From Actinomadura macra NBRC 14102 (GTDB taxonomy: Bacteria > Actinomycetota > Actinomycetes > Streptosporangiales > Streptosporangiaceae), in the NCBI RefSeq assembly GCF_001552215.1, contig NZ_BCQT01000007.1, forward strand, positions 1 to 64,000: DNA of 64,000 nt, given 5' to 3'. Both the position numbers and the translations under genes were made by a program. Shown one piece after another: positions 1 to 64,000 of the stretch (position 1 is the first letter of the stretch; each line of letters begins with the position of its first letter). The notes under the pieces were generated by a model, which saw only the letters and a list, made by a program, of their open reading frames with translations, was not told the origin of the DNA and did no database searches.

Positions 1-1389
1 TGGCTGCCCCGGCAGCGGTGGTTCGGCGGCAAGGACAGCCCCATCGACGAGCTCACCATCGACACCTCGACCGAACTCGTCCCCGGCGACCCCGGCCTCC
101 ACCACCTCGTCCTCGACGTCCGCCAGAACACCACCACCGACCACTACCAGCTCCTCCTCGGCATCCGCCGCCACCTGCCGGACCGGCTCCGGCACGTCGA
201 GATCGGCGGTTACGCCGAGGACGATCCGGACGGTCCGCAGGCGCACCTCTACGACGCCGCCCACGATCCGGACCTGACCCGCACGCTGTTGGACGACCTG
301 GCCGGCGAGGCGACCGTCGGTCCGCTGCGCTTCCGCCGTGTCACCGGGGCCGACATCCGGACCGACCTGACGAGCCTGCCCATCACCACCGAGCAGAGCA
401 ACACCTCGCTGCTGTTCGGCGACGACTACATCTGCAAGCTCTTCCGGCGGCTGAGCCGCGGCGTCAACCTCGATCTGGAGGTCAACCTCGCGCTGACCCG
501 CGCCGGGTGCGCGCACGTCCCGGCCGTCCTCGGATGGATCGAGATGGAGTCCAGGGACGGCGTGGACGGTGAGCCGGTCACGCTCGGCCTGTTGTCGGAC
601 TACCTGCGCACCGGCGCGGACGGCTGGAGCCTCGCGATCGCCAGCGTCCGCGACTGGTACGCGCACGCGATGCCGCCAGGCGAGGACGAGTGGGCGGAAC
701 TGGACGCCAGCGCCGCCGGCGGGGACTTCGCGGCCGAGGCCGAGCGGCTCGGCGCCGCCACCGCGCAGGTGCACGGCGCCCTCGCCGGAGCGTTCGGCGT
801 GACGACCGTCCCCGCCGACGAGGTGCGTGCGATGGCCGCGCGGATGACCGCCGAACTCACCGCCACCTGCGGCGCCGTCCCGGAGTTGTCGCCGCACGCG
901 AAGGCCCTGACCGGCGCGTTCGTGGACCTGGCCGCGCAGGCGGCGCCGCTGCGGGTCCAGCGCGTGCACGGCGACTACCACCTCGGTCAGGTCCTGCGGA
1001 CCGAGTCCGGCTGGACGCTGCTGGACTTCGAGGGCGAGCCCGCCCGTACGCAGGGCGAGCGCCGAGCCCTCGCGCACCCGCTCCGCGACGTCGCCGGGAT
1101 GCTGCGTTCGTTCGAGTACGCCGCGCGGTTCCTCATCGCCAGGGCGGGCACCGTGCCGCCCGAGTCCGGCCGCAGGCTGGAGACCCGCGCGCACGCCTGG
1201 GCGGCGCGCAACCGGGCCGTGTTCTGCCGCGGCTACGCGGCCGCCGGCGGGACCGACCCCGCCGCGCACGCGGCATTGCTGCGCGCGTTCGAGTTCGAGA
1301 AGGCCGTCTACGAGGTCCGGTACGAGGCGCAGAACCGGCCGGGATGGCTGCCGGTACCGCTCCGCTCGCTCGCCCACCTGACCACATGA
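1..1389 (+). CDS. mak: Maltokinase (partial, 5' end outside the window)
   Basis: The reading frame is open from the first base, so the start lies just upstream; 462 residues are visible, close to the usual length of actinobacterial maltokinases. The visible N-terminus carries the LPRQRWFGGK-type cap sequence typical of the family. The aminoglycoside-phosphotransferase-like catalytic core shows a Brenner-type motif VHGDYHLGQVL (near 965) and the metal-binding LLDFEGEP (near 1020). Members phosphorylate maltose with ATP to maltose-1-phosphate, the GlgE donor for alpha-glucan synthesis, usually next to or fused with trehalose synthase TreS. The upstream partner would lie outside the window. The shorter open frame from 289 is only an internal start. 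Confidence 0.8.
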   Translation, partial: WLPRQRWFGGKDSPIDELTIDTSTELVPGDPGLHHLVLDVRQNTTTDHYQLLLGIRRHLPDRLRHVEIGGYAEDDPDGPQAHLYDAAHDPDLTRTLLDDLAGEATVGPLRFRRVTGADIRTDLTSLPITTEQSNTSLLFGDDYICKLFRRLSRGVNLDLEVNLALTRAGCAHVPAVLGWIEMESRDGVDGEPVTLGLLSDYLRTGADGWSLAIASVRDWYAHAMPPGEDEWAELDASAAGGDFAAEAERLGAATAQVHGALAGAFGVTTVPADEVRAMAARMTAELTATCGAVPELSPHAKALTGAFVDLAAQAAPLRVQRVHGDYHLGQVLRTESGWTLLDFEGEPARTQGERRALAHPLRDVAGMLRSFEYAARFLIARAGTVPPESGRRLETRAHAWAARNRAVFCRGYAAAGGTDPAAHAALLRAFEFEKAVYEVRYEAQNRPGWLPVPLRSLAHLTT

Positions 1390-1516
1390 TCAAAGACACG
1401 AAACGCCGCCCCCAATTCCAAACCATGATCATGTAAAATCGGGACGTGCTCCCCATTCGACCCCGATCAACGGGTACCCGAACTGTCGGCAGTAGATCAT
1501 CCGACACCAGGAAAAC

Positions 1517-1520
1517 GGAG
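1517..1520 (+). promoter_or_regulatory. Ribosome binding site of the NlpC/P60 gene
   Basis: GGAG lies 7 nt before the ATG at 1528. It supports that start even though it gives an unusually long, charged N-terminal region ahead of the signal-peptide core. Confidence 0.55.
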
Positions 1521-1527
1521 CACGCGA

Positions 1528-2730
1528 ATGTGCGAAGCACGCCACTCGGATCGGGAGCGCAGCTGGACCCGGGCATTCCCCGGCCGGCCCCGTCACGGCG
1601 GAACGAGCGTACGAAAACAGACGATCGTCCGGACGGCGGTCACCGTGGCCGTCACCGGGCTCGCCGTCAGCCTTCCGGCCGGCACGCAGGCGCTGGCACA
1701 GCTCAACCCGGTCGTGCTGAAAAGGCTCGACCTGGACGCGGCGACGCTGAGCAAGGTCAAGGCGTACGACCGGTACCGCACGCGTGAGGCGGGCCAGAAG
1801 GAGAAGGCGGAGAAGGCCCTGGCCTTCGCCCGCAAGCAGATCGGCAAGCCGTATCGCTGGGGCGCCGCGGGACCGGGCGGATACGACTGCTCGGGCCTGG
1901 CGATGGCCTCGTGGCGCAAGGCGGGCGTGAAGCTTCCGCGCGTCACCTACTCCCAGTACTCGGGAGTGAAGCGGAAGGTGCGCCTCAAGGACCTGCGCCC
2001 CGGCGACCTGATCTTCTTCCATGGCCGCAGCCATGTGGGGATCTATCTCGGCGACGGCAAGTTCCTGCACGCGCCGAACCGCGGCTCCACGATCAGGATC
2101 GACAAGTTCGGCGCCGCGCGGAAGAGGCAGTTCGCCGGGGCCGTGCGTCCCGGGGCGCCCGCTTACAAGAAGTGGTCGCCCTCCATCCGGGAACTCGTCG
2201 ACAAGATCGACCGGATGAGCGCACAGGACAACGCCACGCAGCATGACGAGGCTAATCTGAAACCGCCCGATACTGCGTCGAATCCACCTACCACCGAAAT
2301 GCCAGATGACTTCCGAATGGACGGGAGAAAGTCAGGCGTCGTCCCGAGCGCGTCGCCAAGCGACGCACCACCGCCCGACCCCGACCCCGACCCCGTTGTC
2401 GGGGCCACCGACACGGCGACCGACACGGCCGCGAACGACGTCGAGGCACCCGGGACGAAGCCGAGGCCCGCGATCCCGGCCACGGGCCAGGCCGGATCCG
2501 CCGCGCCCGCGAAGCCGGCCGCGAAGCCGCCCGCCAAACCGGCCGCGCACCAGCCGAGGCCCGCGAAGCCGCGTGCGAGCCACCCGAGACCGCAGGTGCA
2601 CGCGAGCCACGGGAAGCCCGTGAAGGGCGCCCGGCCGGAGGCTCCGGCACCTCGGCCAAGGTCCGGGGCTCGGCCCCAGACGGCGGTCACGACGGCGGTC
2701 ACGTCTGAAACGGCCGCCGACGCCCGCTGA
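1528..2730 (+). CDS. Secreted NlpC/P60 family cell-wall endopeptidase
   Basis: This 400-residue protein is probably exported: a basic N-region (to about residue 36) leads into a hydrophobic stretch ending near ALA at 55-57. The NlpC/P60 domain spans about residues 94-200. The catalytic Cys121 is in DCSG, His169 in SHVGIYLG, and the third polar residue is His181. Family members cleave D-glutamyl-diaminopimelate bonds in peptidoglycan stem peptides. From about residue 235 the protein becomes a long Pro/Ala/Lys-rich, presumably disordered tail that could span or contact the wall. It is monocistronic, followed by a strong hairpin at 2739-2777. No LysM or other wall-binding domain is visible. Confidence 0.85.
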   Translation: MCEARHSDRERSWTRAFPGRPRHGGTSVRKQTIVRTAVTVAVTGLAVSLPAGTQALAQLNPVVLKRLDLDAATLSKVKAYDRYRTREAGQKEKAEKALAFARKQIGKPYRWGAAGPGGYDCSGLAMASWRKAGVKLPRVTYSQYSGVKRKVRLKDLRPGDLIFFHGRSHVGIYLGDGKFLHAPNRGSTIRIDKFGAARKRQFAGAVRPGAPAYKKWSPSIRELVDKIDRMSAQDNATQHDEANLKPPDTASNPPTTEMPDDFRMDGRKSGVVPSASPSDAPPPDPDPDPVVGATDTATDTAANDVEAPGTKPRPAIPATGQAGSAAPAKPAAKPPAKPAAHQPRPAKPRASHPRPQVHASHGKPVKGARPEAPAPRPRSGARPQTAVTTAVTSETAADAR

Positions 2731-2738
2731 CCCGCGCG

Positions 2739-2777
2739 GGCCCGGCCGGACGAGGCGCGCGCCCGTCCGGCCGGGCC
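2739..2777 (+). terminator. Strong hairpin after the NlpC/P60 gene
   Basis: A perfect 14-bp stem (2739-2752 with 2764-2777) with an 11-nt loop begins 8 nt after the stop codon. There is no T-tract, as is common for actinobacterial terminators. Confidence 0.6.
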
Positions 2778-2834
2778 TGGCGCACCAGGGCAGTACTTGA
2801 CCCGGAACCCACCCGGGGTGATTGGCTGCGGATC

Positions 2835-3830
2835 ATGGACTACACGCAGCTCGGCCGCACCGGCCTCAAGGTCAGCCGCCTCGTGCTCGGCACCATGAAC
2901 TTCGGCCCCGAGACCGGCGAGGCCGACAGCCACTCGATCATGGACGCGGCGCTGGACGCGGGCGTGAACTTCTTCGACACGGCGAACGTGTACGGCTGGG
3001 CCGCGGACAAGGGCCGCACCGAGCAGATCATCGGCTCCTGGTTCGCCCAGGGCGGTGGGCGCCGTGAGAAGACCGTCCTCGCGACGAAGGTCTACGGCGA
3101 CATGGGGGCACCGGACGCGCCCTGGCCGAACCAGAGCAGGCTGTCGGCGCTGAACATCCGGCGCGCCGCCGAGGCGTCGCTGAAGCGCCTCGGCACCGAC
3201 CACATCGACTTGTACCAGTTCCACCACATCGACCGCTCGACGCCCTGGGACGAGATCTGGCAGGCGCTGGACGTTCTGGTTCAGCAGGGCAAGGTGCTGT
3301 ACGTCGGTTCGTCCAATTTCCCCGGTTGGGGCATCGCACAGGCCAACGAGACCGCCGCCTGCCGCGGGACGCTCGGCCTGGTCAGCGAGCAGTGCCTGTA
3401 CAACCTGGTGGAGCGGCGCGCGGAGATGGAGGTCATTCCGGCGGCGGACGCCTACGGGCTGGGCGTGATCCCGTGGTCGCCCCTGCAGGGCGGGGTGCTC
3501 GGCGGCGCCCTGCGCAAGGAACGGGACGGCGGCGGGTCCCGGTCGCGGTCGGGACGCGCGGCGAAGATGCTGGCCGACCCGGTGGAGCGGGCACGGATCC
3601 AGGCATACGAGGACCTGTGCGACGAGCACGGCACGGCGCCCGGCGATGCCGGCCTCGCATGGCTGCTCAGCCGCCCGGAGGTCACCGGCCCGATCGTCGG
3701 TCCCCGCACCCGTGAGCAGCTCGACTCGGCCCTGCGCGCGGTCGACCAGGAGCTCCCGGCGGAATTCCTCACCGCGCTGGAGGAGATCTTCCCGGGCCCC
3801 GGACCGGCGCCGGAGGCGTTCGCCTGGTAG
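2835..3830 (+). CDS. Aldo/keto reductase
   Basis: A 331-residue NADPH-dependent aldo/keto reductase of normal family length. The catalytic tetrad is visible: Asp48 and Tyr53 in FFDTANVYG, Lys85 in ATKVYG and a His near 130 in DLYQFHH. The C-terminal half carries the expected cofactor-binding pattern GPRTREQLDSAL. Such enzymes reduce carbonyl groups on sugars, ketones or xenobiotics; the substrate cannot be read from the sequence. The gene stands alone and its stop codon directly abuts the stop of the convergent kinase gene at 3831, leaving no intergenic space. Confidence 0.9.
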   Translation: MDYTQLGRTGLKVSRLVLGTMNFGPETGEADSHSIMDAALDAGVNFFDTANVYGWAADKGRTEQIIGSWFAQGGGRREKTVLATKVYGDMGAPDAPWPNQSRLSALNIRRAAEASLKRLGTDHIDLYQFHHIDRSTPWDEIWQALDVLVQQGKVLYVGSSNFPGWGIAQANETAACRGTLGLVSEQCLYNLVERRAEMEVIPAADAYGLGVIPWSPLQGGVLGGALRKERDGGGSRSRSGRAAKMLADPVERARIQAYEDLCDEHGTAPGDAGLAWLLSRPEVTGPIVGPRTREQLDSALRAVDQELPAEFLTALEEIFPGPGPAPEAFAW

Positions 3831-4742
3831 TCAGCCGCGCTGGAGCGCGCCGGTGAGGACCTGGCCGACGATGAGCGCATACATCCGCTCTGGGCTGGGC
3901 GTGGACGCCGGTTCCAGGAAGCCCGGCAGGAGCGGCAGGTCACCCGCGAAGGGGCGGACGCGTTCGTAGAGGGACGGCGCGTCCGGCGGCCGGTTCTCGG
4001 GCTTCTTCTCCAGCAGGTCCTGCACGAGGGCGTTCAGCTCGGCGGGCACGCCGGGAACGGGCGGCGGCCGTTCCCGGACGTGCTTGTCGAACACCGCGTA
4101 GGCGGTGGGCCCGGCGAACAGCTGACGTCCGGTGAGCATCTCGTGCAGGACGCAGCCCAGCGCGTACAGGTCACTGCGCGGCCCGGCGACGCCCTCCTCG
4201 ATCTGCTCCGGCGCCATGTACGCCGGGGTACCGAGGATCTGGCCGTGCCGCGTGAACTGCGTGACGTCGGGGTCACCGAGGACGGCCAACCCGAAGTCGA
4301 GGACCTTCACGCTGCCGTCCGGGCACAGCATCAGGTTGGTCGGCTTGAGGTCGCGGTGACAGATGGACAGCGCGTGTGCGGCGGACAGGACGGCGGCGGC
4401 CTGCGCGGTGATCCCGGCGGCCCACGCGACCGGGACCGGCCCGTGCTCGGCGATCAGATCGGCGACCGTGACGCCGTCGATGAACTGCATGACCTGGTAG
4501 AGCCGCTGCTCGAAGGTGCCGAAGTCGTAGAGGGTCGGGGCGCCCGCGTGCTCCAGCCGGGCGAGGATGCGCGCCTCGCGGATGAAGCGCCGTTCCAACT
4601 CGTCGTCCGGGCCACCGGGGAGCGAGAGGAACTTCACCGCGACCCGGCGGCCGAGGCGGGTGTCGGCGGCGGCGTAGACGGCGCCCATCCCGCCGCGCCC
4701 GAGCGGGAGTTCGTCGAGCTCATACCGGTCGGCGATGAGCAT
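3831..4742 (-). CDS. Soluble serine/threonine protein kinase
   Basis: A 303-residue Hanks-type kinase made of little more than the catalytic domain. It shows the glycine loop GRGGMG (15-20), Lys37 in VAVKF, HRDLKPTN (129-136), DFG (149-151) and GTPAYMAPEQ. The C-terminal 50 residues contain no membrane segment, PASTA or other sensor domain, so it should be cytosolic, unlike PknB-type kinases. It starts 20 nt after the methyltransferase gene with a GGAGG motif about 9 nt ahead of the ATG, so it is very likely the last gene of a phosphatase-methyltransferase-kinase transcription unit. Its targets are unknown; the neighbouring methyltransferase is an obvious candidate by inference only. Confidence 0.92.
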   Translation of the reverse strand: MLIADRYELDELPLGRGGMGAVYAAADTRLGRRVAVKFLSLPGGPDDELERRFIREARILARLEHAGAPTLYDFGTFEQRLYQVMQFIDGVTVADLIAEHGPVPVAWAAGITAQAAAVLSAAHALSICHRDLKPTNLMLCPDGSVKVLDFGLAVLGDPDVTQFTRHGQILGTPAYMAPEQIEEGVAGPRSDLYALGCVLHEMLTGRQLFAGPTAYAVFDKHVRERPPPVPGVPAELNALVQDLLEKKPENRPPDAPSLYERVRPFAGDLPLLPGFLEPASTPSPERMYALIVGQVLTGALQRG

Positions 4743-4762
4743 CGGGGCGGGCCTCCAGGGGG

Positions 4763-6658
4763 CTATCGGCGGGGACGCAGATGGCCGTCCACCAGCCCGT
4801 CAAAGCTTAGCCGAACGAGGGCATCGCCAAGGGTCGACATTTCCCGCAATGTCGCGGTCAGCTGGAGCAGTTCCGCGAAGGCGCGGCCGTACTCGCGCTG
4901 CCGGTCCGGAGACAACCGCGGAATGCGCATCCGCCGCAGGTCCATCCGGCTGGAGCCGGTACCGGTGCGGGTGTGCGCGAAGGTCAGGAAACCGGCGAGG
5001 AAATGCGGGTCGAGCCGCGCGCCGTCCGGACGGTAGAGGGTGAGATAGGGGCCGAGGACGGCGCCGGAGGCCGCGCTCTCGCCGTCGACGACGCGGGCGG
5101 ATCCGGCGGCGGTGGCGACGACGTCGCCCTCCCGGAGCGGGATCAGGCCCGGATCGGCGGCCGCGGCGCCCGACGGCCCCGTCCCGGCGGTGATGTCGTC
5201 GGCGGTGAGCACCGGCACGCCGCCGCCCGCGGGGAGCCGCGTCGGCGCGTGCACGATGGTCAGCACCCCGGCCCTCGCCAACTCGGAGATCGTGGTGAAC
5301 GGCAGCGGCCGCTGCTCGGGCAGCAGCTCCACGCGCGGCGGCTCGGGGGCCGCGGCGGCCAGCCGCTCGACGGCGTCGGCGAACCGACGGCCGAACGCGG
5401 GACCACTGTGCCGGGGGCGGTGCCGGGACGGGCTGACATCGACCTCGTCGTCCAGCAGGTCGACGACCGGCACCGCGAACTCGCCGTCCGCGCCGTCGGC
5501 GTGCCGGTCCCATTCTCGGGCGACCCGGTCGAGGTCGCCGTCGACGTCCAGCAGCAGGACCCGCGCCGGCGGCGGCTCGCCAGGGCCCGGACGGTGCAGA
5601 AGCCACAGATCGGGTCCCCCGGGGGCGAGCGTCACGACGGCCCGCAGCGCGCCGGCGCGCAGCAGGTTGCCGCGGATGCGGCGGCCGGGACGGCGGCCCG
5701 CCACCGCGGACGGCATCAGCACCGCGGCCCGGCCGCCGGGCCGCACGTGCGTGAGGCAGTGCTGCACCCAGGCCAGCTCGGGCTCGCCGCGCGGCGGCAG
5801 CCCGTACTCCCAGCGGGGGTCGCCGGTCAGCTCCTCGTGGCCCCAGGCGCGGTCGCCGAACGGCGGATGGCAGACGGCCGCGTCCACGACCTCCCCGCAA
5901 AAGCCGTCGCCGCGCAGGGAGTCGGCGGCGACGATCTCGGCGGGCGTCCCGGCCAGAAGCAGCCGGACGGCGGCGATCCGCGCGGCGGCCGGGTCGCTCT
6001 CCTGACCGAGCGCGAGGCGCGCACCCGGGACGGCCAGCAGCAGGGTGCCGAGGCCGCAGGCCGGATCGAGGACGATGTCGCCCTCGCGGCAGACGAGCCG
6101 CGTCATCAGCCGCGCCACGTCGCCGCGCGTGACGTCGAGGCGCCGCGAATGCGCCGCGATGTAGCGCTCGAAGAGGAAGGTGAACGCGTCCCGGTGGCCG
6201 CGCTCGGCGGCGAGCCCGTCCAGCATCCGGGGCAGCTCGGGGTCGGCCGCCGACGGGTCGACATCAGGCCGGGACACCTTGAGGGCCGCCTCGCCGGGCG
6301 CCATAGCGGGCTCCGTGGCGGGGTCCGTGGCGGGGTCCGTGGCGGGGTCCGTGGCGACGCCACCGCGCGTCTCCAGCAGCCGCAGGCCCGCCCAGCCGAC
6401 GAGGTCGGCGAGCCGGAAGTCGTCATCGGCTGCGCGGAGCCGCTGCCAGAGCCGGTCACCGAGGGAGACCTCGAACGGCTTGCCGCTGCGCTCCAGCCAG
6501 CCCTCGACGTCGGCGAGTGAGAACAACGGGCTGGCCGCCGTCCCGCCGACGGGGCGGGGGAAGCTCTCGTGGCGACGCCGCCAGTTGCTGACCGTCGCGC
6601 GCCCGACACCCGCGATCCGGGCGATGTCGCCCGCGGTCACGCTCGGGTCCCCGGTCAT
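4763..6658 (-). CDS. HTH-fused N6-adenine DNA methyltransferase with specificity-like C-terminus
   Basis: The 631-residue protein has three parts. Residues 1-60 form a MerR/AlpA-like helix-turn-helix (GVGRATVSNWRRR). A linker with four DPAT/DPAT-like units (104-119) follows. About 140-390 is an N6-Mtase (HsdM-like) domain with SAM motif I LDPACGLG (197-204). The usual catalytic motif IV (N/D/S)PP(Y/F) reads HPPF (264-267), a change that may affect catalysis. About 450-631 resembles a type I S-subunit target-recognition half with a helical end (VPVLTADDITAG, LREGDVVAT). No endonuclease domain or restriction gene is next to it, so it may be an orphan or regulatory methylase. It lies between PP2C phosphatase and Ser/Thr kinase genes on the same strand. 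Confidence 0.82.
   Translation of the reverse strand: MTGDPSVTAGDIARIAGVGRATVSNWRRRHESFPRPVGGTAASPLFSLADVEGWLERSGKPFEVSLGDRLWQRLRAADDDFRLADLVGWAGLRLLETRGGVATDPATDPATDPATEPAMAPGEAALKVSRPDVDPSAADPELPRMLDGLAAERGHRDAFTFLFERYIAAHSRRLDVTRGDVARLMTRLVCREGDIVLDPACGLGTLLLAVPGARLALGQESDPAAARIAAVRLLLAGTPAEIVAADSLRGDGFCGEVVDAAVCHPPFGDRAWGHEELTGDPRWEYGLPPRGEPELAWVQHCLTHVRPGGRAAVLMPSAVAGRRPGRRIRGNLLRAGALRAVVTLAPGGPDLWLLHRPGPGEPPPARVLLLDVDGDLDRVAREWDRHADGADGEFAVPVVDLLDDEVDVSPSRHRPRHSGPAFGRRFADAVERLAAAAPEPPRVELLPEQRPLPFTTISELARAGVLTIVHAPTRLPAGGGVPVLTADDITAGTGPSGAAAADPGLIPLREGDVVATAAGSARVVDGESAASGAVLGPYLTLYRPDGARLDPHFLAGFLTFAHTRTGTGSSRMDLRRMRIPRLSPDRQREYGRAFAELLQLTATLREMSTLGDALVRLSFDGLVDGHLRPRR
6308..6357 (-). 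repeat. 12-bp tandem repeat in the methyltransferase linker
   Basis: About four near-perfect copies of GGGGTCCGTGGC (plus strand) encode the DPAT units in the linker between the HTH and catalytic domains. Loss or gain of units stays in frame, so the linker can vary in length without breaking the gene. Confidence 0.75.
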
Positions 6659-6737
6659 GGCGCCACCCTACTTGATCTTCGGAACACCGGTCCGCCCGGA
6701 GAACGCCCGTGAACCGAGTCAACGGACAGAAGGTGTC

Positions 6738-7598
6738 TCACGCGCGGCGCAGCCGCCGGCCCAGCCGCGCGAGAGGCCCGGCGGCATCGCGGCCGGCGGC
6801 GCCGATCGTCAGCGGCACCCGCTCCCCCGCGCCGGCCGACGCCGGGAGGACGTCGGCGACGACGCAGGTGATGTTGTCGGGACCGCCCGCGCCGTTGGCG
6901 AGGTCGATGAGGCGGGCGACGACACGCTCCGGCTCCGCCGACCCGGCCACCGCGGATCGGATCGCCTCATGGGGGACGTATCCGAACACGCCATCCGAGC
7001 AGAGGAGGAACCGATCGCCGGGCCGCGCGTCCTGACGGTAGATGTCCGGGTGGGCGTCGCTTCCGCTCTGCAACGCCCGCACCAGCACCGAGCTACGCGG
7101 ATGACGGGCGGCCTCCTCCATCGTCAGTTGCCCCCCGTCCACGAGGGACTGGACCATCGTGTGATCGCGGGTGATCTGGACGAGCGCCCCGTCACGCAGC
7201 AGGTAGCCGCGGCTGTCGCCGACGTGCGCCACGGTGAACCCGGCGCCGCCCCAGGCCATCGCGGTCAATGTCGTGCCCATCCGCCGCAGCTCCGCGTCCT
7301 GCCGGCCAAGGTCGTCCAGGCGCCTGGTGATGCCCGCGACCACGGCGGCGAGATCGGCCGCGAGATCGTCCCCGGCCGGGAGGTCCGGGGACAGGCGGGC
7401 GGCGAGCTCGGCGATGGCGGTGATCGCGGCGCGGCTCGCGACGTCGCCGTGCGGATGGCCGCCCATCCCGTCGGCGACCGCGAGAAGCCGCGGACCCGCG
7501 TAGGCCGAGTCCTCGTTCACCTTTCGCCGCTGCCCGACGTCCGTCCCCGCCGCGAACCGAAGCACATGGTGAGCCATGCACACCATGGAAGCACGCAT
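6738..7598 (-). CDS. PP2C-family serine/threonine protein phosphatase
   Basis: A 286-residue soluble PP2C phosphatase. Metal-binding and catalytic motifs are in order: RKVNED (25-30), VADGMGGHPHG (42-52), LLCSDGVFGYV and, near the end, GPDNITCVV. No sensor or membrane segment is attached. The ATG at 7598 overlaps the stop of the upstream Rieske gene (TAATG), which favours this start by translational coupling; an ATG at 7577 would give a protein closer to the usual N-terminus. The methyltransferase gene begins 79 nt downstream. It would counteract Ser/Thr kinases, plausibly the one encoded at 3831-4742. Confidence 0.9.
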   Translation of the reverse strand: MRASMVCMAHHVLRFAAGTDVGQRRKVNEDSAYAGPRLLAVADGMGGHPHGDVASRAAITAIAELAARLSPDLPAGDDLAADLAAVVAGITRRLDDLGRQDAELRRMGTTLTAMAWGGAGFTVAHVGDSRGYLLRDGALVQITRDHTMVQSLVDGGQLTMEEAARHPRSSVLVRALQSGSDAHPDIYRQDARPGDRFLLCSDGVFGYVPHEAIRSAVAGSAEPERVVARLIDLANGAGGPDNITCVVADVLPASAGAGERVPLTIGAAGRDAAGPLARLGRRLRRA

Positions 7599-8638
7599 TA
7601 ACTCAATTCACAAGCGACCTTCTCTTGGATACGGCTTGCAGGGGCGGCGTCGGCCTCGGTGTAGAACTGGGCTGCCCAGCGGCGGTACGGAGTGATGGGT
7701 CCGTCGCCGCCCGCGAGTCTCGGGCGGCGCAGGTAACCGCGGTTGTTCCAGATGGGGAAGTCCTCCCGGACGTCCGCCCACATGGTCGGGCCGATGACAC
7801 GGGTGGCCAGCCAGGCCGCGGGACACGCCAGAAGCTTCGGGCGGCGGGGCCGCGTGAGGCGCAGGGCGAGCAGCGCGCGGAACTCCAGTTCGCCGGGATC
7901 GGTCGGTGTCTGCAGGAAGAACGCCTGCACCTCCAGGCCGAGGCTCGGCACGACGCCCCGCGCCGAGTTGACGCCGAGCCCGTACGCGCGGGCGACGAAG
8001 CAGAACTCCAGCGCGCCGAGCGGCGGGAACCCGCGCCGTGTGACGACGTCCGCGCGCATGCTCGCGCCGTCGAAGTCCAGCTCCCTGATCCGCGCGGACC
8101 GGTATCCGTGCAGGGCGGTGAAGTGGCCCATGTCGACGGTGTTCTCGACGATGTCCTGCGGGTGCGCGGTGAGCCGGTGGAACCGTCTGATCGGCGCGGG
8201 GAAGCCGTCGGCCATGACCGGCGGGACCTTCCACCGGGGCGGGCCGCCGGCCGCGTCCCACCAGACGAGGACGATCCCGTCGATCTCGCAGATCTCCAGG
8301 TGCTCCAGGCCGGTCCTGGGCGGCGGCGCACCGTTGCCGGTGGCGACGCACGTCCCGTCCACGGCGAAGGCGAAACGGTGGAACGGGCAGACGAGGTTCT
8401 CGCCCTCGACCGTGGACCCGTGGCCGAGATGCGCGCCGAGGTGCGGACAGTACGGCCGGACGGCGCGCGTCAGGCCCCGGCGGGTGCGGTAGAGCACGAC
8501 GTCCTCGCCCATCAACCGGCGGCGCAGGACGCCGCCGGGCCGCAGGTCGCCGCTGAACGCGACGCCGTACCAGCCGTCCGGATAGGGCGGCAGAGCACGC
8601 GAACCAGAAATGGGAGAAATTGTCGTATTCACGGGCAA
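7598..8638 (-). CDS. Rieske non-haem iron oxygenase (KshA-like)
   Basis: A 346-residue oxygenase component. The N-terminal Rieske [2Fe-2S] ligands are Cys64/His66 (CPH) and Cys84/His87 (CPFH). The mononuclear iron site appears as ENTVDMGHFTALHG (Asp169, His172, His177). The C-terminal part (EDFPIWNNRGYLRRP) resembles 3-ketosteroid 9-alpha-hydroxylase and related oxygenases. It would hydroxylate an alicyclic or steroid/terpenoid substrate using electrons from a separate reductase, which is not encoded here. The P450 gene is divergent and the terpene cyclase genes are next, so a tailoring role in the terpenoid cluster is the best inference. Its stop overlaps the PP2C start. Confidence 0.85.
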   Translation of the reverse strand: MPVNTTISPISGSRALPPYPDGWYGVAFSGDLRPGGVLRRRLMGEDVVLYRTRRGLTRAVRPYCPHLGAHLGHGSTVEGENLVCPFHRFAFAVDGTCVATGNGAPPPRTGLEHLEICEIDGIVLVWWDAAGGPPRWKVPPVMADGFPAPIRRFHRLTAHPQDIVENTVDMGHFTALHGYRSARIRELDFDGASMRADVVTRRGFPPLGALEFCFVARAYGLGVNSARGVVPSLGLEVQAFFLQTPTDPGELEFRALLALRLTRPRRPKLLACPAAWLATRVIGPTMWADVREDFPIWNNRGYLRRPRLAGGDGPITPYRRWAAQFYTEADAAPASRIQEKVACELS

Positions 8639-8846
8639 ACCTTTCGAGAGTCGGCAACGACAGCATCGACGATCTCAGTGCGGTAACCGCGGTAAGCCCG
8701 CTTGAAGGGAGATATTCTCTTGCCCAGTCAAGCCCTTTCCGTGCTTAGGTAAAATTCTCTTTGAACATCCCGCTGAAAGGCCGGTCACGGGAGCGGGGCG
8801 GGTTCCATTCCGGTGGGGAATTCGCCCCACGATGAGAGGGAGTTCG

Positions 8847-10277
8847 ATGCCGGCCCTGACCGTTCCACGCGCCCCCGGGCGCCTGCCGCTGCTCGGCCAC
8901 GCCCACCGGCTGTTCCGCGACCCCGTCGGGCTGCTCCAGTCGCTGCGCGCGGCCGGGCCGGTCGTGCTGTTCCACGTCGGGCCGAGGCCCGTCTACGTGG
9001 TGAACTCGCCGGACCTGCTGCGGCGGATGCTGGTGACCGACGCCGGTTCCTTCGTCCGAGGCCTCGCCTACGACCGTGCGCGCCCGATCCTCGGCAACGG
9101 CCTCGCCACCTCCGACGGTGACACGCACCTGCGGCAGCGGCGGCTGATGTTGCCGTCCTTCCACCGCGCCCGGCTGCTCGGCTACACCGGCGTCATGCGC
9201 GCGCAGGCGGACGTCCTCGCCGGATCGTGGCGGGACGGGCAGCGCGTCGCGATGGACGAGGCGCTGCACCGGACGAGCGCCGCCGGGGCCCTGCGGGCCC
9301 TCTTCCGCACCGACCTGGACGACGCCATCGTCGCCGAGATCGACGACTGCGTGACGGTGTTCCTGCGGGAGATCCCGCTGCGTGCGGTGCTCCCCCGTTT
9401 CGCCGAGCGCCTGCCGACCCCCGGCAACCGGCGATTCGCCCGGGTCGCCGCACGACTACGGGAGATCGTGGACGGGATGATCGAGGAGCGCCGCACGCCG
9501 TCCCGCACGCGGGACGACCTGCTGTCGATGCTGATGGACGCGCGGGACGAGGACACGGGCGCGGCCATGACGCCCGAGCGGCTGCGGGACGAGGTCGTGA
9601 CCATCCTGGCGGGCGGCTCCGAGACCGTCCCGTCCACGCTGTCGTGGCTGTACCACGAGCTGGGCCGCAGCCCGGGTGTCCAGGCGAGGCTCCAAGGCGA
9701 GCTCGACACGGTCCTGGACGGGCGGCCCGTCGAGTTCGCCGACCTGCCCGAGCTGACGTACACGCGACGCCTCATCGACGAGACGCTCCGGCTCCACAGC
9801 GTCGCGTGGATGATGTCCCGGCGCGCGCGAACGGACGTCGATCTCGGTGGGTACCGGATCCCCGCGGGGGCCGAGTTGCTGTTCAGTCCCACGACCCTCC
9901 ACCGGGATCCGGCCCTCTACCCGGACCCGCTCCGTTTCGATCCCGACCGGTGGCTCTCACCGCCGCCGCGGGAGAACTTCGTGCCGTTCGGTGCGGGCCC
10001 CCGGAAGTGCATCGGCGACCACTTCTCCTATATCCAGATGACCGTCATCGTCGCGACCGTGTCCGCGCGCTGGACGGTGACACCGGCGGATGGGAACCGC
10101 GTCCGGGAACGGGCGTCCGGAGCGCTCCGTCCGGACCACCTGCCGATGACCGTGAAGCACCGGCCCTCGGACGGCTACGGCAAGGCGCAACGGGTGTCGG
10201 CATGTACGGCGGCATACGCGGAGGCCAGTTCCGCACCGGCCAGCACCGTCGAGGACGAGACGACGTACGGCGTGTAG
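8847..10277 (+). CDS. Cytochrome P450
   Basis: A 476-residue P450 with the I-helix oxygen-activation motif AGGSET, K-helix ETLR, PERF-like FDPDRW and the haem loop FGAGPRKCIG with ligand Cys388. The chosen ATG follows GAGGGAG (8836-8842); an in-frame ATG at 8832 is less well placed. The C-terminus runs about 35 residues past the normal P450 end, and that tail overlaps antisense the last 103 nt of the convergent cyclase gene. No ferredoxin or reductase gene is nearby. Its position between a Rieske oxygenase and diterpene cyclase genes suggests oxidation of the terpene scaffold. Confidence 0.93.
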   Translation: MPALTVPRAPGRLPLLGHAHRLFRDPVGLLQSLRAAGPVVLFHVGPRPVYVVNSPDLLRRMLVTDAGSFVRGLAYDRARPILGNGLATSDGDTHLRQRRLMLPSFHRARLLGYTGVMRAQADVLAGSWRDGQRVAMDEALHRTSAAGALRALFRTDLDDAIVAEIDDCVTVFLREIPLRAVLPRFAERLPTPGNRRFARVAARLREIVDGMIEERRTPSRTRDDLLSMLMDARDEDTGAAMTPERLRDEVVTILAGGSETVPSTLSWLYHELGRSPGVQARLQGELDTVLDGRPVEFADLPELTYTRRLIDETLRLHSVAWMMSRRARTDVDLGGYRIPAGAELLFSPTTLHRDPALYPDPLRFDPDRWLSPPPRENFVPFGAGPRKCIGDHFSYIQMTVIVATVSARWTVTPADGNRVRERASGALRPDHLPMTVKHRPSDGYGKAQRVSACTAAYAEASSAPASTVEDETTYGV

Positions 10278-11716
10278 AGGCTCCGGCCTACCCACAGCTC
10301 GGGGAAGGGCCCGTCGAGATGGTCGCGCAGATAGCGGCGGGCCCTACCCCACACTGATGCGGGCACGCGCATGCCGTGACGTGCCAGCGCGTCCAGGTTG
10401 AGGACGGCGCAGCCCGTCTCCTCCGGCGTGCCGCGCCCGTACCAGCCCCAGGATCCGTCAGGCCGCTGGGTGTCGAGCAGCCAGGCCAGGGTCCGGTCCA
10501 GTGGCACACTCGTTGCCCTGGTCAGCGCGAACGTCACCTGCGCTGTGGCGTAGTACGGCGACACATGCCACTTGTCGTACCACCAGGCGTCCTCACGGCG
10601 GGTCTCCAGGAGGAACTCGCCGACCTTCCTCATCGGCCGCGCATACGCGTCCGGGCGCAGTGCGAGCGCCTCCAGCACGCGGGCGTTCGGGGTCACCGAC
10701 CCGTCCCGCTCGCCCGGATAGGTGAAGAAGCAGTGCTCGCCCTCGAAGGCGAGCAGTCCGTCCAGCAGGTGCCGGACGTCGTGGCCCGCCGCGTCCAGCA
10801 CGATGATCGCCATCGCGCTGTCGTCGGGGTCGGGCAGCGGGAACCCGCCGCTCAGGCCCATCCGACCGCGCTGACCGAGCAGCGTCCGCAGCCGGCCCAG
10901 GCAGCGGCCGGCGGCGGCCGTCCCGGCGCCGAGGAGCCCGGCCCGCTGGAGGTGGTGCAGCACCCAGGCCAGTTCGAAAGCCTCGGTCGGATAGAGGGCC
11001 GGGACACCCCCGTCGGGGTCGAGCTCGGCCACGGCCTCCAGGTACGCGAGCGTTCTGCCACCGCCCCCGGCCGTCCAGAGCGCGGCCGTCGCGGACGGCG
11101 AGTTGGCCAGGGAACCGTCCGGCGCGGTGAAGCGTGCGAGCGCGCGCAGCGCAGGATCAGGTTCGATGGTCTCCAGGGAGTACATGAGCGAAGTGGGCTC
11201 GCCGAGGAGGCGGTCCCTGGGGATGAGGTCCAGTTTCGCCTGCCGCGTCTTGGTGAGGTCGGCCCAGTCCCCGCTGGGCAGGTCGAGCCCTCGCGCGGAC
11301 AGTTGGCCGAGCAGCAACGGGACGGCCATCTCGAACCCTATGGTCTCCCCGGTGGCGGCCCCGCGCCACGCGGAGGAATGGGCACGCAGGTAGCCCAGCC
11401 CCGCACGCACCGCGCCCATCCGTCCCGGCAGAGGCGGACCCGGGTCGGTCAACGCGACGACCGCGGCGAGCGTGCAGACGGTCCGGTCGTGCGGAAGTTC
11501 CACCTCCCCGCCCCACGAGCCGTCTGACCGCTGGTGGCCGATCAGCCATCGCCGCGCCCGCGGGAAGCGGACCGCGCCGTCGTCGCGGCGTAGCCGGGAC
11601 AGCCACGCCGTCGTGTACGGGCACGGCCCGAACGAACCACCGGTCCCCAACCGGCCGAGCAGCGCCTCCGCCCTGTGGCGCGTGGACGATTCCGCCCGGA
11701 AGTCCCGCCCGATCAT
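10175..11716 (-). CDS. Class II diterpene cyclase (DxDD type, copalyl-diphosphate-synthase-like)
   Basis: A 513-residue protein with alpha-barrel repeats (QW-like QRSDGSWG at 62-69 and QRPDGSWGWYG further on) and the class II catalytic acid motif DPDD (296-299, DPDDSAMAI). Such enzymes protonate the terminal alkene of geranylgeranyl diphosphate to make copalyl-type bicyclic diphosphates. The length matches bacterial class II cyclases, shorter than squalene-hopene cyclases. The ATG overlaps the stop of the upstream terpene synthase gene (ATGA), implying a coupled pair. A longer frame to 12682 is open only because it runs through the upstream gene in another frame. The 3' end overlaps the convergent P450 gene by 103 nt. 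Confidence 0.88.
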   Translation of the reverse strand: MIGRDFRAESSTRHRAEALLGRLGTGGSFGPCPYTTAWLSRLRRDDGAVRFPRARRWLIGHQRSDGSWGGEVELPHDRTVCTLAAVVALTDPGPPLPGRMGAVRAGLGYLRAHSSAWRGAATGETIGFEMAVPLLLGQLSARGLDLPSGDWADLTKTRQAKLDLIPRDRLLGEPTSLMYSLETIEPDPALRALARFTAPDGSLANSPSATAALWTAGGGGRTLAYLEAVAELDPDGGVPALYPTEAFELAWVLHHLQRAGLLGAGTAAAGRCLGRLRTLLGQRGRMGLSGGFPLPDPDDSAMAIIVLDAAGHDVRHLLDGLLAFEGEHCFFTYPGERDGSVTPNARVLEALALRPDAYARPMRKVGEFLLETRREDAWWYDKWHVSPYYATAQVTFALTRATSVPLDRTLAWLLDTQRPDGSWGWYGRGTPEETGCAVLNLDALARHGMRVPASVWGRARRYLRDHLDGPFPELWVGRSLYTPYVVSSSTVLAGAELASAYAAVHADTRCALP

Positions 11717-12792
11717 GCCGCGTGCCCGGCGTCGAACTGCTCGTAGTGGCGCACGGACCACAAGAGCTGGCGTTCCAGCGCAAGCGCCGGGCCCGGCTGC
11801 GCGCCGAGGTGCGGGCCCAGCCCGCGCCGACAGCGCGCGACATGCCGGGTGATCCGGCATCGCACCTCGTCGGGCGGCAGCCCGAGGGCGAGCGCGTCCA
11901 CCACCCCCTCGTCCCGTTCGCGGTGGTGTCCGCGCAGATCGTTGGCCAGCCGGACCGCGAGACAGGCGTCCCGCAAGGGCCGCCGCAGCACTGCTGGGAC
12001 AGACGCTGATGTGCCAGACGCCGATGTGATGGACCCTGATCGGACGGACGCTGACGTGACGGACGCTGATCTCGCGGGCACCGAGGTTGCAGGCACTGAT
12101 CTTGCGGCCACTGATCTTGCGTGCACCGTCGTTGCGGACGCCGAAGGTGCCGGTGCACAGGTCGCGGGTGGCGCCGCCGTACACGCGCCGGCCGGGGCGG
12201 GGGGCGACATGTCCGACCACATCGCGAGCACGAGCGGGGCGAGGGCGATGCTCGCGGCGCCGTGCCGCAGGTACTCGCCGAGTGTGGGGGCGGGGCCGCC
12301 CGCCCGCATCCGCAGTGCCGCCTCGTACTCGAAGAGGGCGCCGGCCAGGGCCGCGTCCACGGCCCGCTGCCACGGGGGCAGTATCGCCGGCGAGGCCGCG
12401 ACGTCGTCCCGGATCTGTGCCAGTGCGGTTCCCAGGGCGTCCTTCGCCGGGGCCGTGCCACGGGCGACGGCGCGGAGGGCGGCCAGGTCCACACGCAGGC
12501 GGACGGGTTCGCGGCGGGCCGCGGGGCCGTCCGTCCAGGCGTCCAGGGCGAAGATCCACAGTCCGGTCCGCACGGTCAGGCGGGCGCCGCGGCGCGACAT
12601 CCAGGGCGCGACGAACGCGGCGGGCAGCGCGCACATCGGCGCGAGCGCCGGATCGAACGGCGGGCCGAGCCGCTCGGCCCACTCGGTGGCGCGCGTTGTG
12701 AGCCGGGTGGCGGCGACGGCCGCGTCCGCGGCGGCGAGCACGTCCAGGGGTGGGAACGCCTCCCCTTCGATGCCCCTTTCTTCCGTGTCCAT
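11713..12792 (-). CDS. Class I terpene synthase-like protein with repetitive insert
   Basis: A 359-residue alpha-helical protein with terpene-synthase landmarks in degraded form. The aspartate-rich motif is DAWTD (84-88) instead of DDxxD/E. The NSE triad reads NDLRGHHRE (about 284-292) with Gly for the middle Ser/Thr. Between about residues 196 and 268 lies a low-complexity insert of five-residue periods (xARSV/SVTSA-like) encoded by a 15-bp tandem repeat. The insert should sit between helices that carry the two metal motifs. It is coupled to the class II cyclase gene downstream, so it likely takes the copalyl-type product and ionises it. The altered motifs and insert leave activity uncertain. 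Start ATG 12792 has AAGG upstream; the open frame above it has no normal start. Confidence 0.72.
   Translation of the reverse strand: MDTEERGIEGEAFPPLDVLAAADAAVAATRLTTRATEWAERLGPPFDPALAPMCALPAAFVAPWMSRRGARLTVRTGLWIFALDAWTDGPAARREPVRLRVDLAALRAVARGTAPAKDALGTALAQIRDDVAASPAILPPWQRAVDAALAGALFEYEAALRMRAGGPAPTLGEYLRHGAASIALAPLVLAMWSDMSPPAPAGACTAAPPATCAPAPSASATTVHARSVAARSVPATSVPARSASVTSASVRSGSITSASGTSASVPAVLRRPLRDACLAVRLANDLRGHHRERDEGVVDALALGLPPDEVRCRITRHVARCRRGLGPHLGAQPGPALALERQLLWSVRHYEQFDAGHAA
12005..12154 (+). repeat. 15-bp tandem repeat, pentapeptide-like on the opposite strand
   Basis: About ten diverged 15-bp units, such as GCTGATGTGCCAGAC and ACTGATCTTGCGGCC. They lie inside the terpene synthase gene. 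Read on the plus strand they translate as ADVPD, ADVMD, ADVTD, ADLAG, TDLAA, TDLAC: the A(D/N)LxX pattern of pentapeptide-repeat proteins. The terpene synthase reads the complementary strand. Confidence 0.8.
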
Positions 12793-13057
12793 TTTCAACC
12801 TTGCCGATCGTTTCTTGAGGATTGGTGTGGCGAGTTCGCCGTGTCGTCGCCGAGGCAATCAGGAAGTCCGGCCCCTTGATCCTCGTTTTGCCGCCGGGGC
12901 TCCCCTTCCGGCCGGGGCCTTTGCCACGTTATGACAAGGTCTGGAAACATTCACGGAAAGGTAATCCCGGCGCGCCCGGCCATGCCTTCCACGTGTTCTG
13001 GATGGTTCGGATTACGGTGGCCTCGACTTGCCGGGACGAACCACTGGAGGGAAGAGC

Positions 13058-14119
13058 ATGACGGCGACCGAGGCACCGCCACCGCTCACCGAAGGCGCCG
13101 GGCGCGCCGGGCATGGCGGGCGGGCGCTCGCGCGGACCGGCGCGGTGTTCGCGCCCGCATTCCGCGCGGCGGTGCACCGGCTCCCGGCCGACGTCCGCCG
13201 CGTCGCGGGCTACCACCTCGGCTGGTGGGACGAGCACGAGCGGCCCGCGGGCGCCGACGGCGGCGAGCAGGCGATCCGTCCCGCGCTGGCGCTCCTGTGC
13301 GGGGAGGCGGTCGGGGCCGGACCGGCCGGGGCCCTCCCCGCCGCCGTCGCCGTGGAACTCGTCCACACCTTCTCGCAGCTGCACGGCGACCTCATGGACG
13401 GCACCGCCACGCGCCGGCGCCGGCCCGCCGCCTGGACCGTGTTCGGGATCCCGCAGACCATGCTGGCCGGTGACTCGCTCCTGGTCGCGGCCGTTGACAC
13501 CCTCGCCGCGGGCCACCCGGACGTGGCGTCTCGCGCGCTGCGCGACCTCTCGGCCGGGCTCCAGGACCTGTGCGCCGGGCAGAGCGCCGCGCTACGGCTG
13601 GCGTCGGCGCCCGGCGCGACCCTGGACGACTGCCACGAGGTGATCGCCGGCAGGACCGCGTCGCTGCTCGGCTGCGCGTGCTCGCTCGGCGCCATGCACG
13701 GCGGCGGCACGGAGCAGGTACGGCTGATGCGCATGTTCGGCGAGCGCCTCGGGCACGCGCTCCAGCTCGCCGCCGACGTGCACGGCATCTGGGGCGACCC
13801 GCGCGGCACCGGGCGTCCCGTCCACAGCGACCTGGCCCGCCGCAAGCGGTCGCTGCCGGTGGTGGCGGCGCTCGCGTCCGGCACCGCGGCGGGCCGGGAG
13901 CTGGCCGCCGCCTACGAGACGGACGCGGAGTTCTCCCCCGCCGTCCTGTCCCATCTGGCGGCGCTCGTCGAGCGCACGGGCGCCCGCCGGCTGGCCGCCG
14001 GGCTCGCCGCCGAGAACCTCGCCGGCGCGGTGGCCTGCCTGGACGCCGCCGGACCGCTGCCCGGCCCCGCCGCGGACCTGCGCGCCGTCGCCGAGCTGGT
14101 CGGCGCCCGCGCCGGTTGA
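13058..14119 (+). CDS. Polyprenyl (geranylgeranyl-type) diphosphate synthase with altered Asp motifs
   Basis: A 353-residue trans-isoprenyl diphosphate synthase homologue. Start ATG 13058 follows GGAGG. It resembles the actinobacterial GGPP synthase branch whose second motif normally reads DDLLGIWGD. The first aspartate-rich motif is GDLMD (110-114) instead of DDxxD, and the second is ADVHGIWGD (239-247) with Ala for the first Asp. The RRxRP after the first motif and HSDLARRKRSLPV near the end are kept. It would provide GGPP to the neighbouring cyclases, but loss of both leading aspartates could weaken or change Mg-dependent chain elongation. It is divergent from the terpene synthase genes across a 265-nt intergenic region. 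Confidence 0.82.
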   Translation: MTATEAPPPLTEGAGRAGHGGRALARTGAVFAPAFRAAVHRLPADVRRVAGYHLGWWDEHERPAGADGGEQAIRPALALLCGEAVGAGPAGALPAAVAVELVHTFSQLHGDLMDGTATRRRRPAAWTVFGIPQTMLAGDSLLVAAVDTLAAGHPDVASRALRDLSAGLQDLCAGQSAALRLASAPGATLDDCHEVIAGRTASLLGCACSLGAMHGGGTEQVRLMRMFGERLGHALQLAADVHGIWGDPRGTGRPVHSDLARRKRSLPVVAALASGTAAGRELAAAYETDAEFSPAVLSHLAALVERTGARRLAAGLAAENLAGAVACLDAAGPLPGPAADLRAVAELVGARAG

Positions 14120-14205
14120 ATCCATCACCGCCAGTCCTGAACCGGACACAGACCGGCTTCGGCCGTTCGCCTCACCGCGAGCGATTCCACGGTTACGGTC
14201 GGACG

Positions 14206-16281
14206 ATGAGCACTTCGGCGACGAGAGGCGCCGGTGGAGGGCGGGCCGGGAACTTGCCGGCCGGGCTGCCGAGCCTCGTGGGACGAACGGTGGAGCTGAC
14301 CGAGCTGGACGGCCTCCTGGAGTCGTCGCCGCTGGTCACCCTGACGGGGGTCGGCGGCGTCGGCAAGACGCGCACCGCGCTGGAGGCGGCGCGCCGTGTC
14401 CAGGACCGATTCTCCGACGGGGCCTGGCTGGTGGAGCTGTCCCGGCTGCGCGATCCACTACTGCTCGCGCATGCGGTCGCGGCGGCACTGAACGTCCATG
14501 ACCAGGGCACGCGGCCGCTGGGCGCCGTCCTGGCGGATTTCCTCGCCCCCCGTTCCATCCTCCTGGTCCTGGACACCTGCGAACATCTGGCGGACGCGTG
14601 CGCCGAACTGGTGGCCGAGCTGCTCGCGGACGCGCCCGGGCTCCGGATCCTGGCGACCACGCGGCAGCCGCTCAAGGTCGCCGGCGAGCGGGTCCACACG
14701 CTTCTGCCGCTGCCCGTCGAGGACGGCGCCGACGGCGGCGACGGCGTGCGGCTGTTCATCGAACGCGCCCGGCACGCCGTCCCCGGCTTCGCGGTGGACG
14801 AGGCGAACCACGCCGACGTGGTGCGCCTGTGCCGCCGGCTGGACGGCCTGCCGCTGGCGCTGGAACTGGCCGCGCCGTGGCTGCGGGTGCTGCCGGTGCA
14901 GGCCGTCGCGGACCGGCTCGACGACCGGTTCCGGCTGCTCGCGCGAGGTCCCGGCCGGGAGCCGGGCAGGCATGAGACGCTGCGGACGGCGATCGGATGG
15001 AGCCACGAGTTGTGCGGCCCTTCCGAGCGGCTGCTGTGGGCGCGGGCGTCGGTGTTCGCGGGGGGATTCGACCGTCGCACCGTCCAGGAGGTGTGCGCGG
15101 GCGGTCCGCTGGCCGCCGCCGACATTCCGCGCGTCCTGGAACGCCTGGTCGACAAGTCGATCCTGCTGGAGGACGGCGCCGGCCCGCACGCCCGCTATCG
15201 GATGCTCGACACCGTCCGCGAGTACGGCGCCGGGTGGCTGCGCGAGCTGGGCGAGGAGCCGGAGATCGCGCGGCGGCACCGCGACTTCCACATCGACCAG
15301 GCCCGGCGCGCCTACGCGTGCTGGATGGGCGGCCGGCAGGTCTCCTGGTTCGAGCGGGTCCGCGCCGTCCACTCGGACCTGCGGGTCGCGCTGGAGCATT
15401 CGCTCGCCGACCCCCGGGACGAGGGCGACGCGCTGGAGCTGGCCGGGGCGCTGTGGTTCTACTGGTACGCGTGCGGGTTCCAGCGTGAGGGACGCCACTA
15501 CCTGGAACGGGCGCTCGCCGCGTCGGTGGGCCCGGACCCGAGGCGGACACGGGCGGCGTGGGCGCGCGGCCTCATCACGCTCTCGCAGGGAGACCTGGTC
15601 GCGGCGGAGGAATGCGCCGCGATGTGCCGCGCGGACACCGAGCCGTCCGCGGAGACGGCCGCCGCGTTCCTGGAGGCGTCCGTGCTGTCGTTGCGGGGCG
15701 AGAACGGCGCGGCCGTCGCCGTGCTGCGCGCGTTGGAGCCCGATCCGGCGCGCGGCGGCGTGGAGGAGGCCGTCTGGTACCTCGAACGGGGTGTCCGCGC
15801 GTTCGCGCACGTGCAGCTCGGCGATCTGGAGGAGGCGGCGGCCCTCGCCGAGGAGTCGCGGGTGTGCAGCGCCGTGACGGGCGAACGCTGCCTGCAGGCG
15901 TGGGGCGACTACGTGCAGGCGCTGGCCGAGCTCGGGCTCGGGCGCGCGGCGTCCGCTGCCGGGCACGCGCGGGACGCGCTGGAGGCCAAGCGGCCGCTGC
16001 ACGACACCTGGTTCATGGCACTGTGCCTGGACGCACTGGCCATGGCCGTCGCCGCGACCGGCGAGCCGGGACGGGCTGCACGGCTCACCGGGATCGGGCA
16101 GCGGATCTGGCGCGCGCACGGCCTGCCCCAGCTCGGCTCGCCGGAGCTCGCCGCCGCGCGGTCCGCGTGCGAGCGGAGGCTGCGCTCCGCTCTCGGCGAC
16201 GAGGCGTACGACGCCGCCTACAGCACCGGGCTCCAGACGTCCCCCGACGACGGCATCACCTATGCGATCACCGGGACGTAG
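14206..16281 (+). CDS. NB-ARC/TPR ATPase, LuxR/AfsR-like regulator without DNA-binding domain
   Basis: A 691-residue STAND-type ATPase. NB-ARC motifs: Walker A GVGGVGKT (48-55), Walker B LLVLDTCEH near 120, LPLALELAA. From about residue 390 to the end it is helical and TPR-like. Homologous regulators usually carry either an N-terminal OmpR/SARP or a C-terminal LuxR helix-turn-helix; neither is visible here, and the protein ends at AITGT with no HTH. It may act through protein partners, or be a regulator that lost its DNA-binding part. It starts 86 nt after the polyprenyl synthase gene on the same strand, so it may be cotranscribed with the terpenoid cluster. Confidence 0.85.
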   Translation: MSTSATRGAGGGRAGNLPAGLPSLVGRTVELTELDGLLESSPLVTLTGVGGVGKTRTALEAARRVQDRFSDGAWLVELSRLRDPLLLAHAVAAALNVHDQGTRPLGAVLADFLAPRSILLVLDTCEHLADACAELVAELLADAPGLRILATTRQPLKVAGERVHTLLPLPVEDGADGGDGVRLFIERARHAVPGFAVDEANHADVVRLCRRLDGLPLALELAAPWLRVLPVQAVADRLDDRFRLLARGPGREPGRHETLRTAIGWSHELCGPSERLLWARASVFAGGFDRRTVQEVCAGGPLAAADIPRVLERLVDKSILLEDGAGPHARYRMLDTVREYGAGWLRELGEEPEIARRHRDFHIDQARRAYACWMGGRQVSWFERVRAVHSDLRVALEHSLADPRDEGDALELAGALWFYWYACGFQREGRHYLERALAASVGPDPRRTRAAWARGLITLSQGDLVAAEECAAMCRADTEPSAETAAAFLEASVLSLRGENGAAVAVLRALEPDPARGGVEEAVWYLERGVRAFAHVQLGDLEEAAALAEESRVCSAVTGERCLQAWGDYVQALAELGLGRAASAAGHARDALEAKRPLHDTWFMALCLDALAMAVAATGEPGRAARLTGIGQRIWRAHGLPQLGSPELAAARSACERRLRSALGDEAYDAAYSTGLQTSPDDGITYAITGT

Positions 16282-16282
16282 C

Positions 16283-16333
16283 GATCACCGTGACGCGGCC
16301 ATCACCGGGAGGCGGTGATCACCGTGACGCGGC
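16283..16333. repeat. 17-bp direct repeats flanking a GGTGATCACC palindrome
   Basis: GATCACCGTGACGCGGC occurs at 16283-16299 and again at 16317-16333; the second copy overlaps the palindrome GGTGATCACC (16315-16324). It lies just after the regulator gene in a 265-nt gap before the MreB-like gene. It could be an operator or part of a terminator; nothing else recognisable is in that gap. Confidence 0.5.
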
Positions 16334-16546
16334 GCTCCCCCGCCGGTGACCAAGTAGATGATCTCTTGGGCGCACCCCGGACGTTGGGCCGCCGATAGAC
16401 GGGACGCCCTGGGGGTGCTGTCCGACATTTCGGATCGGTGGTCGCCGGGTCGTTGCCATTCGCTTACCCGGCCGTGGGCATCGCCGCGAACCACGAGGGC
16501 ATGAACAGGACTCCGTGCAGCATTCCGGGGCGATTGGGGGACAGGA

Positions 16547-17599
16547 ATGTGGGACTACGCGGGCCGGGACACAGCGATCGACCTGGGCAGCGCGACCGTG
16601 CGGATGCACGTCAAGGACCGCGGGGTCGTCTGCCGGGAGCCCTCGCTGCTGGCGCGATCGCGGCGCACCGGGCAGATCCTCGCGCTGGGCGTCCCCGCGC
16701 AGCAGATGGCGGGGCGCAATCCCGACGTCACGCTCGTGCGGCCCATCCGCGAGGGCGCGCCGACCGAGACCGACGAGGCCGAGTACCTGATGCGGCACCT
16801 CGTCCGCACCCATCACCGGCGCCACTACATGGCCCGGCCCCGCCTCGTCATGACGGTACCGAGCGGGATGACGTCCGTGCACTACCGGGCACTGCAGTTC
16901 TCCGCCTATCAGGCCGGTGCGCGACGGCTGACGCTGGTGCCGACGCCGATCGCCGCCGCCGTCGGGATGGGCATGACCGAGGCCGGCCCCGAGATCGCGG
17001 TCATCGCCGATATCGGCGCCGAGGTCACCGATGTCGGCGTCATCGCCTTCGGCGGCCTCGTCACCTCGCACACCGCGCACGTCGGCGGCACGTCCCTGGA
17101 CCGCTCGATCGTCGCGCTGGTGCGCCGCGAGCACGGGGTGTCGCTCTCGCTCGCCGCCGCGGAGTCGGCCAAGGTGGCGGTCGGCGCGGTGCCCCCGGTG
17201 GGACGGCACCCGATGCGCCAGGCGATGGTGGAGGGACGGGACGTGGAGTCCGGGCTGCCCCGGCGGCTGGTGCTCACCACCGCCGACGTCCAGCGCGCCA
17301 TCGAGGGTCCCGTCGCCAAGATCGTGGACGCCGTCCGGACCGGTCTCGGCGGCTGCTCCCCCGAGATCTCCGGGGAACTGCTCAACGTCGGCGTCACGCT
17401 CACCGGCGGGTCGGCGCGGCTGCCAGGGCTGGAGCGGCTGATCCGCGAACGGACCGGACTGAGCGCCTGGCTCGGCGACGACACCGGCGACGCGGCCGTG
17501 ATCGGCGCGGCGGACGTGCTGCGCACCGCCGGCGCCCAGCATCCCGCCCGCGACATCACACCGCGCCCGCATCTACTGACCACCGTCCCGCAGTACTGA
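16547..17599 (+). CDS. MreB-like bacterial actin
   Basis: A 350-residue actin-fold protein with the MreB nucleotide-binding signatures: phosphate 1 IDLGSATVRM, phosphate 2 IADIGAEVTDVGVI and adenosine motif LTGGSARLPGL. Family members polymerise on the membrane and organise wall synthesis; in filamentous actinomycetes MreB proteins act mainly in spore-wall assembly. The gene is an orphan: no mreC, mreD, pbp2 or rodA lies beside it, which suggests a secondary paralogue. Compared with canonical MreB, the first motif has Ser-Ala-Thr where Thr-Ala-Asn is usual. A purine-rich GGGGGA precedes the ATG at 16547. Confidence 0.85.
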   Translation: MWDYAGRDTAIDLGSATVRMHVKDRGVVCREPSLLARSRRTGQILALGVPAQQMAGRNPDVTLVRPIREGAPTETDEAEYLMRHLVRTHHRRHYMARPRLVMTVPSGMTSVHYRALQFSAYQAGARRLTLVPTPIAAAVGMGMTEAGPEIAVIADIGAEVTDVGVIAFGGLVTSHTAHVGGTSLDRSIVALVRREHGVSLSLAAAESAKVAVGAVPPVGRHPMRQAMVEGRDVESGLPRRLVLTTADVQRAIEGPVAKIVDAVRTGLGGCSPEISGELLNVGVTLTGGSARLPGLERLIRERTGLSAWLGDDTGDAAVIGAADVLRTAGAQHPARDITPRPHLLTTVPQY

Positions 17600-17676
17600 C
17601 CCGCAATTCGGCAAAACGAGGTGACCGGGTGGCCGTTTCCGTCACGTACGGGTCGCTGTGACGTCACGATGGGTAC

Positions 17677-18609
17677 ATGGCCATCGAGGGGATGCCCGGA
17701 TACGACCTGATCAACCTCGTCAGGGATCTCGGGCCCGTCGAGGCGGTCCGTGACCAGGAGGCCGCCGAGCGGATGCGCGTGTATCCCAAGATCGTCGGCG
17801 CGGGACCACCGGACTTCGGCGTCGCCGAACGGTCCGCCGGCGCATGGCGGATCCTGCACCTCGGCGCGATCGAACCGTACGGGGCGCGCGTCGATCTGGC
17901 GATGCACCTGCGCCGCGGGGCGGGGCGGTTCGAGCGGCGCGTCCGCGAGCGGATGCTCGCCATCGCCGACCGGTGCGACCCGGAGGTCGGCGAGGCGACC
18001 ACCCAGAACGACTTCGCGGCCGGCCGGTGCCGGTACCGGATCATCCGGGTACTGGGCTTCACGCGGTTCGGCGACGACGGGCCCGAACCGGTCCGCGCGA
18101 CCGACACCGAGGAGGGCCCGCTCCGCTCGTTCACCATCGATCCGACCGCACCGGTCGGCCCGTCCGACGCGGCGCTCCGGCTGGAACTGCTGAGCCTCGT
18201 CCCGGCCGCCGGGACGGTCCCCGACGGCCTGCGCCGGGAGGCCGTCACGGCGATCCGCGACCATCCGGGTGTCGTGCTGCTGCCGCCGGAGTTCACCGTC
18301 GTGGAGGATCTGGACGACCGGTGGCGGCCGCTGACCGGCGGTGACGGCCCGCAGGACGCCCGCGCCGCGCTCGCGCACTACTTCCGCGTGATCCTGCCCC
18401 GCTACTCGCCGGACGGCGCGCCGCCGCCGAGTCCCGGTGAACTCGCCGAGTACGCGCGGGCCGCCGACCGCGTCGAAGCCGACCGCGGGGTGGAGTTCGT
18501 GGCGTGCGGGCGGCGGTTCCGTATCGTCCGGGTCGTGCGGATGATCAGGGTGGGCCCGGATGGCCCGGAGGCCGCCCGCCCCTCCGACGAGGAAGCCGAG
18601 GAGGGCTGA
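17677..18609 (+). CDS. DUF5954-like protein of unknown function
   Basis: A 310-residue cytosolic protein with an internal repeat. Two related segments, near residues 117-150 and 275-300, share a YRIIRV/FRIVRV strand followed by a GPxGPE(P/A)xRxSD-like stretch. This matches what I recall of the actinobacterial DUF5954 family. No catalytic motif, signal peptide or membrane segment is visible. It has its own start 77 nt after the MreB-like gene and may or may not be cotranscribed. No function is proposed. Confidence 0.65.
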   Translation: MAIEGMPGYDLINLVRDLGPVEAVRDQEAAERMRVYPKIVGAGPPDFGVAERSAGAWRILHLGAIEPYGARVDLAMHLRRGAGRFERRVRERMLAIADRCDPEVGEATTQNDFAAGRCRYRIIRVLGFTRFGDDGPEPVRATDTEEGPLRSFTIDPTAPVGPSDAALRLELLSLVPAAGTVPDGLRREAVTAIRDHPGVVLLPPEFTVVEDLDDRWRPLTGGDGPQDARAALAHYFRVILPRYSPDGAPPPSPGELAEYARAADRVEADRGVEFVACGRRFRIVRVVRMIRVGPDGPEAARPSDEEAEEG

Positions 18610-18666
18610 CTGGGCACCGGATCCGCGGGCGGGACGTCCGGGCCCTTCGCTAGGCTGCCGCACGGC

Positions 18667-18739
18667 AGGGCCGTAGCGCAGAGGTCGTCGCGCCACCGCC
18701 GCACGCTGGAGGACGCCGGTTCGAATCCGGTCGGCCCTG
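18667..18739 (+). tRNA. tRNA-like element (atypical or pseudo-tRNA, apparent CGC anticodon)
   Basis: A 73-nt cloverleaf can be drawn by hand. Acceptor stem: 18667-18673 with 18732-18738. TA at positions 8-9. D-arm: GCGC with loop containing GG, three pairs plus a C-T mismatch. Anticodon arm: CCACC/GCTGG with one C-C mismatch. Variable loop: five nt. T-arm: GCCGG/CCGGT with loop TTCGAAT. Oddities: position 33 is C instead of U, the apparent anticodon is CGC, the first base is A, and the acceptor stem continues for three more pairs (18664-18666 with 18739-18741) where the discriminator base and CCA would be. It lacks the G3-U70 pair expected for tRNA-Ala. It lies about 30 nt upstream of the zinc-ribbon SDR gene. 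It may be a mimic rather than a working tRNA. Confidence 0.6.
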
Positions 18740-18770
18740 CCCCGTCCACCCCCGGGGAGCGAGGAGTGCC

Positions 18771-20228
18771 GTGCCGACCGTCCCGGCAGAGCAGCCACCG
18801 GCAGAGCAGGCCGACGAGCCGCCACCGGTGCAGGCACCCGACCCGGCCGACCTCGCGGCATGCCTGCGGCTGCTGGAACTGGCGCGGTCCGCGTCCCCCG
18901 ACGACCCCCGCTGGCGCACCGTGCACGAAGCCGCCGCGCAGGTGCACCGAGCGGGCAAGAAGGCCCGCAAGGCCGCCCGGAGCGCCGAGCGGCGCAGTAA
19001 CGATCTCGCGCTGTTGGCGGCCACGACGCGCTTCCAGGACCAGAACCCGTCCCCGGACGCCAGGCCGGCCGCAGGCGCGGACGCCCGGCCGCCGCGCGCC
19101 GGGCAGCGGGTGCTGGCGGCGGCACGGCGGTGCTACGTGTGCAAGGCGCCCTTTCGGGACGTCCATCCCGACTACCACCAGCTGTGTCCGGCGTGCGCGC
19201 GGGAGAACGCGGCGCGCCGGAATGCGCGGTGCGACCTGCGCGGACGACGCGCCGTCGTGACGGGCGGGCGCGTGAAGATCGGCTTCCAGGTCGCGCTGAA
19301 ACTGCTGCGGGACGGCGCGGAGGTGCTCGTCACCACCCGCTTCCCGCGTGACGCGGCACGCCGGTTCGCGGCGGTCGACGACTGCGGCGACTGGCTCGGA
19401 CGGCTGCACGTCCACGGCGTCGACCTGCTCGACCTGCCCGGCGTCGCGGGGCTGCTGGAGGCGGTGCACGCACGGTTCGACCATCTGGACGTCCTGGTCA
19501 ACAACGCGGCGCAGACCGTCCGCCGGCCGGCCGCCTACCACCGGGACGTGCGCGCGGCGGAGGCGCTGCCGTTGACCGGCCCGGCCGCGCGGGTGGACGT
19601 CGCGCAGGCGGCGCCCGGCACCGCGCTCGCCCCGGGGCCCGGCGCGACGCTCGCCCCGGGGGCCATGGCGGACCTCGCACTGCGAGACGACGCCCTGTTC
19701 CCCTCCGGACGCACGGACGAGACGGGCGAGCCCCTGGACCTGCGCGCCCGCAACAGCTGGAACCTGCGCCTGCACGAGGTCGATCCCGCCGAGTGGGCCG
19801 AAGTGCAGATGGTGAACGCGTTCGCGCCGTTCCTGCTGACCGCGCGGCTGCGCGGGCTGCTGGAGGCGTCGCCGTGGCCCGACCGGTACGTGGTGCAGGT
19901 GTCGGCGATGGAGGGCAGTTTCTCCCGCGTGCACAAGACCGTCCGCCATCCGCACACCAACATGGCCAAGGCGTCGCTGAACATGATGACCCGCACGTCC
20001 GCCGCCGACTACGCGGCGGCCGGCATCCACATGACCAGCGTCGACACCGGCTGGGTGACCGACGAGCGGCCGCATCCGGGCAAGCTCGCGCAGCGGGCGG
20101 CGGGGTTCCGCCCGCCGCTGGACGTGATCGACGGCGCCGCCCGCGTGTACGACCCGATCGTGCGGGGCGTCGGCGGCGAGCGGCTGTCCGGCCTGTTCCT
20201 GAAGGACTACCGACCGGTGGAGTGGTGA
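18771..20228 (+). CDS. SDR-family oxidoreductase with N-terminal zinc ribbon
   Basis: A 485-residue protein in three parts. Residues 1-115 are charged and probably helical or disordered. A zinc ribbon/treble-clef follows, with CYVC (121-124) and CPAC (139-142). A short-chain dehydrogenase/reductase domain covers 155-485. The cofactor loop is TGGRVKIG (164-171), NNAA is at 244-247 and the catalytic Ser at about 378. The YxxxK motif reads TNMAK (396-400): the catalytic Tyr is Thr, while Lys400 is kept. A 50-residue Ala/Pro/Gly-rich insert sits at about 265-315. GTG 18771 is preceded by GAGGAG. It is the first gene of an overlapping operon (SDR-LRR-ankyrin-MoxR-VWA) and begins just after the tRNA-like element, so the ribbon might bind nucleic acid; this is inference. 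Confidence 0.85.
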   Translation: MPTVPAEQPPAEQADEPPPVQAPDPADLAACLRLLELARSASPDDPRWRTVHEAAAQVHRAGKKARKAARSAERRSNDLALLAATTRFQDQNPSPDARPAAGADARPPRAGQRVLAAARRCYVCKAPFRDVHPDYHQLCPACARENAARRNARCDLRGRRAVVTGGRVKIGFQVALKLLRDGAEVLVTTRFPRDAARRFAAVDDCGDWLGRLHVHGVDLLDLPGVAGLLEAVHARFDHLDVLVNNAAQTVRRPAAYHRDVRAAEALPLTGPAARVDVAQAAPGTALAPGPGATLAPGAMADLALRDDALFPSGRTDETGEPLDLRARNSWNLRLHEVDPAEWAEVQMVNAFAPFLLTARLRGLLEASPWPDRYVVQVSAMEGSFSRVHKTVRHPHTNMAKASLNMMTRTSAADYAAAGIHMTSVDTGWVTDERPHPGKLAQRAAGFRPPLDVIDGAARVYDPIVRGVGGERLSGLFLKDYRPVEW

Positions 20229-21361
20229 TGGAGCCGACCCCCGTACGCTGCCCCGCGATCGAGCACCCGGCCGTGCCGCTCGCCGACCCGGCCGCGCTCG
20301 GCCCGCTGCTGGCGCGGCTCGCCGACGGCGCGCCGCTGGAGGCCGACGAGACGTTCCCGCTCGGGACTCTGCGCGGCGACGGGCGGGTCGACCTGTGCAA
20401 GCGGGGCCTCGGCGCGGCGGGCGTCGCGCGGCTCGTCCCGGCCGCGGTCGCGTCGCCGCACGCGGTGCACCTGCTGCTCGGCACGAACGCGATGGGCGGC
20501 GACGGCGCCCAGGCGATCGCCGACGCCCTCGACCCCGGCCACGGCGTCCGGACCCTCTACCTGGGCTGCAACCGCATCGACGCGGACGGCGCGGCGGCGC
20601 TCGCCGGGCGGCTGGCCGCGGACGGCGAGGTGCGGGCGCTGTGGCTGAAACGCAACCCGGTGGGCGACGCGGGCGCGGCGGCACTGGCCGGGATGCTCCG
20701 AACCAACCAGACGATCCGGACGCTCGACCTCGTCAACACCGGTCTGGGCCTGACCGGGCTACGCGCTCTCCTCGACGCGCTCGCGGCGCGGGAGACTCCG
20801 CTGGAGCGGCTGTTCCTCGGCGGCAACGGGCTGGGCCCGGACGCCGCCGGGGTGCTGGCGGCGCTGCTGCGCGACGCGGGCGTCCGTGAGCTGTACGCGC
20901 CCGCGAACCACCTGGGCGACGACGGCGCGGCGAACCTCGCGGACGCGGCGGGCTCCGGCGAACGTCCCGTCCGGCTCGGGCTGGGCGGCAACGGCGTCGG
21001 CCCCGCCGGGGCGCGGGCCCTCGCGGGGGCGCTCGGCCGGATCGAGGCGCTCGACCTCGGCCGCCCGCCGTCCGAGCGGGCGCTCGGCGCGCCCCCCAAC
21101 GCCACCGGCGACGACGGCGCGGCGGCGCTGGCCGCGGCCTTGTCCCGCAGCCCGCTCCGCCGCCTCGAACTGCGCCACACCGGGATCACCGGGCGCGGCG
21201 CGAAAACGTTGCTGGCGAAGGTCGGCGACGGCACGCGCCTGGAGTACGTCGGGCTCGGCCCGGGCGTGCCGCGCAAGGTCAAGCGCGCGTTCACCGGGCG
21301 CCTGCGCCCCGCCGCGGGCACCCATCCCGACCTGCGCGCGATCGCGAGCGTCTACCGTTGA
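20228..21361 (+). CDS. Leucine-rich-repeat protein (ribonuclease-inhibitor type)
   Basis: A 377-residue protein. After about 85 N-terminal residues it consists of RNI-like leucine-rich repeats of roughly 28 residues, e.g. VRTLYLGCNRIDADGAAALA and VRALWLKRNPVGDAGAAALA. Such solenoids bind proteins. The start overlaps the SDR stop (TGATG), and the stop overlaps the next start (TTGA), so synthesis is coupled on both sides. There is no signal peptide; the protein should be cytosolic. In this operon it probably supplies a recognition or scaffold surface. Confidence 0.85.
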   Translation: MEPTPVRCPAIEHPAVPLADPAALGPLLARLADGAPLEADETFPLGTLRGDGRVDLCKRGLGAAGVARLVPAAVASPHAVHLLLGTNAMGGDGAQAIADALDPGHGVRTLYLGCNRIDADGAAALAGRLAADGEVRALWLKRNPVGDAGAAALAGMLRTNQTIRTLDLVNTGLGLTGLRALLDALAARETPLERLFLGGNGLGPDAAGVLAALLRDAGVRELYAPANHLGDDGAANLADAAGSGERPVRLGLGGNGVGPAGARALAGALGRIEALDLGRPPSERALGAPPNATGDDGAAALAAALSRSPLRRLELRHTGITGRGAKTLLAKVGDGTRLEYVGLGPGVPRKVKRAFTGRLRPAAGTHPDLRAIASVYR

Positions 21362-22662
21362 TCGGCGCGCCGTCGCGGGAGGAGCTGGCCGCGTACCGGC
21401 GGATCCGCCGGTACGCCGTGCCCCGCTCGATGATCGAGAAGGCCACTGCGCGGCGGCTGGCGGGCGACTGGCATGGCGCGTGCGCGGCGGCGAACGTGGA
21501 CGTCGCGTTCGACCTGGACGGCGTCGCCGGCGAGTACGGCGCCGAGGCCGCGGCGGAGCTGGCCGACGACCTCCGGCACTTCGCGCCCGACCTGCTGCGC
21601 TGGCACCTGCCCCGGGTCTCGGGTGGCGGCCGAACGGGCCTCGTGGCCCGGCTGTCGCTCGCTCTCGGGCGCTACGGCGGAGACCGCGCCCCCGCGCCCG
21701 CCCCGGTCCTGCACGTCGACACGCCGGCCCTGCTCTGCGGCCCGCAGCGGCTGACGCTGGCGGTGCGCCCGTGGTCGCCCGGGGCGCGGGACTGGACGTC
21801 CGCGCCGCACCTGTTCGACGCCCGGCGCGCCGGCGACCTGCTCCGGCATTCCGCCCTGGCCGTGACGACCGGCGGGGGACGCCGGCGCCCGCTCGCGCGG
21901 CTCGCGCACGAGGACGCGGCGTCCGCCGAGAACCCGGAGCTGGAGGAGCACCAGGGGCGCCGCCTGCCCGACCTCGACCTGCTGCGCGCCGGGATGATCA
22001 CGCCGGCGGAGCTGCACCCGCTGGTCTCGGCCGCGCTGTTCCCGGCCCGTCCCGTCCCCGACCGGCCGGACGGGCCGCCAGGCGTGGAGCGGCCGGCGGC
22101 GGTGCGGGTGCGGTGCCGGGGCGAGTGGCACGAGGTCCGGTCGGGCCACGGCGGCCTGGAGATGCCGCACTCGGCGGCCGAGCAGCGGCGAGAGCAGGCA
22201 CTGGCGGGGTTCGGCGGGAAGATCCCCGGATGCTTCGCCGTCCACCGGGTGTGGCGGTCGGGGGACGGACGGCTGCCCCGCGGCCTGCGTGAGCAGCGTG
22301 AGGACCTGTTCCTGCGCGCGCAGCACGGCGACACCGACGGCGTGCTGCGGCTGCTGGACGCCGGGATGGACCCGTTCGTCCGCGACGGGCGCAGGCGGAC
22401 GCTCATGCACACGCTCAGCGCGCTGGATCACGAGGTGCTGCTGCCGCGGCTGCTGGAGGCAGGGCTCGGCCTGGAGGACCTCGACCACAACACCCGCACG
22501 CCGCTGTATGCCGCGGTCTGCGAGATCGGCCCGGTCGCGCTGATCAGAGCGCTGGTAGAGGCGGGGGCGCGCACGGACACGACCGACCGGTACGGCAGGA
22601 GCCTGACAGAGATGATCAAGTCGAACGGACGGGACGATTTGGAGTGGCTCCGTGCCGGCTGA
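21358..22662 (+). CDS. Ankyrin-repeat protein
   Basis: A 434-residue cytosolic protein. Residues 1-310 have no domain I recognise. About 315-430 form ankyrin repeats (LRAQHGDTDGVLRLLDAGMD, TPLYAAVCEIGPVALIRALV, DRYGRSLTEMI). The proposed TTG start shares bases with the LRR gene stop (TTGA); the first in-frame ATG (21430 region) would remove about 24 residues. Its 3' end overlaps the MoxR gene by 11 nt. Together with the LRR protein this gives the operon two different solenoid proteins, presumably adaptors for the AAA+/VWA pair. Confidence 0.78.
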   Translation: MIGAPSREELAAYRRIRRYAVPRSMIEKATARRLAGDWHGACAAANVDVAFDLDGVAGEYGAEAAAELADDLRHFAPDLLRWHLPRVSGGGRTGLVARLSLALGRYGGDRAPAPAPVLHVDTPALLCGPQRLTLAVRPWSPGARDWTSAPHLFDARRAGDLLRHSALAVTTGGGRRRPLARLAHEDAASAENPELEEHQGRRLPDLDLLRAGMITPAELHPLVSAALFPARPVPDRPDGPPGVERPAAVRVRCRGEWHEVRSGHGGLEMPHSAAEQRREQALAGFGGKIPGCFAVHRVWRSGDGRLPRGLREQREDLFLRAQHGDTDGVLRLLDAGMDPFVRDGRRRTLMHTLSALDHEVLLPRLLEAGLGLEDLDHNTRTPLYAAVCEIGPVALIRALVEAGARTDTTDRYGRSLTEMIKSNGRDDLEWLRAG

Positions 22663-23833
22663 CCTCCTCGCCGCCGCGGACGAGCTCAACGCCCGCGCCG
22701 GCGCGTGGCGCACCGAGCCGGCGCGCAGCGCCCAGCTGGAGGCGCTGGCGCTCGCGGTGTCGGCGAACGTCCCCGTACTGCTGTGGGGGGAGCCGGGCAT
22801 CGGCAAGTCGGCGGGGATGGAGCGGCTCGCGGGACGGCTCGGCGTCCCGCTGGAGACGGTGATCGCCAGCGTGCACGAGCCGTCCGACTTCGCCGGGCTG
22901 CCGGTCATCGGGGACGATCCGGCCGTGACCGGAGTGCCGATGGCGCCGCCCGACTGGGCGGTACGGCTCGCGGGCGCCGGACGCGGCATCGTGTTCTTCG
23001 ACGAGCTGTCGTCGGCGCCGCCGGCGGTACAGGCGGCGCTGCTGCGGGTCGTCCTGGAGCGCAGGGTCGGGAGCCTGGCGCTGCCCGGTCCGGTCCGGGT
23101 CGTCGCCGCCGCGAACCCGCCGGCGAGCGCGGCGGACGGCTGGCACCTGAGCCCGCCGCTCGCGAACCGGTTCGTCCATCTGCACTGGACGCACGACCCG
23201 CGGACGGTCGCGCGGGGCATGGCGGGCACCTGGCCCGAGCTGACCGTCCCGGTCGTGGACGGGGCCAAGGCCGCGGCGGCCGTCGCGCGGGCACGCGGCG
23301 CGGTGTCGGGGTTCCTCACGGCGCGCCCAGGGCTGGCGCATCACCTGCCCTCCGACGCGGAGGCGCGCGGCGGGGCGTGGCCGTCGCCGCGCAGCTGGGA
23401 GATGGCGCTGCGGCTGCTCGCGACCGGCTACGCCACCGGCGCCGCGCGGGACGCGGTCGCCGCCGCGGTGGTCGGCGCCGTCGGCGACGGCGCCGGGCTT
23501 GAGCTGCTGTCCTACCTGGAAGAGCTGGATCTCCCGGACCCCGACCGCGTGCTCGCCAACCCGTCCGCGTTCGCGCTGCCCGAGCGCGGCGACCGGCAGC
23601 TGGCGTTCCTGACCGCCGTGGTCGCGTCCGTCCAGGGCGACTGCACCCGCCGGCGCTGGGAGGCGGGCTGGGAGGTGCTGGCCAAGGCGGTGGACGCGGG
23701 CGTCCCCGACATCGCCGCGCGCGCCGCGGGCGACCTGGCCGCGCTCCGCGACACCGACTGGCCCGTCCCGAGCGGTATCGAGGGGTTCATCGACCTGCTG
23801 CAGCTGTCCGGCGCGCTGCCGGGCGGCGGGTAG
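22652..23833 (+). CDS. MoxR-type AAA+ ATPase
   Basis: A 393-residue AAA+ protein with Walker A GEPGIGKS (46-53), Walker B IVFFDE (113-118) and sensor-1-like VVAAANPP. MoxR ATPases work with VWA-domain partners as chaperone-like machines that activate or remodel target complexes. The partner gene follows 2 nt downstream. The GTG start lies inside the end of the ankyrin gene. The C-terminal 130 residues are helical without a separate domain I recognise. Confidence 0.9.
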   Translation: MPADLLAAADELNARAGAWRTEPARSAQLEALALAVSANVPVLLWGEPGIGKSAGMERLAGRLGVPLETVIASVHEPSDFAGLPVIGDDPAVTGVPMAPPDWAVRLAGAGRGIVFFDELSSAPPAVQAALLRVVLERRVGSLALPGPVRVVAAANPPASAADGWHLSPPLANRFVHLHWTHDPRTVARGMAGTWPELTVPVVDGAKAAAAVARARGAVSGFLTARPGLAHHLPSDAEARGGAWPSPRSWEMALRLLATGYATGAARDAVAAAVVGAVGDGAGLELLSYLEELDLPDPDRVLANPSAFALPERGDRQLAFLTAVVASVQGDCTRRRWEAGWEVLAKAVDAGVPDIAARAAGDLAALRDTDWPVPSGIEGFIDLLQLSGALPGGG

Positions 23834-23835
23834 CG

Positions 23836-25032
23836 ATGCCGCGCGGCCCCGTCGCGCTCGACCGGACGAAGCTGCTCGCCGCGCGCTACCGGGCGGCGAC
23901 GGACCGCCCCTACCTGGCGTCCGCGCTGTACTCGCTGACGGTCGTGCCGAGCGACGCCGTCCCGACGATGGGCGTCGACCGGCACTGGCGCTGCTACGTC
24001 TCCCCCGCGTTCGTGGACGCGACGCCCGTCCCGGAGCTGGCGGGCGTCTGGATCCACGAGACCGCGCACCTGCTGCGCGACCACCACGGCCGTGCGGAGC
24101 GGCTGCCCGCCGCCGACCAGCGCGACCCGGCGCGCGTCAACATCGCGCAGGACTGCGAGATCAACGACGACCTGCTCGCGGACGGTCTGGTCCTTCCCGC
24201 GGGCGGCATGCACCCGCGCGACTTCGGGCTGGACGAGGGACGGCTGTTCGAGGAGTACCTGCCGGGCATCCCGCCGCGGCCGCACCACGACTGCGGGTCG
24301 GGCGCGCACGGCCGCCCGGTGCCGTGGGAACTGGACGGGACGGGCCCGCCGGCCGTGAGCGCGATGGAGGCGCAGGCGCTACGGCGCGCCACGGCCGAGG
24401 CGATGCGCGGCCACCAGCGGGCGCGGGGCGCGCTGCCCGGCGGCTGGCGCCGCTGGGCGGAGGAGGTCCTCGAACCGGTCGTGGACTGGCGGCGCGTCCT
24501 CGCGGGCGCGGTGCGGGAGGCGGTCGCGTGGGCGGGCGGCGCGGTCGACTACAGCTACCGGCGGCCGTCGCGCCGCACGCCGGCCATGCGCGGGGTCGTG
24601 CTGCCGAGCCTGCGCCGGCCGCTGCCCCGCGTCGCGATCGTGATCGACACCTCCGGTTCGATGGGCGAGGACGACCTGGCGGCGGCGCTCGCCGAGGTGA
24701 CCGGGGTGCTGCGCGAGGTCGGCGTGCGCGGGAACCGGGTGAGCGTGCTGGCCTGCGACGCCGACGTGCGGGCGGTGTCGCGCGTGAGCTCGGCCGGGCA
24801 GGTCGAACTGGACGGCGGCGGCGGAACCGACATGCGCGTCGGGATCGCCGCGGCGCTCGGGGCGCGCGAACGCCCGCAGGTCGTCATCGTCCTCACCGAC
24901 GGCTTCACCCCGTGGCCCGCCGAAGCCCCCTCCTGCCGGCTCGTCGCCGCACTCGTCGGTGACGCGCCGCCCGACCCGCCGTCCTGGGTGGAGACCGTCC
25001 GCCTGGGCCCGACCGCTGGGAGACCCTCATGA
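23836..25032 (+). CDS. Putative zinc metallopeptidase fused to a VWA domain (DUF2201-like)
   Basis: A 398-residue protein. The N-terminal half contains a zinc-protease motif HETAH (74-78), followed by an acidic NIAQDCEIND stretch that is typical of DUF2201-type predicted metallopeptidases. The C-terminal half is a von Willebrand A domain with intact MIDAS DTSGSMG (271-277) and GGGTDM. It pairs with the MoxR ATPase encoded 2 nt upstream; such proteins form MoxR-VWA complexes, and the HExxH suggests a possible proteolytic output. No signal peptide is present. The stop overlaps the ATG of the decayed metallo-beta-lactamase-fold gene that follows. Confidence 0.87.
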   Translation: MPRGPVALDRTKLLAARYRAATDRPYLASALYSLTVVPSDAVPTMGVDRHWRCYVSPAFVDATPVPELAGVWIHETAHLLRDHHGRAERLPAADQRDPARVNIAQDCEINDDLLADGLVLPAGGMHPRDFGLDEGRLFEEYLPGIPPRPHHDCGSGAHGRPVPWELDGTGPPAVSAMEAQALRRATAEAMRGHQRARGALPGGWRRWAEEVLEPVVDWRRVLAGAVREAVAWAGGAVDYSYRRPSRRTPAMRGVVLPSLRRPLPRVAIVIDTSGSMGEDDLAAALAEVTGVLREVGVRGNRVSVLACDADVRAVSRVSSAGQVELDGGGGTDMRVGIAAALGARERPQVVIVLTDGFTPWPAEAPSCRLVAALVGDAPPDPPSWVETVRLGPTAGRPS

Positions 25033-25552
25033 GCGACGCGCCCGACCGCGACGGGCTCGCGAGCCCCCGTCTGGAGGAGGTCTCGGACGGGATCTTCGCC
25101 TACATCCAGCCGGACGGCACCTGGTGGATCAACAACACCGGGTTCCTCGCGGGCACGCGCGGCGTGACAAGCGTGGACGCCTGCTCGACCGAACGCCGGA
25201 CCCGTGCCTACCTGGAGGCGATCCGGTCGGTGACGCCGCGTCCCGTCCGGACGCTGGTCAACACCCATCACCACGGCGACCACACCTTCGGCAACTACCT
25301 GGATACGCGCGGTTCGTCCAGCACGTGGCTACCGAGGCGAAGGCGGCGGGGCTGACGCCGCTGGAGGCGGCACGGGAGACCGATCTCGGCGAGTACGCGG
25401 AGTTGACCGACCCCGAGCGCATCGTCGGCAATCTGCACCGCGCGTACGCCGAGCTGGACGGACTGGCCCCCGGCGCGCCCATCGACCTGGTCTCCGCACT
25501 CGACGACATGATCACCTACAACGGCGGCCGGCCGCTGACCTGCCGCGCCTGA
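25029..25552 (+). pseudogene. Metallo-beta-lactamase-fold hydrolase, internally deleted and frameshifted
   Basis: The frame starting at 25029 encodes a normal MBL-fold N-terminus through the metal motif NTHHHGDHTFGNYL, then changes into unrelated residues and stops at 25355. The true C-terminus (GYARFVQH...TPLEAARETDLGEYAELTD...MITYNGGRPL) continues in another frame to 25552. The join is near 25296-25304. The middle of the protein, with the remaining metal ligands, is missing. This is a deletion relic rather than a single-base sequencing error. It overlaps the VWA gene stop, so it was once the last gene of that operon. Confidence 0.8.
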
Positions 25553-25840
25553 CCAGCCCGTACGCACCCATGTCCGCACGCGGCGACCACGCCGTCCTCG
25601 CGGGTCCTTCCCGACGGTCGTCACCGGCGGGTGAGGAGTGGCTGCCGTGACCGCATACGGTCACCGTGGCCACCCACCTCGTTTGATTACCGCACGTGAG
25701 CGTGATGCGCAGGGCAGGACGCGCGCCACATAACCATCGTTAGATGCGTACAGTAATTGAAGGATCACATATAGCTATGGAAACTCAGAGTCATCAATAG
25801 GAAACTCCTCGTGGTAGGTACCCCCGAACGAGGAGAAAAC

Positions 25841-26209
25841 ATGTTCTCGAAGAAGATCACCGCCATCTCGCTGGCCACCCTGGCCGCCGGCGCCTGTCTG
25901 GCGACGACCGCCGCCGCGCAGTCCGCGGAGACCACCGGGCACCGCTCGACGACCGCGCGGGCCGCCGCCCTGCCCCCCGGCTACCAGCTGGTGGCCCTGC
26001 CCAACGCCAACGTGCCCAACTTCCAGCGCCGCACGCTCACCTGCCCGGGCACCAAGCGGGTTCTCGGTGGTGGCGCCGAGGCACAGGGCAACAGGGCGAT
26101 CCTCGTCGGATCGTTCCCCAGCCCTGACGGTCGCAGCTGGATCGGCATCGGCCGCCAGGACGGCTACAACGACGTCGGCATCAGCGTCTACGCGATCTGC
26201 GCCGACTGA
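25841..26209 (+). CDS. Small secreted protein of unknown function
   Basis: A 122-residue protein with a clear Sec signal peptide (MFSKK followed by a hydrophobic core, cleavage likely after AAAQS/ALA-type sites near residue 27-45). The mature part is about 80-90 residues with two cysteines, in LTCPG and YAICAD, which could form one disulfide. It is rich in Gly, Asn and aromatic residues, and no family is recognised. AGGAG lies 5 nt before the ATG. The preceding 288 nt hold no gene; an AT-rich tract at about 25725-25800 probably contains its promoter. A strong hairpin follows. Confidence 0.78.
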   Translation: MFSKKITAISLATLAAGACLATTAAAQSAETTGHRSTTARAAALPPGYQLVALPNANVPNFQRRTLTCPGTKRVLGGGAEAQGNRAILVGSFPSPDGRSWIGIGRQDGYNDVGISVYAICAD

Positions 26210-26224
26210 TACGCGTCCCCGCTC

Positions 26225-26257
26225 CCGGCCCCGGTCGCCCACCGCGACCGGGGCCGG
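26225..26257. terminator. Bidirectional hairpin between convergent genes
   Basis: A perfect 14-bp stem (26225-26238 with 26244-26257) and 5-nt loop lie between the small secreted protein gene and the end of the convergent SWIM protein gene. No T-tract. Confidence 0.65.
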
Positions 26258-26312
26258 TCCGTGCGTCCCGCTCCCCGGTCTTCGGCCGGGCCAGGGGCCC
26301 CTTCGTGGACGG

Positions 26313-28295
26313 TCAGCGGTGCTCGGCCGTGGTGATGAGGCGGATGTGGGCGTCAGCCCAGGTCCGCGTCATGAGGTGCGGGTCGTCGCCGTCCAGGGCG
26401 GCGGCGAAGCGCGCAATGGTCGCGGCGGCGGCCCGGAGACCGACCCGGTCCAGATCCTTCTCGGCGCGGGCGATGCGGTCGCGCAGCCCGCGCGGGACGT
26501 GCGACAGCCCCCGCTGGGCGGCCTCGGCGCAGACGGCTAGGGCATCCTCCAGCACCGAGCCCAAGGAATCCCGTGGGCGGGCGGCGGGGCCGTCCAGGGC
26601 GGCGCCGCCGGCACCGGGCGCAAGGTCGGGGACGACGATTCCATCGTCGGTCCTGACGGCGAACGGGTCGATGACGAGGCCGCCGCGGTCCCTGCGGACG
26701 GCGCCGCCGATGAGGCGCGGACCTGCGGCGAGGGCCTCGGCCAGGGCGTCCAGGGCACCCGGACGGTACGGCGCGTAGTCGGCGGAGACCGTGGCGGTCG
26801 TCCCCGCCTCGTCGGCGACCACCGCGTCGAGCCGCTGGTCGCCGGGGTGGTAGCCGACATCGCGCACCTCGGCGACCGCGATGACGTGGACCAGCTCCGC
26901 CTCCACCCTCGGCCGAACCAGCCTCGGCGGGAGCGCGTCCAGCGCCCGTTCCGCCGCCTTGAGGTCGCGGACGAGCAGCGCGTCCGGCAGTCCGTCCCAT
27001 GCGTCGCCGAGCGGGGTGACCGTGGTCCTGGCGACCCGGCCCGGCGCGACGCGCACGACCCGGCCCGCGCTGCGGGTCGCGGTCTCCGACACGACGTTGG
27101 CGCCGGCGAGGGCGCGCAGCGACGTCCCGAGGATTCTGCGTCCGGCGAGGTCGGCCCCGGTCATCCACTCACCGTCCGGCACCGCCCACTGCCGTTTCAG
27201 GACGAGCACGGTGTCGACGTGAGCGAGATAGACGTCGGCGGTGCGGACCTCCGCGGTGCCGCCCACGCGGCAGCCGAGCGCGGCCAGCCGGACTCGGCGC
27301 AGCGGCGTCTCTGCGGACTCGTCCGTGCCCAGCACCTGCGTGCGAGGGGCGCCGCTCCCCGCCGCCAGGTGGCGGGCGTAGACCTCGGCCAGCAGGGCGG
27401 CGAGCCGTCCGGAGTCGTAGTCGGCGCGGCGCTCGTGGTAGGCGTCCATCTGTTCGGCCAGTTCGTTCACGGCGGCGGAGGGCCAGTGCAGGTCTCCGGC
27501 CGCCAGCTCCGCGACGGCGCGCCGCAAGCCCGTCGCAAGGACCGGGCCCGCGTGCACCACCCCGTCGAGGAGCACGTGGTCGACGAGTTCCAGCGCGGTC
27601 TCCAACCCGGTCCCCGCTGCCGTGCCCTCGCCCTTGCCGCCGACGTCGACCCGGACGTCGGCTCTGTCGGGGGCCTGCTCGTCGGCGGCGCGGAACGCCC
27701 AGGCCGCCAGCACGATGACCTCGGCGCGCACCACCGCCACGGCGTCGGTGTCCACGTAGCCGAGCTCGCCCGGGACGAGGAACCGCACCGTGCAGGACGG
27801 TAGCTCCACGCGCGCCACCGGGTCTCCCGCCGACGGCCGGTGGACGCGGGCCGCGTAACCCGCGCGGAGCGTCCGCCGCGCGGCGGTGAGGGCCCGCTGT
27901 CCGAGGACGCGGGCGAGCGCCCCGTCGTCGAACGCGCCCGGCGACCAACCCGCGGCGGTCTCGACCTCTCTTCCGGGCGCTGTCTTTGGTCCGGGCCCTG
28001 TCTCTGGTTCGAGTTCGCCTGCGGAGTCGCGCTGGTAGGCCAGGACGAGACAGATGCGGTGCCGGCAGGTGGACATGGCCGCGCAGGTGCAGGTCGCGGC
28101 CTCCAGCCCGGCGCCGGGCGGGAGCGTCGCCTCCGTCCCGTCCGGGAAGACGCCGTGCACGCCACCGTCCGGGCCCTCGGTCACGGCGGGCCCGTTCCCG
28201 GCGTCCAGGTCCTTCGCGGCGCGCTTGACCAGGCCGCGGTTGGCGAGGGCGGCGAGGGCGTCGGGCGTCAGCGCGAGCAGGTCGGCGCGGGTCAC
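26313..28295 (-). CDS. SWIM zinc-finger protein
   Basis: A 660-residue protein with an N-terminal SWIM motif CxCx5CxH (Cys69, Cys71, Cys77, His79). SWIM fingers bind nucleic acid or proteins. The remaining 580 residues form a large, mostly alpha/beta region with no catalytic motif I recognise. The GTG start overlaps the stop of the VWA gene (GTGA); the longer open frame upstream runs through that gene in a wrong frame. It is the last gene of the DUF4132-MoxR-DUF5682-VWA-SWIM operon, and its stop lies about 55 nt from the bidirectional hairpin at 26225-26257. Confidence 0.85.
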   Translation of the reverse strand: MTRADLLALTPDALAALANRGLVKRAAKDLDAGNGPAVTEGPDGGVHGVFPDGTEATLPPGAGLEAATCTCAAMSTCRHRICLVLAYQRDSAGELEPETGPGPKTAPGREVETAAGWSPGAFDDGALARVLGQRALTAARRTLRAGYAARVHRPSAGDPVARVELPSCTVRFLVPGELGYVDTDAVAVVRAEVIVLAAWAFRAADEQAPDRADVRVDVGGKGEGTAAGTGLETALELVDHVLLDGVVHAGPVLATGLRRAVAELAAGDLHWPSAAVNELAEQMDAYHERRADYDSGRLAALLAEVYARHLAAGSGAPRTQVLGTDESAETPLRRVRLAALGCRVGGTAEVRTADVYLAHVDTVLVLKRQWAVPDGEWMTGADLAGRRILGTSLRALAGANVVSETATRSAGRVVRVAPGRVARTTVTPLGDAWDGLPDALLVRDLKAAERALDALPPRLVRPRVEAELVHVIAVAEVRDVGYHPGDQRLDAVVADEAGTTATVSADYAPYRPGALDALAEALAAGPRLIGGAVRRDRGGLVIDPFAVRTDDGIVVPDLAPGAGGAALDGPAARPRDSLGSVLEDALAVCAEAAQRGLSHVPRGLRDRIARAEKDLDRVGLRAAAATIARFAAALDGDDPHLMTRTWADAHIRLITTAEHR

Positions 28296-29449
28296 CGGCC
28301 GATCCGTTCGGCGACGAACGCGGCGAGCCGGCCCGGCGTCATCGCGCCGACGTGCGCTCCGGCGTCGGCGAGGCGCTGCGCCGTGCCCCGGTCGTAGGAC
28401 GGGTTGGCCTCCTCGTCCAGCGCCGCCAGCCCCAGCACGTGCGTGCCCTGCTCGACGAGCCGCCGCACCTCGCGGACGAGCCCGTGCACGTCCCCGCCCT
28501 CGTAGAAGTCGCTGACGACGGCGACGATCGCGCGGCGCGGGTTGTCGACCAGCCCGGCGCCGTAGGTCACCGCGCGGCAGATGTCGGTGCCCCCGCCGAG
28601 CTGCACCTTCATCAGCAACTCGGCGGGGTCGGTGACATCGGACGTCAGGTCCACGACGGAGGTGTCGAACGCGACCAGGTGCGTACGCAGCCCCGGTAGC
28701 CCCCACAGGCACGCGGCCGTGACGGCGGCGTGGATCACCGACCCGACCATCGAGCCCGACTGGTCGACCAGCAGGATCATCTGCCACTGCTCGACGTGGC
28801 GCCGCGTCCGTGACAGGAACCGCGGATGCTCGATGTACAGGCGCCGATCGTCCGGACGGTAGTGCGCGAGGTTGGCGCGGACCGTCCCGTGGAAGTCGAA
28901 GTTGCGGGAGTTCTTGATCCGGCTGGGGCGCCGCGACCGCGTCCCGTGGAAGGACTCCCTGACCTCGGTGGCGAGCTTGTCCATCAGCTCCCGGACGACC
29001 GCCTCGACGATGCGCCGGGCGAGCGCGAGGACCTCCGGGCTCATCAGGTGCTTGGTACGCAGGACGGCGCGCAGCAGCGCCTTGTCGGGCTCGATGCGCT
29101 CCAGCACGGCGGGATCGGTGACGATCTCGTGGATCTCGTAGCGTTCGACGGCGTCGCGTTCGAGCCGCTCGATCGTCTCCTTGGGGAAGAGCCGGTGGAT
29201 GGCGTCGAGCCAGTCGACGGTGGTGAGCACGGACGGGCCGTCGCCACCGGTGCGGTCGTCGGAGCGGTCCGGAGGGGCGCCGCCCGCCCGTTCGGTCCGC
29301 ACCCCCTGCCGTTCGAGTTCGGGGTCGCGGCCGTAGAGCCAGCCGAGCGCCCTGTCGCGCTCGGCGGACAACTCGGCCAGGGCGCCGGTGGACTCCTCCG
29401 CGGGCGCGCCGAGGATCAGCCGCCAGCGTTCCAGGTCGGGCGTGGTCAT
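28292..29449 (-). CDS. VWA-domain protein, partner of the MoxR ATPase
   Basis: A 385-residue cytosolic protein. An N-terminal helical region (1-215) precedes a VWA domain with intact MIDAS DQSGSM (229-234), a later Thr in GGGTDI and Asp in SDFYEGGD. Unlike the VWA protein at 23836, it has no HExxH motif. VWA/MoxR pairs assemble or remodel target complexes in an ATP- and metal-dependent way. ATGA overlaps join it to the DUF5682 gene before it and GTGA to the SWIM gene after it. Confidence 0.88.
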   Translation of the reverse strand: MTTPDLERWRLILGAPAEESTGALAELSAERDRALGWLYGRDPELERQGVRTERAGGAPPDRSDDRTGGDGPSVLTTVDWLDAIHRLFPKETIERLERDAVERYEIHEIVTDPAVLERIEPDKALLRAVLRTKHLMSPEVLALARRIVEAVVRELMDKLATEVRESFHGTRSRRPSRIKNSRNFDFHGTVRANLAHYRPDDRRLYIEHPRFLSRTRRHVEQWQMILLVDQSGSMVGSVIHAAVTAACLWGLPGLRTHLVAFDTSVVDLTSDVTDPAELLMKVQLGGGTDICRAVTYGAGLVDNPRRAIVAVVSDFYEGGDVHGLVREVRRLVEQGTHVLGLAALDEEANPSYDRGTAQRLADAGAHVGAMTPGRLAAFVAERIGR

Positions 29450-31836
29450 GACGGTTCCCCTCCGGTGAGCCCGGCGGCTCCGGTGAGCCCGGCGGCGGCG
29501 AGCGCCCGGTTCACGCGTTCCTCCAGGGCGCGTGCCTCGGCGACGACCAGTGGGGCGGCGCTGGTGCGCAGCAGCGCGCGGGCGGGGCCGCGCAGGCCGC
29601 GGCGGTCCAGCAGTCCCTGCGCGATCGTCGCGCGTTCGCGGGGCGGGAAGAACTCGAACGCCTGCCGCAGCGCGGGCAGCGCGATGAGGAAGTCCGCCTC
29701 GCCGAGGTCCGAGACCAGTTCGTCCAGGACGTCGAGGACGGCGGCGTCCGGGTCGAGCACCTCCTGCCGGGCCAGCGCGAACAGGCCGGCGAGCCAGTCG
29801 CCGAAGACCCGGGGGCCGGCCGCGCCGCGCACCGCGCGGGCCGGGTCGCCGGCGTCGCCGAGCGAGCGGGCGAGCCCGAACGCGGCGCCCCGCAGGTCGG
29901 GCGGTGCCTCGTCGTCGGCGGCGACCCGGCGGGCGACGCCGAGCGCCGCGTCCCGGTCCAGGCCGAGCCCGCCCATGCCCTGCCGGGGCGCGGCGTGCAG
30001 CAGCGCGTCCCGGACGGCGCGGACGGCGCGCAGCCGCCCGAGATCGGCGGGCGCCGGGCCGCCCCGGACGCCCTCCACCAGCCACAGCAGCCGGGCCGTG
30101 CACTCCTCGATCACCGTGCCGAACAGGGAACTGCGGGCGGTCCCGAGCAGGCCGTCATGCCGCCACAGCCCGAGGACGACCTCCAGCGCCCGGCCGAGCG
30201 CGGGCACGTCGGCAGAGCCTGCGATCCCCGCGCGGATCCATCCGGCGATCCGGTCGGACTGGCCCGTACACCCGCACAGCGCCGCGTCGAACAGCACCTC
30301 GGCGAGCCCGCCCATGTTCGCGCCCGCCTGTGCCATGCGCTCCTCAAGCGCGGCGGCGGCCGCGTCCGGCAGCGTCGGCCCGTACGCGCCCGCCTCGATC
30401 AGCGCGGGCAGCCGGGGACCGGCGGGGTCCGGCGGGTCCACCCGCCAGCGCTCCTCCAGCACGAGGTCGGCGCCGGCCTCCAGGCCGCTCCGAGGGGTGT
30501 GGGGTGTCGTCCCCCCACCCAGGAGAGGCCCGGACTCGTGGGTGTACCCGGGGACGCGCAGGACGCGCAGCCGGTGCAGCGCGCGGCTGCGTTCCAGCCC
30601 CCGCGGCTCGGCCAGCTTCAGGGAGACCGGTCCGCCGCGGTCGAGGCCGAGCCGCTCCAGCTCGGCGGTGGCGTGGTGCACCAGCGGTGGCGCCGGGGTG
30701 TCCGGATGCAGGCGGCCGACGCGGTCGCCGCTGAGCGCGGCGACCATCTCGGCGACCGCGGGATGCGCCCCCGGAGCGGGGACCCCGCGCGCCGTCCACG
30801 GCAGCCGCTGGTCGAGGTCGTCGGTGACGAGCGCGGCGACCAGCCCGTCCAGCAGGTCGGTGCGGGCGGGCGAACGGTGGCCGCGCAGCCGGGTCAGCCC
30901 CTCGGTGAGGGTCCGTGCCGCGATCAGATCGGCGGTCGACACGACCTGCCGGCGCCCCCGCAACCGCGCCACGACGGTCTCGGTGAGCGCCGCCGCCGCG
31001 GCGTCGGGCCCGGCCTCCCACAACCGCTGGTAGTACTCCGGCGACGGCATCCCGGACTGGTAGCCGGTGAACGCGTCCAGCCGCCGGAACGAGTACGGGA
31101 CGAGGAAGCTCCCGCCCGTCGCACCGTCGGGAGGCCGTGGCACCTCCGGCCAGCCCGTCCCGCCCTCCCCCGCGTGCCGCGCGACGAGCGTTTCGAGCGC
31201 CGGCTTGTGGAAACCGCCGGTCACGACCACCACCGGACGGTCCCCCGCGCCGTCCTGCGCCCCGTCCTGCGACGCGTGCACTGCCGCCCGCACCCACTCG
31301 GCCATGTAGGCCTCACGGTCCGCGTCGTCCGGTCCGGCCTCCGACTCCCCTCGGACCAGGTCGAAGTACGCGCCGAGCCGTTCGGGAAGGTCCCCGTCCG
31401 CGATCTCGAAGAGGTGGTCCCAGAGGACGTCGGTGTTATCAACGGCGAACTCCTGGCAGAGCCGCTCGGTGACCTCGGCGTAGCGGCGCTCGGCGTCAGC
31501 GTACCGGTTGCGGCGCTCGCCGAGCGCAGGATGCCACGCGGGCAGGTCGATGAACTTCAGCTCCGCTCCGACGGCGCGGCCCTCGGTGAGTGCGACCCAC
31601 TCTGGGGAGTAGGCGCAGAACGGCGTCCACGACGCGTGCATCCGCTCGGCGTCCCGGTAGTGGCTGAAGATCGCGACGGGCGGCGCGTGGCCGAGCAGCA
31701 GTTCCCCCAGCCGGTCCCCGAAATCGGCCGGCCCCTCCACCAGCACGTACGCGGGACGCAACCGCCGGATCACGTCCCGGACGAGCCGCGCGCACGCGGG
31801 GCTGTGGTGCCGGACCCCGACGAACGTGACCGCCAT
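29446..31836 (-). CDS. DUF5682 family protein
   Basis: A 796-residue cytosolic protein starting MAVTFVGVRHHSPACA, the hallmark of DUF5682 proteins. The GxRHHSPA motif and the following VLVEGPADF recall the TraB/ChaN/EreA-like hydrolase fold, so a hydrolytic activity is possible, but this is inference. The rest is long and helical with no other motif. The ATG overlaps the stop of the MoxR gene (TGATG). In other bacteria, DUF5682 genes occur with the same MoxR, VWA, SWIM and DUF4132 partners as here, to my recollection. Confidence 0.82.
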   Translation of the reverse strand: MAVTFVGVRHHSPACARLVRDVIRRLRPAYVLVEGPADFGDRLGELLLGHAPPVAIFSHYRDAERMHASWTPFCAYSPEWVALTEGRAVGAELKFIDLPAWHPALGERRNRYADAERRYAEVTERLCQEFAVDNTDVLWDHLFEIADGDLPERLGAYFDLVRGESEAGPDDADREAYMAEWVRAAVHASQDGAQDGAGDRPVVVVTGGFHKPALETLVARHAGEGGTGWPEVPRPPDGATGGSFLVPYSFRRLDAFTGYQSGMPSPEYYQRLWEAGPDAAAAALTETVVARLRGRRQVVSTADLIAARTLTEGLTRLRGHRSPARTDLLDGLVAALVTDDLDQRLPWTARGVPAPGAHPAVAEMVAALSGDRVGRLHPDTPAPPLVHHATAELERLGLDRGGPVSLKLAEPRGLERSRALHRLRVLRVPGYTHESGPLLGGGTTPHTPRSGLEAGADLVLEERWRVDPPDPAGPRLPALIEAGAYGPTLPDAAAAALEERMAQAGANMGGLAEVLFDAALCGCTGQSDRIAGWIRAGIAGSADVPALGRALEVVLGLWRHDGLLGTARSSLFGTVIEECTARLLWLVEGVRGGPAPADLGRLRAVRAVRDALLHAAPRQGMGGLGLDRDAALGVARRVAADDEAPPDLRGAAFGLARSLGDAGDPARAVRGAAGPRVFGDWLAGLFALARQEVLDPDAAVLDVLDELVSDLGEADFLIALPALRQAFEFFPPRERATIAQGLLDRRGLRGPARALLRTSAAPLVVAEARALEERVNRALAAAGLTGAAGLTGGEPS

Positions 31837-32930
31837 CAGCCGGGGAGCAGGTGCCGGGCGGCGTGCAGGGCCTTCCACTGCTCGCCCTCGCGCCTCGGTG
31901 CCTGCTGCTCCAGGTAGCGGCGCAGCCGGGTCAGGTCGTCGGGGCTGTCCTTGGCGGCCGTGCCCGCGAGGCACTCGACGATGTCGGCGGCACCGCCCGC
32001 CTCGCCGCGCAGGAACCACCCCCGCACCCCCACCGCGTGCGCGACCGACACCGCCTCCGCCGTGCTCATCACCGCCGACAGCCGGTCCATCGACCGGCCC
32101 TCCTCCGTCGTGGCGTTCCGCAGCTCCCGGAACGTGGTGACCAGCACCTCCAGGACGTCCCTGCGCGGCGCGACACCGACCCCGCTGCGCTCCAGGAGCC
32201 GCGCAGCCTCCGCCTCCACCAGCTCCAACTCGGTCGCGAAGTCGGCGATCGGGAACACCGTCTCGAAGTTGAACCGCCGTTTGAGCGCCGCGCTCATCTC
32301 GTTGACGCCGCGGTCGCGGGTGTTCGCGGTCGCGATGACGTTGAACCCGTCCCGGGCGAAGACCATCGCGTCCCGCCCGGACAGCTCGGGGATCGCGAGG
32401 ACCCGGTCCGACAGGGGCGACAGCAGCGCGTCCTGGACCTCCAGCGGGCAGCGGGTGATCTCCTCGAACCGGACGATCTTCCCCTCGGCCATCCCGTCCA
32501 GCAGCGGCGCCGGGACCAGCGACCGCGTGGACGGGCCCTCCGCCACCAGCAGCGCGTAGTTCCAGGAAAACTTGATCTGGTCCTCGGTGGTGGCGGCGCC
32601 GCCCTGGATCGTCAGCGTGGACGTCCCGCTCACCGCCGCCGCGATCAGCTCCGACAGCAGCGACTTCGCCGTCCCCGGTTCCCCGACCAGCATCAGCCCC
32701 CGGCTCGTCGCCAGCGTCACCAGTGCCCGGTCGATGAGCGAGGTGTCGCCGACGAACTTGCGGGTGACACCGGCCGCGGGGTCCCCGACGATGAACCGCC
32801 GCGCGGCCGTCAGGCTCAGCGCCCAGCCGGGGGGCCGCGGCCCGGTGTCCTCCTCCCGCAGCCGCGTCAGCTCGTCGGCGAACCGGACCTCGGCCGGCGG
32901 CCGCTGATAGTCGTCGGTGTCCTTCGTCAT
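31836..32930 (-). CDS. MoxR-type AAA+ ATPase (second module)
   Basis: A 364-residue AAA+ ATPase with Walker A GEPGTAKS (83-90), Walker B IVRFEE (152-157) and an arginine-finger region LKRRFNFETVFPI. It differs clearly from the MoxR ATPase at 22652, with another spacing and C-terminus, so the two are not a recent duplication. It begins 15 nt after the DUF4132 gene and is coupled to the DUF5682 gene. It would power remodelling of a target together with the VWA protein encoded two genes downstream. Confidence 0.92.
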   Translation of the reverse strand: MTKDTDDYQRPPAEVRFADELTRLREEDTGPRPPGWALSLTAARRFIVGDPAAGVTRKFVGDTSLIDRALVTLATSRGLMLVGEPGTAKSLLSELIAAAVSGTSTLTIQGGAATTEDQIKFSWNYALLVAEGPSTRSLVPAPLLDGMAEGKIVRFEEITRCPLEVQDALLSPLSDRVLAIPELSGRDAMVFARDGFNVIATANTRDRGVNEMSAALKRRFNFETVFPIADFATELELVEAEAARLLERSGVGVAPRRDVLEVLVTTFRELRNATTEEGRSMDRLSAVMSTAEAVSVAHAVGVRGWFLRGEAGGAADIVECLAGTAAKDSPDDLTRLRRYLEQQAPRREGEQWKALHAARHLLPG

Positions 32931-32945
32931 GTCCTGTTCCGGGGG

Positions 32946-35900
32946 TCAGACGGTGAGGGCGGTCAGTTCGGCGAGCACCTCGGACGCGGTGATCGCGTCC
33001 AGGTCACCGAGGCGGAGCGTCGACTTCTTGTCCTTCCGGTAGCGGTACTCGCCGGGCTCGTCGGCGAGCCACACATGCTCAAGGGTCTGGTAGTCGCCGT
33101 TCGCCCCGAGTTCCATGGCGGACAGGCCAGGGTCGAGCCCGATCACGAGGTGGCGGCCGCCGGTGACGGGCCGCGAGATCCAGGTCTCGTTGCCGCCGCC
33201 CTGCGGTTCGCCGCGCTCCCAGCCGAGCCGGACGAGCCCGGCCACGCGACCGAAGGGGACGGCCAGGTTCTCGAACCGATCGAGCCGTTCGCCGTCGCGC
33301 TCCTTCTCGGTGAGGGCGTGGACGGCCCGTCCGAGCTGCGGGAACGGCTGGAGGATCTCGTAGTCGGCGAACACCTCTCCCCAAGCGGCGACGTCCAAGT
33401 GCAAGGGATGCGCAACGCGGACGGCGGCGGACTCCGTCAGCGTGAACGCCTCGTCCTCCACGTCCGCGAACGTGCCGTCCTCGGCGATCCGGAACGTGGA
33501 CACCGTGTCCCCGTCGGAGGCGACCCACACGAGGCGACGCGCGAGGTGCCGGACGAGCGGATGGCCCACGACGAACTCGCGGAACTCACCCGCCGTCCAC
33601 TCCCGTTGCGTCACCATGGCGCGCTCCAGCCGCATCAGCTGGCTCGACGCGACGGTCCGGACGTCCTTCTTCAGCGCCGCGAACGCCTTGGAGGCGGCCG
33701 GAGCGAGTTCGGGATCGTCCTTCGCACCGGGCTTGGGCAGGGACTTGCGCGGCTTGCCGTCCTCGTCGGCGACGGTCGGCTTGAGCTGCTCATCGAAGCC
33801 AACGCGGAAACGACGCGGCCCGTAGTCGAGGGTCATCGAACCGTCGGCGTCCAACCCAAAGTCGGGAACAAGACGGTCGGCGAGCTGCTCGGTGCTCAGG
33901 CCGAGCCGATCGGCGACCTCACGGATCCGCGCCTGCGCCTCGCCTTGGAGCCCCTTGAACTTCACCTTCTGCGCGATGCCGTGCAGGTGCATCAACGCCA
34001 CGTCCGACCCGATCTCGGCCAGCACACCAAGGCCGGTGACCGCGTGCTTGTGACCACCCTCGCCCGGCCAGGCGCGCACAACCGGTGTCAGCAGCCGCAC
34101 CGTCGCGTCATTGCCGCTGCGACCGAGCTGCGTGAGCGCCCAACCGTCCTTGGAAGGCTTCCCGGCCTCCCGCCACTTCTGGAACAACGCCCACCCGAAC
34201 TCCGCGACGGACTCCGGCTCACATACCCGCCGAATCTCCTCCATTCCGTGCGGAACGGACATCGCCAGCAGTTCCAGCAGGCGACGCGCCGCCTCGCGCG
34301 GCAGAGCCCGATCCCCACCGCGCAGGAGCACCTGCGGCAGGACCGCCGGGTCCAGCCACTCGCCGATCTTCGGCGGCTGGACCAGTCCCGTCCCCGCCGG
34401 ATGGGCCGCCAGCAGTTCCCCGATCGCGGCCGCGGCCTCGTCGCCGTGCGCGGTCCGCGTCGCCGCCACGATCCCAGCGAGGTCATGCGCGCCGTTCAGG
34501 TGGCGGAGGGCGTGCTCGGCCGGACGCCACCGCTTGGCCGTCGTGGCGAGCGCCGCCGGGACGAGCAGCGGGACCGCGTCGAGGCCGTGCCGATCGAGCC
34601 ATCGGCGTCCGGCGTCAGCACCCTTACCTCGCCGGGCGAGCCAGTCCGCGGCGAGCAGCGCCACCCCCTCGTCCAGATACGGCAGCAGCGGATCGGCGCA
34701 GGTGTCGGGATACGCCTCCGCCATCCGGACGGCGACGGGCAGCGCGTCCAGTCCGTACCGGGCGGCGAGAGGGCGCGTCCACCGGTGCGCATCACGGCGG
34801 GCGAAGCCGGTGAAGCCGGGCAGCAGCGGCCGGATCAGCTCCTCCGGGCCGTGCACCATGAGCTGCACCGACCCGGTCTTGTGGTCGCCGGACGTATAAC
34901 CCTCGACGAGCATGGCCCAGTCCGCGCCCTCCGGCGCGCCAACGCCCGAATCGGCGTCGAGCCACTCCCGGTGTTCGCCGTCCAGCCACGCGAGCCGCGG
35001 CGGCGGCGCCTGGAGGCCGGCCACGGCGGGGCGGCGAGCCCGCTCCCACGAAGGGTCCGTCAGGACGGCGGGCAGCACGTCCTCCGGCGCGTCCGGCACC
35101 CGGACGGAGGAGGCCGCGATCCGCTCGACCTCGGCGCGGACGTCACCCGGCAGGCCCGGCTGGGCCGCCTCGACCACCTCGGGGTGCAGCATGACGTGCT
35201 CCGCGAGCAGGTCGTCGGCGCCGGCGCGCGCCAGCAGCCGCAGCGCCCGTACCGGGAACCGCTTCATCGCCTCGCCGAGGGCGGGCCGCACGTGCTTGCG
35301 GTCGATCCGGTCCAGCAGTCCCTGGAACGCCTCGTCCGTCGGCAGGAGGGCGATCGTCTCGTAGAGGCGCCGGCGATCAGCCGACTCCAGGTGACCGCTC
35401 CCGGCGTTGGCGAGGAAGAAGTCGAGGGCGCCGGGGCCGACACCGTCCGCCATCGTGACGAGCAGTGCGCGGGTCGCGTCCTTCCAGAACAGCCCCCTCG
35501 CCATGAGCGGGGTTGCGAGCTGGGCGGGTGTGCCGAGCGCGGAGTACATCAGCCACCGCAGGCCGCCGCCGCTCGGCGCGGGGGTGGGCGCGGCGCAGCA
35601 CTCGTCCACCCAGTCCTCGCGTGTCGGGGCGAGGTACGACACGATCCACCGCATCGACCATGTGAGGCGGTGGGCCGCAAGCCGCTCCACCGCGTCCGCG
35701 TACTCGTGCTCCGCCGCGACCGCGAGCAGGCCCCGGACCCGCCGCAGCGTCTCCTCGGCCGCCCCGCCGCCGTCATCGTTCTTGCGATGCTCAGCCCCGA
35801 CCCAGGTGCCGACCCAGTCACCGCCGCCGCGCCGGATCGCCTGCGTGCGGCTCCGCTCCACCACCGCGCACGCGGCGAACCCGATGCCGTGCTCTGCGAC

Positions 35901-36239
35901 CCAGGCGTCGACGAACGTCCGGTTCACCGCAGCGCTCGCCCGCGGGGTGCCGAGCGAGGTGACGGCCGCGATCACCGCCGCCCCCGCCGCGTCGTCCGCC
36001 CCGTCCAGGTACCGGCGCGCGGCCTCGGTCAGCGCCTGGTCCCCGGCCTCCCCCTTCAGCAGCGAGTCGACCGCGCCGCCGGTGGCCTCGACGAGCTTGC
36101 GCGCGGCCTTCGGTGCGGCCGCGGCCCGCTTGATCTCGGGGCCCGGCGCCCCACCGCGCCGGGCGTGCAGCGACTTGCGCCACGCTTCCGGGATCGTCAG
36201 AACGTCTTCGGCGGGGAGAGCGGGGAGGTGATCTTCCAT
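32946..36239 (-). CDS. DUF4132 protein (long paralogue)
   Basis: A 1097-residue soluble protein. The N-terminal two thirds are helical and HEAT-like. The C-terminal part (about 800-1090) is the conserved DUF4132 domain, recognisable by KAFAALKKDVRTVASSQ, MVTQREWTAGEF and DYEILQPFPQLGR. The function is unknown. It has a close shorter paralogue encoded 32 nt upstream in the same operon. The MoxR gene starts 15 nt downstream. Such large solenoid-like proteins could be the substrate-binding or assembly platform of the MoxR-VWA machine. Confidence 0.85.
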   Translation of the reverse strand: MEDHLPALPAEDVLTIPEAWRKSLHARRGGAPGPEIKRAAAAPKAARKLVEATGGAVDSLLKGEAGDQALTEAARRYLDGADDAAGAAVIAAVTSLGTPRASAAVNRTFVDAWVAEHGIGFAACAVVERSRTQAIRRGGGDWVGTWVGAEHRKNDDGGGAAEETLRRVRGLLAVAAEHEYADAVERLAAHRLTWSMRWIVSYLAPTREDWVDECCAAPTPAPSGGGLRWLMYSALGTPAQLATPLMARGLFWKDATRALLVTMADGVGPGALDFFLANAGSGHLESADRRRLYETIALLPTDEAFQGLLDRIDRKHVRPALGEAMKRFPVRALRLLARAGADDLLAEHVMLHPEVVEAAQPGLPGDVRAEVERIAASSVRVPDAPEDVLPAVLTDPSWERARRPAVAGLQAPPPRLAWLDGEHREWLDADSGVGAPEGADWAMLVEGYTSGDHKTGSVQLMVHGPEELIRPLLPGFTGFARRDAHRWTRPLAARYGLDALPVAVRMAEAYPDTCADPLLPYLDEGVALLAADWLARRGKGADAGRRWLDRHGLDAVPLLVPAALATTAKRWRPAEHALRHLNGAHDLAGIVAATRTAHGDEAAAAIGELLAAHPAGTGLVQPPKIGEWLDPAVLPQVLLRGGDRALPREAARRLLELLAMSVPHGMEEIRRVCEPESVAEFGWALFQKWREAGKPSKDGWALTQLGRSGNDATVRLLTPVVRAWPGEGGHKHAVTGLGVLAEIGSDVALMHLHGIAQKVKFKGLQGEAQARIREVADRLGLSTEQLADRLVPDFGLDADGSMTLDYGPRRFRVGFDEQLKPTVADEDGKPRKSLPKPGAKDDPELAPAASKAFAALKKDVRTVASSQLMRLERAMVTQREWTAGEFREFVVGHPLVRHLARRLVWVASDGDTVSTFRIAEDGTFADVEDEAFTLTESAAVRVAHPLHLDVAAWGEVFADYEILQPFPQLGRAVHALTEKERDGERLDRFENLAVPFGRVAGLVRLGWERGEPQGGGNETWISRPVTGGRHLVIGLDPGLSAMELGANGDYQTLEHVWLADEPGEYRYRKDKKSTLRLGDLDAITASEVLAELTALTV

Positions 36240-36271
36240 GCCGCCTCACCGTAGCGGAGCACTCTGACGGT

Positions 36272-38428
36272 TCACGTACTTTGCGTGAGGTTCTCCAGGT
36301 CGGTGATGATTTCCGAGGCGGTCACGGGTTCGAGTTCTGCGAAGGTGCGGCCCGACCCGTCCGCCGGCAGGAAGCGGGACGGGCGGTCGGTGATCCAGAC
36401 CGCCGTGACGGTGTCGTGGTCGCGGCCGAAGGGATCGCCGATCTGGATGCCCAGGTGCAGGCTGAGGACGACGCGAGCGGAACCCGTCCCGTACTCGATC
36501 CAGTTCTGGGTGCCGTTGTCCTCCGGGGCACCGCGCTCCCAGCCACGCTTCTCCAGCGCCAGCAGGGCGCCCGTGGGCACGGTGATCCCCTCGAAGCGGG
36601 GCAGCCGCCAGGCCGCCGACTCCTCGGTGGTCAGCGCGCGGACGGTCCGCCCGAGCTGCGGGAACGGCTGGAGGATCTCGTAGTCGGCGAACACCTCCGC
36701 CCAGGCGGCGAGATCGCCGCCGAGGTGGAGCGGGTGGACCAGGGCGACCTCGGCGGCGGGGCCGGCGAGGGTGACGGCGTCGTCGTGCACGTCGGCGAAG
36801 GTGCCGTCCTCGGCGACGCGGAACGCCACACCGCCGGACGTCCAGACGAGCCTGCGGACGAGGTGCCACAGGAGCGGATGGCCGACCAGGTGTTCACGAA
36901 ACTCCCCGGCCTCCCAGCGACGCCCGGTGAGCATCGCCGCCTCCAGGCGGCGGACCTGGATGGCCGCGACGGCGCGGACGTCCTTCTTGAGGTCGGCGAA
37001 GCGCTGATGGGCGGCGGGCGCGAGCGCCGGGTCGTCCTTCGCACCGGGCTTGGGCAGCGACTTGCGGAGCCGTCCGGCCTCGTCGGTGACGTAGGGCCTG
37101 AGCTGCTCGTCGAAGCCGACGGTGAAGCGGCGCGGCCCATAGTCGAGGATCAACGTCCCCGCGCCGTCCAACCCGAAGCGGGGGACGAGCCGGTCGGCGA
37201 GTTGCTCGTCCGTCAGCCCCAGGCGCGCGGCGACCTGTCTGATCTTGCTGCCGGCCTCCGCCTGGAGGGCCTTGAACTTCACCTTCCGCGCGATGCCGTC
37301 AAGGTGGGCGAGCGCCGTGTCGGTGCCGATCGCGGCGAGGACGTCCAAGCCCCGCACGGCCCGATGATGCAGGGTCTGGCCCGGCCAGGCCCGGATGATG
37401 GGGGTGAGGCGGCGGACGGTCGTGTCGTCGCCGAGAACACCGAGCCCCGTCAGCGCCCAGACGCCGTCCGGCGGCGCGCCCGCGGCCTCCCAGCGCTCGA
37501 ACAGCGCCCACGCGAAGGCGGCGAGGGAGCCGGGCTCGCAGGCCGCGCGTACCTCCGCGAGCCCCGGGAACGGCCGGTCCGGAGTCGACAAGGCCAGCAT
37601 CGTCACGAGGTGGGCGGCCGTCTCCGGGGCAAGGGCGGTACCGCCGAGCGTCACCGGGGGAAGGGTGGGCGCGTCCGTCCAGGCGACGGGAGCGGGCGGG
37701 TCGACGAGCCGGATCAGCCACGGGTCGCCGGGGTCGAGGCGGGGCACGCCGGCGACGATGGCCGCGACCGCCGGCCCGTGGTCGGGGGCGGCCTCGATGA
37801 CGCGTTCCGGGGAGTAGGCGGCCGCGAGGACGCGCAGCGCGGTCCCTGCCTTCTCCCGCAGGCTCTCGCGGACGCCCAGCGCGTCGGGCAGCAGGTACGG
37901 GACGGCCTCCACGCCGTGCCGGACGAGCCAGGACCGGGCGGTCTCGCGCGCCTCGTCGCCGCGTCCGGGGAGCCAACCGGCGACCAGTCGGGCGACACGC
38001 GCGTCGAGAAACGGCAGGAGCGCCGGGCCGCCCTCCACCGGGCGGCGCTTGGCCGCGTGGACGGCGGGCGCGACGGCGTCCACCCCGAACCGCGCCACGA
38101 TCGGCTCCATCGGACGCTTCTGGAAGTCGATCTCCGGGCGCCACTTCGCCAGCAGCGGGACGAGGCGGTCGGCGGGTCCGTGCTTGAAGAGCGTCACCTG
38201 GGCATGGCGGTTGAACAGCCTCCCGCGCCCCTGCTGGGCGAGGGCGTCCTCCCAGTCGGGCGACGGGGGCGGGGCGCCGGCGGCGGACGCCCATTCCTCG
38301 CGCTCGCCCGGCGCCCACGCCGCGCGGGGCGGCGGTGGCTTCAGCCCCTTGACGACGACCGGCTCCGGATCGTCCCGCCGGGCCGCCCAGGGCGGGCTCG
38401 CCAGCACGGGTGGGAGGGCGTCGACCAT
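36272..38428 (-). CDS. DUF4132 protein (short paralogue)
   Basis: A 718-residue paralogue of the preceding gene. It aligns with the long protein from about its residue 385 onward (e.g. both have VDALP/DVLPAVL..PSW, KAFAxLKKDVR-like, and DYEILQPFPQLGR) and lacks the N-terminal region. This indicates tandem duplication followed by loss or gain of the N-terminal part. It is the first gene of the operon; its promoter should lie in the 288-nt gap above 38428, which otherwise holds only a PLP-enzyme remnant. Confidence 0.85.
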   Translation of the reverse strand: MVDALPPVLASPPWAARRDDPEPVVVKGLKPPPPRAAWAPGEREEWASAAGAPPPSPDWEDALAQQGRGRLFNRHAQVTLFKHGPADRLVPLLAKWRPEIDFQKRPMEPIVARFGVDAVAPAVHAAKRRPVEGGPALLPFLDARVARLVAGWLPGRGDEARETARSWLVRHGVEAVPYLLPDALGVRESLREKAGTALRVLAAAYSPERVIEAAPDHGPAVAAIVAGVPRLDPGDPWLIRLVDPPAPVAWTDAPTLPPVTLGGTALAPETAAHLVTMLALSTPDRPFPGLAEVRAACEPGSLAAFAWALFERWEAAGAPPDGVWALTGLGVLGDDTTVRRLTPIIRAWPGQTLHHRAVRGLDVLAAIGTDTALAHLDGIARKVKFKALQAEAGSKIRQVAARLGLTDEQLADRLVPRFGLDGAGTLILDYGPRRFTVGFDEQLRPYVTDEAGRLRKSLPKPGAKDDPALAPAAHQRFADLKKDVRAVAAIQVRRLEAAMLTGRRWEAGEFREHLVGHPLLWHLVRRLVWTSGGVAFRVAEDGTFADVHDDAVTLAGPAAEVALVHPLHLGGDLAAWAEVFADYEILQPFPQLGRTVRALTTEESAAWRLPRFEGITVPTGALLALEKRGWERGAPEDNGTQNWIEYGTGSARVVLSLHLGIQIGDPFGRDHDTVTAVWITDRPSRFLPADGSGRTFAELEPVTASEIITDLENLTQST

Positions 38429-38596
38429 CGCGGGGCTCCTTCGTCCGGGGGGTGATCATCAGGCTAGTGCGGCCGTCCGACAGGGCGCGTTCCGACAGGA
38501 GAGAAAGAGGGTTGACCGGCCTTTCGGGAGGGACGCGTGGAGATCGGAGACGGGGCGCCAGCGGTCGAAGCGGGACGTCCGCCCGGCAGAGAAGGG

Positions 38597-38700
38597 CGCA
38601 CGGCGGTGGCGCCCGTTTCGTCCGGTTCTCCGCCGGGATCGAGGACACCGGCGACCCGCTCGCCGACGTGCGGCGAGCCCTGGCCGAGGCCGCGCGGTGA
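38597..38700 (+). pseudogene. C-terminal remnant of a Cys/Met-metabolism PLP enzyme
   Basis: The plus strand encodes RFVRFSAGIEDTGDPLADV followed by RRALAEAAR and a stop. This matches the conserved end of cystathionine gamma-synthase/lyase-type enzymes (VRxSxGIEDxxDLxADL). Nothing of the catalytic lysine region or the rest of the roughly 380-residue enzyme is present upstream, where the DUF4132 operon begins. It is a decayed fragment left after rearrangement. Confidence 0.6.
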
Positions 38701-38716
38701 TGCCCCAGCGGGCCGG

Positions 38717-40102
38717 TCACGGTGCCGCGCGCATGTCCTCCTCGACGCGCTCGGCGGCCTTGCGGGCGGCGATCAGCACCGGATCCCAGACGGGGGCGAA
38801 CGGCGGCGCGTAGCCGAGGTCGAGTCCCGTCATCTCCTCAACGGTCATGCCGTTCCACAGCGCGACGGCGAGGCCGTCGACGCGCTTGGCGGCACCCTCC
38901 TCGCCGACGATCTGCGCGCCCAGCAGGCGTCCCGAGCGGCGCTCGGCGACCAGCTTGGTGTGCATCGTCGTCGCACCCGGGTAGTAGCCGGCGCGGGTGG
39001 TGGACTCGACGACGACACTGATCGTCTCGAACCCCGCCTCGGCCGCCTCGCGCTCGTTCAGCCCGGTGCGCGCGACCTCGACCTGGCAGATCTTGGCGAC
39101 GGCCGTGCCGACCACGCCGGGGAACGTCGCGTACCCGCCGCCGAGATTGACGCCCGCGACGCGGCCCTGCTTGTTGGCGTGCGTCCCGAGCGCGATGGCG
39201 ACGGGCGCCCCGGAGACGAGGTGGCGGGTCTCGACACAGTCGCCCGCGGCCCACACCCCGTCGGCGCGGGTGCGCATCCGGCGGTCGGTGACGATCCCGC
39301 CCGTCGCGCCCACCTCGATCCCCGCCGCGCGGGCCAGGTCGCTGCCCGGCCGCACGCCGAGCCCGAGCACGACCAGATCGGCCGGCAGCGAGCGGTCCGC
39401 GGTGCGGACTGCGGTGACGCGCCCACCGGAGGTGTCGAAGCCCTCGACCGGCTCACCCAGATATAGACGCACACCGATGTCGCGCAGGGCGTCGGCGACC
39501 AGCGCGCCCATATCCGGGTCGAGGGTGCGCATCGGCTGGTCCGCGACGTCCACGAGGGACACCTCAAGGCCGCGCGACACCATCGCCTCGGCCATCTCCA
39601 GGCCGATGTAGCCACCGCCCACCACCACCGCCCGGCGCGGCCCGTCGCGGTCGAGGACGCGCCGGATCCGGATGCCGTTGTCGAGGACCTGCACGCCGTG
39701 CACGCCCTCCGCGTCGGCGCCGGGCAGGCGGGGCCGTGCCGGCACCGCGCCGGTGGCGACCATCAGCCGGTCGTAGCCCTCCCAGCGCTCGCCGCCCCCG
39801 TCGAGACCGCGGACCCGCACCCGGCCGCCGGGCAGATCGATCTCGGTCGCCTCCGTGCGCAGGCGCAGGTCGATGTCACGGTCGCGGAACTCCTCCGGCG
39901 TGCGGGCGATCAGCGCGTCCGCGTCAGCGACGACACCGCCCGCGAGGTAGGGGATGCCGCACGCCGAGTAGGACGCGTGGTGCCCGCGCTCGAACACGGC
40001 GATCTCCAGCTCGTCCGGACCGCGCCGCCTGCGGGCCTGCGACGCGGCGCTCATCCCGGCCGCGTCGCCCCCGATGACGACCAGCCGTTCGCGTCCGGCC
40101 AT
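38717..40102 (-). CDS. FAD/NAD(P)-dependent oxidoreductase, CoA-disulfide-reductase-like
   Basis: A 461-residue flavoprotein of the pyridine nucleotide-disulfide reductase class. It shows the N-terminal FAD site VVIGGDAAGMSAA, a single active-site Cys48 in SYSACGIPY as in CoA-disulfide reductases and NADH oxidases, the second nucleotide site VVVGGGYIGLEMAE, VWAAGDCVE and the dimerisation domain. It would reduce CoA disulfides, persulfides or oxygen with NAD(P)H. GGGGAGG precedes the ATG. It stands alone on the minus strand; the amidohydrolase gene upstream is 65 nt away and could share a transcript. Confidence 0.85.
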   Translation of the reverse strand: MAGRERLVVIGGDAAGMSAASQARRRRGPDELEIAVFERGHHASYSACGIPYLAGGVVADADALIARTPEEFRDRDIDLRLRTEATEIDLPGGRVRVRGLDGGGERWEGYDRLMVATGAVPARPRLPGADAEGVHGVQVLDNGIRIRRVLDRDGPRRAVVVGGGYIGLEMAEAMVSRGLEVSLVDVADQPMRTLDPDMGALVADALRDIGVRLYLGEPVEGFDTSGGRVTAVRTADRSLPADLVVLGLGVRPGSDLARAAGIEVGATGGIVTDRRMRTRADGVWAAGDCVETRHLVSGAPVAIALGTHANKQGRVAGVNLGGGYATFPGVVGTAVAKICQVEVARTGLNEREAAEAGFETISVVVESTTRAGYYPGATTMHTKLVAERRSGRLLGAQIVGEEGAAKRVDGLAVALWNGMTVEEMTGLDLGYAPPFAPVWDPVLIAARKAAERVEEDMRAAP

Positions 40103-40167
40103 GTCCCGACCTCCCCAGTGATCGTTTCGAGCGTACCCGGGGCCCGGCGGCGGAGGGCGTGCCGGCG

Positions 40168-41277
40168 TTAGAGACGGTAGACGCGGCGGGCATTGCCGGA
40201 CGCGACGAGCGCCGCGACGCGCTCGGCGTCCGCCGCCGTCCACGCCCCGTCCTGCACACCCCCGGCGAGCATCCCGGCGAGGCCGCGCCGGAACAGCAGC
40301 GCGCCGAGGTGGTACAGCTCGGCCAAGCCGAACGCGTCCGAGGAGTACAGCACCTTGCCGAACGGCGCCAGCTCCAACAGCTCGGCGATCAGCGCCGGCG
40401 CGCGGTGCCCGAGGTTGTGGGTGGCCAGCCCCGCGTCCACGTACACGTTCGGGAGGACCTGGGCCAGATAGCCCGCCTGCCGGTGGAACGGATAGTTGTG
40501 CAACAGCAGCGCCGGCGTCCCCGCGTCGTCCAGGGCCCGCAACAGCCCGATGAGCAGCAGCGGGTCGCCGCGCCGCAGGTCGGCGTCCACGTCCCCGAGC
40601 CCGACGTGGAACTGCACCGGCAGCCCGGCGTCGGACGCGCACCACACCAGGAAGCGGTGCAGGACCTCGTCGCACACACGCGGGGTCTCCTGGCGCAGCA
40701 ACCGCCCGGCCGCCGCCGACACCTCTGCGGCGGACGGGCGCGCGCCCGCCAGTTCCAGCCCCGCGCGGTAGGCGGCGACCGACTTGGCCCCCACGACCGC
40801 CGGGGCGTACGCGGCGACGCGGGCGCGCACCTCGTCTGCGAAGCCCGACGCGGCGACACCGTCCCGCGCGGCCTGCTCCGCGACCGTCTCCAGCCGGACG
40901 ACCTCGTGCGCCGCCGCGCCGGCGAGCCGGCCGAGGTCGCGCGGCTCCAGGATCGACTGCGGCGTGTACCCGGTGTCCACGCAGAGGGACTCCAGCCCGG
41001 CGGCGGTCAGGAAGCGGCGGTTGACCTCGGCCGCGCCCAACTCGGCGCGCCGCGCGAGGTACTCCTCCGGTCCGGCGTGCGCCTCCAGGTCCAGGACGGG
41101 CGGGCACCACCGCCGCAGCGCGAAACCGATCTGCGAGTCGAACGGACTCACGCCCGGCGGTCCGCCAGTCTCGGCTTCGGTGAGCATCCCCTCGAACTCG
41201 GCGCGGTCGAGATCACGATCGAGGACGCCATGGCAGTGATGGTCCGCCAGGCCCAACGACTCCAGCCATTCGAGCAC
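40168..41277 (-). CDS. FluG-like amidohydrolase
   Basis: A 369-residue metal-dependent hydrolase (TIM-barrel amidohydrolase). The N-terminal metal motif is DHHCH (12-16); HNYPFHRQ and YSSDAFG supply later ligands. It resembles the N-terminal half of fungal FluG. The GTG at 41277 follows GGGGAGGGAG by 9 nt; a GTG at 41310 is possible. The divergent neighbour is a glutamine-synthetase-like gene, which matches the C-terminal half of FluG, so the two likely work in one pathway of gamma-glutamylated compounds, such as polyamine or amine catabolism. Confidence 0.85.
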   Translation of the reverse strand: MLEWLESLGLADHHCHGVLDRDLDRAEFEGMLTEAETGGPPGVSPFDSQIGFALRRWCPPVLDLEAHAGPEEYLARRAELGAAEVNRRFLTAAGLESLCVDTGYTPQSILEPRDLGRLAGAAAHEVVRLETVAEQAARDGVAASGFADEVRARVAAYAPAVVGAKSVAAYRAGLELAGARPSAAEVSAAAGRLLRQETPRVCDEVLHRFLVWCASDAGLPVQFHVGLGDVDADLRRGDPLLLIGLLRALDDAGTPALLLHNYPFHRQAGYLAQVLPNVYVDAGLATHNLGHRAPALIAELLELAPFGKVLYSSDAFGLAELYHLGALLFRRGLAGMLAGGVQDGAWTAADAERVAALVASGNARRVYRL

Positions 41278-41386
41278 GACACCCGTCTCCCTCCCCTGAA
41301 AAGCACCCACGGTTCTTCCTACGATGCCTATACGGGCAGAGCCCGTGCCGCCCGCCCCCTCGCCAACTCCTCTCAGGAGCCTCACT

Positions 41387-42871
41387 GTGGATGATTCCGG
41401 ACAGACCGCCGCCTTCGACGGGGCACTCGACGGCAACGAGCGGGCCCGGCTCGGCGCCCGCGCCGCCGAGGCCGCCCGCCGACTCGCCGGGCAGGAGGTC
41501 GTCGCCGTCGCGCTCACCTGGGTGGACGTCAGCGGGATCACCCGGACCAAGACCGTCCCGGTGGGACGGTTGGAGCACGCCGCCTCCTGGGGCGTCGGCA
41601 TGTCACCGGTGTTCGACGTCTTCCTCCTGGACGACTCGATCGTGTCCGGCCGGTTCATCGGCGGCCCCGCGGGCGACCTGCGCCTGCATCCCGACCTGGA
41701 CCGGCTCGTCCCGATGGCCGCGCTGCCGGGCTGGGCGCACGCGCCCGCCAACCGGTACGCGCAGGACGGCGCCGTCCACCCGCTCGACACCCGGGCCCTG
41801 CTGCGCCGCGAGATGGCGCGCCTCGCCGCGGACGGCTGGACGGTGAGGGCGGCGTTCGAGATCGAGTGGGCGCTGTCGGAAAGCCACGGCGACGGCTTCT
41901 CCCCCGCCTGCCACGGCCCCGCCTACGGGATGACGCGGGTCAGCGAGCTGTCGGGCTACCTCCGCGACCTCCTCCGGGCCCTCGACACGACGGGCGTCAC
42001 CGTCGAGCAACTCCACCCCGAGTACGCCGCCGGGCAGTACGAGATCTCCGTGGCCGCCGAAGACCCGGTCGGTGCCGCCGACACCGCCGTCCTGGTCCGG
42101 GAGACGATCCGGGCGGTGTCCATGGAGCACGGCCTGATCGCCTCGTTCTCCCCCAAGGTCGAGGCGGACTCGGTCGGCAACGGCGCGCACGTCCACCTGA
42201 GCCTGTGGCGCACCGGCGACGCCCGCGACGACGCGGACGCGCCGCGGGCCAAGGCGGACACGCCCCGGGGTCAGGCCGAGGGGGCCGCGAACGCGATGGC
42301 GGGCGGCGACGGACCGTACGGGCTGACCGGGGCCGGGCAGTCGTTCACCGCCGGGATCCTGGAGCGGCTGCCCGCGCTGCTGGCGGTCGGCGCCCCCTCG
42401 GTGGCCAGCTACCTGCGGCTCGTCCCGTCCCACTGGGCGGGGGCGTTCGCTTGCTGGGGACTGGAGAACCGGGAGGCGGCGCTGCGGCTGGTCACCGGCG
42501 CCGACGGGGAGCGCGCGGGCGCGGCGAACCTGGAGATCAAGTGCTTCGACGGAGCCGCGAACCCCTACCTCGCGCTCGCGGCGCTGCTGGCCGCGGGGCG
42601 CGCCGGGCTCGCCGCCGAGGCCGCGCTGCCCGATCCGGTGGACGTCGACCCGGCCACGCTGGCACCCGACGAACGGGCCGCACGAGGGATCATGGAGCTG
42701 CCGTCCTCGCTCGCCGAGTCGGTCGCGGCGTTCGAGGCGGACGCCGTCCTGCGGGAGGCGCTCGGCGAGGCGGTGACCGACACGGTCGCGACCGTCCGCC
42801 GAGGTGAGATCGCCCTGCTGGCCGACGCGACCCCGGAGCAGATCGCCGCCGCGACCCGCTGGCGGCACTGA
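41387..42871 (+). CDS. Glutamine synthetase-like ligase (GlnA-type, FluG C-terminal type)
   Basis: A 494-residue protein of the type I glutamine synthetase fold. Visible motifs are AFEIEWAL, LHPEYAAGQYEIS, NGAHVHLSL, WGLENREAALRL and the C-terminal EIKCFDGAANPYLALAAL. The change of the usual NRS(A)xxR pattern to NREAALR suggests a substrate other than ammonia, such as a gamma-glutamyl amine or ethanolamine, but this is inference. GTG 41387 follows GGAG by 7 nt. A variable acidic insert lies at about 285-300. It is divergent from the FluG-like amidohydrolase gene across 109 nt. Confidence 0.85.
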   Translation: MDDSGQTAAFDGALDGNERARLGARAAEAARRLAGQEVVAVALTWVDVSGITRTKTVPVGRLEHAASWGVGMSPVFDVFLLDDSIVSGRFIGGPAGDLRLHPDLDRLVPMAALPGWAHAPANRYAQDGAVHPLDTRALLRREMARLAADGWTVRAAFEIEWALSESHGDGFSPACHGPAYGMTRVSELSGYLRDLLRALDTTGVTVEQLHPEYAAGQYEISVAAEDPVGAADTAVLVRETIRAVSMEHGLIASFSPKVEADSVGNGAHVHLSLWRTGDARDDADAPRAKADTPRGQAEGAANAMAGGDGPYGLTGAGQSFTAGILERLPALLAVGAPSVASYLRLVPSHWAGAFACWGLENREAALRLVTGADGERAGAANLEIKCFDGAANPYLALAALLAAGRAGLAAEAALPDPVDVDPATLAPDERAARGIMELPSSLAESVAAFEADAVLREALGEAVTDTVATVRRGEIALLADATPEQIAAATRWRH

Positions 42872-42918
42872 GTTGATTCCACCCCGGCTGCATTGCGCAA
42901 TCCGGCCCAGGGGCTCGG

Positions 42919-43000
42919 GCGAGCGCGTCATCGCTTCGCGATCTTCCCCCGGTGAGGCTCGCCTTCGGCTTTGCCCCACCGGGTCAGGTAGTGCGCTCGC
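42919..43000. terminator. Nested hairpin between convergent genes
   Basis: An outer 8-bp stem (42919-42926 with 42993-43000) encloses an 11-position stem with one mismatch (42948-42958 with 42973-42983). It sits 48 nt after the glutamine-synthetase-like stop and 37 nt from the end of the convergent zinc-ribbon gene. It probably terminates both; a repeated intergenic element is the alternative. Confidence 0.5.
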
Positions 43001-43037
43001 GTGACGGTTGAGGCGGTTGGGACGAATAGGTCGGGCG

Positions 43038-43229
43038 CTAGGACGGGTTTGGGGGTGCTGCCTTGGGTCCGGTGGTGAGGACGGCGCCGGGGGCGTAGGG
43101 CTGGACTCTCACCTGCATCTCACCGCAGGCGCAGCGGGTGTAACTGACCACGCCCTCGGAGGTCAGGTGTCGTGAGAGGACCTCGTACACCTCGGTCTGG
43201 GGCCAGCCACAGCGTGGGCATTCCTCCAC
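43038..43229 (-). CDS. Small zinc-ribbon protein
   Basis: A 63-residue protein with two CxxC/CxC-type knuckles, CPRC near the N-terminus and CAC in the middle, forming a single zinc ribbon. It may bind nucleic acid or another protein. It starts with GTG, preceded by GAGG at 7 nt. It is divergent from the CGNR regulator gene, separated by an AT-rich 82-nt intergenic region that probably carries both promoters. Confidence 0.7.
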   Translation of the reverse strand: MEECPRCGWPQTEVYEVLSRHLTSEGVVSYTRCACGEMQVRVQPYAPGAVLTTGPKAAPPNPS

Positions 43230-43311
43230 CGCGCATCCTCAAGGAAGCCATGTAAGGGTTAAAATCAAGATATCAACTACAGAGCGGGTGCGGGAGTGGA
43301 GGCCGGGACAA

Positions 43312-43845
43312 ATGCGGATCACTGGCTACAAGAGCCACGGAGTCTCCGCCGCGGTGGCCCTGGTCAACGCGGTGACCAGCGTGTCCGGTGATGCCTCCGT
43401 GGACGCGCTGCGCCGCATCCTGCGCGACAACGAGTTCATCTGGCAGGAGTTCGAGGCACGCGACGCCGAGGCGTTCCGCCACTGGGGGCGGACGCTGCGC
43501 CCGTTCTTCGAGGCCGCCACCGTCGAGGAGGCGATGGCCCTGCTCAACGAGTTGATGTTGGAGATCCCGATGCACCCGCACCTGGCCGACCACGAGCCGC
43601 ACGGGCTGCACATGCACTACGCGCCGCCCTCGTCCCGGCTGCCGCACCGCTTCCGCGCCACCACGCTGATGAACCTCGCCGAACTGGTGGTCGAGCACGG
43701 TCTCGGCCGGACCGGCGTCTGCGCGGCCGGGGGCTGCGATCGCGTCTACGCCGACACCTCCCGCTCGGGCCGCCGCCGCTTCTGCTCCGAGACCTGCGCC
43801 AACCGGACGAACGTCGCCGCCTTCCGCGCCCGCAGGCGCCCCTGA
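43312..43845 (+). CDS. CGNR zinc-finger transcriptional regulator
   Basis: A 177-residue protein of the ABATE/CGNR family. The N-terminal 125 residues form the putative stress or ligand-sensing region. The C-terminal zinc finger contains CAAGGCDRVYAD, then CSETCANR with the variant CANR in place of CGNR. GGAGG lies 9 nt before the ATG at 43312. These proteins are predicted DNA-binding regulators, often next to transporters; here the FUSC-family gene follows 89 nt downstream and is a candidate target. Confidence 0.82.
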   Translation: MRITGYKSHGVSAAVALVNAVTSVSGDASVDALRRILRDNEFIWQEFEARDAEAFRHWGRTLRPFFEAATVEEAMALLNELMLEIPMHPHLADHEPHGLHMHYAPPSSRLPHRFRATTLMNLAELVVEHGLGRTGVCAAGGCDRVYADTSRSGRRRFCSETCANRTNVAAFRARRRP

Positions 43846-43934
43846 GAGTTTTGCCGGGATGTGGGAAGAAAGAGGTTCTGGAACCCCTTGAGCCAGGGGT
43901 ACCTGATCGAGTAACCAATCACCTGCGTGCACAG

Positions 43935-45248
43935 ATGCCTTTCGCCTTTCTTCGACCCGGCCGCCGCACCGACCGTTCACCGCTCCAGGTGGCGACGGAG
44001 GTGCAGTCCACCGCTTTCCGCATCGCCCGGCTGACCGTCACCGCCGTCGCGTCCTTCGTGCTGGCGCTGGCGGTGCTGCCCGAGGGCGGCCCGCAACCGC
44101 TGCTGGCGCCGCTGACCGCGCTGCTCGTCGTGCAGTACTCGGTGTACGAAACGATCAAGTCGAGCATGCTGCGGGTCGCCTCGGTCACCTCGGGGGTGCT
44201 GGTGGCGGTGCTCTTCGCGAGCACCGTGGGGTTCTCCTGGTGGAGCCTCGGGCTGGCGATCCTCGCCGCCCTCGTCATCGGGCACGTGCTCCGGCTCGGT
44301 GAGCACGTCCTCGAGGTGCCGATCAGCACCATGTTGATCTTCGCGCTGGGCGCGGCCAGCGAGTCCGGCGCCGCCGAGCGGTTCTGGGAGACGCTGATCG
44401 GCGCGGCGACCGGGTTGGCCGCGACGCTGCTGGTGCCCTCGGTGCGCGTCCGGCCCGCCGAGGAGGCCGTCCAGAACATCGCCGAGCGGCTGCGGGCGCT
44501 GATCGAGGACATCGCCGAGGGTCTGCGCGGCGAGCCGGTCGAGAACGAGGCCGCCCGCTGGCAGGAGGAGGCGGAGCGGCTCGCCCGCGATCTCGCCCGC
44601 GCCGACCAGGCGCTCGGCGCGGCAGAGCAGAGCGTCCGGCTCAACCCGCGGACCCGCGCCCGACGGCTCGTCGACGCGGGCGTGGCGCTGCGCAACGCCG
44701 TCGAGACGATGGAGCACTTCACGCTGTCGCTGCGCGGGCTGACCCGGTCGCTGGCCGACGACGAGCGGCTCGGCGGGCACGGCCGGCTGCTGACCGATCC
44801 CCAGTTGCGCCCGCAGCTCGCGGACGCGCTGGCCGGGGTCGCGGCGAGCATCGCCGCCTACGGCCGGCTCGCCCGCTCCGACCTGGACCGCGACGCGCGG
44901 CCGTTCAAGGCCGAGCAGGACCTGGAGGTGCAGGTCGACATCGCGCGGGAGCGCCGGGCGCGGCTCGCCCAGGAGCTGCACGAGCGTGCCGCCGCCGGTG
45001 ACCTGTGGCCGCTGTACGGGGAGATCTCCATGGACCTCGACCGGCTCCTGGAGCACCTGCGGGTGGAGCATCGCGCCCGCGCCCGCGAGCACTGGCGGCG
45101 GCATCGCGGCGCGACCCGGCACCTGCCCGAGCGGCCGATACGGGTCGTCCGGCAAGCGGGTCACCAGCTCCGCAGGGCCGCGGCGTCCGCGGTGGCCGCC
45201 GCCGAGCGCGCCGCACGGGACTCCGACAGCCCCTACCACTTCCGGTAG
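43935..45248 (+). CDS. FUSC/aromatic-acid-exporter-like membrane protein
   Basis: A 437-residue membrane protein. Residues 30-175 hold about five or six hydrophobic segments; the rest is a long, charged, helical and probably coiled-coil cytosolic domain. This layout is typical of actinobacterial FUSC/ArAE-type proteins, which are proposed exporters of aromatic compounds. The ATG at 43935 has no strong ribosome site, so the start is uncertain. It follows the CGNR regulator gene. A perfect hairpin begins 12 nt after its stop. Confidence 0.78.
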   Translation: MPFAFLRPGRRTDRSPLQVATEVQSTAFRIARLTVTAVASFVLALAVLPEGGPQPLLAPLTALLVVQYSVYETIKSSMLRVASVTSGVLVAVLFASTVGFSWWSLGLAILAALVIGHVLRLGEHVLEVPISTMLIFALGAASESGAAERFWETLIGAATGLAATLLVPSVRVRPAEEAVQNIAERLRALIEDIAEGLRGEPVENEAARWQEEAERLARDLARADQALGAAEQSVRLNPRTRARRLVDAGVALRNAVETMEHFTLSLRGLTRSLADDERLGGHGRLLTDPQLRPQLADALAGVAASIAAYGRLARSDLDRDARPFKAEQDLEVQVDIARERRARLAQELHERAAAGDLWPLYGEISMDLDRLLEHLRVEHRARAREHWRRHRGATRHLPERPIRVVRQAGHQLRRAAASAVAAAERAARDSDSPYHFR

Positions 45249-45260
45249 GGCCCGGGACGG

Positions 45261-45298
45261 GCAGAGGCCCGTCCATGGGGGTCGGGACGGGCCTCTGC
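45261..45298. terminator. Bidirectional hairpin between convergent genes
   Basis: A perfect 14-bp stem (45261-45274 with 45285-45298) with a 10-nt loop lies between the FUSC-family gene and the convergent beta-propeller gene. Confidence 0.7.
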
Positions 45299-45334
45299 GT
45301 GGTGCGCCGGCCGGGGTCGGGGCCGGCGGGAAGG

Positions 45335-46786
45335 TCAGCGGAAGGTCGGCTCCAGAACGTCGATACCGCGCGTGTTGTCGGCCACGTAGACGTACCTGCC
45401 GTGCCAGTAGGGCTGCCAGGACGCGGCGTCGGCGGGGCGGTAGTAGGCGACCTGCCGGGGGTTGGTGGGGTCGCTGACGTCCAGGAACCGGGTGCCCTGC
45501 GAGTAGAACGACTGGACGATCACGCCGTTCCGGACGTCGAGGTAGTGCGCCGAGCAGTCGTCGCTCGTGGGGTCGCTGCCCTCCTGGCCCGCGACACCCC
45601 AGGTGGCGACGGTCTGGAGGCGGAACTTCTTCTCCGGGGTGGAGCGCCAGCCCTGGCCGTCGTAGGAGCCCTTGAGGGAGGCGATGACGAGCAGCCCGTC
45701 GTTGGCGCAGCCGGCGTTGAACGTCTCCTCGGTGACGTACAGCAGTTTGCCGTTGCCCCACCTGCGCGGGTCCGCGGCCTGGCTCCGGGTCCGTCCGACG
45801 GCCCGGTAGCTGTTGTGCATGAACGTGGAGTTGGTCGTGGCCTCGTCGAGCCCGCCGCCCGCATACGGGACGGGGTCGATCGCGGTGGCGCGGCGCCACT
45901 GCCTCTTCAGCGGGTCGTAGTGGCGGCCGGTGGTGTAGTAGCCGCGGACGCCGCCGCGTCCGGACGCCCAGGCGACGCCGTCGGAGTCGACCTGGATGTC
46001 ATGGGTGTAGTCGGTCTTGCCGTCGTTGCGCCCGGTGTCGATCGGGTCCTGGTGCACCTTGGGATTGGCCGGGTCCCGGACGTCGGTGACCCAGACGGGC
46101 CGCCCGCCCCAGTCGGCGGGCATCCAGTCCGCCTTGGACGGGCCGCCCGTCCACAGGTACTTGCAGTCGTTCACGCACGTGGTGGTGTGTCCGGCCGGAA
46201 CCTTGACGTAAGTGATCTGCCGCAGGCTCTCCGGCTTGGACGCGTCCACGACGTAGACGCCGGACTCGCCCTTGGCGGTGGTGCCACCGAAGGCGCGCGG
46301 GTCCCGGGACAAGTAGATGATCTTGCGCTTGGGGTCGAAGTCGGTGTCCTCGGTCTCCCACATGCCGGGCATGTTGAGCTGCCCGACCAGCGTGGGAACG
46401 CGCGGGTCGGCGGTGATGTCGTAGGCCTTCAGCCCGAACTCGCCCGTCGCGTAGAGGATCGTGCGCTTGTGGCGGCCGTGGCCGTAGTCGATGAACATCA
46501 GCGAGATGGCGCCCTTGGCGTCGGAGACGCCGCCGACGCGCCGCACGTTCTTGATCGACTCGGATGGCTCGGCGCTCTTTGCGGCGGGGCGGTGATAGTG
46601 CCCGCCGTGGCCGCCCTGGCCCTCGTCCTCCGCTGCCGCCGTGGCGCCGGACTGCGGATATCCGGGCTCGGGCGGGCACGCCCAGGCCGAACCGGCCATG
46701 AGCGCCAGCGAGGCCGCGACGGCTCCGCCGCCCTGGATCAGCCGACGCGTCCGGCGTGGCGAGCGGGAGAACGGGCGGGGGGTCAT
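45335..46786 (-). CDS. Secreted LVIVD/beta-propeller-like protein
   Basis: A 483-residue exported protein. The N-terminus is very basic (SPRRTRRLIQ) and leads into a hydrophobic signal core ending in ALA-like MAGSAWA; the Arg pair might suit the Tat route, but the motif is not perfect. A His/Gly-rich stretch (GQGGHGGHYHR) follows. The rest contains repeated YVVDASKP/WVTDVRDPANPK/FLDVSDPTNPR units, typical of LVIVD beta-propellers. Several cysteines (TTCVNDC, GCAND, DDCSAH) may form disulfides. The function is unknown; ligand binding or a surface enzyme are options. GGAGG precedes the ATG. Confidence 0.8.
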   Translation of the reverse strand: MTPRPFSRSPRRTRRLIQGGGAVAASLALMAGSAWACPPEPGYPQSGATAAAEDEGQGGHGGHYHRPAAKSAEPSESIKNVRRVGGVSDAKGAISLMFIDYGHGRHKRTILYATGEFGLKAYDITADPRVPTLVGQLNMPGMWETEDTDFDPKRKIIYLSRDPRAFGGTTAKGESGVYVVDASKPESLRQITYVKVPAGHTTTCVNDCKYLWTGGPSKADWMPADWGGRPVWVTDVRDPANPKVHQDPIDTGRNDGKTDYTHDIQVDSDGVAWASGRGGVRGYYTTGRHYDPLKRQWRRATAIDPVPYAGGGLDEATTNSTFMHNSYRAVGRTRSQAADPRRWGNGKLLYVTEETFNAGCANDGLLVIASLKGSYDGQGWRSTPEKKFRLQTVATWGVAGQEGSDPTSDDCSAHYLDVRNGVIVQSFYSQGTRFLDVSDPTNPRQVAYYRPADAASWQPYWHGRYVYVADNTRGIDVLEPTFR

Positions 46787-47004
46787 GGGCGCCTCCACTT
46801 CGAACGATCTGCGCAGCGTCAGTGTGACCAGAGTTGGAACGATGATCAACAGGGCGGTATGTCACGAATTGGACTCAGCACCGTAAGAGCAGGTGGCGAC
46901 TGTCGGGAGTGCGGGGCCGGTCGGTCCATGGTCGCTCTTCCACCCTCCGGCGCCGGTGCCGTACGCTTCCCCGCGTCCCGCCCCCGCCCTCCCGGGAGAG
47001 GCCG

Positions 47005-48534
47005 TTGAAGAGCGCCCCGCGCACCGCCGCCCTGGTCACCGGTGCCGTCGTGGTGCTGGTGGCCCCGGTCCTGGCCCTCAAGGCGCGGAGCGACCCGGCC
47101 GACCCGCGGATCTCGGTGGGCGCGCCGGCACCCGCGACGCTGCTGCCCGGCGACGTCCGCGACATGACCGGACGGATGATCGCGAACGCGGTGTGGACGG
47201 GCCTGGTGTCCTACGACCCGGCGACGGGCGCACCCGTCAACGCCGCCGCCGAGTCGGTCACGAGCGAGGACCGCCGGGTCTGGACGGTGCGGCTACGGCC
47301 CGGCGGCACCTTCTCCGACGGCTCGCCCGTCACGTCCCGCTCCTTCACCGGCGCCTGGACGGCCGTCCTGCGCGAAGGATGGGCAGGCGCGCGACTGCTG
47401 ACCGACGTGGCCCGCGTGAAGGGCGCCGGGCATCCCCGCGCGGACGGCGTGGACGGGCTGAAGGTCACCGACGACCGGACGTTCGAGGTGACGCTCGACC
47501 GCCCGCTGAGCGGGTTCCCCGCGCTGCTCGGAGACCCGGCGTTCTTCCCGATGCCCGCCGGCGTCCTCGGGTCGCGCGCCTGGGCGTCGTACGCGCGGAG
47601 CCCGGTCGGCAACGGCCCGCTGCGGGTCAAGGCGCGGACGGGCGGCGAGATCGTCCTCCAGCGTCCGGGCGGCGGCCGGGAGGTCGTGGTCGAGGCGATG
47701 CCCGACGCGGCCCGCCAGTACGCCGCGGTGGAGAGCGGCGACCTGGACGTCGCCACCCGGGTGCCGACCGCGCGGCACGGGTCGATGGACGCCGACTTCG
47801 ACGACCGCCACCGCGCCGTCCCCGGCCGGAGCGTCACCTACCTGGCGTTCCCCAGCGGGCGGAAGCGGCTGTCCTCGCCCACCGTGCGGACGGCGCTGTC
47901 CATGGCGATCGACCGGTCCGCGGTGACCGAGGGTGCGCTCGGGCACCAGTACTCCCCCGCCGACTCGCTGGTCGCGCCGGGCATCCTGCCGGGGCACCGC
48001 GCGGGCCAGTGCCGATTGTGCGTCCACGACTCGCGGGCCGCGGTCGCCGCGCTGCAGGACGCGGGTGGACTGACCGGCCCCCTCACGCTCTGGTACCAGG
48101 CGGGCTCGGGCGACGACGCGTGGGTGAAGGCCGTCGCCGACCAGCTTCACGGGGAACTGTCCCTGGACGCGCGGCCGCACCCCGTCCCCGACCTGCGCAA
48201 GGCCCTGGACGAGCACGCGGTGGACGGCCCGTTCGCGGTCCACGCGACCGCCGCCTACCCGGCTCCCGTCGCCTCGCTCGCGGCGCTGCTGGAGGCCGCG
48301 CCGAGCCTCGACCCGGACGGTGCCGGCGGCCTCGTCACCGAGGCCGAGGAGGCCGGGACCGCCGAGGACGGTGTGATCCCGGCACGGCTCGCGGAGAGCG
48401 CGCTGCTGCGCGACATGCCCGCGATGCCGCTGTGGTCGGCGCACGACCACCTGGTGTGGTCGGAGCGGGTCCGCGGCGTCACCGCCGGCGCGTTCACCGG
48501 CCTGCGTCTCGATCGGCTGAGCGTCCAGGACTGA
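47005..48534 (+). CDS. Oligopeptide-type ABC transporter solute-binding protein (SBP family 5)
   Basis: A 509-residue exported protein. An N-terminal hydrophobic segment (about 8-25) acts as a signal or anchor; no lipobox Cys is visible. The mature part follows the SBP_bac_5 pattern: WTGLVSYDPATG, VWTVRLRPGGTFSDGSPVTS, YLAFPSG, VRTALSMAIDR. Proteins of this class bind peptides or other solutes for uptake. No permease or ATPase genes are adjacent, so it is an orphan. The TTG start follows GGGAG. No gene is visible in the 152 nt after it. Confidence 0.83.
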   Translation: MKSAPRTAALVTGAVVVLVAPVLALKARSDPADPRISVGAPAPATLLPGDVRDMTGRMIANAVWTGLVSYDPATGAPVNAAAESVTSEDRRVWTVRLRPGGTFSDGSPVTSRSFTGAWTAVLREGWAGARLLTDVARVKGAGHPRADGVDGLKVTDDRTFEVTLDRPLSGFPALLGDPAFFPMPAGVLGSRAWASYARSPVGNGPLRVKARTGGEIVLQRPGGGREVVVEAMPDAARQYAAVESGDLDVATRVPTARHGSMDADFDDRHRAVPGRSVTYLAFPSGRKRLSSPTVRTALSMAIDRSAVTEGALGHQYSPADSLVAPGILPGHRAGQCRLCVHDSRAAVAALQDAGGLTGPLTLWYQAGSGDDAWVKAVADQLHGELSLDARPHPVPDLRKALDEHAVDGPFAVHATAAYPAPVASLAALLEAAPSLDPDGAGGLVTEAEEAGTAEDGVIPARLAESALLRDMPAMPLWSAHDHLVWSERVRGVTAGAFTGLRLDRLSVQD

Positions 48535-48686
48535 TCCGGGCGGCCCGTCCGCCCACCTCGCCACCTGCCCTGGCGCGCGGTCCGACCAGCGCGGGCAGCG
48601 CGCCGAGGGCCGCCAGGACCGCGGCGGTCCCCTCCAGCCGCTGCTGGACACGGTCGGGCGGGACGGCGACGCGGCGCCGGTCGGTG

Positions 48687-50927
48687 TCAGGGGATCAGGC
48701 GATGTGCAAGGGCGGTGTGGCGGCGGCCCGCACCGGCGGTGCGGACGGCCGCGGCGAGCGCCCGGCGGGAGCCGACGAGGACGACCAGCTTCTTCGCGCG
48801 GGTGATCCCGGTGTAGAGCAGGTTGCGGCGCAGCATCATCCACGCGCCGGTCGTGAGCGGGATGACGACGGCCGGGTACTCGCTACCCTGCGAGCGGTGG
48901 ATGGTGATGGCGTAGGCGTGGGCCAGCTCGTCCAGTTCGTCGAAGGCGTAGTCGACGCTCTCGTCCTCGTCGGTGAGGACGGTCAGCGACTGCTCCTCCA
49001 GCGACACCGACGTGACGACGCCGACCGTCCCGTTGAAGACCCCGGCCTCGCCCTTGTCGTAGTTGTTGCGCAGCTGGGTGACCTTGTCGCCGACCCGGAA
49101 GACGCGCCCGCCGTAGCGGCGCTCCGGGCGGGCGTCGTCGTGCGGTGTGAGGGTCTCCTGGAGCAGCGTGTTGAGACCGCCCGCCCCGGCGGCGCCCCGG
49201 TGCATGGGCGCCAGGACCTGCACGTCGCGGCGCGGATCGAGCCCGAACCTGCGCGGGATGCGGTGGGCGACGACGTCCACGGTCAGCTCGGCGGCCTCGT
49301 CCTGCTCCTCGCAGGCGAACAGGAAGAAGTCGGGGAAGCCGCGGGTCTGCGGGTGCTCGCCGGAGTTGACGCGGTGCGCGTTGACGACGATGCCGGACTG
49401 CTGCGCCTGCCGGAAGATCTTCGTGAGCCGGACGCGCGGGATGGCCCGCGCGGCGAGCAGGTCGGCCAGCACCTCCCCCGCGCCGACCGACGGAAGCTGA
49501 TCGACGTCCCCGACCAGCAGCAGGTGCGCGCCCCGCGGGATCGCCTTCACCAGCTTGTTGGCCAGGATCAGGTCGACCATCGAACACTCGTCGACGACGA
49601 CGAGGTCGGCGTCCAAGGGACTGTCCTGGTCGAACTTGGCGTCGCCGCCGGGCTGGAGCTGGAGCAGGCGGTGGACGGTCGCGGCCTCGTGCCCGGTCAG
49701 CTCCGCCAGCCGCTTGGCCGCCCGCCCGGTCGGCGCCACCAGGACGATCTTCGCCTTCTTCGCGGCGGCCAGCTCCACCACCGAGCGGACGGTGAAGCTC
49801 TTGCCGCAGCCCGGCCCGCCGGTCAGCACCGCCACCTTGGACGTCAGCGCGAGCTTGACGGCCTCCTCCTGCTCGGGCGCGAGGGCCTGGCCGGTGCGCT
49901 CCTTCAGCCACGGCAGCGCCTTGTCCCAGTCGACGCCGGCGAACGCCTGGAGCCGGTCGGTCGGGGCGTCCAGCAGCTCGCGGAGCCCGCGGGCGAGGGA
50001 GCGTTCGGCGCGGTGGAACGGGACGAGGTAGACGGCCGGGATCGTCGCCGCGTCGTCCCCGGCGCCGGGGATCGGCTCGCGGACCACGCCCTCGTCGCGC
50101 GCCAGCTCCTCCAGCGCCGGGACGATCAGCTCGCGCGGCACGCCGAGGATCTTCTCCGCGGCCGTCACCAGGTTGGGTTCGGGCAGGAAGCAGTGCCCGT
50201 CGTCGGCGGCCTCGGACAGCGTGTACTGGAGCCCGGCCTTGATGCGCTGGGGGCTGTCGTGCGGGATGCCCACGGCCTGCGCGATCGTGTCGGCCGTCTT
50301 GAACCCGATTCCCCACACGTCCGCCGCCAGCCGGTAGGGCTCGCGCCGCACGGTGTCGACGGAGGCGTCGCCGTACTGCTTGTAGATGCGGACGGCCAGC
50401 GACGTCGAGACGCCGACACCTTGCAGGAAGACCATGACCTCCTTGATGGCCTTCTGCTCCTCCCACGCCTCGCCGATCCGCTTGGTGCGCTTCGGGCCGA
50501 GCCCGGGGACCTCGACGAGCCGTCCGGGCTCCTCCTCGATGACGCGCAGGATGTCGGTACCGAAGTGCCCGACCATCCGGTCGGCCATCACCGGCCCGAT
50601 GCCCTTGATCATCCCGGAGCCGAGGTAGCGGCGGATGCCCTGCACCGTCGCCGGCAGGACGGTCGAGTACGACTCGACCTCGAACTGCTTGCCGTACTTC
50701 GGGTGTGACCGCCACCGTCCGGTCAGGCGCAGGCTCTCGCCCACCTGCGCGCCGAGCAGCGCCCCCACCACGGTGAGCAGGTCGGCGCCGCTCTTCTCGG
50801 TCGCCACGCGGGCGACGGTGTAGCCGGTGTCCTCGTTGGCGTAGGTCACGCGCTCCAGGACGGCTTCCAGCACCGCGGGCCGTGGCGTGGCGGCGGGGGT
50901 CGTGGGGGGACTCGACACAGCGTCCAT
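48687..50927 (-). CDS. recD2: RecD2-type ATP-dependent DNA helicase
   Basis: A 746-residue superfamily 1B 5'-3' helicase. The N-terminal region (1-340) has the RecD2-specific OB-like and helix-hairpin-helix elements (GMIKGIGPVMADRMV, GLGPKRTKRI). The motor shows Walker A GGPGCGKS (370-377), Walker B VVVDECSM, GDVDQLPSVG and the C-terminal AYAITIHRSQGSEY. There are no recB or recC partners nearby, as expected for RecD2. The ATG at 50927 or the in-frame ATG at 50948 could be used; neither has a strong ribosome site. It would help recombination or replication-fork repair. Confidence 0.9.
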   Translation of the reverse strand: MDAVSSPPTTPAATPRPAVLEAVLERVTYANEDTGYTVARVATEKSGADLLTVVGALLGAQVGESLRLTGRWRSHPKYGKQFEVESYSTVLPATVQGIRRYLGSGMIKGIGPVMADRMVGHFGTDILRVIEEEPGRLVEVPGLGPKRTKRIGEAWEEQKAIKEVMVFLQGVGVSTSLAVRIYKQYGDASVDTVRREPYRLAADVWGIGFKTADTIAQAVGIPHDSPQRIKAGLQYTLSEAADDGHCFLPEPNLVTAAEKILGVPRELIVPALEELARDEGVVREPIPGAGDDAATIPAVYLVPFHRAERSLARGLRELLDAPTDRLQAFAGVDWDKALPWLKERTGQALAPEQEEAVKLALTSKVAVLTGGPGCGKSFTVRSVVELAAAKKAKIVLVAPTGRAAKRLAELTGHEAATVHRLLQLQPGGDAKFDQDSPLDADLVVVDECSMVDLILANKLVKAIPRGAHLLLVGDVDQLPSVGAGEVLADLLAARAIPRVRLTKIFRQAQQSGIVVNAHRVNSGEHPQTRGFPDFFLFACEEQDEAAELTVDVVAHRIPRRFGLDPRRDVQVLAPMHRGAAGAGGLNTLLQETLTPHDDARPERRYGGRVFRVGDKVTQLRNNYDKGEAGVFNGTVGVVTSVSLEEQSLTVLTDEDESVDYAFDELDELAHAYAITIHRSQGSEYPAVVIPLTTGAWMMLRRNLLYTGITRAKKLVVLVGSRRALAAAVRTAGAGRRHTALAHRLIP

Positions 50928-51041
50928 GATGGCGGATCCCGCCGACATGATGGCCGGATCCGGCAGCGCTTCTGGATCTTCCGGTGATCGCGACGTACGG
51001 TCCGGGCGCACTCGTACCGAGAGTACTGAGAGGTAACGCTG

Positions 51042-53157
51042 GTGTTCCGCTCCCGAACCCCGGCCCTGGCGGCGCTGTGCGCCCCGGCCGTCACGCTGGC
51101 CGTCACGCTCGCCATGGCGGCGGCCGTCCCACCCGCCGAGGCGGCGCCCGCCCGGCCCGATCCGATCGCAGGCTTCACCGAGGAGAACGCCAAGTGGCAG
51201 CGGCAGTACGAGAAACTGCTGAGCGCCGTCCCGTCCGCCAAGGAGGCCCGCGCCCTGGACGCCGAACTGGCGAGCGAACCGGGGCTGACCACCACCACCG
51301 GTGACCGGCACCGGGTCGAACGCATCGTCGCGCGGCTGAAGTCGTACGGGCTGGAGCCCGAGATCAAGACCTACTACGCGTACCTGTCGATGCCGAAGCG
51401 GGTCACGGTCGAGATGACCGCGCCGGACCACAGGACGCTGCCGGTGAAGGAGAAGCAACAGCCCTGGCAGAAGCACTTCGACCAGGTCATCCCCGGGCAC
51501 AACGGGATGTCGCCGTCCGGGGACGTCCGGGGGGAGGTCGTGTACGCCAACTACGGGCGTCCCGAGGACTTCGCGCTGCTGGCCAAGAGCGGCGTCTCCG
51601 TCAAGGGGAAGATCGTCCTCGCCCGCTACGGGCAGGTCTTCCGCGGCATCAAGCCCCGCGAGGCCGCCCGGCACGGAGCCAAGGGCGTGCTCATCTACTC
51701 CGACCCGGCCGATGACGGGTTCACCCGCGGCAAGGTGTACCCGGACGGGCCGTGGCGCGCCGCGGACGGCATCCAGCGCGGCAGCATCGCGCAGATCCAG
51801 CTCGCGGCGGGCGACCCGCAGACGCCCGGCTGGCCCGCGGTGAAGGGCGCGCGGCGGATCGATCCGTCCGAGGCCCCGATGCTGGAGGGGCTCGTCCCGA
51901 CGACGCCGATCTCCTACGGCGCGGCCGAGCCGCTGCTGCGCGCTCTGAAGGGCACGGAGGTCCCGAAGGAGTGGCAGGGTGGGCTGCCGTTCCGCTACCG
52001 GTTCGGGCCGGGCGGGACGAAGGTCCACCTGGACCTGGAGAACGAGTTCAGCGTGCGTCCGCTGTGGGACGTGACGGTGCGGATCCCCGGCAGCGAGCGT
52101 CCCGACCAGGAGGTCATCCTGGGTGCGCACCATGACGCGTGGACGTACGGCAGTGTCGACAACCTCTCGGGCGCGGAGAACGTGCTCCAGATCGGCCGCG
52201 CGCTGGGCAGCCTCCTCAAGCAGGGATGGCGTCCCAAGCGCACCGTCGTCCTGGCCACCTGGGACGGCGAGGAGTACGGGCTGTTCGGCTCCACCGAGTA
52301 CGCCGAGCAGCGGGAACGCGATCTCCGCAACGCCGTCGCCTACGTGAACATGGACGGCGCGGGCGGCTCGCAGTTCGGCGCCTCGGCGACGCCCGCGCTG
52401 GACCGGTTCGTCGTCGACGCCGCCAAGGAGGTCGGCTGGCCCGGGACGTCCGGGACGCTGTACGAGGCGTGGAAGGCGCAGAACAAGGGCGCGACGCCGA
52501 TCAGCCGGATCGGCGGCGGCTCCGACTTCCAGGCGTTCTTCCAGCGGTTCGGCGTGCCCGCGATGGACCTGGGCTCGTCCACGCCGGGATCGTCGGGCAA
52601 CTACCACTGCGCCTGCGACGACCACTACTGGACGTCGCACTTCGGCGACCCGGAGTTCGAGTACCACGCGGCGATGTCCCGCCTGGTCGGCATCGCGACG
52701 CTCCGGCTCGCCAACGCCGACGTGGTGGCGCTCGGCTACCGCCCGTACGCCGAGGAGACCGCCCGGTACCTCGCGGACTTCACCGCCGAGCAGCGCAAAC
52801 GGCTGGGGTCCGTCGTCGTGGACGTCTCGCGTTCCATCGCCCAGGCGAAGGCGTGGCAGCGGGCGGCGGAGGCACTGCAGGAGCGCGCGGACGAGGCGCT
52901 CCGCGAGGGTGACACCACCGCGTTCCGCCGCCTCAACGACAAGATCATGCAGACCGAGCGGGACCTGCTGACCTCGGCGGGCCTGCCCGGTCGTCCCTGG
53001 TACCGGCACCAGATCTACGCGCCCGGCATCGACACCGGCTACGCCACGCAACGGCTGCCCGCCCTCTACGACGCGCTGTTCGTGGACGAGGACCCCGACA
53101 CCGCGGAGGAGTACGAGGCCCGCCTCCGCGCCAGTCTGCGGGCCGCCACCCGGACGC

Positions 53158-53168
<11 letters not shown>
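51042..53168 (+). CDS. Secreted M28-family metallopeptidase (glutamate carboxypeptidase II-like)
   Basis: A 708-residue exported protein with a long signal peptide ending near residue 35. The domain order matches the transferrin-receptor/PSMA group: a protease-associated domain (about 130-290), the M28 zinc-peptidase core, and a C-terminal helical dimerisation domain. Zinc ligands and catalytic residues visible: HHDAW (363-365), DNLSG, WDGEEYGLFGS, VNMDGAGG and CDDHYW. It would cleave C-terminal residues from peptides outside the cell. The GTG start follows AGAGG. The stop overlaps the end of the convergent mtnA gene by 11 nt. Confidence 0.9.
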
Positions 53169-54228
<1,060 letters not shown>

Positions 54229-54317
54229 GCCGTCTAGTCTGCCGCGAAAAATGACGCGAGGCCCTATGCCGGCGGGCTTTTCGCGTGATCGCGAGCACCT
54301 CTGTGACCTGCGAGAAC

Positions 54318-54343
54318 TTGACACGAGTCGAATCTGTGTTCGA
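54318..54343 (+). promoter_or_regulatory. SOS box (LexA site) and -35 element for the mutasome operon
   Basis: TCGAATCTGTGTTCGA (54328-54343) differs at one base from the actinobacterial LexA consensus TCGAACN4GTTCGA. TTGACA (54318-54323) is a perfect -35 hexamer 4 nt upstream, so LexA would cover the spacer between -35 and -10. The operon start codon is 34 nt downstream. Confidence 0.85.
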
Positions 54344-54376
54344 AATTGTGTGCAGACACCGGAGGGAGGGACGTCC

Positions 54377-55168
54377 GTGCCGGAGGCGGCGCTGCGCAAC
54401 GTCGCGGCCAGCAGCGAGGGCACGGCCGCCGGCACGGCCGGTCCGGCGGCGGTGCCGGTGCTGCCCGCGCTGCGGCCGGTGATCCCCGGCGGCGGGTTGC
54501 GGCCCGGCTCGATCGTGGGCCTGTCCGGGCCCGGCGCGTCGTCCCTCGGTCTTGCGCTCGTCGCGGGCGTCGGCGCGCACGGCGGGGAAGACGGGACAGG
54601 CGGCTGGTGCGGCGTCGTCGGCATACCGGACTTCGGGGTCCTCGCCGCCGCCGGGATGGGTGCGGTGCCCGAGCGGCTACTGCTGGTCGACGAACCCGGC
54701 GAACGCTGGCCCGACGTGGTCGCCGCGCTCGCCGAGGCCGTGGAGCTGATCCTGCTCCGGCCGCCCGAACGGCCCGCCGCCGCGGCCGTCCGCCGCCTGT
54801 CGGCGCTGGCGCGCAAGCACGGCTGCGTGCTGGCCCTGACCGGCGCGCACGCGGGCGGCTGGCCGGGCGTCCGGCTCCGGCTGCGGCTGGAGGACATCGC
54901 CTGGCAGGGCCTCGGCGACGGCCACGGGCGGCTGCGCGGTCGCCTCGCCGACGTGGTGGCCGAGGGGTCCGGTGCTGGCCGCCGCGCCCGGCTCTGGTTC
55001 CCCGGCCCGGACGGCGCCGTCGCCGACGACGACTCCGTCCCGGCGCTGACGGTCGTCCCGGGCGCGGACCCCGGTGAGGGAACGACGCCCCCCACCCCCC
55101 GCAACGGCAGAGGGCAAGTCTCGTCCGGCGGACCCGTCCACACGTCGCCCGAGGAGGAGATCGCGTGA
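54377..55168 (+). CDS. imuA': ImuA'-like RecA-fold accessory mutasome protein
   Basis: A 263-residue RecA-fold protein directly upstream of imuB. The region where a P-loop would sit reads GPGASSLG: the Walker A lysine is missing, as in other ImuA' proteins that need not hydrolyse ATP. The C-terminal 45 residues are low-complexity. GTG 54377 follows a purine-rich GGAGGGAGGG by 6 nt. The GTGA overlap with imuB couples the two. With ImuB and DnaE2 it forms the damage-induced translesion synthesis complex, supported by the LexA box upstream. Confidence 0.82.
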   Translation: MPEAALRNVAASSEGTAAGTAGPAAVPVLPALRPVIPGGGLRPGSIVGLSGPGASSLGLALVAGVGAHGGEDGTGGWCGVVGIPDFGVLAAAGMGAVPERLLLVDEPGERWPDVVAALAEAVELILLRPPERPAAAAVRRLSALARKHGCVLALTGAHAGGWPGVRLRLRLEDIAWQGLGDGHGRLRGRLADVVAEGSGAGRRARLWFPGPDGAVADDDSVPALTVVPGADPGEGTTPPTPRNGRGQVSSGGPVHTSPEEEIA

Positions 55169-56745
55169 CGCGGGTGCTGGTGGTGTGGTGCCCGGACTGG
55201 CCGGCGACGGCGACCGGGATGGAGGCGGCGACGCCCGGCGCGGTGGTGGTGCGGGGGCGGGTCGTGGCGTGCACGGCGGCGGCGCGGGCCGAGGGCGTAC
55301 GGCGCGGGCAGCGGATCCGGGACGCGCAGCGGCGGTGCCCCGAGCTGGCCGTCCGGGAGCGCGACCCCGACGTCGAAGGGCGGCTGTTCGAGGACGTCGC
55401 CGCAGCCGTCGCGGAGCTGGCGCCGAGGGTGGAGGTCGTGCGGCCGGGGCTGTGCGCGATCGAGGCGCGGGGGCCCGCCCGGTTCTACGGCGGCGAGGAG
55501 TCGCTGCGCGTGCTCGTCCAGGACACGGTGGTGGAAGCCGGGCACGACTGCGGATCGGGCGTCGCGGACGGGCTGTTCGCCGCCGAACTGGCCGCCCGCG
55601 CCGGGCAGGGCGGTGTCGTGGTGCCCGAGGGCGGCGCGGCGGAGTTCCTCGCCCCGTACCCGCTGTCGGTGCTGGACCGCCCGGAGCTGGCGGACCTGCT
55701 GCGGCGGCTCGGCGTGAAGACCCTCGGGGACTTCGCGGCACTGCCGACCGGGCATGTCGCGGAACGGTTCGGCGCGGACGGCGCGCTCGCGCACCGGCTC
55801 GCGCGCGGCGAGCAGCCGCGCCCGCTCGCCCCCCTCCCGGGCGCTGCGGACCTGTCGGTGCGCGACGACTTCGACCCGCCCGCCGGGCAGGCCGAGCAGA
55901 TCGTGTTCGCGGCGAAACGGCTTGCGGGTGAGCTGCACGAGGGCCTCGCGGCGGGCGGGCTGACCTGCGTGCGGCTGGAGGCGTCGGTCGGGTTCGCGGA
56001 CGGGCGCGTCCTGCGGCGGCTGTGGCGGCACGACGGGCGGCTGTCCGCGCTCGCGGTGGCCGAGCGGGTCCGGTGGCAGCTGTCGGCCTGGCGGAGCGAG
56101 CGCCCGGCGCCCGGTACGGACCCCGAGGGCATCGAGACGCCGGCCCTGGACGGGACGGGCGAGGAGTCAGGCGAGACGCTCTGGGGCGGGGTCGCGTGGC
56201 TGAAGCTGACACCCGACCAGCTCGTCCCGGACGAGGGGCGCCAGGAGGCCCTGTGGGGCCGGTCCTCGATCACCGACCGGATCGCGCGAGCCGCCGACCG
56301 CGTCCAGGCGCTGCTCGGCCACGCCGCGATCACGCGCCCGGTGCTGACGGGCGGGCGCGGGCCGGGCGAGCAGGTCGTCCGGGTCCCGGTCGGCGACCTG
56401 CCGCCCGGCGGCGTCCCGGACGGGCCGTGGCCGGGCCGGGTGACGGCGCCCGCGCCGGCCGCCGTCCCGCCGCGGGCACTGCGCGCCGAGGTCGTGGACG
56501 CGGCGGGCGACCCGGTCGCGGTGTCGGCGCGCTGCGCGGTGTCGGCGGCGCCCGCCGCGCTGGCGGTCGACGGTGCCACGGCGGCGGTGACGGGCTGGAC
56601 GGGTCCCTGGCCCGCGGACGAACGCTGGTGGGACCCCGCCCGCGCCCGCCGCCGCGCCCGCTTCCAGGTCGTCACCGAGGACGGCGCCGCGTACCTGCTC
56701 GGCGTCGAGGGCGGCCGGTGGCATGTGGAGGCGACCTATGACTGA
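55165..56745 (+). CDS. imuB: ImuB, catalytically inactive Y-family polymerase-like protein
   Basis: A 526-residue Y-family homologue. Palm, fingers and little-finger regions can be followed, but the catalytic acidic residues are absent: the usual SxDE(A/V) site region reads RPGLCAIEARG and the first motif is VVWCPDWP. A clamp-binding motif QEALWG (360-365), of the QxxLWG type used by mycobacterial ImuB, lies after the little finger. It recruits DnaE2 to the beta clamp. It overlaps imuA' by 4 nt and is followed 9 nt later by dnaE2. Confidence 0.9.
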   Translation: MTRVLVVWCPDWPATATGMEAATPGAVVVRGRVVACTAAARAEGVRRGQRIRDAQRRCPELAVRERDPDVEGRLFEDVAAAVAELAPRVEVVRPGLCAIEARGPARFYGGEESLRVLVQDTVVEAGHDCGSGVADGLFAAELAARAGQGGVVVPEGGAAEFLAPYPLSVLDRPELADLLRRLGVKTLGDFAALPTGHVAERFGADGALAHRLARGEQPRPLAPLPGAADLSVRDDFDPPAGQAEQIVFAAKRLAGELHEGLAAGGLTCVRLEASVGFADGRVLRRLWRHDGRLSALAVAERVRWQLSAWRSERPAPGTDPEGIETPALDGTGEESGETLWGGVAWLKLTPDQLVPDEGRQEALWGRSSITDRIARAADRVQALLGHAAITRPVLTGGRGPGEQVVRVPVGDLPPGGVPDGPWPGRVTAPAPAAVPPRALRAEVVDAAGDPVAVSARCAVSAAPAALAVDGATAAVTGWTGPWPADERWWDPARARRRARFQVVTEDGAAYLLGVEGGRWHVEATYD

Positions 56746-56754
56746 GAGCGTCGG

Positions 56755-59700
56755 ATGACCGGCTGGCACAATCCGCCGATCCCGTGGCGGGAGTTCGAGG
56801 AGCGGCTGTCCTGGCGGGGCCCCAAAGGGACGGACAGGCCGCCGGAGCCATATCCGCCGCGTCCCGGACGCCCGGAACCCGGGCGCTCGGAACCCGGGCG
56901 CCCGGAGCTCGCGGCGTCCGGCGGCGTGCCGTGGGCCGAGCTGCACTGCCACTCCTCGTTCAGCTTCCTGGACGGGGCGAGCCACCCGGACTCGCTGGTC
57001 GCCGAGGCGTCGCGGCTGGGCGTCGAGACGATGGCGATCACCGACCACGACGGGATGTACGGGGCGGTGCAGTTCGCGCGGGCCGCCGACGAGGCGGGCG
57101 TCGGGACGGTGTTCGGCGCGGAGCTGAGCCTCGGCCTCCCGGGCCCGCAGACCGGGGAACCCGACCCGGCGGGCCGGCATCTGCTGGTCCTCGCCCGCGG
57201 TGCGCCCGGCTACGCGCGGCTCTGCTCGGCGATCACGGCGGCGCAGCTCGCGGGCGGCCGGAAGGGCCGCCCGGTGTACGACCAGGACGCGCTGGCCGGG
57301 GCGCATGACGGGCACTGGGCGGTGCTCACCGGCTGCCGCAAGGGCCCGGTCCCGGCGGCGCTGGCGGCGGGCGGCCCCGCCGCGGCGGAGCGGGAGCTGC
57401 ACCGGCTGATCGGCATGTTCGGGCGCGGCAACGTGTTCGTCGAGCTCGTCGACCACGACCAGCCCGGCGACGACCACCGCAACGACGTCCTGTTCGCGCT
57501 GGCGGCCCGTGCCGGGGTGGACACCGTCGCGTCCAACAACGTGCACTTCGCGGCGCCCGGCCCCGACGCCCGGCTGGCGCAGGCGATGGCCGCCGTCCGG
57601 GCCCGGCGCGGCCTGGACGACATGGTCGGGTGGCTGCCCGCGGGTGGCACCGCGCACCTGCGGAGCGGCGCGGAGATGGCGGCCCGGCTGGCGCGCTTCC
57701 CCGGCGTCCGCGAACGGACGGTCGACCTGGCGCGCGAGTGCCTGTTCCGCTTCGACGTGGTCGCGCCCCGGCTGCCCGACTGGCCCGTCGGCGACGGGCA
57801 CACCGAGGCGAGCTGGCTGCGGCACCTGGTCGCGGACGGGGCGCTCCGACGCTACGGGCCGCCGGACGCCGAACGGGTCTCCGGCGCGTACGCGCAGATC
57901 GCCAGGGAGCTGGACGTCATCGAGGAACTCCGCTTCCCCGGCTACTTCCTGATCGTCCACGACATCGTGGAGTTCTGCCGGCGCGAGGGCATCCTGTGCC
58001 AGGGGCGCGGGTCGGCGGCGAACTCGGCGGTCTGCTACGCGCTCGGCATCACCGGCGTCGACGCCGTCCACCACGGGCTGCTGTTCGAGCGGTTCCTGTC
58101 CCCCGGCCGCGACGGCCCGCCCGACATCGACCTGGACATCGAGCACCGCCGCCGTGAGGAGGCCATCCAGTACGTCTACGGCAAGTACGGGCGGGAGTGC
58201 ACGGCGCAGGTCGCGAACGTGATCAGCTACCGGCCGCGGATGGCCGTCCGCGACGCCGCCCGCGCGCTCGGGTTCTCTCCCGGCCAGCAGGACGCCTGGT
58301 CGAAGAGCATCGACCCGCGCGACCCGGTGGGCACCGAGACGGGCATCCCCGCGCCCGTGCTGGAGCTGGCGGACCGTATGCAGCGGCTGCCGCGGCACCT
58401 CGGCATCCACTCCGGCGGCATGGTGATCGCCGACCGGCCGGTCGGCGAGATCTGCCCGATCGAATGGGCCTCGATGGCGGACCGCAGCGTCCTGCAGTGG
58501 GACAAGGACGACTGCGCGGCCGCCGGGCTGGTGAAGTTCGACCTGCTCGGCCTCGGCATGCTCGCCGCGCTGCACGACTGCTTCGACCTGGTGGCCGAGC
58601 ATCACGGGCGGCGCCACGACCTCCAGTCGATCCCGCCGGACGATCCCCAGGTCTACGAGATGCTGGGCGACGCCGACACGGTCGGGGTGTTCCAGGTGGA
58701 GTCGCGGGCGCAGATGGCGACGCTGCCGCGGCTGAGGCCCCGCGAGTTCTACGACCTGGTGGTGGAGGTCGCGCTGATCCGGCCGGGGCCGATCCAGGGC
58801 GGGTCCGTCCACCCGTACCTGCGGCGGAGGAAGGGGCTGGAGCGCGCCACTTGCCCGCACCCGCTGATGGAGCCCGCCCTGTCACGGACCCTCGGAGTGC
58901 CGCTGTTCCAGGAGCAGATGATGCAGTTGGCCGTGGACTGCGCCGGCTTCACCCCGGCGGAGTCCGACCAGTTGCGGCAGGCGATGGGCGCCAAGCGCGC
59001 GCCCGAGCGCGTGGAGCGGCTCCGGCGCCGCCTCCTGGACGGGATGGCCGAGCGCGGTATCCCCGCCGACGTCGCCGAGAACGTCTACGAGAAGATCCTG
59101 GGCTTCACGGGGTTCGGGTTCCCCGAGTCGCACGCGCAGAGTTTCGCCCACCTGGTGTACGCGAGCGCCTGGCTGAAGCGGCACTTCCCGGCCGCGTTCA
59201 CGGCGGCGCTCGTCCGCAACCAGCCGATGGGGTTCTACAGCTCGCAGAGTCTGCTGGCGGACGCCAAGCGTCACGGCGTGGTGGTGCGGGGTGTGGACAT
59301 CAACGCCAGCGGCGTCCACCCGACTCTGGAGGAGCCCATCGACGTGGACTGCCCCCACCCGCACGCACCGGCCGAACCACAGCCCGCGATCAGGGTCGGC
59401 CTGAACGGGATCCGCAACCTGGGCACCGAGACGGCGGAGACCATCGCGGCGGGACGTCCCTACACGAGCATGGAGGATCTGGCGCGGCGCGTCCCGCTGT
59501 CCGCGGCGGCCCTGGAGGCGCTCGCCACGGCCGGTGCGTTCGACTGCCTCGGGCTGTCGCGCCGCGAGGCGCTCTGGGCGGCGGGTGCGCTGGCGGGTTC
59601 GGGGCCCGGCCGGCTCGAAGGGGTCACACCGGGGGTGACCGCACCCGCCCTACCGGCCATGACGCCGATCGAGGAGACCCTGGCGGACCTGTGGGCGACG

Positions 59701-60069
59701 GGCGTCTCCCACACCCACCCCGTCGCGCACGTCCGGGAGACGCTGGACGAACTGGGGGCCCTGTCGTCCGAGCGGCTCGCGGGCGCCCCAGCCGAGACGA
59801 ACGTCGTCGTCGCCGGGCTGGTCACCCACCGGCAGCGACCGCCGACCGCCGGCGGCATCGTCTTCATGACGCTGGAGGACGAGACGGGCATCATCAACGT
59901 CGTCTGTCCCCCGCAGGTGTTCCAGCGACACCGCGCCCTCGCCGTCGACTCGCAGGCGCTGCTGGTCAGCGGACGGCTGGAACGGGCCGACGGCGTCACC
60001 AACATCCGCGCGACACGGCTGCGGCGGCTGCCGGTCCCGGGCAGGGTCCGGGCCCGCAACTTCCACTGA
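56755..60069 (+). CDS. dnaE2: Error-prone DNA polymerase III alpha subunit DnaE2
   Basis: A 1104-residue DnaE2. The PHP domain begins with ELHCHSSFSFLDGASHP. Catalytic aspartates are in PDIDLDIE (457-461), and the DnaE2-typical RNQPMGFYS follows near residue 822. The C-terminus carries a helix-hairpin-helix and an OB domain (LVTHRQRPPTAGGIVFMTL), ending in the usual RxRNFH. It carries out mutagenic bypass of DNA damage with ImuA' and ImuB. The N-terminus has an added Pro/Gly/Arg/Glu repeat (RPEPGRSEPGR, about 38-50), a short coding repeat. The operon is under a LexA site at 54328. Confidence 0.95.
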   Translation: MTGWHNPPIPWREFEERLSWRGPKGTDRPPEPYPPRPGRPEPGRSEPGRPELAASGGVPWAELHCHSSFSFLDGASHPDSLVAEASRLGVETMAITDHDGMYGAVQFARAADEAGVGTVFGAELSLGLPGPQTGEPDPAGRHLLVLARGAPGYARLCSAITAAQLAGGRKGRPVYDQDALAGAHDGHWAVLTGCRKGPVPAALAAGGPAAAERELHRLIGMFGRGNVFVELVDHDQPGDDHRNDVLFALAARAGVDTVASNNVHFAAPGPDARLAQAMAAVRARRGLDDMVGWLPAGGTAHLRSGAEMAARLARFPGVRERTVDLARECLFRFDVVAPRLPDWPVGDGHTEASWLRHLVADGALRRYGPPDAERVSGAYAQIARELDVIEELRFPGYFLIVHDIVEFCRREGILCQGRGSAANSAVCYALGITGVDAVHHGLLFERFLSPGRDGPPDIDLDIEHRRREEAIQYVYGKYGRECTAQVANVISYRPRMAVRDAARALGFSPGQQDAWSKSIDPRDPVGTETGIPAPVLELADRMQRLPRHLGIHSGGMVIADRPVGEICPIEWASMADRSVLQWDKDDCAAAGLVKFDLLGLGMLAALHDCFDLVAEHHGRRHDLQSIPPDDPQVYEMLGDADTVGVFQVESRAQMATLPRLRPREFYDLVVEVALIRPGPIQGGSVHPYLRRRKGLERATCPHPLMEPALSRTLGVPLFQEQMMQLAVDCAGFTPAESDQLRQAMGAKRAPERVERLRRRLLDGMAERGIPADVAENVYEKILGFTGFGFPESHAQSFAHLVYASAWLKRHFPAAFTAALVRNQPMGFYSSQSLLADAKRHGVVVRGVDINASGVHPTLEEPIDVDCPHPHAPAEPQPAIRVGLNGIRNLGTETAETIAAGRPYTSMEDLARRVPLSAAALEALATAGAFDCLGLSRREALWAAGALAGSGPGRLEGVTPGVTAPALPAMTPIEETLADLWATGVSHTHPVAHVRETLDELGALSSERLAGAPAETNVVVAGLVTHRQRPPTAGGIVFMTLEDETGIINVVCPPQVFQRHRALAVDSQALLVSGRLERADGVTNIRATRLRRLPVPGRVRARNFH

Positions 60070-60074
60070 CCGGC

Positions 60075-61502
60075 TCACATGCCGGAGAAGTGCCCTCCGG
60101 TCGGGACCTCCCGGTCGGCCATCAGCTCCGACACGGTGACGAAGCTGTAGCCCTGGCGGGCAAGGCGCGCCAGGATCTTCGGTACCGCGTCGATCGTCGG
60201 CCTGCGGCTCTCGTGCAGCAGGACGACCGCGCCCGGCCTGGCCCGCTCCATCACCCGATCGGCGATCTTCCCGGCGTCGCGCACGTGCCAGTCCCCCACG
60301 TCGATGCTCCACAACACCTGCACCAGGTCGAGGGACTTGGCGACGCCCGCGACCGTGCTGTTCGTGGCGCCGAACGGGGGGCGCAGCAGGGTCGGGCACT
60401 TGCCGAGCGCGGTGCGCAGGATGTCCTGCGTGCGCTGCACGTCGGAGTTGATCTGCATGGTGGGCAGCCGGGTCAGGTCGCGGTGGCCCTGGGTGTGGTT
60501 GCCGAGCTCGTGGCCCGCGGCGGCCGCGTCGCGCAGCAGCCCGGGGTCGGCGGCGGCGTTGTCGCCGACCACGAAGAACGTGGCGCGGGCCCGCCGCTCG
60601 GCGAGCGTCCGCAGCAGCCCGCGCGTGTACTGGCCGGGGCCGTCGTCGAAGGTGAGCGCGATGCACTTGGCGTGCGCGCAGTCGACCGGCCCCGGAACGG
60701 GCCGGGCCGCCGCCAGCTCGGGGGCCGACGCCGCCGAGCGTGCCGGGGGCGCGAGCGCCGCGTCCCGGGCGCGCCGCCCGAACGCCGACAGCATCGGCTC
60801 GTACACCTCGCGGCCGAGCGTGACGGCCACCCGTCCCGCCGAGCCGGGCGCGACGGTGTAGTCGCCGAACTCCACCACCAGGTCGCCGGCCTCGTTGAAC
60901 GCCAGCGACGGGAACGTCGCCTCGGCCGCGCGCACCTGCGCCGGGTTGGCCCGTGAGCCGAGCCGGTCGCGGACGCTCTCGGCCAGCGCGGTCAGCCCGG
61001 CCCGCCCGTCGATGAGGTCGGCGGAGGAGTGGGCGGTGTGGGTGACGCCGTCGTACCAGAGCGTCCGCCGGGCCTCGCCGCCGGACACGCCGAGGTACTG
61101 CCACGTCACCAGCCGCACGCCCACCACCTGGTGGGACGCCGCGGTCAGCGACCACTGCACGTTCAGTTCCGGGACTCCGCCGTCGGCCAGCGGCGGCGCG
61201 CTGGTCGTGAGGGCGGTGAACGGGCGGATCTGCTCGTCCACGGCCGCGGCGAGCCGCTTGGTCAACGCGTCCGCGCCGGGCACCCGCGGGTAGGCGGCGT
61301 AGACGCGGCGCGTGGTGTCCTGTTCGAAGCGGGTCAGGGCGGTCAGACCTGCGACGGAGGCGGGGTTGACGGTGCGGACGGCGGTGTCGTCGACGATCCG
61401 GCGGCCACGCCGTTCGGGGTCCCCGGCGCAGCCCGCGAGGGGCAGCGCGGTCAGCAGAGCGGCGGACACCGCGGCCGCCACCCTGACCCTTGGGACGATC
61501 AC
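60075..61502 (-). CDS. Polysaccharide deacetylase lipoprotein
   Basis: A 475-residue lipoprotein. The signal peptide ends in the lipobox LAGC with Cys25. Residues 60-250 form an unrecognised RsiV-like or similar extracytoplasmic region. The C-terminal 190 residues are a NodB-type carbohydrate esterase 4 domain with TFDDG, the metal motif HTQGH, RPPFG, DVGDW and LLHES. It would deacetylate peptidoglycan or another polysaccharide on the outer face of the membrane. GTG 61502 follows AGGGGA by 6 nt. It ends 5 nt after the dnaE2 stop, in convergent orientation. Confidence 0.88.
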   Translation of the reverse strand: MIVPRVRVAAAVSAALLTALPLAGCAGDPERRGRRIVDDTAVRTVNPASVAGLTALTRFEQDTTRRVYAAYPRVPGADALTKRLAAAVDEQIRPFTALTTSAPPLADGGVPELNVQWSLTAASHQVVGVRLVTWQYLGVSGGEARRTLWYDGVTHTAHSSADLIDGRAGLTALAESVRDRLGSRANPAQVRAAEATFPSLAFNEAGDLVVEFGDYTVAPGSAGRVAVTLGREVYEPMLSAFGRRARDAALAPPARSAASAPELAAARPVPGPVDCAHAKCIALTFDDGPGQYTRGLLRTLAERRARATFFVVGDNAAADPGLLRDAAAAGHELGNHTQGHRDLTRLPTMQINSDVQRTQDILRTALGKCPTLLRPPFGATNSTVAGVAKSLDLVQVLWSIDVGDWHVRDAGKIADRVMERARPGAVVLLHESRRPTIDAVPKILARLARQGYSFVTVSELMADREVPTGGHFSGM

Positions 61503-61769
61503 CGTTTTCCCCTACTGAGCCGCACTGGTTCGATCTTGAGTTGATCCAACTGGTTCGCCAGGGTATGCCCGGTCGCGTCCAGGATCACCGTCTGGACGGC
61601 CGGCGAACGGAGTTTTGCCGTGCACCGATGGGGTCTTGGGAAAGCGTTGACCTTCGCCGCCTCTGGCCGTGACGCCCCGTCCTCTGTCATCGTGGGGGCC
61701 GAGGGGGGCCGCGTGCCGCCGTGGTGGCGGCCGCCAAGACGTGGCTCTTGGGGGCCGAAAGGATCGCCG

Positions 61770-63887
61770 ATGGAGAGCCCACCTTCCCGTCCGGGCGTCG
61801 CCGCGTCGCTGGGCGGGCTGCGACCGGACGACCCCACACGGGTCGGCCGGTACCACATCGAGGCCAAGATCGGCGAGGGTGGGATGGGCGCGGTCTACCT
61901 CGGCCGCGACGCGGGCGGCCGGCCGGTGGCGGTGAAGGTCGTGCGCTCCGAGCTGGCGGGCGACCGCACGTTCCTCGCCCGCTTCCACGACGAGGCCGCG
62001 AACGCCGAGCGGGTCGCCTCGTTCTGCACCGCGCAGGTCCTCGAACACGGCGACGACCTCGGCATGGCCTACATGGTCACCGAGTACATCGACGGGCCCT
62101 CCCTGCTCCAGCACGTGTCGGAGAACGGCGCGCTGTCGCCGGGGATGCTGCACGGCGTCGCGGTCGGCGTGGCCGCCGCGCTCGTCGCCATCCACAGCGC
62201 GGGGCTGGTGCACCGCGACCTCAAACCCAGCAACGTGCTGCTGTCCATCTCCGGGCCGCGCGTGATCGACTTCGGCATCGCCCGGGCGCTGGACATGGCG
62301 AGCTCCCACACCCGCACCGGCCAGGTCGTCGGCACCCCCGGCTGGATCGCGCCCGAGCAGATCCTGACCCAGCAGGTCACCCCGGCGGTGGACGTGTTCG
62401 CCTGGGGCTGCCTCGTCGCCTACGCCGCCAGCGGGCGCAACCCGTTCGGGCACGGCTCGTTCCAGATCATGGCGGCCCGCGCCGTGCACGCCGAGCCGGA
62501 GGTCGGCGACCTGCCGGCGCCGCTCGCCGGGCTGGTCCGGTCGTGCCTGCGCAAGGAGCCCGAGCAGCGCCCGTCGGCCCGCGACCTGCTGCTCGCCCTG
62601 GTCGGCGGCGCCGGCGAGGCCGCCGTGAACACCACGCTCGGCGAGGCATGGACGGCGCCGCCCCCGGTGACCGTCCAGGCGCCGGCACCCGCCCCGGCAC
62701 CCGCCCCGCCCGCTCCTGCACCCGCCCCACCGCCCCGGCCCTCGCCGCGACAGGAGTCGCCACAGCAGGCGCAGATGCCGCCGCCGGCACCGCCGACGAC
62801 GCAGCAGCCGGTGGAACGTCACACCGAACCGTCGTACGAGCGCCGCACGGTCCCCGCGGAGGCGCACCTTCCGCCTCCCGCCCCGCACGCCTTCCCGATC
62901 GCGGAGCCCTCCACGTGGGAGGCCCCGATGACACAGGACGGAAGGGAGTCATCACCCCGCCGCTCCCGGATGGTGGCGGCGGGCGTGCTCGCCCTGCTGC
63001 TCGCCGGGGGTATCGCGGGAGGCGCCTACCTGCTCACGCGCCCGGAGAAGAAGGCGAAGCCGGCCTCCAGCGCGCCGGGGTTCCCCACCGGGGCGATGCT
63101 CGTCCGAATCGACACCGCGCCGGGATGGCCGGACAAGTGCCACGGAGACATCGGCACCTACAAGCCCGGGGACGCGGCGCCGAAGACGCTCATCCGGGGC
63201 CCGCAGTGCGACATGCTGCCCGTACGGTCGCCGGACGGCACGCGCATCGCGTTCACGCGCAGGGCGGTCGGCGCCTCGGCGGCGTGGGTGGCGAACGCCG
63301 ACGGCAGCGGCGCGCGGAAGGTCGCCGACATCGCGGGCGGGCGGGTCACCTGGTCGCCCGACGGGACACGGCTCGCCTACGTCGGCAAGCAGGGCGCCAC
63401 CTCCCAGCTCTACACCGTCGGTCTCCAGGACGGCTCGACCACCCCGCTCACCACGGACTCGTCCGCGAAGGACGACCCCATGTGGTCCTCAACCGGGCGG
63501 CTGGTGTTCTGGAGCAAGCGCGACGGCACCGAGCAGCTCTACACCCTCGATCCCGACCATCCCACGGACCCGTGGACGAAGCTCAGCCGGGACGGGGTCC
63601 GCGCGGTCGACCCCGCGTGGTCCCCCGACGGCTCCAAGGTCGCCTACACGCGTGGCGCGTCCCCGCACTCCGACATCTGGGTGATGAACGCCGACGGGTC
63701 CGGCGCCCGCCCGCTGACGCGGGCGGGCGAGCACGAGATGGACCCGGGATGGTCCCGCGACGGCCGCTGGGTCTGCTACGTCCAGGGGGCGGTCGAGAAG
63801 CCCGAGGTCCGCGCGGTCCGCGCCGACGGCACCGACGACCGCACGGTCACCCCCGCCGGCCGCACCTTCGGCCACCCGAGCTGGTAG
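61770..63887 (+). CDS. Membrane serine/threonine kinase with extracellular TolB-like propeller
   Basis: A 705-residue receptor kinase. Kinase domain (about 25-285): glycine loop GEGGMG (35-40), Lys56 in VAVKVV, HRDLKPSN, DFG and GTPGWIAPEQ. A Pro/Ala-rich linker follows (about 295-395). One transmembrane helix (about 398-420) separates it from an extracellular part with five WD40-like/TolB blades, e.g. SPDGTRIAFTRR, SPDGTRLAYVG and SPDGSKVAYTRG. The propeller is presumably the ligand sensor. ATG 61770 follows AAAGGA by 7 nt; the frame is open further upstream without support. Confidence 0.9.
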   Translation: MESPPSRPGVAASLGGLRPDDPTRVGRYHIEAKIGEGGMGAVYLGRDAGGRPVAVKVVRSELAGDRTFLARFHDEAANAERVASFCTAQVLEHGDDLGMAYMVTEYIDGPSLLQHVSENGALSPGMLHGVAVGVAAALVAIHSAGLVHRDLKPSNVLLSISGPRVIDFGIARALDMASSHTRTGQVVGTPGWIAPEQILTQQVTPAVDVFAWGCLVAYAASGRNPFGHGSFQIMAARAVHAEPEVGDLPAPLAGLVRSCLRKEPEQRPSARDLLLALVGGAGEAAVNTTLGEAWTAPPPVTVQAPAPAPAPAPPAPAPAPPPRPSPRQESPQQAQMPPPAPPTTQQPVERHTEPSYERRTVPAEAHLPPPAPHAFPIAEPSTWEAPMTQDGRESSPRRSRMVAAGVLALLLAGGIAGGAYLLTRPEKKAKPASSAPGFPTGAMLVRIDTAPGWPDKCHGDIGTYKPGDAAPKTLIRGPQCDMLPVRSPDGTRIAFTRRAVGASAAWVANADGSGARKVADIAGGRVTWSPDGTRLAYVGKQGATSQLYTVGLQDGSTTPLTTDSSAKDDPMWSSTGRLVFWSKRDGTEQLYTLDPDHPTDPWTKLSRDGVRAVDPAWSPDGSKVAYTRGASPHSDIWVMNADGSGARPLTRAGEHEMDPGWSRDGRWVCYVQGAVEKPEVRAVRADGTDDRTVTPAGRTFGHPSW

Positions 63888-63908
63888 CGGGTTCGTCGGT
63901 CGCCGCCG

Positions 63909-64000
63909 TCAGTCGCCGCCGACGCCTGCGGGCGCCTCCTCGGGAGTGGCGGGGACGGGGTCGGCCTTGGCGAGGGCGCTCGGCCACCACATGTGCCGGC
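63909..64000 (-). CDS. C-terminal end of a membrane transporter-like protein (partial)
   Basis: Only the last 30 codons are in the window. The residues RHMWWPSALAK before a Pro/Ala-rich tail (DPVPATPEEAPAGVGGD) recall the end of MMPL-family transporters, which often close with a GRxxWW-P segment. The identification rests on this short stretch alone. It is convergent to the kinase gene. Confidence 0.4.
   Translation of the reverse strand, partial: RHMWWPSALAKADPVPATPEEAPAGVGGD

Follow-up and report, generated by a model that had tools for sequence, protein, structure and literature searches.

The 78-nt element at the head of a five-gene operon of Actinomadura macra NBRC 14102 is a member of a family of tRNA look-alikes, here called tRNA-like elements (TLEs), with a conserved tRNA body and an acceptor stem of 10 bp. 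A −10 box precedes them at constant spacing, and their anticodon arm is interchangeable. It was found in a window of 64,000 nt, which corresponds to positions 1-64,000 of the forward strand of contig NZ_BCQT01000007.1 (assembly GCF_001552215.1). The TLEs are widespread, often arranged in series, differ mainly in their anticodon arm and are apparently undescribed so far; a limited literature search returned no paper describing such RNAs among the matches listed. The family hints that bacteria may possess a system for baiting or sensing agents by which tRNAs are attacked or read.

The original prediction, made from the sequence of the window, contained a tRNA-shaped sequence within 30 nt of the operon. 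Two programs agree with this, and 29 nt separate the element from the start of the SDR gene. ARAGORN calls a tRNA-Ala(CGC) at 18666-18742 on the forward strand, and the tRNA family RF00005 of Rfam matches positions 18667-18739 with 41.9 bits, being the sole Rfam family found for the element (E up to 1). As the acceptor stem has 10 pairs, all of which are formed in the window (10/10), the covarying structure is the one listed in the Table and not that within the tool boundaries. The element shows the cloverleaf and the D/T loop consensus of tRNA. Its anticodon arm contains a C-C mismatch in the stem and C33 instead of U33, and CCA is not encoded at the 3' end. The folding energy is unremarkable (z −1.40; 19 out of 200 shuffled sequences fold equally well), and it is conservation, covariation and genomic association that place the element beyond chance.

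Table. Features of the tRNA-like element and the operon that follows it (window positions).
Feature	Position	Strand	Remarks
−10 box TAGGCT	18651..18656	+	family context CG(C/T)TANNNT; 7 nt before TLE
tRNA-like element (TLE)	18664..18741	+	78 nt; heads five-gene operon
Acceptor stem, 5' strand GGCAGGGCCG	18664..18673	+	10 bp; partner 18732-18741
D arm GCG-CAGAGGTCGT-CGC	18676..18691	+	
Variable anticodon arm CCACCGCCGCACGCTGG	18693..18709	+	not a clean 5-bp/7-nt arm; C36-A37 equivalent at 18702-18703
T arm GCCGG-TTCGAAT-CCGGT	18715..18731	+	
Acceptor stem, 3' strand CGGCCCTGCC	18732..18741	+	CCGTC comes next
Shine-Dalgarno-like GAGGAG	18761..18766	+	serves SDR GTG at 18771
Zinc-ribbon SDR-fold protein without catalytic Tyr	18771..20228	+	485 aa; start GTG
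LRR (LRR_6) protein	20228..21361	+	377 aa; TGATG junction with SDR gene
Ankyrin-repeat (ANK) protein (Ank_2)	21358..22662	+	434 aa; TTGA overlap with LRR gene
MoxR-like AAA+ ATPase (AAA_5)	22652..23833	+	393 aa; 11-nt overlap with ANK gene
DUF2201_N metallopeptidase (HETAH) + DUF2201/VWA fusion	23836..25032	+	398 aa; 2-nt gap after MoxR gene

The body of the TLEs was compared with 123 genuine tRNA calls (96 distinct) from two of these genomes; relatedness among TLEs is retained in all TLE counts. Three extra contiguous acceptor pairs occur in 107 out of 139 TLEs compared to 0 out of 121 genuine calls, among which some tRNAs are counted twice because the stretches overlap. An encoded CCA is found in 24 out of the 123 genuine calls, and reading the stem as 7 bp would give one to 16 out of 139 TLEs; with so few genuine calls encoding it, the missing CCA was dropped as an argument against a tRNA. 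In an alignment of 104 TLEs fitted to the covariance model 18 out of 23 pairs, including all ten acceptor pairs, show changes on both sides, and the number of both-side change cells is 304 compared to a mean of 81 after shuffling (0 out of 500 shuffles as high). An unfitted MAFFT alignment of 21 TLEs gives both-side changes in 11 out of 23 pairs. The D and T arms are near-invariant, with entropies biased low because the regular expression used for parsing fixes parts of both arms. This expression misses the model matches L181, L226 and L228-L232 and misregisters L146, L164 and L169, the body identities of which are therefore too low.

The TLEs are genetically tied to the zinc-ribbon pseudo-SDR and LRR genes, and in Actinobacteria also to the ANK, MoxR and VWA-metallopeptidase genes. 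A covariance model search of 59 related genomes gave 32 matches of at least 81 bits, which fall in all 15 genomes that encode a close SDR ortholog and in no other, and all remaining matches in those 59 genomes were at or below 63.3 bits. Absence of the element upstream of orthologous operons, or a loss of synteny, had been named beforehand as evidence against the prediction; the element is present at 15 out of 15 close orthologs, and 13 of these 15 loci contain the five genes in order. The exceptions are one locus without MoxR-VWA (L031) and one where the contig ends inside MoxR (L032). TLEs were found in 66 out of 341 genomes of the host's family, in a second actinobacterial family (group f20, probably Streptomyces) and on Streptomyces plasmids; the plasmid of S. 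venezuelae NRRL B-65442, for instance, bears one of the Trp type. Outside the Actinobacteria, some Cyanobacteria, Beggiatoa and SAR324 have tRNA-like elements, mostly paired, upstream of their homologous SDR genes. In two cyanobacterial genomes, with SDRs 79% identical, the paired elements share the body and differ in their loops as judged by eye, and an LRR ortholog directly behind the SDR gene was likewise found in two cyanobacterial genomes. Elements from outside the Actinobacteria have the scores of ordinary tRNAs (48.9 bits at L355, 34.6 bits at L307), and the pair at L319 was missed by the model. An upstream element was not seen at the majority of the 80 retained SDR loci, nor in 8 out of 12 SDR-bearing genomes of the cyanobacterial phylum. 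The smallest cassettes consist of TLE(s)-SDR or TLE(s)-SDR-LRR, to which ANK-MoxR-VWA are add-ons. Neither this nor the multi-copy nature of the family was visible to the original prediction, made from a single locus. Gene calls and start codons in the other genomes stem from our own simple caller.

The overlapping arrangement of the five genes and the nature of their products, two solenoid proteins, a MoxR AAA+ ATPase and an HExxH-VWA fusion behind an SDR, had been predicted correctly, as the junctions and domain matches in the Table indicate; the translation of the last gene contains DTSGSMG besides HETAH. The predicted loss of the catalytic Tyr is borne out, too. The SDR domain is matched by adh_short (1.4e-16), all 39 aligned homologs have Thr at the position of the Tyr (HTNMxK; 18/18 in a smaller set), and the protein lacks the YxxxK that serves as active-site criterion of catalytic SDR oxidoreductases. 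The zinc ribbon holds as well: its four cysteines are invariant in 39 out of 39 aligned homologs, though DZR_2 stays below threshold (17 vs 27 bits). The AlphaFold model of the SDR has a pLDDT of 86.8, and all 50 Foldseek matches listed for its Rossmann fold are SDR-type (TMt up to 0.86). The ANK protein is approximately 100 internal residues shorter than most relatives, and its predicted structure, built on four sequences, has a pLDDT of 57.5. PADLOC reported no defense system in the window, just weak matches, e.g. to an ankyrin protein (3.9e-6) and an RtcR-type AAA protein.

TLE arrays contain up to six copies, most of which have a separate −10-like box. In 29 multi-TLE loci the arms differ in 64 out of 67 within-locus pairs while the bodies are alike, and the three arm-sharing pairs all come from one recent triplication (L103). 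The pair at L163 is an extreme case with an arm identity of 0.16 and a body identity of 0.98. In 62 out of 116 distinct arms the stem is fully paired and the loop has 7 nt (eight hand-read arms entered this comparison of arm shape and loops), and 54 out of 116 are non-canonical, as are the arms of many SDR-proximal TLEs including that of the window. C36-R37 occurs in 111 out of 151 TLEs compared to 20 out of 80 genuine arms, and in 9 out of 11 hand-read non-actinobacterial arms; 12 actinobacterial arms were also read by hand for this count. Exact loop matches to genuine tRNAs (6 out of 43; column-shuffled mean 3.6, 134 out of 1000 shuffles as high) are barely above the shuffled control, therefore the majority of arms were not copied from the host. 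With up to one mismatch, 24 out of 43 loops match compared to 18.5 after shuffling (18 out of 1000 as high). The idea that every arm copies a host tRNA was rejected, being unsupported beyond the Trp-type TLE loops, which are identical to the tRNA-Trp(CCA) loop, and one arm that exactly equals that of tRNA-Ala(GGC).

TLEs also exist as orphans, without a downstream family gene, and these together with the plasmid-borne TLEs are signs of a role in trans. One orphan (L105) is directly followed at its 3' side by a terminator-like repeat, as seen by eye. Immunity genes were found at two out of nine inspected plasmid TLE loci, seven of which were assessed from the record annotation alone: Imm32 after a PT-HINT toxin, and SUKH. 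Among 20 chromosomal neighbors of orphan TLEs (four of them without Pfam match) there was no Imm or SUKH family, and an association of orphan TLEs with immunity clusters was rejected on these counts (2/9 and 0/20). One of the 20 neighbors is a NucA/NucB-type DNase. A search of viral contigs with one exact pattern and a single blastn against phages gave no TLE match.

As a tentative explanation, which we put somewhat below even chances, the TLEs may be tRNA-mimic baits or decoys whose anticodon arms can be exchanged. The zinc-ribbon pseudo-SDR would hold them, with the LRR/ANK proteins as coupled sensors and MoxR-VWA/metallopeptidase as coupled effector. The transcript would begin at the TLE, which could fold like a tRNA and present its anticodon arm to an anticodon-directed agent, for example a nuclease toxin, a factor from a phage or competitor, or a modifying enzyme. 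Having no dehydrogenase role, the SDR-fold protein might bind the TLE, its cleaved form, or both; the LRR and ANK solenoids would pass a change of the bait on to the MoxR ATPase, which may act on or through the VWA-metallopeptidase. From expression to RNA binding, sensing and effector action, these steps are inferred. Arrays with differing arms could widen the range of agents trapped or sensed, and orphan TLEs would be decoys alone. The non-canonical arms of many SDR-proximal TLEs are odd for an anticodon decoy, and our confidence was slightly lowered, in favor of the specialised tRNAs discussed below, because the CCA argument fell and the elements from outside the Actinobacteria do not differ in score from ordinary tRNAs. 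More doubtful is the wider reading of an undescribed immune or stress system with a genomic repertoire of tRNA-bodied baits, each with another anticodon arm. When an invader or competitor cleaves, modifies or sequesters a bait, a pseudoenzyme of SDR fold that binds RNA would read this out together with LRR/ANK sensors, and MoxR/VWA-metallopeptidase would execute the response. Such guarded RNA decoys would evolve by arm swapping, and the TLE-SDR(-LRR) core would be older than the divergence of Actinobacteria and Cyanobacteria, or have spread between both.

The flanks of the TLEs bear on the main alternative, which we consider unlikely, namely a cis-acting operator: the TLE would be a tRNA-mimicking 5' leader through which translation is repressed or activated, either by an operon product that binds tRNA or by an enzyme that handles it. 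Upstream, TANNNT begins 22 to 9 nt before 125 out of 139 TLEs, with 7 nt before the stem as the commonest spacing (background 37 out of 5700 random windows), and transcription is predicted to start at the first TLE nucleotide or the adjoining one. Downstream, 66 of the 139 parsed TLEs are followed within 80 nt by the start codon of a family gene (SDR 47, ANK 12, LRR 6, MoxR 1) at a median distance of 28.5 nt, with an SD-like motif in between in 49 out of 66 cases. At L183 separate TLEs precede the SDR, ANK and MoxR genes. All this would suit an operator, and a tRNA-like structure just before the start codon is shared with E. coli thrS, which carries a tRNA-mimicking operator. Complementarity between TLE loop and leader slightly exceeds that of partner-swapped controls, with a mean run of 3.56 vs 3.38 nt (4 out of 300 as high, relatedness uncorrected), a signal so weak that kissing of loop and leader was rejected. 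Operators of the thrS type are, however, generally single copies at a synthetase gene, with no arrays or orphans; tandem arrays with their own −10-like boxes and orphan TLEs argue against an operator, which moreover has no need for a repertoire of anticodon arms.

The TLEs could also be specialised tRNAs, charged and used in translation or in another aminoacyl-tRNA-dependent step, e.g. as stress or spare tRNAs. The good cloverleaf, Rfam tRNA scores of up to 60.3 bits, U33 in 29 out of 43 distinct 7-nt loops and the Trp-type loops favor this, the unencoded CCA is no objection, and Anabaena offers a parallel in a regulated extra tRNA operon (PMC10272220). We nevertheless regard it as quite improbable, given the 10-bp acceptor stem that leaves no free discriminator, the large share of non-canonical arms and the fixed place before SDR, ANK or LRR genes. 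An ordinary tRNA is disfavored by the acceptor stem and by arms that are interchangeable and often non-canonical; the same features support the reading of the window element as a putative tRNA mimic. This bears out the original prediction in part; its further steps, in which the zinc ribbon may bind the element or tRNA damage may be sensed and relayed to the AAA+/peptidase pair, are hypothetical.

Relic or hitch-hiking tRNA copies without RNA function, e.g. attachment sites of mobile elements, are disfavored and very improbable: tRNA genes are common integration sites, some TLEs are plasmid-borne and two of these lie near an ISL3 transposase, but the both-side changes in all ten acceptor pairs, the conserved −10 box, the near-invariant D and T arms and the same gene repeatedly downstream speak against them, just as covariation and promoter disfavor chance or pseudogene origin.

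Annotation programs label TLEs as tRNAs and thereby hide an RNA family with a variable anticodon arm and a usual pseudo-SDR partner; tRNA counts and anticodon tables of TLE-bearing genomes would need correction. If the TLEs are baits for anticodon-directed agents, they would form a repertoire of RNA decoys with a logic comparable to arrays of immunity proteins; as operators, they would constitute a class of tRNA-mimic riboregulators with a wide distribution. In both cases the conserved SDR-LRR-ANK-MoxR-DUF2201 set, previously without a function, gains one that can be tested.

Among known RNAs, tRNA itself is closest in the cloverleaf, the D/T loop consensus, the 5-nt variable loop and the ARAGORN and Rfam calls; TLEs differ by the 10-bp acceptor without free discriminator, by arms that often depart from 5 bp/7 nt and by their placement, as leader or array, ahead of a constant set of genes. 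Rfam presumably holds a YrlA family, and the TLE matched RF00005 only. Ro60 carries a vWA fold. The excerpted account of YrlA and other bacterial Y RNAs with Ro60-Rsr describes an rsr-yrlBA-rtcBA operon encoding, as with the TLE, an RNA with a tRNA-like domain, proposed as a possible competitive inhibitor of anticodon nuclease (PMC7790460). Compared to this, the TLE partner is usually an SDR and TLEs form arm-swapped arrays, and no TROVE/Rsr, RtcB or RtcA domain was found among the eight window proteins scanned. The tRNA-Other of Bacillus cereus, a pseudo-tRNA with no function in translation that flanks an island (PMC3399842), is likewise a bacterial tRNA-like RNA outside translation; it is a single predicted pseudo-tRNA, and the excerpt describes no array or SDR-LRR operon.

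With respect to the proteins, the ternary conflict systems of multicellular bacteria also place a MoxR AAA+ beside a vWA protein (PMC7159879). The window differs from them in that bpMoxR (PF20030) stays below its cut-off (19.4 vs 27 bits) and no beta-propeller or VMAP domain was found among its eight proteins; in the excerpted text of that paper DUF2201 and ankyrin were not found, and LRR and tRNA appear in the reference list only. For the SDR, TRMT10C-SDR5C1 is the nearest parallel, although the window SDR differs by its zinc ribbon and the loss of the catalytic Tyr, and no TRMT10C/PRORP partner was seen. In that complex the presence of the SDR, apparently not its enzymatic activity, is needed (PMC8437803, PMC12630138, PMC10602865). 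TRMT10C-SDR5C1 helps human mitochondrial RNase P to encase tRNA (PMC12630138), a precedent for an SDR-fold protein that helps to hold tRNA, as the window SDR may do with its TLE.

The tRNA-like elements (TLEs) form an actinobacterial RNA family whose structure, −10 box, genetic linkage and arm swapping are established. ARAGORN called a single tRNA gene across the 64-kb window, and the sequence scores 41.9 bits as a tRNA in Rfam. The original prediction of a tRNA-shaped sequence heading five genes with overlapping junctions was confirmed in both its parts. The SDR start codon follows 29 nt past the 3' end of the TLE, whose first stem nucleotide is preceded at a distance of 7 nt by a TAGGCT box.

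Features of the window and of compared loci (L-numbers)
Stretch	Position	Strand	Feature
Window	16547-18609		MreB-like and DUF5954 genes upstream of operon; likewise L031, L032, L044, L133, L134
Window	18664-18741	+	TLE (ARAGORN: 18666-18742, +)
Window	18771-20228	+	SDR
Window	20228-21361	+	LRR (LRR_6)
Window	21358-22662	+	ANK (Ank_2)
Window	22652-23833	+	MoxR (AAA_5/MoxR-like)
Window	23836-25032	+	VWA (DUF2201_N metallopeptidase and VWA)
Window	25029-25552		Metallo-beta-lactamase-like frame and second short overlapping frame, right behind operon; perhaps a broken gene
L103	6963-12711		Three head-to-tail TLE-ANK units, ~1.9 kb each, anticodon arms identical; a recent tandem duplication
L307			Parabeggiatoa; two tRNA-like elements upstream of SDR (ARAGORN)
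L319			Cyanobacteria UBA8803; two tRNA-like elements upstream of SDR (ARAGORN)
L355			SAR324; one tRNA-like element upstream of SDR (ARAGORN)
L401	2848-2921		Single tRNA call shortly downstream of SDR (phylum of L319)
L402	1143-1218		Single tRNA call shortly downstream of SDR (phylum of L319)
L410	4991-5083		Streptomyces plasmid TLE after PT-HINT polymorphic toxin and Imm32 gene
L412	4999-5092		Streptomyces plasmid TLE after SUKH gene
L416	4001-4081		Trp-type TLE, plasmid of S. venezuelae NRRL B-65442, a laboratory strain that is tractable

SDR homologs (E≤1e-30) occur in 21 of 59 related genomes, the own genome counted, and close orthologs in 15 (own plus others at 71-85% identity). Conservation of the element upstream of these orthologs, a check set beforehand, was found in all 15, with many different anticodons assigned by ARAGORN, and the expected gene synteny, SDR-LRR-ANK-MoxR-VWA, is intact in 13 of the 15 loci. 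MoxR-VWA is missing from L031, and the contig of L032 stops within MoxR. Seven stretches with distant SDR homologs (~50% identical) have no upstream element, bar a degenerate copy of 28.9 bits in L046. In the own genome a second TLE precedes a lone ANK gene. The zinc-ribbon cysteines and HTNMxK are invariant in 39/39 SDR homologs, the catalytic Tyr thus being absent, and modelling confidently predicts an SDR fold. The N-terminal region of ANK gave no Pfam match and its structure model was too poor for use; the window ANK has about 100 internal residues fewer than most of 24 aligned relatives, owing to an in-frame deletion.

In a MAFFT alignment of 21 elements 93.7% of the cloverleaf cells are paired, and both sides have changed in 11 of 23 pairs (shuffled mean 7.0, 1/500 as high), seven of them in a 10-bp acceptor stem. 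An alignment of 104 elements, built by the covariance model itself and so biased in its favour, shows both-side changes in 18/23 pairs, among them every one of the ten in the acceptor stem, with a covariation score of 0.416 vs 0.176. Three more contiguous pairs past a 7-bp stem occur in 107/139 parsed TLEs vs 0/121 genuine tRNA calls from two genomes. An encoded CCA is no discriminator, since only 24/123 genuine calls have it and 16/139 TLEs would if the stem were read as 7-bp.

The covariance model separates TLEs (at least 81 bits) from all other matches in the 59 genomes (at most 63.3 bits), taken to be ordinary tRNAs; the 32 TLE matches are confined to exactly the 15 genomes with close SDR orthologs. 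Family-wide, 66/341 genomes have a match at E≤1e-12. A class-wide sample gave such matches in 39/394 genomes. Eight of these belong to the own family and 19 to a group (f20) that is probably Streptomyces; in the other 12 the matches reach only 62.7-67.8 bits and are probably tRNAs.

A TANNNT box, mostly within CG(C/T)TANNNT, stands at the right spacing upstream of 125/139 TLEs (background 37/5700 windows). In several loci TLEs follow one another, in series of six (L163, spacing ~150 nt), four (L158, L183) or three (L103, L129, L140, L146, L159, L160, L179). Across 29 multi-TLE loci the anticodon arm differs in 64/67 within-locus pairs while the bodies are mostly alike, as in an L163 pair with body identity 0.98 and arm identity 0.16. 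Among 116 distinct arms, eight read by hand, 62 combine complete stem pairing with a 7-nt loop and 54, the window's included, do not. C36-R37 is present in 111/151 TLEs of both arm kinds vs 20/80 genuine arms. TLE loops equal genuine tRNA loops exactly in 6/43 (shuffled mean 3.6, 134/1000 as high); they are not generally copies, Trp-type loops and one exact arm excepted.

Loci of other genera usually comprise TLE(s)-SDR-LRR(-ANK-MoxR-VWA). L183 has separate TLEs before SDR, ANK and MoxR, L173 and L180 have TLE-SDR alone with no further family gene, and in group g56 (L158-L161, L163) TLEs precede LRR-ANK in a stretch without SDR. L215, L217 and L220-L222, probable Streptomyces loci, have TLE-LRR-ANK-MoxR-VWA without SDR; in all but L220 a short frame ending ...PVEW before TGATG lies between TLE and LRR, possibly a vestige of SDR gene ends that retains translational coupling to LRR. 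Orphan TLEs also occur, one (L105) with a strong inverted repeat immediately 3', and 20 chromosomal genes neighbouring orphan TLEs include no Imm or SUKH family. TLE-like sequences are found on 14 Streptomyces plasmid records; model scans of five gave 54.7 bits for L412 and 75-90 bits for the other four. Nine plasmid loci were inspected, two of which, L410 and L412, have immunity genes nearby, and in 8/9 records the locus-tag numbers skip the TLE position, which suggests annotation as RNA genes.

The SDR family is wide (at least 589 confirmed stretches, 80 kept as locus set). Six actinobacterial members of this set (L303-L306, L315, L364) have TLEs of at least 73 bits ahead of SDR, and L316 has them ahead of a second SDR. 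ARAGORN found upstream elements in 3/11 non-actinobacterial SDR loci. The actinobacterial model misses the L319 pair and scores L307 and L355 at ordinary-tRNA level (34.6 and 48.9 bits), so membership in the same family is only inferred, on the basis of position, base pairing and loops. Apparent ordinary tRNA-Leu genes stand upstream of SDR in L344 and L374. In the phylum of L319, 12/292 sampled genomes have SDR, and tandem element pairs lie upstream of it in four of them: L395 (which is the genome of L319), L396, L403 and L405. L395 and L396 also have an LRR ortholog. By eye, the pairs in L395 and L396 keep their bodies and change their loops, and the first L405 element has at least 10 contiguous acceptor pairs. 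The downstream calls in L401 and L402 are either ordinary tRNAs or another arrangement. The D-arm motif GGAAGAG is, by eye, often common to the L319, L395, L396, L307 and L355 elements; the actinobacterial one is AGGTCGTCGC.

We tentatively propose that TLEs act as tRNA-mimic baits or decoys with interchangeable anticodon arms. The TLE would be transcribed, SDR could bind the RNA, which might serve for baiting or sensing, and MoxR-VWA would be the effector. The main rival, somewhat less probable, is an operator acting in cis, which fits the position of the TLE in the 5' leader; arrays, orphan TLEs and plasmid copies point to a role in trans. Where searched, no Rfam family besides tRNA matched, and among the papers listed by literature searches none gives a description of such RNAs. 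Precedents for the mechanism come from SDR5C1, which belongs to mitochondrial RNase P, and from the tRNA-like domain of YrlA, proposed in PMC7790460 as a possible inhibitor of an anticodon nuclease.
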